Below are positions 1-41,105 of a DNA stretch of 41,105 bases, one piece after another. How positions within the stretch are numbered: the stretch's first letter is position 1; every line of letters starts with the position of its first letter. Under the pieces are notes generated by a model, which saw nothing but the letters and a program-made list of their open reading frames with translations, was not told the origin of the DNA and ran no database searches. The translations under genes were made by a program, and so were the position numbers. Source of the DNA: Oscillospiraceae bacterium (GTDB lineage: Bacteria > Bacillota > Clostridia > Oscillospirales > Oscillospiraceae); contig SVKQ01000007.1 of NCBI GenBank assembly GCA_015068325.1, positions 1 through 41,105 on the forward strand, in the 5' to 3' direction.

Positions 1-90
1 CCCGGCGGCAATACCGAACCCGGCGGCAATACCGAACCCGGCGGCAATACCGAACCCGGCGGCAACACCGAACCCGGCGGCAACACCGAA
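1..90 (+). repeat. Five tandem 18-bp repeats encoding PGGNTE
   Basis: The unit CCCGGCGGCAAYACCGAA is repeated five times head to tail in frame from base 1. The first three copies have AAT for Asn and the last two AAC; otherwise they are identical. The array is cut by the window edge, so the copy number is a minimum. It encodes the stalk of the surface protein. Confidence 0.95.
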
Positions 91-285
91 CCGTCCGATA
101 TCATCGACATCGACGACCCCAACACACCTTTGACCCCCGGCGGTGACGACACCCCCGGCAAGGACGCCTCCAAGGTCACCAGCACGGCCGTTGCCGTGGC
201 CGGCGGTGTGGGCCTTGTGGCTGCCGGACTGCTGATCTACTTCCTGGCGGCCAAGCGGAAGAAGAAGGACAACGAGAATGAGTAA
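1..285 (+). CDS. C-terminal end of a repeat-containing membrane-anchored surface protein (5' partial)
   Basis: The reading frame is open from the first base, so the start lies outside the window. The visible 94 residues begin with five PGGNTE hexapeptides, then an acidic Pro/Thr-rich linker, one hydrophobic segment of about 20 residues (AVAVAGGVGLVAAGLLIYFLA) and a basic tail KRKKK. This order (low-complexity stalk, membrane helix, positive tail) is that of a Gram-positive cell-surface protein anchored at its C-terminus. I see no clear LPXTG motif before the helix, so sortase attachment is not supported. The stop codon overlaps the start of the signal peptidase gene by 8 bases, so the two are probably translated together and the peptidase may process this protein or one encoded upstream. 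Function of the missing N-terminal part is unknown. Confidence 0.75.
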   Translation, partial: PGGNTEPGGNTEPGGNTEPGGNTEPGGNTEPSDIIDIDDPNTPLTPGGDDTPGKDASKVTSTAVAVAGGVGLVAAGLLIYFLAAKRKKKDNENE

Positions 286-883
286 GAGGCAAACCCCGCC
301 TCGTACCGGCTCACAAAAAAAGGGCGGGAAGTTTCTTCCCGCCCTTTGCAACGTGCTGGGCACGCTGATCCTGATCGGGGTGATCGGCGCCATGCTGCCG
401 CTGTTCCTGCCGAAGTTGCTGGGCTATGAGGTCTACAACATCGTGAGCCCCAGCATGGAGCCGGCGATCCCCATGGGCAGCATGGTGCTGGTGGAGCAGG
501 TGGACCCGGTCGAGGTGGAGCGGGGCGATGTGATCGCCTTTCGCCGGGGCGGCGTGGTGGTCACCCACCGGGTGACGCAGAACCGTGTGGTGGAGGGCGA
601 GTTCATGACCAAGGGCGACGCCAACGCCGAGGAGGACGCCAGTCCCGTGCCCTACGACAATCTGGTAGGCCGGGTCAAGACCCATGTGCCGGTGTTGGGC
701 CAGCTGATGGCCTATCTGACCACCGCACTGGGCAAGGTGTATCTCCTGTGCTTGATCGCCTGCGGCGTGATGTTCCACGTCCTGGCCGGCCGTCTGCGCC
801 AGCGAGCGGCGGAGCGGAGTGGCCGTACCGCGGAGATACCGGGCACGCCGCCCTCCGACGGGCGAGCCCGGCGGGGCCGTTGA
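278..883 (+). CDS. Signal peptidase I, SipW/archaeal-ER type (S26B)
   Basis: A membrane serine protease of 201 residues that removes signal peptides from exported proteins. Residues about 19-47 form the N-terminal membrane helix. The SPSMEP motif carries the catalytic Ser59, and VTHRV has His97 where ordinary bacterial signal peptidases have Lys; this Ser/His pair marks the SipW (S26B) type. A GDAN motif (Asp114) follows, and a second hydrophobic segment lies near residues 148-170. The start ATG overlaps the end of the surface-protein gene by 8 bases. SipW-type enzymes often process only a few dedicated substrates encoded next to them, so the upstream surface protein is a plausible partner, but that is an inference. 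The Arg/Pro-rich C-terminal 30 residues look unstructured. An unusual hairpin lies in codons 14-24 (see separate entry). Confidence 0.88.
   Translation: MSKRQTPPRTGSQKKGGKFLPALCNVLGTLILIGVIGAMLPLFLPKLLGYEVYNIVSPSMEPAIPMGSMVLVEQVDPVEVERGDVIAFRRGGVVVTHRVTQNRVVEGEFMTKGDANAEEDASPVPYDNLVGRVKTHVPVLGQLMAYLTTALGKVYLLCLIACGVMFHVLAGRLRQRAAERSGRTAEIPGTPPSDGRARRGR
319..347 (-). terminator. Terminator-like inverted repeat inside the signal peptidase gene, minus-strand polarity
   Basis: A perfect 13-bp stem (AAAGGGCGGGAAG / CTTCCCGCCCTTT) with a TTT loop lies within the first 24 codons of the signal peptidase gene. On the plus strand it is followed by only three Ts, but on the minus strand it is followed by a run of seven (As 315-321 of the plus strand). 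It therefore looks like an intrinsic terminator for leftward transcription. Confidence 0.6.
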
Positions 884-890
884 AAAAGAG

Positions 891-921
891 AAAACCGGGA
901 ACGGATCGTTCCCGGTTTTTT
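891..921. terminator. Bidirectional terminator between signal peptidase and PTS_EIIC_2 gene
   Basis: Stem AAAACCGGGAACG (891-903) pairs perfectly with CGTTCCCGGTTTT (907-919) across a GAT loop, with T6 on the plus side and A-rich sequence on the other. It sits 7 bases after the signal peptidase stop and downstream of the converging leftward gene. Confidence 0.9.
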
Positions 922-949
922 GTGTCTTTTGCAGGCGGGGGAAGGGTCC

Positions 950-2056
950 TCACAGGTCCAGCTTCAGGTCGCCCTCCTTGATCCAGCCCATCCGCCGCAG
1001 CGGCAGGGCGATGAGCCACGTCAGCACCGCGGGGAGGATGAAGGAGATCAGGAGCAGCCCGATCCAGTCTGCGGCGGTGATGGCGGCCTTGGCGCCGGAG
1101 AGCGTGTCGCTCACCCAGCCGGTGTACACACCGATCTGGCCCACCAGGCCGCAGGTGCCCATGCCGCTGGACACCGGCGCGCCGTTCATCTGCAGGCGGA
1201 ACAGGCAGGTGGCGATGGGTCCCGTGATGGCGGAGGCCAGAGTGGGGGGGATCCACACCCGCACATTCTTGAGGATGTTGGGCATCTGCAGCATGCTGGT
1301 GCCGATGCCCTGGGCCACCAGCCCGCCCCAGCGGTTTTCCCGGAAGCTCATCACGGCAAAGCCCACCATCTGGGCGCAGCAGCCGGCCACGGCGGCGCCG
1401 CCCGCCAGACCCGTCAGGCCCAGCGCCGCGCAGATGGCGGCGGAGGAGATGGGCAGCGTCAGCGCCATGCCCACCGCCACAGACACCAGGATGCCCATCA
1501 GGAAGGGCTGCAGCTCCGTGGCCCACATGATGAACTGCCCCACCGCGCTGGCCGCCTTGCCGATGGGCGCCGCGATCAGTGCCGCGATGCCGACGCCCGC
1601 CAGCGTGGTCACGATGGGCGTCACCAGGATGTCGACCTTCGTCTCCTTGCTCACCAGCTTGCCGATCTCCGCGGCCAGGATGGCCACGAAGAACACGGCC
1701 AGCGGGCCGCCGGCGCCGCCCATATAGTTGGTGGCGAAGCCCACGCCGATCAGCGAGAACAGCACCAGCGGCGGCGCCTGCAGCGCCGAGCCGATGGCCA
1801 CGGCCATGGCCGGCCCCACCATGGCCGAGCACAGGCCGCCGATGGTGTAGTGCATGGCACCCTCGCCCTTGCCGATGGTGACGATGACGGCGTTGAGGAA
1901 GCCGATGTGGAACTGCTGGCCGATGGTGTTCAGAATCGTGCCCACCAGCAGCGTGCAGAACAGGCCCTGGGCCATGGCGCTCATGCCGTCGATGAAGTAG
2001 CGCCGGGCGGAGAAGATGACGTTCTTCCGCCGCAGGAACTCGCGGATCTTTTCCAT
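950..2056 (-). CDS. PTS_EIIC_2 family membrane protein (PfoR-like)
   Basis: A 368-residue polytopic membrane protein. Long hydrophobic Gly/Ala-rich segments are separated by short loops, with motifs such as MGGAGGPLAVFF and MNGAPVSSGMGTCG, which I recognise from the PTS_EIIC_2 group that includes the Clostridium perfringens PfoR protein. By family it resembles the membrane-spanning IIC part of a sugar phosphotransferase transporter, but no IIA or IIB partner lies next to it, so a substrate cannot be named and a stand-alone sensory or transport role is possible. The start is set by AAAGGAG seven bases upstream of ATG. It is transcribed alone from a strong promoter at 2142-2170 and ends at the bidirectional terminator. 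Confidence 0.75.
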   Translation of the reverse strand: MEKIREFLRRKNVIFSARRYFIDGMSAMAQGLFCTLLVGTILNTIGQQFHIGFLNAVIVTIGKGEGAMHYTIGGLCSAMVGPAMAVAIGSALQAPPLVLFSLIGVGFATNYMGGAGGPLAVFFVAILAAEIGKLVSKETKVDILVTPIVTTLAGVGIAALIAAPIGKAASAVGQFIMWATELQPFLMGILVSVAVGMALTLPISSAAICAALGLTGLAGGAAVAGCCAQMVGFAVMSFRENRWGGLVAQGIGTSMLQMPNILKNVRVWIPPTLASAITGPIATCLFRLQMNGAPVSSGMGTCGLVGQIGVYTGWVSDTLSGAKAAITAADWIGLLLISFILPAVLTWLIALPLRRMGWIKEGDLKLDL

Positions 2057-2141
2057 GTGACGTCTCCTTTGCGGATGATAAAAAATGATCGACGAACAGA
2101 CCGCGCCCCACGGCGCAGAGGTCTATTCATCGATTGGCCCT

Positions 2142-2170
2142 ATCATACCCCATTCGGGAAAAAATGTCAA
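2142..2170 (-). promoter_or_regulatory. Promoter of the PTS_EIIC_2 gene
   Basis: On the minus strand TTGACA (2165-2170) is followed after 17 bases by TATGAT (2142-2147). The 5' untranslated region contains a hairpin at 2099-2123 (GACC/GGTC and GCGCC/GGCGC separated by a 3-base bulge) that might have a regulatory role. Confidence 0.85.
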
Positions 2171-2187
2171 TCCCCCAATTCCACTCT

Positions 2188-2215
2188 TTGCAAGCGGGAC
2201 AAAGTGGTGTATAAT
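2188..2215 (+). promoter_or_regulatory. Promoter of lgt
   Basis: TTGCAA (2188-2193), 16-base spacer, TATAAT (2210-2215). The promoter is divergent from that of the PTS_EIIC_2 gene; the two -35 elements are 17 bases apart. Confidence 0.8.
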
Positions 2216-2277
2216 ATACTGCACGCGGTTTTTTGCGGGCGCGCTGCCGCCCCTCCCGCGTAAAGGAGGACTCATCT

Positions 2278-3405
2278 ATGGAACGCATCATGACTGACAG
2301 CCCCATCCGCTTTCCCGGCCTGTTTGGGGACTGGACCTTTACCGCCCCGTCCAAGGCGCTGAACATCGGCCACGGCATTTACTGGTACGGCATCATCATC
2401 GCCGTGGGCCTGGTGCTGGCGCTGGCCTTCTGCATGCGCCGCCGCAGGCAGTACGGGTTGAAGGAGGACGACATCCTGGACACGGTGCTGTGGGGCATCC
2501 CCTTCGGCATCATCGGCGCCCGGCTCTACTACGTCATCTTCTATCTGGACCTCTATCGCAACGCCGACGGCTCCATCCAGTGGAGCAGGACCTACGCCAT
2601 CTGGGACGGCGGCCTGGCCATCTACGGCACCGTCATCGCGGTGGTCATCGTGGCGCTGTGCGTGTCCCGGGCGCGGAAATTCAAGTTCTTCGCCCTGATG
2701 GACCTGGTGGTCATGGGCCTGCTGATCGGCCAGGCCGTGGGCCGCTGGGGCAACTTCATGAACCGGGAGGCCTTCGGCGTGGAGACTACTCTGCCCTGGC
2801 GCATGCAGCTGACCACCGTCACCGGCCAGCTGATCGAGGTACATCCCACCTTCCTCTATGAGAGCCTGTGGAACCTGCTGGGGCTGATCCTCATCGCCAC
2901 GGTGGTGTCCAAGGCCCGCCGCTTCGACGGCGAGAACACCTGCTTCTACTTCCTGTGGTACGGCTTCGGCCGCTTCTGGATCGAGGGCCTGCGCACCGAC
3001 AGCCTGTACCTGTTCAACTGGACCATCGCCGGCGAGCCCATCCGCGTCAGCCAAGCCCTGAGCCTGGTGATGGTGGTGCTGTCGCTGTTCATGCTGCTGT
3101 ACCACATCAAACTCCGCCCCCACAGCCGGGACGAGCTGTACGTGAACATGGTGGCGGCCCGTGAGGCTGCGGCGGCCGCCGCAGCGGAGGATGCCCCCGC
3201 CGCCGATGACGAAGCCCCCGCCGCTGGGACGGAGGATACCGCCACTGCGGCAGAGGCACCCGCCGAAGCGCCTGCCGCAGCAGAGGAGGAGCGACCCGGC
3301 GCCCCTGCGGAGTCTGAGATCCCCGCTGACGACGAAGCCCCCGCCGACGAGGAGACAGCCGTGCCCGCCGAAACCGACACGCCCGCCGCCGGCGCGGCCG
3401 ACTGA
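2278..3405 (+). CDS. lgt: Prolipoprotein diacylglyceryl transferase with a long acidic tail
   Basis: Transfers diacylglycerol from phosphatidylglycerol to the lipobox cysteine of prolipoproteins, the first step of lipoprotein maturation, in the cytoplasmic membrane. Family hallmarks are HGIYWYG (residues 32-38), the signature GRWGNFMNREAFG (155-167), HPTFLYES (189-196) and about seven membrane segments. The ATG at 2278 is chosen because AAAGGAGG sits 8 bases upstream; an in-frame TTG at 2233 has no such site. The core ends near residue 290, the usual length of the family, but the protein runs on to 375 with a tail made almost only of Ala, Glu, Asp, Pro and Thr, which looks disordered. A lipoprotein substrate is encoded at 12251-12823. 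The next gene follows after 43 bases, so they may be cotranscribed. Confidence 0.95.
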   Translation: MERIMTDSPIRFPGLFGDWTFTAPSKALNIGHGIYWYGIIIAVGLVLALAFCMRRRRQYGLKEDDILDTVLWGIPFGIIGARLYYVIFYLDLYRNADGSIQWSRTYAIWDGGLAIYGTVIAVVIVALCVSRARKFKFFALMDLVVMGLLIGQAVGRWGNFMNREAFGVETTLPWRMQLTTVTGQLIEVHPTFLYESLWNLLGLILIATVVSKARRFDGENTCFYFLWYGFGRFWIEGLRTDSLYLFNWTIAGEPIRVSQALSLVMVVLSLFMLLYHIKLRPHSRDELYVNMVAAREAAAAAAAEDAPAADDEAPAAGTEDTATAAEAPAEAPAAAEEERPGAPAESEIPADDEAPADEETAVPAETDTPAAGAAD

Positions 3406-3448
3406 TGCGCGCTTCCCGCTATTCTGTACGAAACGAGGGATCACCGAC

Positions 3449-5074
3449 GTGAACGACAACAAGGCCCCCATCCTGCGCTCCAAGACGTATCTCTATCTGA
3501 CGGAGTTCTTCGCCGGCATGGCGGTGATGGCGGTGGAGCTGGGCGCCAGCCGGCTGCTGGCCCCGTATTTCTCCTCCTCCCAGATCGTCTGGACCATCAT
3601 CATCGCCACCATCATGATCGCCATGGCCCTGGGCAACGTCTACGGCGGCCGCAGCGCCGACCGGGACCCGAATCCGGACCGGCTCTACCGCCGGCTGCTG
3701 ATCGCCGCTGTGTGGATCGCGGCCATCCCGGTGCTGGGCAAATACGTGATCCTGCTGGTGTCCGGCGCGCTGGTGTTTACCGTCAGCCACAATCTGCTGG
3801 TCATCGCGGCGTTTCTGGCCTGCATGGTCATCTTCGTGTTTCCCTGCTTCCTGCTGGGCACGGTGACGCCCTCGCTGGTCAAGTACGCGGTGGACAGCCT
3901 GGACGCCAGCGGCCGCACAGTGGGCAACCTGAACGCCTTCAACACCGTGGGCAGCATCCTGGGCACGTTCCTGCCTACCTTTGTCACCATCCCCGCCGTG
4001 GGCACCGCCATCACGTTCCTGATTTTCTCCGGCGTGATCCTGGTGCTGGCGCTGGTGTATTTCATCAGCCGCCGCGCCCGCCCCATGGGCTGTGCCGCGG
4101 CGGCGGTGCTGTTTGCCGCATGTGCCATCCTGGGCCACAGCGACAGCTTCGCCTTCTGGGAGAAGGACCTGACCTACGAGGGCGAGTCCGTCTACAACTA
4201 CCTGCAGGTTCGTGAGACGGACCGGGACGTGGCCCTCAGCACCAACGTGCTCTTCGGCATCCAGTCGGTGCTGGAGAAGGACGGCCGTCTCTCCGGCATG
4301 TACTATGACTACGCCATGGCCGCCCCGGTGATGGCCCGGGCCAACGGCGCCGACGTGGCCCAAGACGTGCTGATCCTGGGCATGGGCACCGGCACCTACT
4401 ACCACCAGTGCGATGCCTATTTCACCGGCTTCACCATGACCGGCGTGGAGATCGACCAGAAGATCACTGATCTGGCCCACACCTACTTTGAGCTGCCGGC
4501 GGACGCCGACGTGGTCACCTACGATGGCCGGGCCTATCTGGCGGCGGTGGACAGCACCTACGACGTCATCATGGTGGACGCCTATCAGGACATCACCATC
4601 CCGTTCCAGATGTCTTCGGCAGAGTTCTTCCGCCTGGTGCGGGATCACCTGAACCCCGGCGGCGTCATGGTGGTCAACATGAACATGCGCTCCGGCAGCG
4701 AGGGCAGCATCAACGAGTATCTGCAGGATACCATCGCCTCGGTGTTCCCCTCCGTGACCACCGTGGACGTGCCCTTCTACACCAACCGGGAGCTGTTCGC
4801 CTCCGACCGGCCGGTGGAGGAGGAGGCCTATCTGGCGGCACTGGCGGAAATGGCCGCCCCGCTGGACGCGGCGCGCCGGGAGGAGCTGACAGACTTCCTG
4901 TCCGCCGTGCCGGACCGGCTGACCGCCTACACCGGCGGCGACCGGCTGCTGACCGACGACAAGGCCCCGGTGGAGCTGCTGGGCATGCGGGTCATCGACG
5001 AGATCATCGCCGATGAGCTGGCCTATTACAGAGAGAAGGGTCTGGCCGAGTCCCTGAAGGAGCTGATGGGCTGA
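3449..5074 (+). CDS. Membrane-anchored spermidine synthase-like protein (fused MFS/spermidine synthase)
   Basis: A 541-residue fusion. The first half has about seven to eight hydrophobic membrane segments (ELGASRLLAPYFSSSQIVWT at the start of the block). The second half is a Rossmann-fold aminopropyl/methyltransferase-like domain with LILGMGTGTYYHQC as the nucleotide-binding loop, GVEID as the acidic strand end and MVDAYQD where spermidine synthases have their catalytic Asp region. By family it may make polyamines or alkylate another substrate; many fused members are biochemically uncharacterised, so the reaction is not assigned. The start is taken as GTG at 3449 with GAGG upstream, matching the usual N-terminus just before the first helix; upstream in-frame codons are the out-of-frame lgt tail. 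It ends at a strong terminator. Confidence 0.8.
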   Translation: MNDNKAPILRSKTYLYLTEFFAGMAVMAVELGASRLLAPYFSSSQIVWTIIIATIMIAMALGNVYGGRSADRDPNPDRLYRRLLIAAVWIAAIPVLGKYVILLVSGALVFTVSHNLLVIAAFLACMVIFVFPCFLLGTVTPSLVKYAVDSLDASGRTVGNLNAFNTVGSILGTFLPTFVTIPAVGTAITFLIFSGVILVLALVYFISRRARPMGCAAAAVLFAACAILGHSDSFAFWEKDLTYEGESVYNYLQVRETDRDVALSTNVLFGIQSVLEKDGRLSGMYYDYAMAAPVMARANGADVAQDVLILGMGTGTYYHQCDAYFTGFTMTGVEIDQKITDLAHTYFELPADADVVTYDGRAYLAAVDSTYDVIMVDAYQDITIPFQMSSAEFFRLVRDHLNPGGVMVVNMNMRSGSEGSINEYLQDTIASVFPSVTTVDVPFYTNRELFASDRPVEEEAYLAALAEMAAPLDAARREELTDFLSAVPDRLTAYTGGDRLLTDDKAPVELLGMRVIDEIIADELAYYREKGLAESLKELMG

Positions 5075-5087
5075 CCACCCCGTCCAT

Positions 5088-5126
5088 AAAAACAGACCCG
5101 CGTACACCGTACGCGGGTCTGTTTGT
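5088..5126. terminator. Bidirectional terminator after the spermidine-synthase-like gene
   Basis: A perfect 15-bp stem AACAGACCCGCGTAC / GTACGCGGGTCTGTT with loop ACC (5091-5123). T-rich on the plus side and A5 (5088-5092) on the other, so it can also stop the converging NlpC/P60 gene. Confidence 0.9.
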
Positions 5127-5147
5127 TTGCTGTTTCGTTTCGGGAGG

Positions 5148-6566
5148 TCAGCCCAGCCGGCGGGCGCCCACATAGTGAGTGTTGTAGTAGCCGCTCATGT
5201 TGGAGATCATCACGCCGCTGCCCCAGCCGGAGGTGGCATGCACCATCTGTCCGCCGCCGATGTAGATGCCCACGTGGGTGGCGGTGCAGCCGCCGGAGGC
5301 GTAAGCGCTGTCATAGAAGAACACCAGGTCACCGGGCTGCAGGTCGCCCCTGCTGACCGGCGTGCCGCAGCTCAACTGTCCGGTGGCGCCGTGGGGGATG
5401 CTGAAGCCGTGCTGGGCGTACACGTACATGGTGAAGCCGGAGCAGTCAAAGCCGCTGGGGGAGGCGCCGCCGTACACGTAGGGCCTGCCCAGATACTGCA
5501 GCGCCGTGGCCACGATGGCGTCGCCGACGCCGCCGGAGGCGGGCTCGGGCTCTTCGACGGGCTCGGGTTCCTCCACGGGTGCGGGCTCCTCAACAGGCTC
5601 GGGCTCCTCCACGGGAGTGGGCTCCTCCACAGGAGTGGGCTCCTCCACAGGAGTGGGCTCCTCCACAGGAGTGGGCTCCTCGACGGGCTCGGGCGCCTCC
5701 ACAGGAGTGGGCTCCTCGGCGGGCTCGGGCTCCGCCGGCTTCTGGGCCACCAGCGTCAGGTAGTCGGCGGCCATGTAGCCGTTGGAGCCGCTGCAGGTCA
5801 CAGCGTACCAGCCGTCGGCATAGCTCTTCACGTCCACATAGGTGCCCCGGGGCGCCGACAGGATGACGGCGCTGCCGGTGTCGGGCTGGGCCCGGAGATT
5901 CAGTGTGTCGCTCTCCACCCGGCCGTAAGTGTGCAGGGTAGAGGCGGGGGTGAGGAAATCGGCGGAGGCATAGCCGATCACGCCGTCATATTTGACCTTG
6001 TACCAGCCGTCGGCCTGGCCCAGCAGGGCCACCGCCGTGCCGCCGCCCAAGGTGGACAGAATGGCGCTGTCGGTGCTGCCGGCGGCACGCAGGCGCACAC
6101 CGCCTGCGTTCACCGTGGCCACGCCCGTCACGGTGCTGCCGGCGATGGTCACCGGTGCAGGGGGCTCCTCAACGGGGGGCTCGACGGTCGGCTCGTTCTC
6201 CTCCGGGGCCTCCGCGGGTACCGGCTCCTCGTCGGGCAGCTCCTCCGGCTCGTCCGTCTCCTCCACCGGCGCCGCTGCAGTCAACGGCCGCTCCGGCGGC
6301 AGGAACTCCTCCTCGCTGCGCTCCTCGGCGGAGGCCAGCAGGGGAGAGGCGATCACGGCGTCGGTGGCCGCCCGGGCCAGGGAGCCAACGTCGGCGGCCG
6401 CACGGGCCAGGGTGCTGCTCTCGCTCTCGCCCACGCTCTCGCTGCGGGGGAGCTCCGGCGTCACGTCACCGGCGTTCCGTCCGCTGATGGCCACTGCAGC
6501 GCCCAGCGACAGCGTCAGCGCCAGCGCCAGCACCACGGATCCTATTTTTCTGCCTGCTCGTTTCAT
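5148..6566 (-). CDS. Secreted NlpC/P60 peptidoglycan hydrolase with SH3 domains
   Basis: A 472-residue exported cell-wall enzyme. It starts with a signal peptide ([20 protein letters not shown]), followed by an acidic low-complexity stretch, two bacterial SH3 domains (about residues 165-290) that bind peptidoglycan, a Pro/Glu/Val-rich spacer of tandem PTPVEE-type repeats, and a C-terminal NlpC/P60 domain. The catalytic residues are visible: Cys375 in FDCSGF, His431 in THVGIYIG and a third polar residue at about His443 (MVHA). Such enzymes cut the D-Glu-to-diamino-acid bond of peptidoglycan stems; the exact bond here is not proven. AAAGGAG seven bases before ATG fixes the start. It is a single-gene unit ending at the terminator shared with the spermidine-synthase-like gene. 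Confidence 0.92.
5522..5735 (-). repeat. In-frame 18-bp tandem repeats encoding Val/Glu/Pro spacer
   Basis: Nearly identical 18-bp units (plus strand GGCTCCTCCACAGGAGTG and variants) encode repeated PVEEPT / PVEEPE hexapeptides between the SH3 and NlpC/P60 domains. At least four consecutive units around 5610-5680 are nearly identical, flanked by diverged copies. Such arrays change length readily. Confidence 0.9.
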
Positions 6567-6617
6567 TGGGAAACTCCTTTTGCCGCGCTCACGCGCTCTG
6601 TCCGCTCCGAAAGTGCC

Positions 6618-6917
6618 TTACAGTTTGCCGGCCAGCGCCCGCTCCAGCCACACGGCGCCCACGTCCATGGCGGCGTAGAGGCTGTCCTTCTCGGATTTTT
6701 TGATCACCCGGTCCCGGCTCTTCAGATCGGGATCGGTCAGCTGCAGCTGCACGCTGACCCGGGTGGCCACGTCCAGGTCCTGCTCCTTGGCACTGTCCAG
6801 GATCTGGAACATGACGATGTACTTGTCGGCCATGCTGCCGTAGTAGATCAGGTTGTCGATGCGGCGCAGGGGGTGGTTTTTATAGACAAGGCCCTCGACC
6901 TTTTTGCTCTCAGCCAT
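6618..6917 (-). CDS. Conserved-looking small protein of unknown function
   Basis: A 99-residue soluble, charged protein that I do not recognise. It has no signal peptide, membrane segment or obvious metal motif. The order VYKNHPLRRIDNLIYYGSMADKY resembles a compact alpha/beta fold, with a basic stretch SRDRVIKKSEKDS near residues 67-79. The ATG at 6917 is chosen because GGAGGAGA lies 8 bases upstream; an in-frame upstream start would place the ribosome binding site inside the gene. It has its own promoter (6950-6978) and lies just downstream of the ireB homologue on the same strand, separated from it by a terminator. Its stop is 51 bases from the NlpC/P60 start, so readthrough into that gene is possible. 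Confidence 0.75.
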   Translation of the reverse strand: MAESKKVEGLVYKNHPLRRIDNLIYYGSMADKYIVMFQILDSAKEQDLDVATRVSVQLQLTDPDLKSRDRVIKKSEKDSLYAAMDVGAVWLERALAGKL

Positions 6918-6949
6918 ATGGCATTCTCCTCCGATGTTTTTGTAACCAA

Positions 6950-6978
6950 ATTGTAACACACCGTAGCCGTTCTGTCAA
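6950..6978 (-). promoter_or_regulatory. Promoter of the 99-residue protein gene
   Basis: On the minus strand TTGACA (6973-6978), 17-base spacer, TACAAT (6950-6955). Confidence 0.85.
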
Positions 6979-7046
6979 TTCCACAGATATAAAAAAAGTG
7001 TGAACAATCGGCGCGGGAGAGGGCGCATTTTGGCGGAAAAGGGCGC

Positions 7047-7091
7047 AAAAACACTCTGCCGCGGCAATTTTTGCCGCGGCAGAGTGTTTTG
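7047..7091 (-). terminator. Terminator of the ireB homologue
   Basis: A perfect 20-bp stem, AAAACACTCTGCCGCGGCAA at 7048-7067 and its complement at 7071-7090, with a TTT loop. On the minus strand it ends in T5. It lies 19 bases beyond the ireB stop. Confidence 0.92.
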
Positions 7092-7109
7092 TTGAGCTGT
7101 GTGTCGTCT

Positions 7110-7355
7110 TCAAATGTCCAGATAGTGCTTCACCAGTGCCTGCAGCAGTTCATCCCGGTCGATCTTGCAGATCAGCGTCCGGGCAGAGTTGTGGTTGGTG
7201 ATGTAGGTGGGGTCCTCGGACAGGATGTACCCCACGATCTGGTTGATGGGGTTGTAGCCCTTTTCCCGCAGCGCCTCGTAGACGGCGGTCAGTACGTGGT
7301 GGATCTGCTGCTCCTTGTCCTCGGCGGCATTGTACTTCCTGGTGAATTCATCCAT
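7110..7355 (-). CDS. ireB: IreB-family regulatory phosphoprotein (UPF0297)
   Basis: An 81-residue protein matching the UPF0297/IreB family in length and sequence, with the conserved blocks [22 protein letters not shown] and [21 protein letters not shown] (shown here in part). In enterococci IreB is a substrate of the Ser/Thr kinase IreK and restrains cephalosporin resistance; whether that holds in this organism is unknown, and no PASTA kinase is encoded in the window. In many Bacillota this gene precedes ruvX and a DUF1292 gene; those partners are absent here. ATG at 7355 has AAAGGTGG 8 bases upstream, preferred over in-frame GTG codons further up. It has its own promoter and a strong terminator. 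Confidence 0.9.
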
Positions 7356-7401
7356 GGGGGACACCACCTTTCTGTCATTTTTCTGTAACCATTCTGTTAT
7401 C

Positions 7402-7430
7402 AGTATACGACAATTTTTTTTCGATGTAAA
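7402..7430 (-). promoter_or_regulatory. Promoter of the ireB homologue
   Basis: On the minus strand TTTACA (7425-7430), 17-base spacer, TATACT (7402-7407). It lies in the 98-base gap after pheT; no separate pheT terminator is visible. Confidence 0.82.
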
Positions 7431-7453
7431 GAGGGAAATTTCAATTTATCGCA

Positions 7454-9862
7454 TTATCGCAGTACGGCGCCCAGCTCCCGGCGCAGGGCCTCCAGAATGG
7501 CGGCCACATCGGCGTCGGCGTCCTCGGCGGTGAGGGAGCGCTCATCGCTGCGCAGCGTCAGGTTGAAGGCTACGGACTTTTTGCCGGGGGCGATGCCGGG
7601 ACCCCGGTAGACGTCGAACAGGGCCGCGTCCTTCAGCAGGCCCCGGGCGGAGCGGCGGATGCAGTCGGTCAGCGCGCCCACGGTGACGCCCTCGTCGCAC
7701 ACCACGGCGATGTCCCGCATCACGGCGGGGAAGCGGGGCAGGGGCGTGTAGGTGGGCTCGGGGCCCCGGGCATCCATCAGCGCCCGGAGGGACAGCTCTG
7801 CGGCGTACAGCTCCGTGTCCGCGTCGTAGTTCCGGGCCACCAGCGGGTGGATCTGGCCCATCACGCCGATCAGCGCCCCGCCGGCGTAGATCCGGGCGCA
7901 GCGGCCGGGGTGATAGCTGGGGTTGCCGCTGTCGGCCTCAAAGCGCACGTCCGCGGCCCGCAGCCCCTGCAGCAGCGCCTCCACCACGCCCTTCAGGGAG
8001 AAGAAGCCGGCGCCGTCGCCGTAGGCGCCCAGGGTCAGGAACTTGCGCTCGTCGGCCAGGCCGTCGGCGCCGCCGGGCAGATAGATCCGCCCCAGCTCAT
8101 ACAGCCGCGCCGCTTTGTTGCGGAAGTTGTAGTTGCGGCTCAGGATCTCCAGCATGGAGGGCAGGGTGGTGGTGCGCATGATGGAGGTGCCCTCGCCCAG
8201 CGGGTTCAGGATGCGCAGGCTCTGCCGGCGCGGGTCGTCCGGCTGCCAGCGGATCTTGTCGTAGCAGGCGGGGGAGATGAAGGAGTAGGTGATGATCTCG
8301 TCGTAGCCGGCGCTGCGGCACAGCTCGCCCAGCTGCCGCTCCGCGTTCTGCTCGTCGGAGAAGCCGCCCCGGGTGGTCTCGCCCCGCATCAGCGTGACGG
8401 GGATGTTGTTGTAGCCGTGGAAGCGTGCCACCTCCTCGGCCAGGTCGGAGTAGTGGGCCACGTCGCCCCGCCAGGAGGGCACGGTGACCGTCTCGTCCTC
8501 CACGGTGAAGTCCAGCTTCCGCAGGATACGGACCATCTCATCCGCTGCGATATCAGTGCCCAGCAAGGCGTTCACCTTGTCAGGCCGCAGGGCCAGCACG
8601 GTGGGCTGGGGCACGTGGTTGATGATGTCGATCACGCCGTCCACCACCTCGCCGGCGCCCAGCAGCTCCACCAGCTCGCAGGCCCGGTTCACGGCGGGCA
8701 GGGTGTTCATGGGATCCAGGCCCTTTTCGAACTTGGCGGAGGCCTCCGTCCGCATGCCCAGGGCCAGGGCGCCCTTGCGGATGCAGGTGCCGTCGAAGTT
8801 GGCGGACTCGAACACCACGTCGGCGGTGTCCTCTGCGATCTCGCTGTTCTCGCCGCCCATGATGCCCGCCAGGCCCACGGCCCGGGTCTCGTCGGCGATG
8901 ACCAGGTGGTTGGCGTTGAGCTTGCGCACCGCGCCGTCCAGCGTGGTCAGCTCCTCGCCCTCGGCCGCCCGGCGCACGATGATCCTGCCGCCCTTCACAT
9001 AGCGGTAGTCAAAGGCGTGCATGGGCTGGCCGTACTCCAGCATCACGTAGTTGGTGATGTCCACGATGTTGTTGATGGGCCGCACGCCCATGGCCCGCAG
9101 CCGCTCCCGCATCCACTTGGGGGAGGGGGCGATCTTCACGTTTCGCACCATGCGGGCGGTGTACCGGGGCACCAGGTCGGCGTCGGGCGTCTCCACGTCC
9201 AGCAGCTCCGGCAGCACGCCCTCGGCGCCGCCCCTTACCGCCGGCGTGTGGAGGCGCAGGGGCTTGTCGAAGGTGGCGGCCGCCTCCCGGGCCAGGCCGA
9301 TGACGCTCAGGCAGTCGGGCCGGTTGGGGGTGATCTCAAACTCGATCACGTGGTCGTCCAGCCCCGCGGCGGCGCGGATATCCTGCCCCACGGCCAGGTC
9401 GGTGAGTTCCGGATCGTCGGACAGGATCCAGATGCCGTCGGCACAGGCGGCGGGGAAGTCCCGCTGCTCCAGACCCAGCTCGGCGAAGGAGCAGAGCATG
9501 CCGTTGGAGTCCACGCCCCGCAGCTTCCCCGCGCGGATGGTCTTGCCGCCGGGCAGCAGAGCGCCATCCATGGCCACGGGCACCAGGTCACCGGCCCGCA
9601 CGTTCTGCGCGCCGGTGACGATCTGCACAGGCTCTGCCGCGCCCACGTCCACCCGGCAGACCCACATGTGGTCGGAATTCTCGTGGCGAACCAGGGACAG
9701 CACCCGGCCCACCACCACGTTTTCGATCTCCGCGCCCAGGTCGCGGTACGTCTCCACCTTGGAGCCGGACAGCGTCATGGCCTCGGAGAAGGCTTTATCG
9801 CTGAGCTCGTCCACGGCCACGCCGCTGACGAATTCGTTCAACCAGTTACGGCTCAGATCCAT
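7454..9862 (-). CDS. pheT: Phenylalanine--tRNA ligase beta subunit
   Basis: The 802-residue beta chain of the alpha2-beta2 cytoplasmic enzyme that charges tRNA-Phe. The usual domain order is present: N-terminal start MDLSRNWLNEFV, an EMAP/OB tRNA-binding domain (about 39-150, with VVVGRVLSLVRHENSDHMWVC), the B3/B4 editing domain with MRNVKI-like and INNIVDITNYVMLEYGQP blocks (about 210-385), the B5 domain (about 405-475), the catalytic-like core, and a C-terminal FDX-ACB anticodon-binding domain (about 708-801, starting PLPRFPAVMRDIAVV). Its length is normal. A GAGGGGG ribosome binding site precedes ATG. It follows pheS by 15 bases and both are under the phenylalanine T-box. Confidence 0.98.
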   Translation of the reverse strand: MDLSRNWLNEFVSGVAVDELSDKAFSEAMTLSGSKVETYRDLGAEIENVVVGRVLSLVRHENSDHMWVCRVDVGAAEPVQIVTGAQNVRAGDLVPVAMDGALLPGGKTIRAGKLRGVDSNGMLCSFAELGLEQRDFPAACADGIWILSDDPELTDLAVGQDIRAAAGLDDHVIEFEITPNRPDCLSVIGLAREAAATFDKPLRLHTPAVRGGAEGVLPELLDVETPDADLVPRYTARMVRNVKIAPSPKWMRERLRAMGVRPINNIVDITNYVMLEYGQPMHAFDYRYVKGGRIIVRRAAEGEELTTLDGAVRKLNANHLVIADETRAVGLAGIMGGENSEIAEDTADVVFESANFDGTCIRKGALALGMRTEASAKFEKGLDPMNTLPAVNRACELVELLGAGEVVDGVIDIINHVPQPTVLALRPDKVNALLGTDIAADEMVRILRKLDFTVEDETVTVPSWRGDVAHYSDLAEEVARFHGYNNIPVTLMRGETTRGGFSDEQNAERQLGELCRSAGYDEIITYSFISPACYDKIRWQPDDPRRQSLRILNPLGEGTSIMRTTTLPSMLEILSRNYNFRNKAARLYELGRIYLPGGADGLADERKFLTLGAYGDGAGFFSLKGVVEALLQGLRAADVRFEADSGNPSYHPGRCARIYAGGALIGVMGQIHPLVARNYDADTELYAAELSLRALMDARGPEPTYTPLPRFPAVMRDIAVVCDEGVTVGALTDCIRRSARGLLKDAALFDVYRGPGIAPGKKSVAFNLTLRSDERSLTAEDADADVAAILEALRRELGAVLR

Positions 9863-9877
9863 TGCGCATACCCCCTC

Positions 9878-10903
9878 TCAGAATTGTTCCAGGAAGCGGA
9901 CATCATTTTCGAAAATGAGCCGCAGGTCGTCGATCTTGAACCGGCGCATGGCGGTGCGCTCCAGGCCGAAGCCGAAGGCCCAGCCGGACCACTCCTCCGG
10001 GTCGATGCCGGCCATCTCCAGCACACGGGGGTGTATCATGCCGGCGCCCAGCAGCTCGATCCAGCCCTCGCCCTTGCAGGTGGGGCATCCCTTGCCGCCG
10101 CACTTGTGGCACTGCACGTCCAGCTCGCAGCTGGGCTCGGTGAAGGGGAAGTGGTGGGGGCGGAAACGGGTCTGGGTGCCCTTGCCGTAGAGCTGCTCCA
10201 CCACGGCGTTCAGGGTGCCCTTCAGGTCGGCCATGGTGACGTTCCTGTCGATGACCATGCCCTCCACCTGGTGGAACATGGGGCTGTGGGTGGCGTCCAC
10301 CTCATCCTTGCGGTACACGCGGCCCGGGGCGATCATGCGGATGGGCAGGGGCAGGGTGTCCATGGCCCGCACCTGCATAGGGCTGGTCTGAGAGCGCAGC
10401 ATCACGCTGCTGTCCTCCTTGAAGTAAAAGGTGTCGGACCAGTCCCGGGAGGGGTGCCCCTCGCCGGCGTTGAGCCGGTCGAAGTTCAGCTCCGCCAGTT
10501 CCACCTCCGGCCCGTCCAGCACGGTGAAGCCCATGCCCACGAAGATGTCCTTGATCTCGTCCAGGGCGATGTACATGGGGTGCTTGTGGCCCACGGTCAC
10601 CTTTTCCCCGGGCACAGTCACGTCCACGGCCTCACTGGCCAGCTTCCGCTCCAGAGCGGCGGCCTCCAGCCGCTGCCGGGCGCTGTCGATGGCGCCCTCC
10701 ATGGCGGCGCGGGCCTGATTGGCCAGCTGGCCCATCACGGGCCGCTCCTCGGGGCTCAGCCGCCCCATCTGCTTGAGCATGGCGGTCAGCTCGCCCTTCT
10801 TGCCCAGAAAGCGGACCCGGACGGCCTCCAGCTCCTCCGTGGCGCCCGCCTGATCGATGGCGGCCAGGGCCGCGGCGCGGATCTGCTCCAACTGCTGCTT
10901 CAT
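9878..10903 (-). CDS. pheS: Phenylalanine--tRNA ligase alpha subunit
   Basis: The 341-residue catalytic subunit that activates phenylalanine and transfers it to tRNA-Phe. An N-terminal coiled-coil arm (about 1-85) is followed by the class II synthetase core, with motif 2-like FRKDEVDATHSPMFHQVEG, the GTQTRFRPHHFPFTEPS block and motif 3 GFGLERTAMRRF. It carries the four-cysteine segment CHKCGGKGCPTC that many bacterial PheS proteins share. ATG at 10903 is used because it gives the normal length and AAGGAG lies upstream; the upstream in-frame extension is T-box terminator sequence. It is the first gene of pheST and is regulated by the T-box. Confidence 0.97.
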   Translation of the reverse strand: MKQQLEQIRAAALAAIDQAGATEELEAVRVRFLGKKGELTAMLKQMGRLSPEERPVMGQLANQARAAMEGAIDSARQRLEAAALERKLASEAVDVTVPGEKVTVGHKHPMYIALDEIKDIFVGMGFTVLDGPEVELAELNFDRLNAGEGHPSRDWSDTFYFKEDSSVMLRSQTSPMQVRAMDTLPLPIRMIAPGRVYRKDEVDATHSPMFHQVEGMVIDRNVTMADLKGTLNAVVEQLYGKGTQTRFRPHHFPFTEPSCELDVQCHKCGGKGCPTCKGEGWIELLGAGMIHPRVLEMAGIDPEEWSGWAFGFGLERTAMRRFKIDDLRLIFENDVRFLEQF

Positions 10904-10954
10904 CTGCTTGAACACTCCTTCTGTCGGAATTTTGAATGGGTGCGGGGTGCTCCC

Positions 10955-11224
10955 GGCGCAAAAAAAGAGCCCCTCATCCCCGTCATACAGGGACGAAAGG
11001 CTCGCCTTCCGCGGTACCACCCGGTTTCGCCGCCTCCGGGGCGGCGCGCTCCCGGCCCGTAACGTGGGCCGCAGCCGGCCGCGTCTTTCCCCGCGGCCGC
11101 TCCCGGGCGAACGCCGCGGTCCGGTCCCCGAGCCGGCTTGCAGCCCATGGCCGGCTCTCTCTGCGGGGCGGTGTGTCGCGGTACTTCCCGTTCATCGCGT
11201 TTGCTCATATTCTTCTTATTTATA
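10955..11224 (-). promoter_or_regulatory. Phenylalanine T-box riboswitch of pheST
   Basis: The leader of pheST carries the T-box signature GGGTGGTACCGCG on the minus strand (11010-11022), which binds the CCA end of uncharged tRNA. Upstream on the transcript are the stem I elements AGTA, AGAGAGCCGG and GCTGCAAGCCGG. A TTC triplet at 11109-11111, in the GCGTTCGCCC context near the base of stem I, is the candidate specifier codon for phenylalanine and fits the genes controlled. A terminator GAGCC...GGCTC (10967-11003) followed by T7 (10960-10966) comes right after the antiterminator. Uncharged tRNA-Phe would favour readthrough. The stems are unusually GC-rich. Confidence 0.94.
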
Positions 11225-11247
11225 GCACAGTTTCCCCGGTCTTGCAA
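11219..11247 (-). promoter_or_regulatory. Promoter of pheST
   Basis: On the minus strand TTGCAA (11242-11247), 17-base spacer, TATAAA (11219-11224). Transcription would begin near 11212, at the start of the T-box leader. Confidence 0.8.
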
Positions 11248-11261
11248 GTGGGATTTTGCAA

Positions 11262-11295
11262 ATGACAGCAATTGACAGCGGTGGTATACTATAAT
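11262..11295 (+). promoter_or_regulatory. Probable promoter of the nnrD operon
   Basis: ATGACA (11262-11267), 17-base spacer, TATACT (11285-11290), overlapping a second TATAAT (11290-11295). A consensus TTGACA (11272-11277) is present but too close to either -10. The promoter is back to back with that of pheST. Confidence 0.55.
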
Positions 11296-11344
11296 CAACT
11301 TTGATCCACTTCCGCACCGGGACCGATGAGAGGAGCTGACCGCC

Positions 11345-12217
11345 ATGGAGCTGACCGCCGCCTTCGTCCGCGCCGCCCTGCCGGCGCGGGACCCGCGGGG
11401 CCACAAGGGTACCTTCGGCAAGGTGTACTGCCTGTGCGGCAGCGTGGGCTTCACGGGCGCGCCGGTGTTCGCCGCCCGGGCCGCCACGCGCATGGGCAGC
11501 GGGCTGGTGTATCTGGGCGTGCCGGAGCGGGCCTGGGTCGTGGTAGCCGCCAAATGCGACGAGGCCATGGCCTTTCCCCTGCCGGACACCGGGGAGGGGA
11601 AGCTGTCGCTGTCGGCCGAGGCGGCCGTCCGCGCCGCCGCCGCGCCCTGCGACGCGGTGCTGCTGGGCTGCGGCCTGGGCCGCGGCGCGGAGACGGATGT
11701 CCTGACCCGCCGCCTGCTGGATCTGCCGCAGCCGCTGGTGCTGGACGCCGACGGCATAAACGCGCTGCAGGGGCATATAGATGAACTGGAGCGCCGCCGG
11801 GGCCTTGTCACCGTGCTGACGCCCCACGAGGGGGAATTCGCCCGGATCGGCGAGCTGACGGCGGGCCGGGAGGCCTCCGCCGCCGCCTTTGCCGCGGAGC
11901 ACGGCGTCTATCTGGTGCTGAAGGGCCACCGCACGGTGATCGCCGCGCCGGACGGCCGCGTGGCGGTGAATCCCACCGGCAACAGCGGCATGGCCAAGGG
12001 CGGCAGCGGCGACGTGCTCGCCGGTATGACGGTCAGTCTGCTGGGGCAGGGGATGGAGCCCTACGCAGCCTGCTGCGCGGCGGCGTATCTCCACGGCCTG
12101 GCCGGCGATCTGGCGGCGCTGGAGCTGACGGAGCGGGCTATGACGCCCACCGACCTGACCGGATACATCCCCCAGGCGCTGAAAGAACTGGACAGGCGCC
12201 GTCCACGAAAGGTATAG
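11345..12217 (+). CDS. nnrD: ADP-dependent NAD(P)H-hydrate dehydratase
   Basis: Repairs damaged (hydrated) NADH and NADPH by dehydrating the S-epimer with ADP. The 290-residue protein is a ribokinase-fold YjeF C-terminal domain: GHKGTFGKVYCLCGS near the N-terminus, VLDADGINAL (about 141-150), TPHEGEFARI, and the signature NPTGNSGMAKGGSGDVLAG (about 207-225). It lacks the N-terminal epimerase (NnrE) domain that is often fused to it. AGAGGAG nine bases upstream supports the ATG. It heads a rightward group with the lipoprotein, alr and the mazF homologue, an arrangement close to that seen in bacilli, where yjeF-like genes lie near alr and ndoA. Confidence 0.93.
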   Translation: MELTAAFVRAALPARDPRGHKGTFGKVYCLCGSVGFTGAPVFAARAATRMGSGLVYLGVPERAWVVVAAKCDEAMAFPLPDTGEGKLSLSAEAAVRAAAAPCDAVLLGCGLGRGAETDVLTRRLLDLPQPLVLDADGINALQGHIDELERRRGLVTVLTPHEGEFARIGELTAGREASAAAFAAEHGVYLVLKGHRTVIAAPDGRVAVNPTGNSGMAKGGSGDVLAGMTVSLLGQGMEPYAACCAAAYLHGLAGDLAALELTERAMTPTDLTGYIPQALKELDRRRPRKV

Positions 12218-12230
12218 CGGGATATGGAGA

Positions 12231-12247
12231 GCCTCCGGACGGGAGGC
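12231..12247 (+). promoter_or_regulatory. Hairpin that pairs the ribosome binding site of the lipoprotein gene
   Basis: GCCTCC (12231-12236) is complementary to GGAGGC (12242-12247) across a 5-base loop. GGAGG is the ribosome binding site of the ATG at 12251. Ribosomes finishing nnrD 14 bases upstream would melt it, which suggests translational coupling. Confidence 0.6.
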
Positions 12248-12250
12248 AAA

Positions 12251-12823
12251 ATGAGAAGAATCTGTATGGTGCTGCTGTGTCTGCCGCTGCTGCTGACCGG
12301 CTGCGGGCGGGCACGGCGGAGCGAAGCGCTGCAGCAGCGGTACGCCGCGCTGGTCTCGGCGGAGCTGACGGCGGAGGTCACCTGCCATCTGCCGGGGGAG
12401 GTCCGGCCCTTCACCCTGTCGTGCGACTGGACGCCGGCGGAGGCGGAGATCACCGTCACCGCCCCGGCAGAGCTGGCGGGTCTGTCGGCCGCCGTGTCCG
12501 GCGAGGACCTGGCGCTGCGGTACGAGGACCTGGTGCTGCCGGCGGGCACGCTGACGGCGGTGACGGCGGCCAACTGCCTGCCGTGGCTGCTGCGGTCTGC
12601 CGCCTCCGGCTACGTGCTGGAGGAGGGGGAGGAGAAGCTGGGGGACACATCCTGTCTGCGCGTGGCCTTCGACACCACCGCCCCGGACGGGGAGAAGGTG
12701 CTGTGCACAGTCTGGTTCGACGGGGCGGAGCAGACGCCTCTGTACGCAGAATTCACCGCGGACGGACAGCTGACCCTGTCCGCCGTGATACGATCTTTCT
12801 CCGGCCAATGGGCGGGGGAGTGA
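12251..12823 (+). CDS. Predicted lipoprotein of unknown function
   Basis: A 190-residue exported protein. The N-terminus MRRICMVLLCLPLLLTGCG is a lipoprotein signal peptide whose lipobox LLTGC makes the Cys the mature N-terminus, to be acylated by Lgt. The remainder alternates short beta-type segments (FTLSCDWTPAEAEITVT, LALRYEDLVLPAG) with an internal CLRVAF strand; the pattern resembles LolA/LppX-like lipid-binding folds, but I cannot confirm a family. ATG at 12251 has GGGAGG just upstream, unlike the in-frame ATG at 12224. It sits between nnrD and alr, with a gap of only 17 bases to alr, so it is part of the operon. Confidence 0.8.
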   Translation: MRRICMVLLCLPLLLTGCGRARRSEALQQRYAALVSAELTAEVTCHLPGEVRPFTLSCDWTPAEAEITVTAPAELAGLSAAVSGEDLALRYEDLVLPAGTLTAVTAANCLPWLLRSAASGYVLEEGEEKLGDTSCLRVAFDTTAPDGEKVLCTVWFDGAEQTPLYAEFTADGQLTLSAVIRSFSGQWAGE

Positions 12824-12840
12824 AAAGGAGAACTGGAACG

Positions 12841-14010
12841 ATGGAGTCTACACTGAAGAGGACCTGGGCCGAGATCGACCTGGACGCGCTGGAGCACAAC
12901 TACCGCCGCCTGCGGGAGCGCATCGGGCCGGCGGTGAAGTTCCTGGGCGTGGTCAAGGCGGACGCCTACGGCCACGGCGCCGTGCAGGTGTCCCGGCTGC
13001 TGCAGGAGCTGGGGGCCGACTATCTGGCCGTCAGCAGCATCGACGAGGCCATGGAGCTGCGGGATAACGGCATCACCATGCCCGTGCTGATCCTGGGCCA
13101 CACGCCCAAGGAGCAGGTGGGCCGGCTTATCGATATGGACATCACCCAGGCGGTCACCTGCCGTGCCAAGGCGCTGGAGTACAGCGCCGAGGCGGCGCGG
13201 CTGGGCGGCACGCTGCGCATCCACATCAAGGTGGACACCGGTATGTCCCGACTGGGCTACCTGTGCGCCGGCCGCCACTTCGACACCGGCGTGCAGGGCA
13301 TCTGCGATGCCTGCCGCCTGCCGGGGCTGGAGGCGGAGGGCATCTTTACCCACTTCGCCGTGTCTGACGAGCCGGATGAGGGCAGCGCCGCCTATACCCG
13401 GGCCCAGTTCGAACTGTTCCGCCGGGTGATCGAGGCGACGGAGCGGGAGATGGGCCGCCCCTTTGCCCTGCACCACTGCGCCAACACCGGCGCCGTGGCG
13501 TCCTGGCCCGACACCTGGATGGACATGGTGCGCCCGGGCCTGCTGCTCTACGGCTGCGGCGACTTCGCCGCCGGCCTGGGCCTGCGCCCGGTGATGACGC
13601 TCAAGACCACCATCAGCACCATCAAGGTCTACGACCCCGGCACTTCCGTCAGCTACGGCCGCATTTTCCGCACCGACCGGCCCACTCGCATGGGCGTGCT
13701 GCCCTACGGCTATGCCGACGGCTTCCTGCGCAGCCTGTCCAACCGCTGCGCCCTGATGACCGATCACGGCCCCGCGCCCCAGCGGGGCAAGATCTGCATG
13801 GACATGTGCATGATCGACCTGACGGAGCTGCCGCAGGTACAGGTGGGGGACGAGGTGGAGATCTTCGGCCGCCGCGCCGGTGTCAACGACCTGGCGGCTC
13901 TGGCGGGCACCATCCCCTATGAGCTGACCTGCGCCGTCAGCAAGCGGGTGCCGCGCCTGTATCTGCGCGGCGGCGCGGCGGTGGAGCGGGAGCTGCTGTT
14001 GCGCTTTTGA
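12841..14010 (+). CDS. alr: Alanine racemase
   Basis: A PLP enzyme that interconverts L- and D-alanine, supplying D-Ala for peptidoglycan. The 389 residues match the family length. The PLP lysine is Lys39 in VVKADAYGHG, and the second catalytic base is Tyr272 in SVSYGRIF. Other conserved blocks are HIKVDTGMSRLG, FTHFAVSDE, MVRPGLLLYG and GKICMDMCMIDLT. AAAAGGAG lies upstream of ATG 12841. It is followed by a mazF-type gene, as alr is in bacilli, but without the antitoxin gene that normally lies between them. Confidence 0.97.
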   Translation: MESTLKRTWAEIDLDALEHNYRRLRERIGPAVKFLGVVKADAYGHGAVQVSRLLQELGADYLAVSSIDEAMELRDNGITMPVLILGHTPKEQVGRLIDMDITQAVTCRAKALEYSAEAARLGGTLRIHIKVDTGMSRLGYLCAGRHFDTGVQGICDACRLPGLEAEGIFTHFAVSDEPDEGSAAYTRAQFELFRRVIEATEREMGRPFALHHCANTGAVASWPDTWMDMVRPGLLLYGCGDFAAGLGLRPVMTLKTTISTIKVYDPGTSVSYGRIFRTDRPTRMGVLPYGYADGFLRSLSNRCALMTDHGPAPQRGKICMDMCMIDLTELPQVQVGDEVEIFGRRAGVNDLAALAGTIPYELTCAVSKRVPRLYLRGGAAVERELLLRF

Positions 14011-14093
14011 CAGCGCCGGCATAGGATAGAACGGGCGAAGGAACCAGGAGCGAATTTCACCGAGGCGTATAAATTCCGCGGCTGCGTGGGACA

Positions 14094-14150
14094 ATGAGAG
14101 TGACCCCGGGCGCACCGGCGCACAGGGTACTTCTTGGCGGCGGAGTGTGA
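14094..14150 (+). other. Possible 18-codon ORF overlapping the mazF start region
   Basis: ATG at 14094 opens an 18-codon frame ending at TGA 14148, six bases before the preferred mazF start. The only upstream ribosome binding sequence is a weak GTGGGA. It is too short to be the usual antitoxin and may be chance; it is listed because it is the only plus-strand ORF with an ATG in the gap where an antitoxin would be expected. Confidence 0.15.
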
Positions 14151-14155
14151 ACTTT

Positions 14156-14521
14156 GTGGATACGACAGTCAAGCGCGGTGATATCTTTTACGCCGATCTG
14201 AGCCCGGTGGTCGGCAGCGAGCAGGGCGGCGTGCGCCCGGTGCTGATCGTGCAGAACGACACCGGCAACCGCCACTCGCCCACGGTGATCGCGGCGGCCA
14301 TCACCTCCCAGCAGGGGAAGGCGAAGCTGCCCACACACATCGAGGTGACTGCCGAACGCAGCGGCCTGCCCCGGGATTCGGTGATCCTGCTGGAGCAGAT
14401 CCGCACGTTGGATAAGCGCCGCCTGCGGGAGCGCATGGGCCGGGCGGACCGGTCGGTGATGGAGCAGGTGGACGACGCCATCGCGGTGAGCTTCGGGCTG
14501 TCCCGCGGCCGCCTGATGTGA
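14156..14521 (+). CDS. MazF/PemK-family mRNA interferase (EndoA/NdoA type)
   Basis: A 121-residue toxin-type endoribonuclease that would cut mRNA at short specific sequences. The family core is clear: [39 protein letters not shown] with the catalytic Arg, [13 protein letters not shown], and [13 protein letters not shown] with the conserved Gln/Arg pair. GTG at 14156 is preferred because GGAG lies 10 bases upstream and the N-terminus then matches the family; another GTG at 14147 is too close to that site. In bacilli the antitoxin gene ndoAI lies between alr and ndoA. Here the 145-base gap has no such gene, so the toxin appears solitary at this locus. It ends before a strong terminator. Confidence 0.92.
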
Positions 14522-14551
14522 TACCGGCGCCGCGGGAGGATATCGGAACGG

Positions 14552-14593
14552 ACACGGCCTGTGCGCCCGGCGGCGCGCGGGCCGTGTTTTTTT
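14552..14593 (+). terminator. Terminator of the nnrD-alr-mazF operon
   Basis: ACACGGCC (14552-14559) pairs with GGCCGTGT (14580-14587), with a GC-rich inner hairpin, followed by T7 (14587-14593). Confidence 0.88.
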
Positions 14594-14632
14594 CGGTGCG
14601 CCGTCATACCGGTGCCGGGGCGGTGCATATCC

Positions 14633-15157
14633 ATGTACGGACCGATCCTGCGCGAAGGGGGGCGCGGCGCCGTGGACTGCCCGCTGTATCTGGACGGCCG
14701 CCGGGTGGGGACGCTCCGCGTCGCGCCGGCGGGGGAGGACACCTGCTTCATCGCAGAGGGCACCGTGCCGCCGGGCCTGTACCGCCTGTGGGCGGTGGGG
14801 GGCTGCGGCGAGCTGGCCCTGGGCCTGTGGGAGGGGCGGGAGCCCCTGCGTCGCCGCTTCTCCCGGAGCCTGACGGCGCCCGCGGGCCCCGTGAAGCACG
14901 GCGTGGCCCGGCCGGTGGCGCCGGACGGCGGCTGGGCGGGCGCGCCGCCGGAGCGGTTCCCCGGCTGGCCGGTGTCCGATGGACTGTGCCGCCGCCGCGG
15001 CCGGCTGTGGGAGCTGGCCCTGCCCTTTGCACCGGACGGCCCCTTTCCGCTGCCGGCGCTGTTCTGCCTGGCGGAGGTTCGCCGTTTCTCCGGCCGCCGC
15101 TGGGCCGTGTTTCCCTTTGACGACGGCGGCCGCCCCGTCCCGCTGTCGAAATTTTGA
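14633..15157 (+). CDS. Hypothetical protein, 174 residues
   Basis: I do not recognise a named family. The frame is open far upstream but the terminator at 14552-14593 lies in that region, so translation most likely begins at ATG 14633 (MYGPILREG). The N-terminal half has beta-type strands (CPLYLDGRRVGTLRVAP, YRLWAVGGCGELALGLWEG), typical of a small beta-sandwich; the rest is Arg/Pro-rich. No signal peptide or membrane helix is seen. The ribosome binding site is weak (GGGGCGG). Overlapping frames are also open because of the very high GC content, so the choice of frame rests on the protein's strand pattern and position. It has no obvious promoter. Confidence 0.5.
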   Translation: MYGPILREGGRGAVDCPLYLDGRRVGTLRVAPAGEDTCFIAEGTVPPGLYRLWAVGGCGELALGLWEGREPLRRRFSRSLTAPAGPVKHGVARPVAPDGGWAGAPPERFPGWPVSDGLCRRRGRLWELALPFAPDGPFPLPALFCLAEVRRFSGRRWAVFPFDDGGRPVPLSKF

Positions 15158-15195
15158 TTTTTTTGCCCGGGGGACTACCATATCTTGCGGTGGCG

Positions 15196-15204
15196 TGGTA
15201 TAAT
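15196..15204 (+). promoter_or_regulatory. Extended -10 promoter of nrdR
   Basis: TGGTATAAT is an extended -10 element (TGn plus TATAAT at 15199-15204). No good -35 is seen 16-18 bases upstream. Confidence 0.65.
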
Positions 15205-15215
15205 GACTGCAAACT

Positions 15216-15230
15216 GGTGTACTATACACC
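15216..15230 (+). promoter_or_regulatory. Palindrome in the nrdR leader, candidate operator
   Basis: GGTGTA CTA TACACC is a perfect 6+3+6 palindrome placed just downstream of the expected transcription start and 21 bases before nrdR. The position suits a repressor. It shares the ACTATA core with NrdR boxes but the match is not exact. Confidence 0.45.
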
Positions 15231-15251
15231 CGGAAACGGAGGATACACAGC

Positions 15252-15707
15252 ATGAGGTGTCCCTATTGCGGCTATAAAGAGAGCAAGGTGGTGGACTCCC
15301 GCCCTGCCGACGAGGGCAGCAGCATCCGCCGCCGCAGAGAGTGCCTCCAGTGCGGCACCCGCTTCACCACCTATGAGACGGTAGAGAGCCTGCCCATGGT
15401 GGTCATCAAGAAGGATGGCAGCCGCCAGACCTTTGACCGGAACAAGGTGCTGCGGGGCATCCAGCGCTCCTGCGAAAAGCGCCCCGTCTCCGTGGCGGAG
15501 ATGGAGCGCATGACCACTGAGATCGAGCAGGAGATCCAGAACTCCCTGGAGCGGGAGATCAGCACCGAGGTCATCGGCGAAAAGGTGATGGAGAAGCTGA
15601 AAACTGCCGACGAGGTGGCCTATGTCCGCTTCGCCTCCGTCTACCGCCAGTTCAAGGACATCAACACCTTCATGAGTGAGCTGAACAAGCTCCTGCAAGA
15701 GAAGTAA
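15252..15707 (+). CDS. nrdR: Transcriptional repressor NrdR
   Basis: A 151-residue regulator that senses ATP/dATP and represses ribonucleotide reductase genes. The N-terminal zinc ribbon is complete (Cys3, Cys6, Cys31, Cys34), followed by FTTYE and an ATP-cone domain (about 49-139) starting with [20 protein letters not shown]. The length is typical. ACGGAGG lies upstream of ATG. It is a single-gene unit here; no ribonucleotide reductase is encoded in the window. A palindrome in its leader could mediate self-regulation. Confidence 0.97.
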
Positions 15708-15738
15708 AGGGTATTAACTTTACAGATAGGACCGCCGG

Positions 15739-16119
15739 CTACAGGATGTTTTCCCAGCTGAGCAGCTGGGACTGGCCCGTCTGCCGGAGCACAGCGCGCA
15801 GCTGCGCCAGCGTGGCACCCAGATGGGCGCCCTCCCGCCGGGAACACAGCAGGCGGCACTGCGCCAGCAGGGAGAAGGCCTCGTCCACGGTGTCGTGGTG
15901 CAGCACGATGTGCAGCCGCGGCCGGCAGGGGGCCATATCCTCCTCCAGCTGCGCCAGCAGCGTTTCGGCCCGGCCCCACTGCTCTGCGGCGGCGGCCGCG
16001 TCGGCGCTGTCCAGCAGCTCCGTCCACCGCCGGCAGCTGCGGTCCATGGCCGCACCGTTGGCCAGGGACAGCAGCAGCAGCGCCAGCAGCGCGAACAGAG
16101 GGATCCGCAAGGCTCTCAT
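15739..16119 (-). CDS. DUF4363 family membrane-anchored protein
   Basis: A 126-residue protein with an N-terminal hydrophobic helix (MRALRIPLFALLALLLLSLA) and a helical outer domain rich in Ala, Leu and Gln (LLDSADAAAAAEQWGRAETL, LAQLRAVLRQTGQ). This is the DUF4363 pattern; such genes regularly follow DUF421 genes in clostridia, and that is the case here. Its ATG overlaps the DUF421 stop codon by 4 bases, so the two are translationally coupled. The molecular role is unknown; the pairing suggests it is a partner of the DUF421 protein at the outer membrane face. Confidence 0.82.
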   Translation of the reverse strand: MRALRIPLFALLALLLLSLANGAAMDRSCRRWTELLDSADAAAAAEQWGRAETLLAQLEEDMAPCRPRLHIVLHHDTVDEAFSLLAQCRLLCSRREGAHLGATLAQLRAVLRQTGQSQLLSWENIL

Positions 16120-16799
16120 GGCTGCACCTCCCGGGGCAGGCAGACCACCGCACCCGTCTCATCCACCGACAGGAAGAACACCTCCGCCGGCCCGGACAGG
16201 CCCCGCCGCCCCAGCTGCGCGCGCAGCCACGGCTCGTCCAGCCCCCGGCGGGTGAGATTGTCCCGCAGCAGCCGTCCGTCGCTGATGAGCACCGTGGGCA
16301 GCGTCACGTCGTCCCGGACCGTCAGCCCCAGCTGCCGCGGCGTCAGCGGCTGGTCACCGGGGTAGAGCAGCAGCGACAGCTTGCCGCTGGTCTCCAGCAC
16401 GGCATGCTTCACGTCGGCGATGCGGCTCACCCCCTGGCTGCGCAGCTCCTCCGTCAGCTCGTCCATGGTGAGGCGGCTGCGGCGCATGGCGTCCTGCAGC
16501 ACCTGCCCGTTTTGGATGATCACCGTCTCCCGGCCGCATAGCAGCCGCCGCAGACGCACGCTGCGCAGACTGCCGTAGCTGAGCAGGGTGGACAGGGCCA
16601 GCAGCGTCACGATGGGCACGAACCCGTTGAGCAGCGGGATGGCGAAATCCTGCATGGGCACCGAGGCCAGATCGCTGAGCAGCATGGTCAGCACCAGCTC
16701 GATGGGCTCCAGCTCGCCGATCTGCCGCTTGCCGGTGAGCCGCAGCCCGGCCACCAGCAGCAGATAGAGGATCACCGTGCGGATCAGCGCGGTCGTCAT
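16116..16799 (-). CDS. DUF421 (YetF-like) membrane protein
   Basis: A 227-residue protein with about three N-terminal membrane helices (residues 5-85, with KRQIGELEPIELVLTMLLSD between the first two) and a cytoplasmic C-terminal domain beginning after RRLLCGRETVIIQNGQVL. This matches the YetF/DUF421 family, which in Bacillus includes several sporulation-associated proteins. The function is unsettled. ATG at 16799 is preferred over ATG 16805 because GGGGGA then lies six bases upstream rather than touching the start. It is cotranscribed with the DUF4363 gene. Confidence 0.88.
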   Translation of the reverse strand: MTTALIRTVILYLLLVAGLRLTGKRQIGELEPIELVLTMLLSDLASVPMQDFAIPLLNGFVPIVTLLALSTLLSYGSLRSVRLRRLLCGRETVIIQNGQVLQDAMRRSRLTMDELTEELRSQGVSRIADVKHAVLETSGKLSLLLYPGDQPLTPRQLGLTVRDDVTLPTVLISDGRLLRDNLTRRGLDEPWLRAQLGRRGLSGPAEVFFLSVDETGAVVCLPREVQP

Positions 16800-16932
16800 G
16801 TGCATTCCCCCTTTTTCCCTTTAGTATGCGCCGCCGCCGGCAGGAATATGAGGGGGATATCAAATCGGTAAGAGCGCCTTCCCGGGCGTTTTTGCATATT
16901 CGTTTCCAAGCCGCAGAAGAGAAAGGAGGTCC

Positions 16933-16949
16933 ACAGGGCGCCGCCCTGT
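16933..16949 (+). other. Hairpin just upstream of the glmS ribozyme cleavage site
   Basis: ACAGGGC (16933-16939) pairs with GCCCTGT (16943-16949) across GCC. It ends six bases before the predicted cleavage site and follows AAAGGAGG at 16922-16929. It may insulate the ribozyme from upstream sequence. Confidence 0.55.
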
Positions 16950-16950
16950 C

Positions 16951-17100
16951 ATGAAGCGCCAGCGCCTGCCCGTGGGCAGGACGACGAGGAGGAGAGAGCA
17001 TCGAAGGTTTCGGCGGAAGCTCTCCCGCGCCGTCTCCGGGCGCGTGACACAGCTGACAAATATGCGGGCGACCGCAAAACAGAGGAGCTGTGACCGGAGG
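16951..17100 (+). ncRNA. glmS ribozyme/riboswitch
   Basis: The leader of glmS contains the ribozyme core. The cleavage-site segment AA|GCGCCAG has the scissile bond between 16955 and 16956. It is followed by the P2 stem GCCTGCCC/GGGCAGG, the conserved GACGACGAGGA segment, ATCGAAGGTTTCGGCGG and the closing CTCTCCCGC, in the order known for the family. The P3-P4 region continues to about 17100 (GTGACAC, then ACAGAGGAGCTGT). Glucosamine-6-phosphate acts as cofactor for self-cleavage, which lowers glmS mRNA. The 365 bases between the DUF421 gene and glmS hold this element, its leading hairpin and no protein gene that I can support. No convincing promoter was found upstream. Confidence 0.93.
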
Positions 17101-17164
17101 GAAAGAGGCAAATCTCTGCGCGTTTGTCCTTTTGATCTCATTTTCATCAGGAGGATATACAACT

Positions 17165-19000
<1,836 letters not shown>

Positions 19001-19014
19001 ACGCATCCGGTCAA

Positions 19015-19056
19015 GCGCTCCGGCGCCGCAGACGCGGCGCCGGGGCGTTCTCTTTC
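19015..19056 (+). terminator. Terminator of glmS
   Basis: CCGGCGCCGC (19020-19029) pairs with GCGGCGCCGG (19034-19043) around AGAC, with weaker flanking pairs, followed by a T-rich stretch TTCTCTTTC. Confidence 0.75.
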
Positions 19057-19101
19057 ACCCGCGTTGACGAAATTTCACCCCTTTTCTTTTTGATGCCCAT
19101 G

Positions 19102-19110
19102 TGCTATCAT
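19102..19110 (+). promoter_or_regulatory. Probable extended -10 promoter of kamBC
   Basis: TGCTATCAT is an extended -10 element about 40 bases before kamB. No standard -35 lies at the right spacing; a TTGACG is further upstream. The position after the glmS terminator supports a separate transcription start. Confidence 0.5.
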
Positions 19111-19148
19111 ATTGATTTGAGAGTATATCCCCGTGAAAGGAGCCGTCC

Positions 19149-20081
19149 ATGCGCCAGAAACTGCTGCAACAACTGCACAGCGTGAGGACCATGTCCATCG
19201 TGGGCATGTGCAAGAACGCCGGCAAGACCACCGTGCTGAACTGGCTGCTGGCCCACAGCGGCCGGGAGCGCGTGCTGGGCCTGACCTCCATCGGGCGGGA
19301 CGGCGAGTCCACCGACGTGGTCACCGGCACGGAGAAGCCCAGCATCTTCGTTCCCTCCGGCACGCTGATCGCCACGGCAAGGGACATGCTGCGCCTGGGT
19401 GACATCACCCTGGAGGTGCTCATGACCACCGGCATCCCTACGCCGGTGGGCGAGGTGGTCATCGTCCGGGCCCGCAGCGACGGCTATGTGCAGCTGGCGG
19501 GACCCTCTATCACCACCCAGTTGAAAACGGTGTCCCGGCACTTCTTCGACCTGGGCGCCGACCAGTCCATCATCGACGGAGCGCTGGGCCGCAAGTCCCT
19601 GGGTGCCCGGGCCGTGGCGGAGGGCGTGATCCTCTGCACCGGCGCCAGCTACCACATGAGCATGGAGAAGGTGGTGGCCGATACGGTGAATATCTACCGC
19701 ATCATGAACATCCCCAGGGCGGAGACGCTGCCGGCCGAAACAGAGGGCACCCTGGCCGACGCGCTGAAGCAAAACGGCGAGGCGCTTATCAGCGGCGCCC
19801 TGACCGACTCCATGGTGGTGCCGCTGCTGCGCAGCGGCCTGCTGCGGGGCGGCCGCCTGGTGGTGAAGGATCCCAGCAAGGTGCTGCTGAGCACCGACAC
19901 GCTGGACAAGCTGGCCGCCCGCTCTGTGGCCCTGGAGACGGAGGAGGCCGCCCGCACGCTGTGCGTCACCATCAACCCGGTGTCGGCCTACGGCTGGCGC
20001 TTTGACAAGGACGCGTTCCTGCGCGCCATGAGCGAGGCGGTGGACGCCCCGGTGATCAACGTGAAGGAGGAGCTGTCATGA
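19149..20081 (+). CDS. kamB: Lysine 5,6-aminomutase reactivase subunit KamB (P-loop protein)
   Basis: A 310-residue protein with a Walker A motif GMCKNAGKTT at residues 19-28, indicating a P-loop nucleotide-binding protein. It shows no signal peptide or membrane segment. It overlaps the MutS-like kamC by 4 bases, and the two lie beside the lysine-fermentation genes. This is the layout of KamB and KamC, which are described as the reactivating factor that removes damaged cobalamin from lysine 5,6-aminomutase. The assignment rests on this context plus my recall of the family; the protein itself has few diagnostic motifs beyond the P-loop. AAAGGAG six bases upstream supports the ATG. Unlike the other lysine genes it is not behind the lysine riboswitch. 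Confidence 0.82.
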   Translation: MRQKLLQQLHSVRTMSIVGMCKNAGKTTVLNWLLAHSGRERVLGLTSIGRDGESTDVVTGTEKPSIFVPSGTLIATARDMLRLGDITLEVLMTTGIPTPVGEVVIVRARSDGYVQLAGPSITTQLKTVSRHFFDLGADQSIIDGALGRKSLGARAVAEGVILCTGASYHMSMEKVVADTVNIYRIMNIPRAETLPAETEGTLADALKQNGEALISGALTDSMVVPLLRSGLLRGGRLVVKDPSKVLLSTDTLDKLAARSVALETEEAARTLCVTINPVSAYGWRFDKDAFLRAMSEAVDAPVINVKEELS

Positions 20082-21538
20082 TTTCCGTCAGCTTTGACGA
20101 GAGAGTGAAGATCGGGCTGCAGTACGTGCTGGAGAGCCTTCACGGCTGCTGTCCTTTCGGCCAGGAGCGGATCCGCCACCTGCGGTTCTACGCCCCGTCG
20201 GAGCGGGAGGCGCTGGAGGAGGAGCTGCGCAACGTGGAGCGCGCCGCCGCCGCGTCAGAGACGCTGAAAGACGAGTACGACAAGATCATGGTCCTCCTGT
20301 GCCAGATGAAGGATATCCGCACGTCCCTGCGCCGCTGCCAGGCGGGGGAGTGCCCGGATCACGTGGAGCTCTTTGAGATCAAGGGCTACCTCCAGCGGCT
20401 GGACGGCCTGCTGCCCCTCTTTGCGCAGGTGCGCGACACCGCCGGCCTCACCGGCATGGCCTTCCACGACCCGATCCCGGCGCTCCGGATACTGGACCCG
20501 GAGAACACCCGCTCCCGGGGCTTCTATATCCCCGACGGCGCCACGCCGCGGCTCCATGAGATCCGACAGGCCAAAAAGCAGGTGGAGGAGCAGCTCTACA
20601 AGGCCCTCACCGACGCGGAGAAGGACGACCTGCGCATGAAGCGCACCCGCATCTGCGCCGAGGAGGACAGCGAGGAGATGAAGGTCCGCCGTGCCATGGG
20701 CGCCGCCCTGGCCCCCATGGTGGACGACCTGCTCTCCGACGCCGACACCGCCGGCCGGCTGGACTTCCTGATTCAGAAGGCGCTGTTCGCCGTGCGCTAC
20801 GGCGGCGTCCGCCCGGAGCTGACCGACACCGCGCTGGAGCTGGAGGACATGGTGAACCCGGAGCTGGTGGACCTGTTGGCGGAGAAAGGCCGTGCCTTCG
20901 TGCCGGTCACCATCGCACTGGACCGGGGCGCCGCGGTGATCACCGGCGCCAACATGGGCGGCAAGAGCGTGGCCATGAAGACGCTGGCGCTGAACGCCCT
21001 GCTGCTGCAGGCGGGCTTCCTGCCCTGCGCCCGGCGGGCCCGCATGCCCCTGTTCCACTGCATCAAAATGCTCTTTGACGACCTGCAGTCCATCCAGTCG
21101 GGCCTCAGCGGCTTCGGCTCGGAGATTGTGGAGTTCCAGCGGGCGTTGGACGAGGTGGAGCAGGGCTACTCCCTGTTCCTGCTGGACGAGTTCGCCCGAG
21201 GCACCAACCCCGACGAGGGCGCCGTCATCGTCCAGGCGGTGACGCGGTATCTCAACGACGTCAACGCCCTGTCGGTGCTGACCACCCACTACGACAAGGT
21301 GGCCGAGCACGCCCGCATCCACTACCAGATCATCGGCCTGCGGGATGTGGACCCCGAGCAGATCCGCGGCGAGCTGGCCGCCACCGCCGAGGACGGCGTG
21401 GCCGTCATCGCCCGCCACATGAACTACGGCCTCTACCGGGTGGAGGGCAAGGCCGACTGCCCGCGGGACGCCCTGAATATCTGCCGCATGCTGTCGCTGA
21501 AGCCGGAGATCCTGCAGCGGATCGAGGAGGCTTATTGA
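20078..21538 (+). CDS. kamC: Lysine 5,6-aminomutase reactivase ATPase KamC (MutS-like)
   Basis: A 486-residue ATPase of the MutS/ABC type. Walker A is GANMGGKS (290-297), the signature region is SGLSGFGSEI (341-350), Walker B is LFLLDEFARGTNP (Asp370-Glu371) and the H-loop is LTTHYD. It is much shorter than MutS and lacks the mismatch-recognition and clamp domains; a helical core of about 280 residues precedes the ATPase. In lysine-fermenting bacteria this MutS relative is KamC, thought to work with KamB to exchange inactive cobalamin in lysine 5,6-aminomutase. The ATGA overlap with kamB implies coupled translation and a complex. It is followed by a terminator, not by kal. Confidence 0.88.
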   Translation: MISVSFDERVKIGLQYVLESLHGCCPFGQERIRHLRFYAPSEREALEEELRNVERAAAASETLKDEYDKIMVLLCQMKDIRTSLRRCQAGECPDHVELFEIKGYLQRLDGLLPLFAQVRDTAGLTGMAFHDPIPALRILDPENTRSRGFYIPDGATPRLHEIRQAKKQVEEQLYKALTDAEKDDLRMKRTRICAEEDSEEMKVRRAMGAALAPMVDDLLSDADTAGRLDFLIQKALFAVRYGGVRPELTDTALELEDMVNPELVDLLAEKGRAFVPVTIALDRGAAVITGANMGGKSVAMKTLALNALLLQAGFLPCARRARMPLFHCIKMLFDDLQSIQSGLSGFGSEIVEFQRALDEVEQGYSLFLLDEFARGTNPDEGAVIVQAVTRYLNDVNALSVLTTHYDKVAEHARIHYQIIGLRDVDPEQIRGELAATAEDGVAVIARHMNYGLYRVEGKADCPRDALNICRMLSLKPEILQRIEEAY

Positions 21539-21542
21539 GCGC

Positions 21543-21595
21543 CCGGCGGCATAAGAAAAAACGATCCGCCGGCCAAAAAGTTTTTGGATTTTTTT
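21543..21595 (+). terminator. Terminator region after kamC
   Basis: CCGGCGG (21543-21549) pairs with CCGCCGG (21566-21572), directly followed by a small AT hairpin CCAAAAAGTTTTTGG (21573-21587) and T7 (21589-21595). It separates kamBC from the riboswitch operon. Confidence 0.65.
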
Positions 21596-21607
21596 GCAGG
21601 ACGCCGC

Positions 21608-21635
21608 TTGACAAAATGACGGAAAAGCGTATAAT
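21608..21635 (+). promoter_or_regulatory. Promoter of the lysine-fermentation operon
   Basis: Consensus TTGACA (21608-21613), 16-base spacer, consensus TATAAT (21630-21635). Transcription would start near 21643, about 18 bases before the lysine aptamer. Confidence 0.92.
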
Positions 21636-21660
21636 TTGAAGTACAGAATTTCATATAATA

Positions 21661-21833
21661 GTCAATAGAGGCGCGGAGCGCAGGGTACTTGTCCGATCGA
21701 GCGGGGCACTCGGTGAAGTCGGGCAGGGAAGGGGCGTTCCGCCGAAAGGACGGAGAAGGCCCCGGCTCCGCCTTGGTAGCGCTGTGCAAGCGGCGTTACT
21801 GTCATGTTTTCATAACATGGAGCGCTATTGGTC
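21661..21833 (+). promoter_or_regulatory. Lysine riboswitch (L box) aptamer
   Basis: The conserved lysine-aptamer blocks appear in order: AATAGAGGCGCG opening P1-P2, AGGGTACT, the block AGGGAAGGGG then GCCGAAAGG (21725-21749), GGCCCCGG, TTGGTAGCGCTGTGC, the P5 hairpin CATGTT-TTCAT-AACATG (21803-21819) and GGAGCGCTATTGG closing P1. P1 is CAATAG (21663-21668) with CTATTG (21825-21830). The downstream genes degrade lysine, so the ligand fits. The whole 433-base gap between kamC and kal holds a terminator, promoter, this aptamer, its expression platform and a second hairpin; no protein gene is seen in it. Confidence 0.95.
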
Positions 21834-21864
21834 AACGACCTTGACCGACGGCGCTCTATTTTTT
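21820..21864 (+). terminator. Riboswitch-controlled terminator overlapping aptamer stem P1
   Basis: GAGCGC (21820-21825) pairs with GCGCTC (21851-21856), enclosing GGTCAA (21830-21835) and TTGACC (21841-21846), followed by TATTTTTT (T6 at 21859-21864). Its 5' strand is the joint before P1 and the first base of the P1 3' strand. Lysine-stabilised P1 should therefore compete with the terminator, predicting transcription ON with lysine. A caveat is that the P1 5' strand AATAGAG is also complementary to CTCTATT in the terminator tail, so the polarity needs testing. Confidence 0.75.
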
Positions 21865-21897
21865 GTGTAAAATTTTGTAAATTTTCGTGAAAAAGGA

Positions 21898-21922
21898 GTG
21901 CGGCAGCGGCCGGACTTTTTTT
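21898..21922 (+). terminator. Second, weaker terminator-like hairpin in the kal leader
   Basis: GTGCGG (21898-21903) pairs with CCGGAC (21910-21915) apart from one G-G mismatch, with a 6-base loop, followed by T7 (21916-21922). It lies 33 bases after the riboswitch terminator and 50 bases before kal. Confidence 0.4.
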
Positions 21923-21971
21923 GAGATCCTGTGACACATTTTTCCAAAATTTGTGAAGGAGGAAAAAACTT

Positions 21972-22370
21972 ATGGAAAAGATGACATCCCTGATCCGTCT
22001 GCGGATGAGCGCGAAGGACGCTCACTACGGCGGAAACCTGGTGGACGGCGCCCACATGGTCCACCTGTTCGGCGACGTGGCTACGGAGCTGCTCATCCTC
22101 TGCGACGGCGATGAGGGCCTGTTCTGCGCCTATGACAACATCGAGTTCCTGGCCCCTGTCTATGCCGGCGACTACATCGAGGCCTACGGCGAGATCGAGA
22201 AGGTCGGCAACACCTCCCGCACCATGAAGTTCGAGGCCCGCAAGGTCATCGCCACCCGCCCCGACATCAGCGCCTCCGCTGCCGACGTGCTGCCCGAGCC
22301 CGTGGTGGTCTGCCGCGCCCACGGCACCTGCGTCACCCCGAAGGACTGCCAGCGCACCACGCGCAAGTGA
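21972..22370 (+). CDS. kal: 3-aminobutyryl-CoA ammonia-lyase
   Basis: Removes ammonia from L-3-aminobutyryl-CoA to give crotonyl-CoA, the step that links lysine breakdown to butyrate formation. The 132-residue hot-dog-fold protein has [19 protein letters not shown] at the N-terminus, where the fold's active-site loop lies, and the [17 protein letters not shown] strand typical of hot-dog enzymes. The length is normal for Kal. GAAGGAGG lies 10 bases before ATG. It is the first gene behind the lysine riboswitch and is followed by kce after 16 bases. Confidence 0.93.
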
Positions 22371-22386
22371 GCGGAGAGGAGAAGAT

Positions 22387-23214
22387 ATGGAAAAGCTGAT
22401 CATTACCGCCGCCATCTGCGGCGCTGAGGTCACCAAGGAGAACAACCCCGCCGTCCCCTACACCGTGGAGGAAATGGTCCGCGAGGCCAAGGCCGCCTAT
22501 GACGCCGGCGCCGCCGTGATCCACGTCCACGTCCGCGAGGACGACGGCACTCCCACCCAGGACCGCGAGCGCTTCCGCGTGGTGATGGATGCCATCCGCG
22601 CCAAGCTGCCCGACGTCATCATGATCCCCTCCACCGGCGGCGCCACCGGCATGACTCCGGAGGAGCGCCTGCAGCCCACCGAGCTCTATCCCGAGATGGC
22701 CACCCTGGACTGCGGCACCTGCAACTTCGGCGACGACGTGTTTGAGAACACCATGCCCACCATGCGCGCCTTCGGCAAACGCATGATCGAGAACGGCATC
22801 AAGCCCGAGTACGAGTGCTTCGAGATCGGCCACCTGGACACCATTCTTACCATGGCCCGCAAGGGTCAGGTGCCCGGCGAGCCCATGCAGTTCAACTTTG
22901 TGCTGGGCGTGGCCGGCTGCACCCCCGCCACCGCGGAGAACCTGGCCTTCCTGGTGAACAAGATCCCCGCCGGCTCCACCTGGACCGTCACCGGCGTGGG
23001 CCGCAGCGCCTGGACCATGGCCGCCGTGGGCATCGCCATGGGCGGCAACGTCCGCGTGGGCTTTGAGGACAACGTCTATCTGGGCAGAGGCCAGAAGGCC
23101 GCCTCCAACGGCGAGCTGGTGGCCAAGGTGGTGCGTCTGGCCAAGGAGCTGGGCCGCGAGATCGCCACCCCCGCCGAGGCCCGCGAGATCCTGGGCCTCA
23201 AGCCTCTGAACTGA
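22387..23214 (+). CDS. kce: 3-keto-5-aminohexanoate cleavage enzyme
   Basis: Condenses 3-keto-5-aminohexanoate with acetyl-CoA to give acetoacetate and 3-aminobutyryl-CoA. The 275-residue TIM-barrel protein belongs to the BKACE family (DUF849). The zinc-binding HVHVRE (His46, His48) and GFEDN (Glu227) are present, as are PSTGGATG and GVGRSAWTMAA. AGAGGAGAAG precedes ATG. It sits between kal and kdd, in the order of the fermentation pathway clusters first described in fusobacteria and clostridia. Confidence 0.95.
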   Translation: MEKLIITAAICGAEVTKENNPAVPYTVEEMVREAKAAYDAGAAVIHVHVREDDGTPTQDRERFRVVMDAIRAKLPDVIMIPSTGGATGMTPEERLQPTELYPEMATLDCGTCNFGDDVFENTMPTMRAFGKRMIENGIKPEYECFEIGHLDTILTMARKGQVPGEPMQFNFVLGVAGCTPATAENLAFLVNKIPAGSTWTVTGVGRSAWTMAAVGIAMGGNVRVGFEDNVYLGRGQKAASNGELVAKVVRLAKELGREIATPAEAREILGLKPLN

Positions 23215-23296
23215 GCATCGTTCCGGAACAAAAAAGAAGTTGAAAGCAAACACAACATACACAACACACAGGAAAGATTTTTAGGAGGTAATTATC

Positions 23297-24349
23297 ATGG
23301 CTGAGCTGAAAGGCAACAAGTACGGCACCCACCGCGTTATTGAGCCCAAGGGCGTTCTGACCCAGGCTGCGTGGAAGATCGACAACGACATGAGCAAGGT
23401 CTACTCCAACGAGATCGTCTGCGACGTCATCTCCCTGAACGTGGACTCTGCGTCCTTCACCCAGATCTCTGAAGCCTGCGGCGGCGACGAGCAGAAGATC
23501 GGCGAGATGATCCTGGGCATCGTGGCTGAGCGCGGCAAGCAGCAGAACCCCGTCACCGGCTCCGGCGGCATGTTCATCGGCACCGTGGCCCACATCGGCG
23601 AGGACCTGCTGGCCAAGCCCGGTTTCGACCTGAAGGTGGGCGACAAGATCGCCTCCCTGGTGTCCCTGTCCATGACCCCGCTGCGCATCGACAAGATCAA
23701 GGCCATCCACAAGGAGATCGACCGCGTGGATATCGAGGGTAAGGCCATCCTGTTCGAGTCCGCCATCTATGCCAAGCTGCCCGACGACATGTCCGAGCCT
23801 CTGGCCCTGGCCGCTCTGGACGTGGCCGGCGCTCCCGCCCAGGCCCGCAAGCTGCCCAAGGAGGGCGACAGCGTCCTGATCCTGGGCGCCAACGGCAAGT
23901 CCGGCGTGCTGTGCGGCTGGGAAGCTCTGAAGAAGGTCGGCCCCAACGGCAAGGTCGTGGGCGTCGTCCGCAACCCCAAGCAGGTCCCCGCTCTGATCGA
24001 GCTGGGCGTGTACACCGACGTCATCGTGGCCGACTGCACCAAGCCCACCGAGGTGCTGGAGGCCTCCCTGGCTGCCAACGGCGGCAAGGAGTATGACATA
24101 TCCATCTGCTGCGTGAACATCGAGTCCTGCGAGATGTCCGCCATCCTGCCCGTCCGCGACGACGGCCTGGTCTACTTCTTCTCCATGGCCACCTCCTTCA
24201 CCAAGGCCGCCCTGGGCGCCGAGGGTGTCGGCAAGGACGTCACCATGATCGTGGGCAACGGCTACACCAAGAACCACGCCGAGATCACCCTGAACGTGCT
24301 GCGTGAGAATCCCAAGCTGCGCAAGCTGTTCGACGAGAAGTACTGCTGA
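23297..24349 (+). CDS. kdd: L-erythro-3,5-diaminohexanoate dehydrogenase
   Basis: Oxidatively deaminates 3,5-diaminohexanoate to 3-keto-5-aminohexanoate with NAD(P). The 350-residue protein has an N-terminal substrate domain (KYGTHRVIEPKGVLTQAAW) and a Rossmann domain with LILGANGKSGVLCGWEA near residue 195. It is rich in Lys/Asp/Glu with no membrane segment. TTAGGAGG is 8 bases upstream of ATG. The 82-base gap after kce has no terminator. Its place between kce and kamA, together with its sequence, supports the call. Confidence 0.94.
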   Translation: MAELKGNKYGTHRVIEPKGVLTQAAWKIDNDMSKVYSNEIVCDVISLNVDSASFTQISEACGGDEQKIGEMILGIVAERGKQQNPVTGSGGMFIGTVAHIGEDLLAKPGFDLKVGDKIASLVSLSMTPLRIDKIKAIHKEIDRVDIEGKAILFESAIYAKLPDDMSEPLALAALDVAGAPAQARKLPKEGDSVLILGANGKSGVLCGWEALKKVGPNGKVVGVVRNPKQVPALIELGVYTDVIVADCTKPTEVLEASLAANGGKEYDISICCVNIESCEMSAILPVRDDGLVYFFSMATSFTKAALGAEGVGKDVTMIVGNGYTKNHAEITLNVLRENPKLRKLFDEKYC

Positions 24350-24364
24350 TCATACACCGTGCGA

Positions 24365-24396
24365 GAGCAGGGAGGGGGAGCACCCCCTCTCTGCTC
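24365..24396 (+). other. Strong intercistronic stem-loop between kdd and kamA
   Basis: A 14-bp stem GAGCAGGGAGGGGG / CCCCCTCTCTGCTC (one G-U pair) with an AGCA loop. No T run follows, so it is not a standard terminator; a role in mRNA processing or stability is more likely. Confidence 0.75.
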
Positions 24397-24460
24397 CCGC
24401 GGCGCATATCGACAGATCCGCACGACTCGACTCTGATGAAATAATGGGAGGAAAGACGAT

Positions 24461-25711
24461 ATGAAAACCCGCAACGGTCTGTTTGCCGATGTTCCCGAGG
24501 AGCTGTGGAACGACTGGCACTGGCAGGTCGCCAACCGCGCTGAGACGGTGGAGGACCTGAAGAAGTACATGACCCTGACCGCCGACGAGGAAGAGGGCGT
24601 CCGCAAGACGCTGGGCAAGCTGCGTATGGCCGTCACGCCCTACTACCTGTCCCTCATCGACCTGGACGACCCCTTTGATCCCATCCGCAAGATGGCCATC
24701 CCCCGCGCCGAGGAGCTGGAGTACGCCGACTATGAGGACGCCGATCCCCTGCACGAGGACACCGACTCTCCCACCCCCGGCCTGACCCACCGCTATCCCG
24801 ACCGCGTGCTGCTGCTGATCACCGATCAGTGCTCCATGTACTGCCGCCACTGCACCCGCCGCCGCTTCGCCGGCCAGAATGACTGCGAGGTGCCCATGCA
24901 GCAGATCGAGAAATGCATCGAGTATGTGGCCAACCACCCCGAGGTCCGCGACGTGCTGCTCTCCGGCGGCGACGCCCTGATGGTATCTGACGAGGTGCTG
25001 GAGCACATCATCAGCCGCCTGCGCGCCATCCCCCACGTGGAGATCGTCCGCCTGGGCTCCCGCACCCCCGTGGTGTGCCCCCAGCGTATCACCCCCGAGC
25101 TGTGCGCCATGCTGCGCAAGTATCATCCCATCTGGCTCAACACCCACTTCAATACCCCCAAAGAGTTTACCCCCGAGGCCAAGAAGGCCTGCGCCATGCT
25201 GGCTGACGCCGGCATCCCCCTGGGCAACCAGTCCGTGCTGCTGGCCGGCGTGAACGACTGCAGCCACGTGATGATGGAGCTGGTCCACGGCCTGGTGCAG
25301 ATGCGGGTGCGCCCCTACTACATCTACGCCTGCGATCCCTCCCTGGGGCTGAGCCACTTCCGCACCCCCGTGTCCAAGGGCATCGAGATCATGGAGGCCC
25401 TGCGGGGCCACACCTCCGGCTATTGCATCCCCACCTTCGTGGTGGACGCGCCGGGCGGCGGCGGCAAGACCCCGGTCATGCCCAACTACCTGATCTCCCA
25501 GACCCCGCGCAAGGTCATTCTGCGCAACTTCGAGGGCGTCATCACCTCCTACACCGAGCCCGAGCACTATGTCCAGAACTGCCACTGCGACGTCTGCACC
25601 GGCAAGAAGAAGGTGGAGAAGACCGGCGTGGCCTGGGTGGCCGAGGGTACGCCTCAGCGCTATCTGGAGCCCACCAAGCTGCTGCGCAACGAGCGCCACG
25701 TGAAGCATTGA
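24461..25711 (+). CDS. kamA: Lysine 2,3-aminomutase
   Basis: A radical-SAM and PLP enzyme that converts L-lysine to L-beta-lysine, the first step of the pathway. The 416 residues contain CSMYCRHC, a CxxxCxxC cluster motif (Cys124, Cys128, Cys131) for the [4Fe-4S] centre, the LSGGDALM loop, and IPTFVVDAPGGGGKTPVMP near the PLP site. A C-terminal cysteine pair NCHCDVC matches the zinc-binding tail of the clostridial enzyme. The long N-terminal helix begins after GLFADVPEELWNDWHWQ. GGGAGG precedes ATG. It lies between two strong intercistronic hairpins, within the riboswitch operon. Confidence 0.98.
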   Translation: MKTRNGLFADVPEELWNDWHWQVANRAETVEDLKKYMTLTADEEEGVRKTLGKLRMAVTPYYLSLIDLDDPFDPIRKMAIPRAEELEYADYEDADPLHEDTDSPTPGLTHRYPDRVLLLITDQCSMYCRHCTRRRFAGQNDCEVPMQQIEKCIEYVANHPEVRDVLLSGGDALMVSDEVLEHIISRLRAIPHVEIVRLGSRTPVVCPQRITPELCAMLRKYHPIWLNTHFNTPKEFTPEAKKACAMLADAGIPLGNQSVLLAGVNDCSHVMMELVHGLVQMRVRPYYIYACDPSLGLSHFRTPVSKGIEIMEALRGHTSGYCIPTFVVDAPGGGGKTPVMPNYLISQTPRKVILRNFEGVITSYTEPEHYVQNCHCDVCTGKKKVEKTGVAWVAEGTPQRYLEPTKLLRNERHVKH

Positions 25712-25723
25712 CCGATTCGCGTC

Positions 25724-25754
25724 CGCTGAGCGGGGCCCTGCGCTCCGCTCAGCG
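25724..25754 (+). other. Intercistronic stem-loop between kamA and kamD
   Basis: A perfect 10-bp stem CGCTGAGCGG (25724-25733) / CCGCTCAGCG (25745-25754) with an 11-base loop. No T run follows, so it is probably a stability or processing element. Confidence 0.7.
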
Positions 25755-25814
25755 CGCCGCGTTTGTGTCAGCTCCGCAAGGAGTCAACAAGAAAAGCTGT
25801 AAGAGGTAACATCT

Positions 25815-27374
25815 ATGGAAAGCAAACTCGGCCTGAATTTTGCCCTGGTCGACCAGGCCCGCGCCTCCGCCGCCCGCGTGGCGGCCGACACGCAGCGCTT
25901 CATCGACCAGCACACCACCGTCACGGTGGAGCGCGCCGTCTGCCGTCTGCTGGGAATTGACGGCGTCAATGAGATGGACGTTCCCATGCCCAACGTGTTG
26001 GTGGACAACCTGATGGAGAACTCCCTGCTGCCGCTGGGCGCCGCCTGGAACATCGGCAACGCCATCCTGGAGACCGGCAAGGATCCCCAGGGTGTGGCGG
26101 AGGCCGTGGACCGCGGTGAGCTGGATCTGTCCAAGCTGCCCGCCCACAGCGACAGCGACATCCGTGCGGCCATCAAGCCCTATGTGGACCGCACCATCGA
26201 GCGTATCAACAACAACGTGGCCGACCGCAACAGGTATCTCGGCGAGTTCGGCGACAAGCAGGGCCCCTACCTGTATATCATCGTGGCCACCGGCAATATC
26301 TATGAGGATATCATCCAGGCCAAGGCCGGCGCCAAGCAGGGCGCCGACATCATCGCCGTCATCCGCACCACCGGCCAGTCCCTGCTGGACTATGTGCCCT
26401 ATGGCGCCACCACCGAGGGCTTCGGCGGCACCTACGCCACCCAGGAGAACTTCCGCCTGATGCGCGCCGCGCTGGACGAGGTGGGCGAGGAGCAGCACCG
26501 GTATATCCGCCTGTGCAACTACTGCTCCGGCCTGTGCATGCCTGAGATCGCCGCCATGGGCGCTCTGGAGCGCCTGGACGTGATGCTCAACGACGCGCTG
26601 TACGGCATTTTGTTCCGTGACATCAACATGCAGCGCACCATCGTGGACCAGTTCTTCTCCCGCGTTATCAACGGTTACACCGGCGTCATCATCAACACCG
26701 GTGAGGACAACTATCTGACCACCGACGACGCCATCACCTCCGCTCACACCGTGCTGGCCTCCCAGTTCCTGAACGAGGCCTTCGCCAAGGAAGCCGGCAT
26801 GCGCGAGGAGCAGATGGGCCTCGGCCACGCTTTCGAGATGGATCCCTCCGTGGAGAACACCTTCCTCTATGAGCTGGCCCAGGCGCAGATGGCCCGCGAG
26901 ATCTTCCCCAAGGCGCCGCTGAAGTATATGCCGCCCACCAAGTTCATGACCGGCAACATCTTCCGCGGTCACATCCAGGATGCGCTGTTCAACATGGTCA
27001 CCATCCTGACCGGGCAGAAGCTGCACCTGCTGGGCATGATGACCGAGGCCATCCATACCCCGTTCATGTCCGACCGCGCCCTGTCCATCGAAAACGCCCA
27101 GTACATCTTCCGCACCATGAAGGACCTGGGCAGCGAGCTGACCTATAAGGAGAACGGCATCATCCGCAACCGCGCCAACGAGGTGCTGACCAAGGCCACC
27201 GACCTGCTGGCCGAGATCGAGAAGCTGGGCCTGTTCACCACCATCGAGAAGGGCATCTTCGCCGACGTGAAGCGCCCCAAGGACGGCGGTAAGGGCCTCA
27301 ACGGCGTCGTGGTGAAGGATGAGAAGCACTTCAATCCCTTTGTGGAAGTGATGAAAGGTAAGGTGGCAGGATAA
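25815..27374 (+). CDS. kamD: Lysine 5,6-aminomutase alpha subunit
   Basis: The large subunit of the adenosylcobalamin- and PLP-dependent enzyme that moves the terminal amino group of beta-lysine to give 3,5-diaminohexanoate. It has 519 residues, the normal length, and the TIM-barrel sequence pattern of the family (QGADIIAVIRTTGQSLLDYV, EGFGGTYATQENFRLMRAAL, CNYCSGLCMPEIAAMGALER). The start is supported by AAGAGG 8-9 bases upstream. Its stop overlaps the kamE start by one base, so both subunits are made together. Its activity is expected to depend on the KamBC reactivase encoded upstream. Confidence 0.98.
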   Translation: MESKLGLNFALVDQARASAARVAADTQRFIDQHTTVTVERAVCRLLGIDGVNEMDVPMPNVLVDNLMENSLLPLGAAWNIGNAILETGKDPQGVAEAVDRGELDLSKLPAHSDSDIRAAIKPYVDRTIERINNNVADRNRYLGEFGDKQGPYLYIIVATGNIYEDIIQAKAGAKQGADIIAVIRTTGQSLLDYVPYGATTEGFGGTYATQENFRLMRAALDEVGEEQHRYIRLCNYCSGLCMPEIAAMGALERLDVMLNDALYGILFRDINMQRTIVDQFFSRVINGYTGVIINTGEDNYLTTDDAITSAHTVLASQFLNEAFAKEAGMREEQMGLGHAFEMDPSVENTFLYELAQAQMAREIFPKAPLKYMPPTKFMTGNIFRGHIQDALFNMVTILTGQKLHLLGMMTEAIHTPFMSDRALSIENAQYIFRTMKDLGSELTYKENGIIRNRANEVLTKATDLLAEIEKLGLFTTIEKGIFADVKRPKDGGKGLNGVVVKDEKHFNPFVEVMKGKVAG

Positions 27375-28162
27375 TGAGCAGCGGACTGTACAACACCCAT
27401 AAGATCGATTTCGACACCACGCTGGACCTGACCCGCCTGAAGCCCTACGGCGACACCATGAACGACGGCAAGGTGCAGACCAGCTTCACCCTGCCCGTCA
27501 AGGACGACGCCCGCGGCGAGGAGGCCGCCCGCCAGATCGCCAAGAAGATGGGTCTGGAGGAGCCCAACGTGGCCTATCACGCCCCGCTGGACAAGGAGTT
27601 CACCTTCTACGTGGTCTACGGCAGCTGCGTGCACTCCGTCAACTATGAGGATATCCACGTCATCACCGTCGAGTCCGAGGTGATGAGCATGGAGGAGACC
27701 AACGACTACATCCGCGAGCACATTGGCCGCAAGGTGGTCATGGTGGGCGCCTCCACCGGCACCGACGCCCACACCGTGGGCATTGACGCCATCATGAACC
27801 GCAAGGGCTTTGCCGGTCACTACGGCGTGGAGCGCTACGAGATGGTGGAGGCCTACAACCTGGGCTCCCAGGTGCCCAACGAGGACTTTATCAAGAAGGC
27901 CGTGGAGCTGCATGCCGACGCGCTGCTGGTGTCCCAGACGGTCACCCAGAAGGATATCCACATCCAGAACCTGACCAATCTCATCGAGCTGCTGGAGGCC
28001 GAGGGCCTGCGCGACAAGTTCGTGGTGGTCTGCGGCGGACCCCGCATCACCCACGAGCTGGCCAAGGAGCTGGGCTATGACGCCGGCTTCGGCGCCGGCA
28101 CCTACGGCGACGACGTGGCCAGCTTCGTGGTCACCGAGATGGTCAAGCGCGGCATGAAGTAA
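27374..28162 (+). CDS. kamE: Lysine 5,6-aminomutase beta subunit
   Basis: The cobalamin-binding subunit, 262 residues. The base-off cobalamin motif DxHxxG is DAHTVG at 131-136. Lys144, in NRKGFAGHYG, corresponds to the lysine that anchors PLP in the Clostridium sticklandii enzyme. The rest follows the Rossmann-like B12 domain (VVMVGASTGTD, ADALLVSQTVTQKD, FVVVCGGPRI). The N-terminal 100 residues form the dimerisation domain. It ends the riboswitch operon and is followed by a stem-loop and a new promoter. Confidence 0.98.
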   Translation: MSSGLYNTHKIDFDTTLDLTRLKPYGDTMNDGKVQTSFTLPVKDDARGEEAARQIAKKMGLEEPNVAYHAPLDKEFTFYVVYGSCVHSVNYEDIHVITVESEVMSMEETNDYIREHIGRKVVMVGASTGTDAHTVGIDAIMNRKGFAGHYGVERYEMVEAYNLGSQVPNEDFIKKAVELHADALLVSQTVTQKDIHIQNLTNLIELLEAEGLRDKFVVVCGGPRITHELAKELGYDAGFGAGTYGDDVASFVVTEMVKRGMK

Positions 28163-28183
28163 GCCCGCACCGCATCCTTTTTC

Positions 28184-28222
28184 GAACGGCCATGAGACGT
28201 TCATCGGCTCTCATGGCCGTTC
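28184..28222 (+). other. Stem-loop at the 3' end of the kam operon
   Basis: A perfect 14-bp stem GAACGGCCATGAGA / TCTCATGGCCGTTC with an 11-base loop. No T run follows on either side in the right place, so it may act as an RNA-stability 3' end or a weak terminator rather than a classic one. Confidence 0.65.
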
Positions 28223-28289
28223 GCCCTGCGGATAGAGGAGAAATCCACGCGGTTTTTACGGAAAAAGTGTAAGAAATGCAGTCTGGCCC

Positions 28290-28318
28290 TTGCAATTCCG
28301 TGAAAACGATGGTATGAT
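28290..28318 (+). promoter_or_regulatory. Promoter of atoDA
   Basis: TTGCAA (28290-28295), 17-base spacer, TATGAT (28313-28318), followed by a leader of about 65 bases. Confidence 0.82.
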
Positions 28319-28389
28319 AAGTATGTTAAAAATCTGGCAAATTTCCCGCGCATTTATGTAAGTACCAATACAACAAGGAGGAACACCAA

Positions 28390-29082
28390 ATGGCAAAGAA
28401 ACCTGTTCTCACTGCCGCCGAGGCAGCGAAAATGATCCCCGACGGCGCCACGATCATGTGCGGCGGCTTCCTGGCCTGCGGCCAGGCCCGCACCATCGTC
28501 AAGGAGCTGGTCAAGCTGGGCACCAAGGATCTGACCCTCATCGCCAATGATATGGCTCGCCAGACGGGCCCCATGGGCGAGGAGTTCTTCGGCATCGCCG
28601 AGCTGATCCATAACCACCAGGTCAAGCGCATCATCGCCACCCACGTGGGCATGACCCCCGAAGTGGGCCAGCAGTCCACCGAGGGCACGCTGGAGGTCAA
28701 TCTGATCCCCCAGGGCTCCCTGGCTGAGTGCATCCGCGCCGGCGGCGCCGGTCTGGGCGGCGTGTTGACCCCTGTGGGCGTCGACACCCTGATCGAGGAC
28801 AGCCCCCTGTGCATGGGCAAGCAGCGCATCAATGGCAAGGACTATCTGCTGATGAAGCCCATCCACGCCGACTTTGCCCTGCTGGGCACCTATAAATGCG
28901 ATGAGTACGGCAACTGCTGGTACAAGGGCACCATGCGCAACTTCAACGTTGTCATGGCCACCGCCGCCGACACCGTCATCGCCGAGTGTGAGTATCTGGT
29001 CCCCGTGGGCGAGATCGAGCCCGAGAACATCCACACCTACGGCATGTGCGTGAACTACATCGTGGAAGGAGAGAGAAAGTAA
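28390..29082 (+). CDS. atoD: CoA-transferase subunit alpha (acetoacetate/butyrate type)
   Basis: One half of a family I CoA-transferase. In lysine fermenters this enzyme moves CoA from butyryl-CoA (or acetyl-CoA) to the acetoacetate made by Kce, releasing butyrate. The 230 residues show the glycine-rich loop MCGGFLACGQARTIVKELV, the ANDMARQTGPMG segment and GVLTPVGVDTLIED, as in AtoD/ScoA proteins. AAGGAGG precedes ATG. The stop overlaps the atoA start by one base. The exact donor and acceptor are inferred from the neighbours, not from the sequence alone. Confidence 0.93.
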   Translation: MAKKPVLTAAEAAKMIPDGATIMCGGFLACGQARTIVKELVKLGTKDLTLIANDMARQTGPMGEEFFGIAELIHNHQVKRIIATHVGMTPEVGQQSTEGTLEVNLIPQGSLAECIRAGGAGLGGVLTPVGVDTLIEDSPLCMGKQRINGKDYLLMKPIHADFALLGTYKCDEYGNCWYKGTMRNFNVVMATAADTVIAECEYLVPVGEIEPENIHTYGMCVNYIVEGERK

Positions 29083-29750
29083 TGGATAAGTCTGAAATCA
29101 AGGCCTTTATCGCCAGACGCTGCGCCAAGGAGCTGAAGGACGGCGATGTCGTCAACCTGGGTATCGGCCTGCCCACCATGATCCCCAGCTATCTGCCCGA
29201 GGGCGTTGAGCTGATCATCCATGCCGAGCTGGGCATCGTGTCCGCCGGCGCCACCCCCAAAGAGGGCGATGCCAACTTTGATCCCTACCACGTGATCGAC
29301 GCCGGCGGCGGCGTGGCCTCCGTGGCGTACGGCGGTGGCTTCATCGATTCCGCCACCAACTTCGGCCTGATCCGCGGCGGCCATGTGGACGCCTGCTTCC
29401 TGGGCGCCCTGGAGGTCGATGCCCAGGGCAACCTGGCCAACTGGATCATCCCCGGCAAGCGTATGCCCGGCATGGGCGGTGCCATGGATCTGTGCGTCGG
29501 CGCCAAGAACTGCATCGTCTGCATGGAGCACACCGCCAAGGGCAACCCCAAGATCTTCGAGAAGTGCCGTCTGCCCCTGACCGCCTCCCACTGCGTCAAC
29601 AAGATCATCACCGAGATGTGCGTGTTCGAGGTCAATGAGGACGGTCTGCTGATGACCGAGATCAACCCCGAGTTCACCATCGACGAGGTGCGTGCCGCTA
29701 CCGCCGCCCACTTCGAGGTGGCCGTGAACCTGAAGAGCATGCTCCACTGA
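29082..29750 (+). CDS. atoA: CoA-transferase subunit beta (acetoacetate/butyrate type)
   Basis: The catalytic half of the CoA-transferase, 222 residues. The active-site glutamate is Glu49 in HAELGIVSAG, the conserved ExG motif of family I beta subunits, preceded by NLGIGLPTMIPSYLP. ATG 29082 overlaps the atoD stop (TAATG), preferred to an upstream in-frame GTG. AGGAGAGAGAAAG serves as ribosome binding site. With kal, hbd and bcd nearby it completes the route from lysine to butyrate. Confidence 0.95.
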   Translation: MDKSEIKAFIARRCAKELKDGDVVNLGIGLPTMIPSYLPEGVELIIHAELGIVSAGATPKEGDANFDPYHVIDAGGGVASVAYGGGFIDSATNFGLIRGGHVDACFLGALEVDAQGNLANWIIPGKRMPGMGGAMDLCVGAKNCIVCMEHTAKGNPKIFEKCRLPLTASHCVNKIITEMCVFEVNEDGLLMTEINPEFTIDEVRAATAAHFEVAVNLKSMLH

Positions 29751-29775
29751 GCGCTGTTCCCCTTTTGTATGTATG

Positions 29776-29816
29776 CAGCAGTCCCGGCCCCGCGGCCGGG
29801 GCTGCTCTTTCTTTTC
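29776..29816 (+). terminator. Terminator of atoDA
   Basis: AGCAG-CCCGGCC pairs with GGCCGGG-CTGCT around CCGC, followed by the T-rich CTTTCTTTTC. Confidence 0.82.
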
Positions 29817-29829
29817 CCGGAAATACCCC

Positions 29830-29858
29830 TTGCCCGCCGGACCATATGGGGGTATAAT
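29830..29858 (+). promoter_or_regulatory. Promoter of the PhzF-family gene
   Basis: TTGCCC (29830-29835), 17-base spacer, TATAAT (29853-29858). Confidence 0.78.
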
Positions 29859-29890
29859 GGCGGCAGAGCTATGAGACGAGGAGGATCGCC

Positions 29891-30748
29891 ATGGAAGCCT
29901 ATGTGATGGATGCCTTTTCCGCCCGCATCTTCGGGGGCAACCAGGCGGGCGTGGTGCTGCCGGACCGTCCGCTGGAGGATGCCCTGATGCAGCAGATCGC
30001 CGCCGAGTTCAAGCACTCCGAGACCGCCTTCGTGACGGTCAACGAGGATGGGTCTGTCAGCCTGAAATACTTTACACCGGCTGGGGAAGTGGATCTCTGC
30101 GGTCATGCCACCATTGCCAGCTTTGCCCTGCTGCGCGATCTGGGCCGCATCGGCGACGGGGAGCGCACGGCTCACACCCGTTCCGGCGATCTGGCCATCG
30201 GCGTGCAGGGGGACACGGTGTGGATGGATATGGCCCCGCCCCGGCTGCTGCGCACGCTGCCGGAGGAGGAGTGGGCACCGCTGTACGAGGCCTACGGCCT
30301 GAGCCCGGCCGACCGGCCGGCTGGCTATGTGCCGAAGCTGGTGTCCACCGGTCTGGCGGACATCATGCTGCCGGTGAAGAACCATGAGATACTGATGGCC
30401 GCCGTGCAGGACGAGCGGGCCGTCACGGAGCTGAGCCGGCACTACGAGTGTGTGGGCGTCCACATGTTCTGCCCCGGCGGCAGTGACTGTACCGCGTATT
30501 GCAGCAACTACGCACCGCTGTACGACATACCGGAGGAGTGCGCCACCGGCACCTCCAACGGCGCGCTGACCTACTATCTCTACCTGCGGGGCGATGTGGC
30601 GCCGGGGGCGGAGAACGTGTTCCTCCAGGGCGAGCACATGGGCCGCCCCTCCGAGATCCGCAGCCGTCTGACGGCCAGCGGGGAGGAGGTGCTGGTCCGC
30701 GTGGGCGGCCGCGCCGTCATGAGCATGCGCTGCGAGCTGCAGCTCTGA
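29891..30748 (+). CDS. PhzF-family isomerase-like protein
   Basis: A 285-residue two-lobed protein of the PhzF/diaminopimelate-epimerase fold. It has AFSARIFGGNQAGVVL at the N-terminus, Glu44 in KHSETAFV where PhzF has its catalytic glutamate, and EVDLCGHATIASFALL, the conserved GHAT motif. The C-lobe has GTSNGALTYYLYL. No phenazine genes are near, so it is probably one of the many PhzF relatives acting on an unknown metabolite. GAGGAGG precedes ATG. It is a single-gene unit with its own promoter and a terminator. Confidence 0.92.
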   Translation: MEAYVMDAFSARIFGGNQAGVVLPDRPLEDALMQQIAAEFKHSETAFVTVNEDGSVSLKYFTPAGEVDLCGHATIASFALLRDLGRIGDGERTAHTRSGDLAIGVQGDTVWMDMAPPRLLRTLPEEEWAPLYEAYGLSPADRPAGYVPKLVSTGLADIMLPVKNHEILMAAVQDERAVTELSRHYECVGVHMFCPGGSDCTAYCSNYAPLYDIPEECATGTSNGALTYYLYLRGDVAPGAENVFLQGEHMGRPSEIRSRLTASGEEVLVRVGGRAVMSMRCELQL

Positions 30749-30766
30749 AGCAGGCCGATCGAAGAG

Positions 30767-30802
30767 AAAAAACATCCCGCCTCACAGGCGGGATGTTTTT
30801 CT
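30767..30802. terminator. Bidirectional terminator between phzF-like and EamA genes
   Basis: AAAAACATCCCGCC pairs perfectly with GGCGGGATGTTTTT around TCACA; A-rich on the left and T5 on the right serve both converging genes. Confidence 0.92.
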
Positions 30803-30832
30803 GTCGATGCTTTTTTGCCGAAGGGCCGCGGG

Positions 30833-31723
30833 TCACGTCCGCTCGCTTCGCTGGGCCAGGAACACGCCCAGGGTGATCAGCACGGCACCGGCGATGCCCA
30901 TGGGGGAGATGGGCTCGCCCAGCAGCAGCCAGCCCACCACCAGCGTCACGAAGGGGGAGGCGTACAGGTAGTTGTTGGTGACCACCACGCCCAGCCGTTG
31001 GAAGGCGATGTTCCAGACGGCGAAGCACACGGCGTTGCCGAAAATGCTGAGGAACAGCCAGCTCAGCAGCACCTTGGGCACGGTGAACAGCGGCGTCAGC
31101 ACGGGCATGCCGTCGGTGAGCAGCATCAGCGGCACGCCGGTGAGGAAGGCCCACAGCATCACCCGGCGGGTGACGATGAAGTTGTCATAGCGCTCGGTGT
31201 AGGGCTTGATGAGGATGGAGTACACGGCCCAGGCCAGGGCTGCGCCCAGCGCCAGCAGGTCGCCCGCGGGGCTCAGGTGGAAGTTGAGACTGCCGTTGAG
31301 CACCACCAGCACCACGCCCACGATGGCCACCAGCGAGCCGATGTACACGAAGCGCCCCAGCTTCTCACCGCTGCGGCTGAACAGCTGGGCCAGCACCACC
31401 GTGAAGATGGGGGACAGGGACACCAGGATGCTGACGTTGGCGGCGTAAGTATAGGTCAGAGCGGTGTTCTGCAGGAAGAAATAGAAGCTGCCGCCGGCGA
31501 TGCCGATCAGGGCGAAGAGCAGCTCATCCTTCAGCGGCAGGCGCAGGAACCGGGGCCGCATCACCAGCAGGGCCACATAGGCCAGGGCCATCCGCAGAGG
31601 GATGATCTGAATGGGCGTGAAGCCGGCGGCCAGCAGGTTCTTGGTCAGCACGTAGCAGCTGCCCCACACCAGGATGGTGAACAGGGCGTACAGGTGTCCG
31701 ACGGTCTTTTGTGAAGGGGACAT
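30833..31723 (-). CDS. EamA/DMT-superfamily transporter
   Basis: A 296-residue inner-membrane protein with about ten hydrophobic helices arranged as two EamA repeats. The first repeat starts HLYALFTILVWGSCYVLTK and the second near residue 150 with LALGAALAWAVYSILIKP. The pattern is that of drug/metabolite exporters; the substrate cannot be told. ATG at 31723 is chosen for AGGAGG seven bases upstream and because it starts right before the first helix; the upstream in-frame extension has no binding site. No operon partner is visible. Confidence 0.9.
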   Translation of the reverse strand: MSPSQKTVGHLYALFTILVWGSCYVLTKNLLAAGFTPIQIIPLRMALAYVALLVMRPRFLRLPLKDELLFALIGIAGGSFYFFLQNTALTYTYAANVSILVSLSPIFTVVLAQLFSRSGEKLGRFVYIGSLVAIVGVVLVVLNGSLNFHLSPAGDLLALGAALAWAVYSILIKPYTERYDNFIVTRRVMLWAFLTGVPLMLLTDGMPVLTPLFTVPKVLLSWLFLSIFGNAVCFAVWNIAFQRLGVVVTNNYLYASPFVTLVVGWLLLGEPISPMGIAGAVLITLGVFLAQRSERT

Positions 31724-31815
31724 GGATGCGCCTCCTGTCATGGAAAGTGGCACGCAGCAGCGTCCGGAGCTGCCGGACACTGCTGCGGAAAGACGTATGA
31801 AGCCGGACGCGTTGT

Positions 31816-33357
31816 TCAGGGCACCACGGGCGTCTCACCGTCCAGCACCTGGCGGATCAGCTCCCGGGCGGTCTCCACGGAGGAGGGATCCTGCCGGGTC
31901 ACGTACAGGGGGATGCCGGAGTAGGAGTAGCAGTAGTCGCTGGCGGGGGTGCCGCTGACGGCATAGCTGGTGACGTGCCAGCCCCGCATGTCCCTCTGCT
32001 GGGCCTGCACCAGCGCCGTCACCTCGTCATAGCTGATGTTGGTGAGCATGGAGCCGGACACGGCCTTCAGCAGACTCTGATAGTTGGACAGGATGGAGGG
32101 GGAGATGATCTTGTTGACAATGCCCTTGATGACGGCCATCTGGTTCTTGCCACGCTGGTTGTCGCCATCGGCGAAGGCGTAGCGCTCCCGGGAGAAGGCC
32201 AGCGCCTCCCGCCCGGTCAGGTGTATCGTGCCGGCGGGGAAGGAGAAGGCGCGGCGGTCATAGCCGGTGCCGTCGCCGTTGGGGATCTGCATAACGCGGG
32301 TGGTAAAGGCCTTGGGGGACTCCACGTCCACGCCGCCCACCGCATCCACGATGTCCACCAGGCCGTTGAAGTTGACCCGGATGTAGTAGGGGGTGTCGAT
32401 GCCGTACAGGTCGTCCAGCGTGTTCATGGACTCATCGATACCGTAGACGGCCGCGTGGGTCAGCTTGTCCATCCGGCCGTTCATGTGCAGCGCCACGTAG
32501 TAGTCTCGAGGCGTGTTCAGCAGCAGGATCTCGTGGGTGGAGGGGTTCACCACCGCCAGGATGTTCACGTCGCCGTTGCCCCGGGCGGTGATGTCGCTGC
32601 TGCGGGCGTCGATGCCGCTGCAGTAGACAACGAAGGGCTCGGTCACGCTGGCATCGTTCGGGGGCACGACCACCTCGCGGGTGATGGTGTACTCATAGAT
32701 TACGCGGGTGCGCTCACTCAGATCGGCATAGCCCTCCTGTTCCTCCAGCCCGGAGAAGAGCCCGGTGTTTACCACGATGGCCCCCACGCTGCCGTCATAG
32801 AGATCGTCCACCAGCGCAGCCAGTCCGTCGCTGGAGCGGGTGTCCACTGCGCCGCCCAGCTCCTTGCCGATGTGCTCCAGTGTGGAGTCGATGTTCTCCC
32901 GGTCCAGATCCTCTACGTAGCCGAAGATGTAGCCGGCGGTGTCGGCCAGTTCCCGGGCCGGATCCTCGTCCCGCACCACCACGGCGATCACGTTCGTCTC
33001 GACGGTCTTGCCGGTGATGCGGCTGATGGCGCTCTGGACGGAGCCCACGCCCACCATGGCCCACAGCATGCCGGCCGACAGCACGACAGCCACGCCGCCG
33101 CAGATCAGCTTGCCCAGCTTGTTCCTGCGCAGGGGATACTGCACGAAGACGTGGGCGGCGTTGAGGACCAGCAGGGCCGCCATGATCAGCAGCAGGTATT
33201 TCGTGGTCAAAAGCCGGCTGGCCATAAGCCGGATGAACAGCACCAGGCTGACAGCCAGCAGCAGGATCATGGCCGCGGTGCCGAAGAGATCTGCCCTGGT
33301 GCGCGGATGCTGTCCGGCGGCCTTGCCGCGGGCGGACTCTTTTTGCAGTCGTTTCAT
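31816..33357 (-). CDS. LytR-CpsA-Psr (LCP) family cell-wall glycopolymer ligase
   Basis: A 513-residue membrane protein that by family transfers teichoic acid or other glycopolymers to peptidoglycan. Three hydrophobic segments lie in the first 140 residues (LFGTAAMILLLAVSLVLFIR, then LLLIMAALLVLNAAHVF and GGVAVVLSAGMLWAMVGV). An extracellular accessory region follows, then the LCP domain (about 255-460) with ILLLNTPRDYYVAL, HAAVYGIDESMNTL and DAVGGVDV, including the conserved Arg of TPRD and the FNGLVDIVDAVGG block. GAGGAGA lies five bases before ATG 33357. It is a single-gene unit. Confidence 0.93.
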   Translation of the reverse strand: MKRLQKESARGKAAGQHPRTRADLFGTAAMILLLAVSLVLFIRLMASRLLTTKYLLLIMAALLVLNAAHVFVQYPLRRNKLGKLICGGVAVVLSAGMLWAMVGVGSVQSAISRITGKTVETNVIAVVVRDEDPARELADTAGYIFGYVEDLDRENIDSTLEHIGKELGGAVDTRSSDGLAALVDDLYDGSVGAIVVNTGLFSGLEEQEGYADLSERTRVIYEYTITREVVVPPNDASVTEPFVVYCSGIDARSSDITARGNGDVNILAVVNPSTHEILLLNTPRDYYVALHMNGRMDKLTHAAVYGIDESMNTLDDLYGIDTPYYIRVNFNGLVDIVDAVGGVDVESPKAFTTRVMQIPNGDGTGYDRRAFSFPAGTIHLTGREALAFSRERYAFADGDNQRGKNQMAVIKGIVNKIISPSILSNYQSLLKAVSGSMLTNISYDEVTALVQAQQRDMRGWHVTSYAVSGTPASDYCYSYSGIPLYVTRQDPSSVETARELIRQVLDGETPVVP

Positions 33358-33432
33358 ATCATTCTCCTCGAAAAAAAGCAGTTGCGCATGGCGCCCGTCA
33401 GGCGGCATGCGTGGTATGGATGTCACAGCAGA

Positions 33433-33460
33433 ATTATATTATACTCCACTGTCCCGCCAA
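33433..33460 (-). promoter_or_regulatory. Probable promoter of the LCP gene
   Basis: On the minus strand TTGGCG (33455-33460), 16-base spacer, TATAAT (33433-33438), overlapping another TATAAT at 33438-33443. Confidence 0.65.
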
Positions 33461-33525
33461 AATCCAGTATAAAGTGTGAGGAAGCGATGAAATTTTCCCT
33501 TCGCCGGGCGGTACACGGAAATCAC

Positions 33526-33554
33526 TTGAAGATGCGCCGCGTGTGTGGTACAGT
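33526..33554 (+). promoter_or_regulatory. Promoter of the nucleotidyltransferase gene
   Basis: TTGAAG (33526-33531), 17-base spacer, TACAGT (33549-33554). Confidence 0.65.
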
Positions 33555-33630
33555 ATACGTATCGCAGAGAAACGAGGACCTGGCCGCAGGGAACTGCCCT
33601 GCAGCGCCGGGAGAAGGAGGAACGTGACAG

Positions 33631-34551
33631 ATGAAAGCAGCGCTCGTGATCATGGCGGCCGGTCTCGGCTCCCGCTACGGCGGCAACAAGCAGGTAGACG
33701 GTGTGGGCCCCGGCGGCGAGATCCTGATGGAGTACTCCATTTACGACGCCGTCCGCGCCGGGTTTACCAAGGTGGTGTTCATCATCAAGCCGGACATGCT
33801 GGAGCTGGTGAAAGGTCTGTGCGGTGACCGGGTTTCCCGCTGCCGGACGGCGGACGGGGCGAGTGTGGAGGTCTGCTACGCCTTCCAGGATTTCACCACC
33901 GTGCCGGATTTCTATACCATCCCCGACGGACGCACCAAGCCCTTCGGCACCACCCACGCGGTGTTGTGCGCCCGGGATGTGATCGACGAGCCCTTCTGCG
34001 TCATCAACGCCGACGACTACTACGGCGTGGACGCCTACCGCACCATCTATGAGGAGTTGTGCCGCCTGCCGGAGAAGGGTGCGGCCACCATGGTGGGATA
34101 CCTGCTGAAGAACACCGTCAGCGAGAACGGCACCGTCTCCCGGGGCGTGTGCCGGGTGGAGGACGGCCGCCTGACCGGCATCCGCGAGACGCTGAAGATC
34201 CAGCTGTTCCCCGACGGCTCCATCGCCGATGTGGCGGACGGCGGGCGCACGGAGCTGGATCCGGACACGGTGGTGTCCATGAACTTCTGGGGCTTTGCCC
34301 CGGGCATCTTCGGGGAGATGGAGCGGTATTTCCACGACTTCCTGCGCACGGCCGGCGACAACGTGAAGGCCGAGTGCCTGCTGCCCAACATGGTGGGCGA
34401 GCTGGTGGCGGAGGGGCGTCTGGCCGTCTCCGTGCTCCACAGCGCCGACCGCTGGTTCGGCATGACCTATCATGAGGACCGCCAGGCTGTGGCCGACGAG
34501 CTGCGCCGGCTCCATGAGCGCGGCGTCTATCCGCCCACACTGCGGGACTGA
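33631..34551 (+). CDS. Sugar-nucleotidyltransferase-like protein
   Basis: A 306-residue Rossmann-like nucleotidyltransferase. The N-terminal MAAGLGSRYGGNKQ is the GxGxR...K nucleotide-binding loop, and CVINADDYYGVDAYR holds the metal-binding Asp pair. These are features of the NTP_transferase family that activates sugar phosphates or modifies cell-wall intermediates. The substrate is unknown, and the neighbours (LCP ligase, trmB) give no firm hint. GAAGGAGG lies 10 bases before ATG. A GC-rich stem-loop without a T run follows at 34575-34602. Confidence 0.85.
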   Translation: MKAALVIMAAGLGSRYGGNKQVDGVGPGGEILMEYSIYDAVRAGFTKVVFIIKPDMLELVKGLCGDRVSRCRTADGASVEVCYAFQDFTTVPDFYTIPDGRTKPFGTTHAVLCARDVIDEPFCVINADDYYGVDAYRTIYEELCRLPEKGAATMVGYLLKNTVSENGTVSRGVCRVEDGRLTGIRETLKIQLFPDGSIADVADGGRTELDPDTVVSMNFWGFAPGIFGEMERYFHDFLRTAGDNVKAECLLPNMVGELVAEGRLAVSVLHSADRWFGMTYHEDRQAVADELRRLHERGVYPPTLRD

Positions 34552-34574
34552 TCCGCGTAGTTATCAAAAGGGAA

Positions 34575-34602
34575 CGGGGGCGTGCCGACCGACACGCCCC
34601 CG
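34575..34602. other. Stem-loop between nucleotidyltransferase and Asn-rich gene
   Basis: A perfect 10-bp stem CGGGGGCGTG / CACGCCCCCG with an 8-base loop. It lacks a T run, so it is at best a weak terminator for the two converging genes. Confidence 0.6.
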
Positions 34603-34616
34603 CCGCTATTTACCAG

Positions 34617-34757
34617 TTACTTGCCGCTGCGCTCGTCCCGGCAGTCCTTGCTGTTTTTACTGTTCTTGCTGCTGCGGGTGTTCTCGCTGTTCTGCTCCGT
34701 GCGGTTGGTCTTGGTAGCGTTGGTGTTGTTGGTGTTGTTGGTGTTGTTGTCGCTCAT
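34617..34757 (-). CDS. Tiny Asn/Ser/Thr-rich hydrophilic protein
   Basis: A 46-residue protein starting MSDNNTNNTNNTNATKTNR and continuing with Asn, Ser, Lys and a single Cys near the end. Despite its size it has a near-perfect AAGGAGG ribosome binding site 7 bases before ATG, which supports translation. The composition, with AAC codons in a GC-rich genome, sets it apart from its neighbours. It has no membrane helix. I do not recognise a named family; small Asn-rich proteins of this kind occur in clostridia, some linked to spores, but no such link can be shown here. No clear promoter was found. Confidence 0.7.
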   Translation of the reverse strand: MSDNNTNNTNNTNATKTNRTEQNSENTRSSKNSKNSKDCRDERSGK

Positions 34758-34863
34758 GACGGCACCTCCTTCGTCTGGAATGAGTATGCCCCTATTGTGG
34801 CCGCAGAAGACGCCAAATATACCGAAAAGCGGCTGCAGACGCAAATATTTCCGAAAAAATCAG

Positions 34864-34892
34864 TTGACAACGCCCGGCGGGGATGATAAAAT
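34864..34892 (+). promoter_or_regulatory. Promoter of infC-rpmI-rplT
   Basis: TTGACA (34864-34869), 17-base spacer, TAAAAT (34887-34892). Confidence 0.88.
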
Positions 34893-34898
34893 ACCTCC

Positions 34899-35028
34899 GA
34901 AAACAAAGAAGGTCGGTGCATCCGCCCTCACCTCCAGCCGTCGGCAAAGAGGTCAACAGCGACGAGAGAGCCCCCGCGAGGGGGGTATGCTGTTGCGCGG
35001 ATGCCGTGTGCATTCGCGTTTTTATTTT
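34899..35028 (+). promoter_or_regulatory. Ribosomal protein L20-type leader with attenuator of infC operon
   Basis: The 150-base leader carries an intrinsic terminator GCGGATGC (34997-35004) / GCATTCGC (35010-35017) followed by a T-rich stretch to 35028. An earlier segment GCATCCGC (34918-34925) can pair with the same GCGGATGC and so act as antiterminator. This is the scheme known for the L20 leader of bacilli, where L20 stabilises the terminator to reduce its own synthesis. The identity rests on position and on these competing pairings; the middle of the leader (the gcccccgcgagggggg hairpin near 34970-34986) is not conserved enough to judge by eye. Confidence 0.8.
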
Positions 35029-35048
35029 GGAATGGAGGTGCTTTCGCT

Positions 35049-35567
35049 ATTAGCAAAAATGTGCATCAACTGAATGAAGAGATCCGCGATAAAGAGATCC
35101 GCCTGATCAGCGACACCGGCGAGCAGCTGGGCATCGTCTCCTCGGAGGAGGGGCTGCGCATCGCTGAGGAGCGCGGGCTCGACCTGGTGAAGATCTCCCC
35201 GCAGGCGGTGCCGCCTGTGTGCAAGCTCATGAACTACGGCAAGTTCCGCTTTGAGCAGAGCAAGCGGGAGAAGGAAGCCCGGAAGAACCAGCACGTGGTG
35301 GAGATCAAGGAGATCCGTATGTCTCCCGGCATCGACGTGGGCGACTTCAACACCAAGCTGAAAAATGCGTTGAAGTTCCTGGGCGAGGGCAACCGGGTGA
35401 AGGTCTCTGTGCGCTTCCGCGGCAGAGAGATGGCCCATACGGAGATCGGCCGGGACCTTCTGATGAAGTTTGCCGAATCTTGCAGCGAAGTGGCCAACAT
35501 GGACAAAGCCGCCAAGCTGGAGGGCCGGAACATGTCCATGTTCCTCTCGCCCAAGGCTGGCAAGTAA
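35049..35567 (+). CDS. infC: Translation initiation factor IF-3
   Basis: IF-3 binds the 30S ribosomal subunit and checks start-codon pairing. The 172 residues contain the N-terminal domain ([18 protein letters not shown]), the linker, and the C-terminal domain ([22 protein letters not shown]). The start is the rare codon ATT at 35049: GGAGGTG lies 8 bases upstream, and an in-frame ATG at 35001 lies inside the leader terminator. AUU starts are known in infC genes of several bacteria and let IF-3 limit its own translation. It heads infC-rpmI-rplT. Confidence 0.95.
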
Positions 35568-35625
35568 CGAAGTAAGCATGCCCACCGTCCGCGGGCGGCG
35601 GGATAGATGGAAGGAGAAAACAACT

Positions 35626-35823
35626 ATGCCTAAACTGAAGACCCACAGCGGCGCAAAGAAGCGCTTCAATCTGACGAAATCCGGCAAGGTCAAGAGGGCC
35701 CACGCGTTCAAGAGCCACATCCTGACCAAGAAGGACACCAAGCGCGGCCGTCGTCTGCGCAGCACCACGTATGCTGACAGCACCAACGAGGCGGCGATCC
35801 GCAAGATGATCCCTTACAAATAA
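35626..35823 (+). CDS. rpmI: 50S ribosomal protein L35
   Basis: A 65-residue very basic ribosomal protein, with the family start [14 protein letters not shown] and the KRGRRLR segment. AAGGAG precedes ATG by 9 bases. It lies 58 bases after infC and 34 before rplT, the standard order for this operon. Confidence 0.98.
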
Positions 35824-35857
35824 TTTGACGGAACGTTAGAATAGGAGGCAATTCGAT

Positions 35858-36211
35858 ATGGCACGTGTAAAGGGCGCGATGATGACGCGCAAGAGAAGGA
35901 ACAAGATGCTGAAGCTGGCCAAGGGCTACTGGGGCGCCAAGTCCAAGCACTTCAAGATGGCCAATGAGCAGGTCATGAAGTCCCTGACCTACGCCTATGT
36001 GAGCCGCCGGCTGAAGAAGAGAGACTTCCGTCAGCTGTGGATCACCCGCATCAGCGCCGCCTGCAAGCTCAACGGTCTGAACTACTCCACCTTCATGCAC
36101 GGTCTGAAGCTGGCCGGCGTGGAGATCAACCGCAAGATGCTCAGCGAGATGGCCATCAACGACGCCGCGGCGTTCACCGCCCTGTGCGATCTGGCCCGCC
36201 AGCAGGCGTAA
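35858..36211 (+). CDS. rplT: 50S ribosomal protein L20
   Basis: A 117-residue RNA-binding ribosomal protein needed for early assembly of the large subunit, with [20 protein letters not shown] and [20 protein letters not shown] at the N-terminus and normal length. TAGGAGG lies 7-8 bases before ATG. In bacilli L20 also represses its operon by binding the infC leader, and a matching attenuator is present here. Confidence 0.99.
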
Positions 36212-36222
36212 CAGAAAAAGGG

Positions 36223-36256
36223 AAAAGGCAGCCGCCCGGCTGTCTTTTCTTTTTTG
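36223..36256 (+). terminator. Terminator of infC-rpmI-rplT
   Basis: AAAAGGCAGCC pairs with GGCTGTCTTTT (one G-U) around GCCC, followed by CTTTTTT. Confidence 0.88.
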
Positions 36257-36260
36257 CCCC

Positions 36261-36289
36261 TTGCGGCGACGGCGGAAACATGGTAAGAT
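36261..36289 (+). promoter_or_regulatory. Promoter of the flavodiiron gene
   Basis: TTGCGG (36261-36266), 17-base spacer, TAAGAT (36284-36289). Confidence 0.6.
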
Positions 36290-36321
36290 CGACCCGATGA
36301 GATCATTTTAGGAGGAAACCT

Positions 36322-37794
36322 ATGTACTGCGTGAGAAAGGTCAACGACGACTATACGTGGGTCGGCGCCGATGCACGGCGTCTGGCCATGTTCGAGGGCG
36401 TGTTCGACGTGCCCGGCGGCATCTCCTTCAACAGCTATCTGCTGCGGGATGAGCGCACTGTCCTCTTCGACACGGTGGACAGTGCCGTGCGCCGCCAGTT
36501 CCGGGAGAATCTGCTCCACGCCCTGGACGGCCGGAAGCTGGACGCCGTGGTGGTGCACCACATGGAGCCGGACCACACCGCCGAGCTGGAGGATCTGCTG
36601 CTTCTCTGGCCGGAGCTGGAGGTCTACTGCAGCGCCATGGCCCGCAATATGGTGCGCCAGTTCTTCGGCGACAAGTTCGACAGCCACATCCACGTGGTCA
36701 AGGAGGGCGACACCCTGACCACCGGCCGCCACACGCTGCAGTTCGTGGCCGCCCCCATGGTCCACTGGCCGGAGGTCCTCATGACCTACGACCGCACCGA
36801 CCGGCTGCTGCTGACGGCGGACGCCTTCGGCTGCTTCGATGCCCTCAACGGCCGCCTGTTTGCCGACGAGGTGGACTTTGACCGGGATTATCTGGCCCCC
36901 GCCCGCCGCTACTACACCAACATCGTGGGCAAGTACGGCCCCCAGGTCCAGGCGGTGCTGAAGAAGGCCGCCGCTCTGGAAATCGACATGCTGCTGCCCC
37001 TCCACGGCTTCGTCTGGCGGGAGGACCTGGGCTATATCCTGGGCAAGTACGACCTGTGGAGCCGCTACGAGCCGGAGGAGAAGGGCGTGCTGATCGCCTA
37101 CTCCAGCGTCTACGGCAACACCGAGAGCGCCGTCAACACGCTGGCCTGCCGCCTGGCGGAGCGGGGCGTGACTGTGGAGATGTACGACACCTCCGTCACC
37201 CCCGTCAGCTATGTGCTCGCCGCCGCCTTCCGGTACAGCCACGTGGTGCTGGCCACCACTACCTACAACATGGGCGTGTTCATCACCATGGAGAACCTGC
37301 TCCACGACATCGCCCAACACAACCTCCAGGGCCGCCGCTACGCCCTCATCGAGAACGGCTCCTGGTCGCCCGCCGCCGCTAAGGGCATGGAGGCCATTCT
37401 GGAGCCGCTGCACTGGGACCGCATGGCCCCCACGCTGACCATCAAGTCGGCGCTGGCGGAGGAGAAGCTGGCAGAGTTGGAGGCCATGGCCGACGCCCTG
37501 ACCGCCGACCTGACCGGCGGGGAGGAAGAAGAGGCAGAGCAGCCCGCTGTCCCCGCCCGCCGCTGGGTCTGCAAGGTCTGCGGCTATGTGTACGAGGGGG
37601 AGGAGCTGCCGGCGGACTTCAAGTGCCCGCTGTGCGGTGCCGGCGCCGCCTTCTTCAAGGAGGCGGAGAACAGGCCGGTGAAGAAGTACGTCTGCCGGAT
37701 CTGCGGCTTCGTCTACGAGGGCACTGAGCTGCCCGACGACTTCCACTGTCCTCTGTGCAACGCCCCGGCCTCCCAGTTTGAGGAGAAGGCATAA
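36322..37794 (+). CDS. Flavodiiron protein with two C-terminal rubredoxin modules
   Basis: An O2- or NO-reducing enzyme that protects anaerobes. The 490 residues are in three parts. Residues 1-250 form the beta-lactamase-like diiron domain with ligands in HMEPDH (His80, Glu82, Asp84, His85), His148 in MVHWPE and LHGFVWR. Residues about 253-400 form the FMN-binding flavodoxin domain ([13 protein letters not shown]). The tail has two short rubredoxin-type domains, with Cys417/420/435/438 and Cys458/461/476/479. Each is about 32 residues, the compact form seen in rubrerythrins, not the classic 52-residue rubredoxin. They would feed electrons from an NAD(P)H reductase to the FMN. GGAGGAAA precedes ATG. 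Confidence 0.95.
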
Positions 37795-37810
37795 GCCAAG
37801 CAAGTAAAGG

Positions 37811-37850
37811 AAAAGCGCCTGTCAGATCCTGTCTGACAGGCGCTTTTATT
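37811..37850. terminator. Terminator between the flavodiiron gene and trmB
   Basis: A perfect 16-bp stem, AAAAGCGCCTGTCAGA / TCTGACAGGCGCTTTT, with a 5-base loop, flanked by A- and T-rich sequence, serving both converging genes. Confidence 0.92.
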
Positions 37851-37861
37851 GTATCAAGCGG

Positions 37862-38524
37862 CTATTCCTCCGTCTCCGGCTCCACTCGGTCCACCATGGT
37901 GGCCACGCAGCGGTTGATGTTCTTGCTCTCGCCGTAAAACCTGGCCTCATAGTCGGTCATCACGCCCACGGGGCCGTCGGCGTGGAGGTCCGTCGTCACC
38001 TCCGACAGGGCGAAGCCGGACGGCGGGAACTCCTTCAGAGACCACTCAAACAGCTTGTCGTTGTCGGTCTTGAAGTGGATCTGTCCGCCGGGTTTGAGCA
38101 CCTTGCGATACTGTTTGAGGAAGCTGCCGTGGGTCAGACGGCGTTTTTTCTGGTTGCTCTTGGGCCAGGGGTCGCAGAAGTTGATGTAGATGCGGTCCAC
38201 CTCGCCGGGAGCGAACATCTCCGGCAGCGCTGCGGCGTCGGCGTCGATGAAGCGCACGTTCTCCAGCCCTGCATTCCGCACCCGTTCCATGGCCACCACC
38301 ATGGCGTCGGGCACCTTCTCCACGGCGATCAGCAGCACGTCCGGCTCTGCCGCCGCCGTGTCGGCGGTGAAACGGCCCTTGCCGCAGCCCAGCTCCACGC
38401 GCACCTCCCGCGCTGCCGGCATCAGCTCCCGCCACCGGCCCCGCATGGCACAGGGGTCCTCCGTCAGCCAGTGGGCGCAGGCCTCCATCCGGGGCACCAG
38501 ATTCTTCTTTTTCCGCATGCGCAT
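37862..38524 (-). CDS. trmB: tRNA (guanine-N7-)-methyltransferase
   Basis: Methylates guanosine 46 in the variable loop of tRNAs using S-adenosylmethionine. The 220 residues have the SAM-binding ELGCGKGRF, DADAAALPEMF and the family hallmark FCDPWPKSNQKKRRL. The start MRMRKKKNLVPRM is the usual basic N-terminus. GGGAGG lies nine bases before ATG. It is a single-gene unit with its own promoter and a GC-rich hairpin (38547-38567) in its short leader. Confidence 0.96.
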   Translation of the reverse strand: MRMRKKKNLVPRMEACAHWLTEDPCAMRGRWRELMPAAREVRVELGCGKGRFTADTAAAEPDVLLIAVEKVPDAMVVAMERVRNAGLENVRFIDADAAALPEMFAPGEVDRIYINFCDPWPKSNQKKRRLTHGSFLKQYRKVLKPGGQIHFKTDNDKLFEWSLKEFPPSGFALSEVTTDLHADGPVGVMTDYEARFYGESKNINRCVATMVDRVEPETEE

Positions 38525-38577
38525 AAGGGTGTTCCTCCCGCAGAAGCGGCGGCCGATCGCCGCCGCGTTTTTCGTCT

Positions 38578-38606
38578 ATTCTATACCAAAATCCGCCCGC
38601 TGTAAA
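38578..38606 (-). promoter_or_regulatory. Promoter of trmB
   Basis: On the minus strand TTTACA (38601-38606), 17-base spacer, TAGAAT (38578-38583). Confidence 0.7.
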
Positions 38607-38734
38607 TGGGGAGATTCCACCGCCGTCCAACGGGTGAAACCCTTGTCAGACCGGGAAAAATACCACAAAACATTGCGACGATTTTGTATAAAATCCCAAA
38701 AAAGGAAAACCTGTCAAAATTCCGGAAACAGCCC

Positions 38735-38763
38735 TTGCTAAAAAAAAGACAATGTATTATAAT
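38735..38763 (+). promoter_or_regulatory. Promoter of hbd-bcd-etfB with a possible Rex operator
   Basis: TTGCTA (38735-38740), 17-base spacer, TATAAT (38758-38763). The 18 bases from 38735 to 38752 (TTGCTAA...ACAA) match 10 of 14 fixed positions of the Rex consensus TTGTTAANNNNTTAACAA and overlap the -35. The 369-base gap between trmB and hbd holds the two promoters, an imperfect inverted repeat ACAAAA/TTTTGT (38665-38687) and no gene. Confidence 0.7.
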
Positions 38764-38893
38764 ATCATCTGTATGGGGCGAAATATGCCCATATGGCGCT
38801 CGCACGCCCCATCACACCCGCGATATCCGGACATGAGATCCGAGAATAGAGGGATAGAAAGGATACGGAATTTTTAAAACAGGAGGAATCACC

Positions 38894-39730
38894 ATGAAAG
38901 TAGCAATCTTTGGCGCAGGCACCATGGGCAGCGGCATCGCCCAGGTCTTCGCGGCCAAGGGACACACCGCGCTGATGTACGCATCCAGCGTCGCCAGTGC
39001 CCAGCGCCATCGCGACAAGCTGGCCGCCTCGCTGAACAAGAAGGTAGCCCGCGGCAAGATGGAGCAGGCCGCCGCGGACGACATCATGAGCCGCGTGCGG
39101 GTGGAGGAGTTCGAGGCCGCCGCCGATGCCGACCTGGTCATCGAGTGCGTCGCCGAGAACATGGCCGTCAAGAAGGAACTGCTGGGCCGGCTGGACGCGC
39201 TGTGCAAGGAGGAGACGATCTTCGCCTCCAACACCTCGTCCTTGTCCCTGACCGAGATGGCCCAGGGCCTGAAGCACCCGCTGGTGGGCATGCACTTCTT
39301 CAACCCGGTGCCCGTCATGAAGCTGGTGGAGGTCATTGCCGGCGGCAATACCCCCGCCGAGCTGGTGGAGTGGACCAAGAACCTGTCTCTGGAGATCGGC
39401 AAGACCCCTGTGGTGGTCAACGAGGCCCCCGGCTTTGTGGTCAACAAGATCCTGGTCCCCTATTGCAACGAAGGCGTTTGCGTTCTGCAGGAGGGTGTTG
39501 CCTCCGCAGAGGATATCGATATTGCCATGCAGCTGGGCTGTAATCACCCCATGGGGCCTCTGCACCTGGGCGATCTGATCGGCTGGGATGTGGTGCTGAG
39601 CATCATGGACGTGCTGTATAACGAGACGCATGACAGTAAGTATCGCGCAAACGTGCTGATCCGCAAGATGGTCCGCGCCGGCAAGCTGGGCATCAAGTCC
39701 GGCGAGGGCTTCTTCAGCTACAACAAGTAA
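38894..39730 (+). CDS. hbd: 3-hydroxybutyryl-CoA dehydrogenase
   Basis: Interconverts acetoacetyl-CoA and 3-hydroxybutyryl-CoA with NAD(P)H. The 278-residue protein has the dinucleotide-binding GAGTMG (7-12), ASNTSSLSLTEMA, the catalytic-His block HPLVGMHFFNPVPVM and a C-terminal domain ending KSGEGFFSYNK. It belongs to the acetyl-CoA branch of butyrate formation rather than to lysine cleavage itself. ACAGGAGG precedes ATG. It is 26 bases upstream of the acyl-CoA dehydrogenase. Confidence 0.96.
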   Translation: MKVAIFGAGTMGSGIAQVFAAKGHTALMYASSVASAQRHRDKLAASLNKKVARGKMEQAAADDIMSRVRVEEFEAAADADLVIECVAENMAVKKELLGRLDALCKEETIFASNTSSLSLTEMAQGLKHPLVGMHFFNPVPVMKLVEVIAGGNTPAELVEWTKNLSLEIGKTPVVVNEAPGFVVNKILVPYCNEGVCVLQEGVASAEDIDIAMQLGCNHPMGPLHLGDLIGWDVVLSIMDVLYNETHDSKYRANVLIRKMVRAGKLGIKSGEGFFSYNK

Positions 39731-39756
39731 TTAATCGGAAAAGGAGAAAGAAGAGT

Positions 39757-40920
<1,164 letters not shown>

Positions 40921-40940
40921 TCATAGGAGGTAAATGGAAA

Positions 40941-41105
40941 ATGAAGATTTTGGTAACTGTCAAGCAGGTCCCCGACACCTCCGGCAAGGTGGCCGTGAAT
41001 CCGGACGGCACGCTGGATCGCGCCTCCATGCAGACCATCATCAACCCCGATGACCTGAACGCCGTAGAGGCCGCACTGGCTCTGAAGGACGAGCTGGGCT
41101 GCAAG
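40941..41105 (+). CDS. etfB: Electron transfer flavoprotein subunit beta (3' partial)
   Basis: The first 55 residues of EtfB, cut by the window end. The start MKILVTVKQVPDTSGKV is characteristic, followed by INPDDLNAVEAALALKD. With EtfA (expected next) and Bcd it would carry electrons from NADH. TAGGAGG lies about 12 bases before ATG 40941; the ATG at 40934 is out of frame. Confidence 0.94.
   Translation, partial: MKILVTVKQVPDTSGKVAVNPDGTLDRASMQTIINPDDLNAVEAALALKDELGCK

Follow-up and report, generated by a model that had tools for sequence, protein, structure and literature searches.

A predicted lysine-ON riboswitch, with a terminator built over the P1 helix, in front of a lysine-fermentation operon of an Oscillospiraceae bacterium

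The leader of a lysine-fermentation operon in an Oscillospiraceae bacterium (assembly GCA_015068325.1, contig SVKQ01000007.1) is very probably a transcriptional riboswitch that is turned on by lysine. The window analysed here is the whole stretch of 41,105 nucleotides, read on its forward strand. We infer lysine binding, termination and polarity from the predicted structure of the leader, in which the first terminator and the closing helix of the aptamer (P1) compete for the same bases. A first terminator that covers the P1 3' strand separates the lysine riboswitches linked to kal from other lysine riboswitches. As far as the available text of the published accounts goes, lysine-ON control of lysine breakdown has so far been proposed mainly from the gene behind the riboswitch.

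The aptamer and the operon behind it

A lysine riboswitch aptamer (RF00168) was found by cmscan at 21658-21835 on the forward strand, matching the model over its full length with 91.1 bits (E 7.1e-23), far above the gathering score of 30 bits. The first-pass annotation had recognized a lysine aptamer within 21661..21864, and the covariance match bears it out. P1 is formed by 21663-21668 with 21825-21830. The core motifs AGAGGNGC, GCCGAA (or a near form) and TGTCA occur in all 50 kal-linked leaders compared below, the window included, although this count is not independent of the way the leaders were collected, which was by likeness to the RF00168 model. These sequences support the prediction of a lysine riboswitch with the core of the five-way junction. 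Upstream, a sigma-70-type promoter TTGACA-16-TATAAT (21608..21635, forward strand) agrees with the consensus in 12/12 bases, a match to the consensus alone that says nothing of function. No other lysine riboswitch was found in the genome, which is 95% complete.

The genes behind the riboswitch were named by NCBIfam models, with every match above the curated cut-off, and all are on the forward strand. They encode 3-aminobutyryl-CoA ammonia lyase (kal, 21972..22370; NF052388, 193.4 bits, cut-off 160), the 3-keto-5-aminohexanoate cleavage enzyme (kce, 22387..23214; NF052387, 422.7 bits, cut-off 382), L-erythro-3,5-diaminohexanoate dehydrogenase (kdd, 23297..24349; NF052381, 264 bits, cut-off 200), lysine 2,3-aminomutase (kamA, 24461..25711; TIGR03820, 597.5 bits, cut-off 525.4), and the alpha (kamD, 25815..27374; NF052384, 903.6 bits, cut-off 600) and beta (kamE, 27374..28162; NF052385, 408.4 bits, cut-off 280) subunits of lysine 5,6-aminomutase. 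The earlier reading of this run, from kal to kamE, as lysine-consuming genes behind a lysine riboswitch was thus correct. CoA transferase subunits A and B follow at 28390..29750 (TIGR02429 and TIGR02428, over cut-off) and, judging by order and strand, probably form the end of the operon. The genes for reactivation of the 5,6-aminomutase, kamB and kamC, are at 19149-21538 (KamC, 20078-21538, was over its NCBIfam cut-off). Their position ahead of the promoter puts them outside riboswitch control; in genome G509, by contrast, kamB and kamC come after kdd, behind the riboswitches.

Terminator T1 and the P1 3' strand

The terminator hairpin T1 is located at 21818..21858 on the forward strand. Its 5' arm (21818-21835) is made of J5/1 and the P1 3' strand and its 3' arm is 21841-21858; 21818-21826 pairs with 21850-21858, and 21828-21835 with 21841-21848. 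A U-rich tract (21859-21864) follows directly. T1 folds at -25.2 kcal/mol (z -8.84), and none of 200 shuffles was as good. It had been noticed before that the terminator shares sequence with P1. That overlap stands, but it is not confined to base 21825 as first described: T1 takes five of the six bases of the P1 3' strand together with the whole J5/1 segment, and P1 and T1 are therefore mutually exclusive. A canonical OFF switch has a terminator that is free to form once P1 has formed; here T1 is not free, and only the hairpin T2, described below, could form.

As P1 and T1 exclude each other, readthrough should become more likely when lysine binds. In its absence, 21818-21835 of the nascent RNA (J5/1 and the P1 3' strand) would pair with 21841-21858, and T1 would halt transcription ahead of kal. 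Lysine bound to the finished aptamer would lock P1 and J5/1 and block T1, and the fermentation operon would be transcribed. In ligand-free folding the T1 fold (-98.2 kcal/mol) is favoured by 12 kcal/mol over the P1 fold (-86.2 kcal/mol), so that switching must be kinetic; such a preference would be expected if lysine traps the aptamer before the T1 3' arm has been transcribed. The downstream hairpin T2 is a counterpoint, since it could end transcripts even with lysine bound.

The arrangement was compared between 50 distinct kal-linked leaders (58 before leaders with identical 3' parts were merged, many of them from one genus) and 86 control lysine riboswitches, which are the 90 best-scoring loci listed less four that are kal-linked and are thus not a random sample; some of the controls had also fed the custom profile. 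A first terminator that runs over the P1 3' strand was predicted for 48 of the 50 kal-linked leaders and for 10 of the 86 controls, and with a threshold of -15 kcal/mol or better the counts are 48/50 and 0/86. An ON geometry had been proposed for the window before, with a covariance-model search and an alignment of the P1/terminator overlap in relatives named as a check; the exclusion of P1 by T1 computed in the window is borne out by its retention in these 48 leaders. The P1-covering terminators of the kal-linked leaders have a median of -24.7 kcal/mol (range -35.2 to -17.3). When the tails of the 50 leaders were shuffled, once per leader and keeping single-base composition only, no P1-covering first terminator was obtained (0/50). 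A duplex measure agreed, with 33/34 kal-linked leaders against 15/86 controls at -12 or better. Two kal-linked leaders, L232b and L235, were not scored as overlapping, and L235 did overlap in another scan. P1 has four contiguous pairs in L073, L234, L231a, L231b and L232a and two in L235.

The bases themselves were followed through 49 leaders (L232b, without a detected U tract, was left out) as triplets of P1 5' strand, P1 3' strand and terminator, the terminator partner being taken from the predicted hairpin, which biases the count towards pairing. At one P1 position the triplets were C-G-C in 34 leaders, G-U-A in three, G-C-G in two and A-U-A in two; at the neighbouring position they were A-U-G in 25, A-U-A in 12, G-C-G in three and U-A-U in one. 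The sequences thus support the view that P1 3' bases at the inner positions vary together with both of their partners, in the P1 5' strand and in the terminator. P1 is paired in 43/49 and 42/49 leaders at these two positions, and in 33/49 and 36/49 at the outer two.

Among the other 76 controls, the first terminator lay off the P1 3' strand in 63 and none was found in 13. A downstream frame was obtained, by a simple choice rule, for 84 of the 86 controls, and these frames belong mostly to transport and biosynthesis families. By Pfam they include family 3 binding proteins (23), Na+/H+ antiporters (16), pyridoxal-dependent decarboxylases (13; lysA by NCBIfam), DapB (7), semialdehyde dehydrogenase (5), PEP carboxykinase (4) and others. 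Seven of the 10 controls with a P1-covering first terminator belong to one family, f59. The f59 loci L202, L205, L206 and L221 have P1-overlapping but weaker terminators; the riboswitches of L202 and L205 precede PEP carboxykinase frames, an unexpected link of lysine to pckA. At two other f59 loci, L207 and L220, the protein encoded behind the lysine riboswitch weakly matches class-II glutamine amidotransferases.

The window does hold a pairing that could reverse the polarity, as the first-pass annotation had pointed out. AATAGAG (21664-21670), in the P1 5' strand, could pair with CTCTATT (21854-21860) as an antiterminator when lysine is absent, and lysine would then cause termination. All seven base pairs are present, and a fold that contains them reaches -95.0 kcal/mol, compared with -98.2 kcal/mol when the terminator forms. 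The pairing is complete in the window only (1/50 leaders), and six of seven pairs are found in 8/50. Lysine could not stabilize both P1 and T1, because they share bases; an OFF switch of this kind would also require that the 3' strand of the terminator is still free after it has been made, and a substrate that represses its own degradation pathway would make little sense. The pairing itself is present in the window, whereas the opposite polarity drawn from it was rejected because the pairing is not conserved among the 50 leaders; we consider an OFF switch very improbable. An aptamer that has changed its ligand and senses another compound, for example a fermentation intermediate such as beta-lysine, appears just as remote. 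It would suit the products of the pathway, as the genes of the operon make beta-lysine and diaminohexanoate, but the core motifs are kept throughout the 50 leaders and the window matches the lysine model over its full length. A lysine-ON switch at T1 is the reading that we retain.

A second terminator-like hairpin and repeated aptamer ends

Between T1 and kal lies a second terminator-like hairpin with a U run, T2 (21891..21922, forward strand; -16.3 kcal/mol, z -3.92), which is absent from the first-pass annotation. A terminator of -13 or better appeared in 5/150 shuffles of 21861-21971 that keep dinucleotides approximately only. It had been stated that no separate antiterminator is needed; this is incomplete, since T2 still precedes kal. 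T2 poses the question of whether a single aptamer could control both terminators. A candidate antiterminator hairpin, AT2 (21851..21901, forward strand), sets the T1 3' arm and its U tract against the region of the T2 5' arm. It has 23 pairs and folds at -13.7 kcal/mol (z -3.82; 3/200 shuffles as good), whereas the wider fold of 21836-21903 has a z of only -1.30.

Two competing readings of T2 are both compatible with an ON switch at T1. One, possible although on the doubtful side, adds a relay to the switch: without lysine both T1 and T2 would form, and with lysine the freed 21851-21875 would pair with 21879-21901, a segment that includes the 5' arm of T2, and block T2. Lysine would then disarm both terminators, T2 through the released T1 3' arm. 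In the other, which we put at slightly under even chances, T2 acts independently of lysine, as a backup terminator or as a weak attenuator, and sets a ceiling on expression. Folding of 21658-21935 gave T1 and T2 when unconstrained and AT2 instead when P1 was enforced, and with the T1 5' arm omitted AT2 beats T2 in the window by 10 pairs to 0, both as a relay would have it. Second terminators were found by one rule in 8/50 kal-linked leaders, and the T1 3' arm pairs with the 5' arm of a half-made T2 (9-17 pairs) in 9/10 leaders examined. Once T2 is complete, however, it wins at equilibrium in 8/9 other leaders examined (all but L236). The pairing also shows little specificity in most leaders, as an uncoupled T2 would predict. 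Shuffled T2 arms are as good as the window's own in 19.7% of cases (0 to 10% in the other eight leaders tested), and foreign T1 arms are as good in 14/48 cases in the window and in 47/48 in both L084 and L109. Only 2/12 leaders (L094 and L236) have a cognate arm that is better than all foreign ones, and L231b comes near (1/48 as good). T2 is rare in the genus as well, being called among the genus leaders of the set only in the window and L262. An uncoupled T2 has difficulties of its own: a strong terminator of this kind would leave the operon mostly silent with or without lysine, and the T2 5' arm sits inside the AT2 hairpin. A general relay across lineages, tested with cognate and foreign arms, was not supported.

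In other lineages, parts of the aptamer are repeated downstream. A consensus search found a further copy of the aptamer 3' end (P5 3'/J5-1/P1 3') in 9/50 kal-linked leaders and 1/86 controls. Near-exact repeats of a leader's own 3' end (at least 11/13 bases) were found in 4/35 kal-linked leaders and 0/85 controls, with control L217 left out as too short and the anchor of L231a set by hand. The leaders with a second 3'-end copy are L068, L078, L084, L094, L109, L032, L036, L055 and L231; the copy begins 42-55 bases downstream of the CTA in the first, and several copies lie inside a second terminator-like hairpin. A repeated 3' end after T1 may serve as a relay or as a spare end for the aptamer, or it may be left over from a doubled riboswitch. 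The broader proposal, that one aptamer controls two serial terminators via the mutually exclusive helices P1-T1-AT2-T2 and that a repeated aptamer 3' end may do likewise elsewhere, is tentative and in our judgement unlikely.

In genomes G509 and G552 (L231:1313-1757, forward strand, and L232:14293-14704, reverse strand), the kdd gene of the lysine-fermentation operon is preceded by two lysine aptamers in tandem. Terminator-like hairpins overlap P1 of each aptamer; the one at the last G552 aptamer has a weak U tract and was unscored.

Known lysine riboswitches and the spread of the kal-linked type

In B. subtilis and E. coli, lysine riboswitches have been demonstrated to act as OFF switches (PMC11477304, text available in part). 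Compared with such OFF switches for biosynthetic and transport genes, the window's aptamer is the same, while the terminator lies off P1 or is missing in 76/86 of our controls. Catabolic lysine riboswitches, which the first-pass annotation mentioned as having been proposed, are indeed predicted in print (PMC5584792; PMC2258182; both available in part). The first of these accounts places lysine riboswitches before kal/kce in C. sticklandii, F. nucleatum (kal alone) and Thermoanaerobacter, acting positively; they resemble the window's in aptamer class, target genes and proposed positive control. Its available text gives no expression platform, whereas the terminator overlap is laid out here and compared over 50 leaders. 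Gene order in G451, a sigma-54-type regulator followed by an amino-acid-permease-like gene and kal, resembles that published for Thermoanaerobacter. The second account, citing Rodionov 2003, assigns ON logic to certain riboswitches for glycine, adenine and lysine, in which parts of the terminator are buried. This is the logic of the window, where ligand binding would hide part of the terminator, but the available passages detail no lysine example. To the extent that these two sources can be compared, the window switch joins a kind already predicted, and its platform is detailed beyond them.

Double lysine riboswitches have been described with 14 representatives (PMC9481103, in part), and those of G509 and G552 are likewise two lysine aptamers in a row. 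The latter precede kdd, whereas the available text gives no genes for the published doubles; the aptamer of the window is single. An engineered riboswitch turned on by lysine has been published, according to a title cited in PMC5584792. Among the matches listed from open-licence literature, available in part, neither an experiment on a naturally occurring lysine-ON riboswitch nor a relay of two terminators was recognized, and the available text of PMC9337991, PMC12452182 and PMC7160235 had no bearing on lysine-ON control of kal.

A kal gene over cut-off was present in 14/200 genomes of the family and in 78/398 genomes of the phylum, the window's genome included. Some of the riboswitch searches used stricter filters that lose weak matches. 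Within the family, cmscan found a lysine aptamer just upstream of 7/16 kal loci (15 kal over cut-off and one below), and in 6/80 further genomes of the phylum (77 kal over cut-off and three below) the kal operon was associated with a lysine riboswitch. This is adjacent to kal in G582, G229 and G270 and 3.9 kb upstream in G451; in G509 and G552 it is doubled and lies about 6 kb upstream. Among 80 named kal loci, 54 were searched by cmscan and 22 of these carry an aptamer, including the 17 loci most like the query; the remaining 26, searched with the custom profile only, gave one match, on the opposite strand (L131). In the window's genus, 27/32 genomes have a lysine riboswitch match, and 25 of the 29 matches precede kal. 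None of the other four, with no kal within 1.5 kb downstream, has its first terminator over P1; their terminators are separate and begin 27 to 58 bases past P1. The comparison thus offers a simple structural rule, a collection of 50 leaders for testing, and one genus whose lysine riboswitches mostly serve kal. The P1/terminator overlap was found under four family labels (f1, f40, f74 and f130).

Another regulatory RNA is present in the window: a glmS ribozyme (RF00234, 76.2 bits) at 16944-17102, ahead of glmS at 17090-19000.
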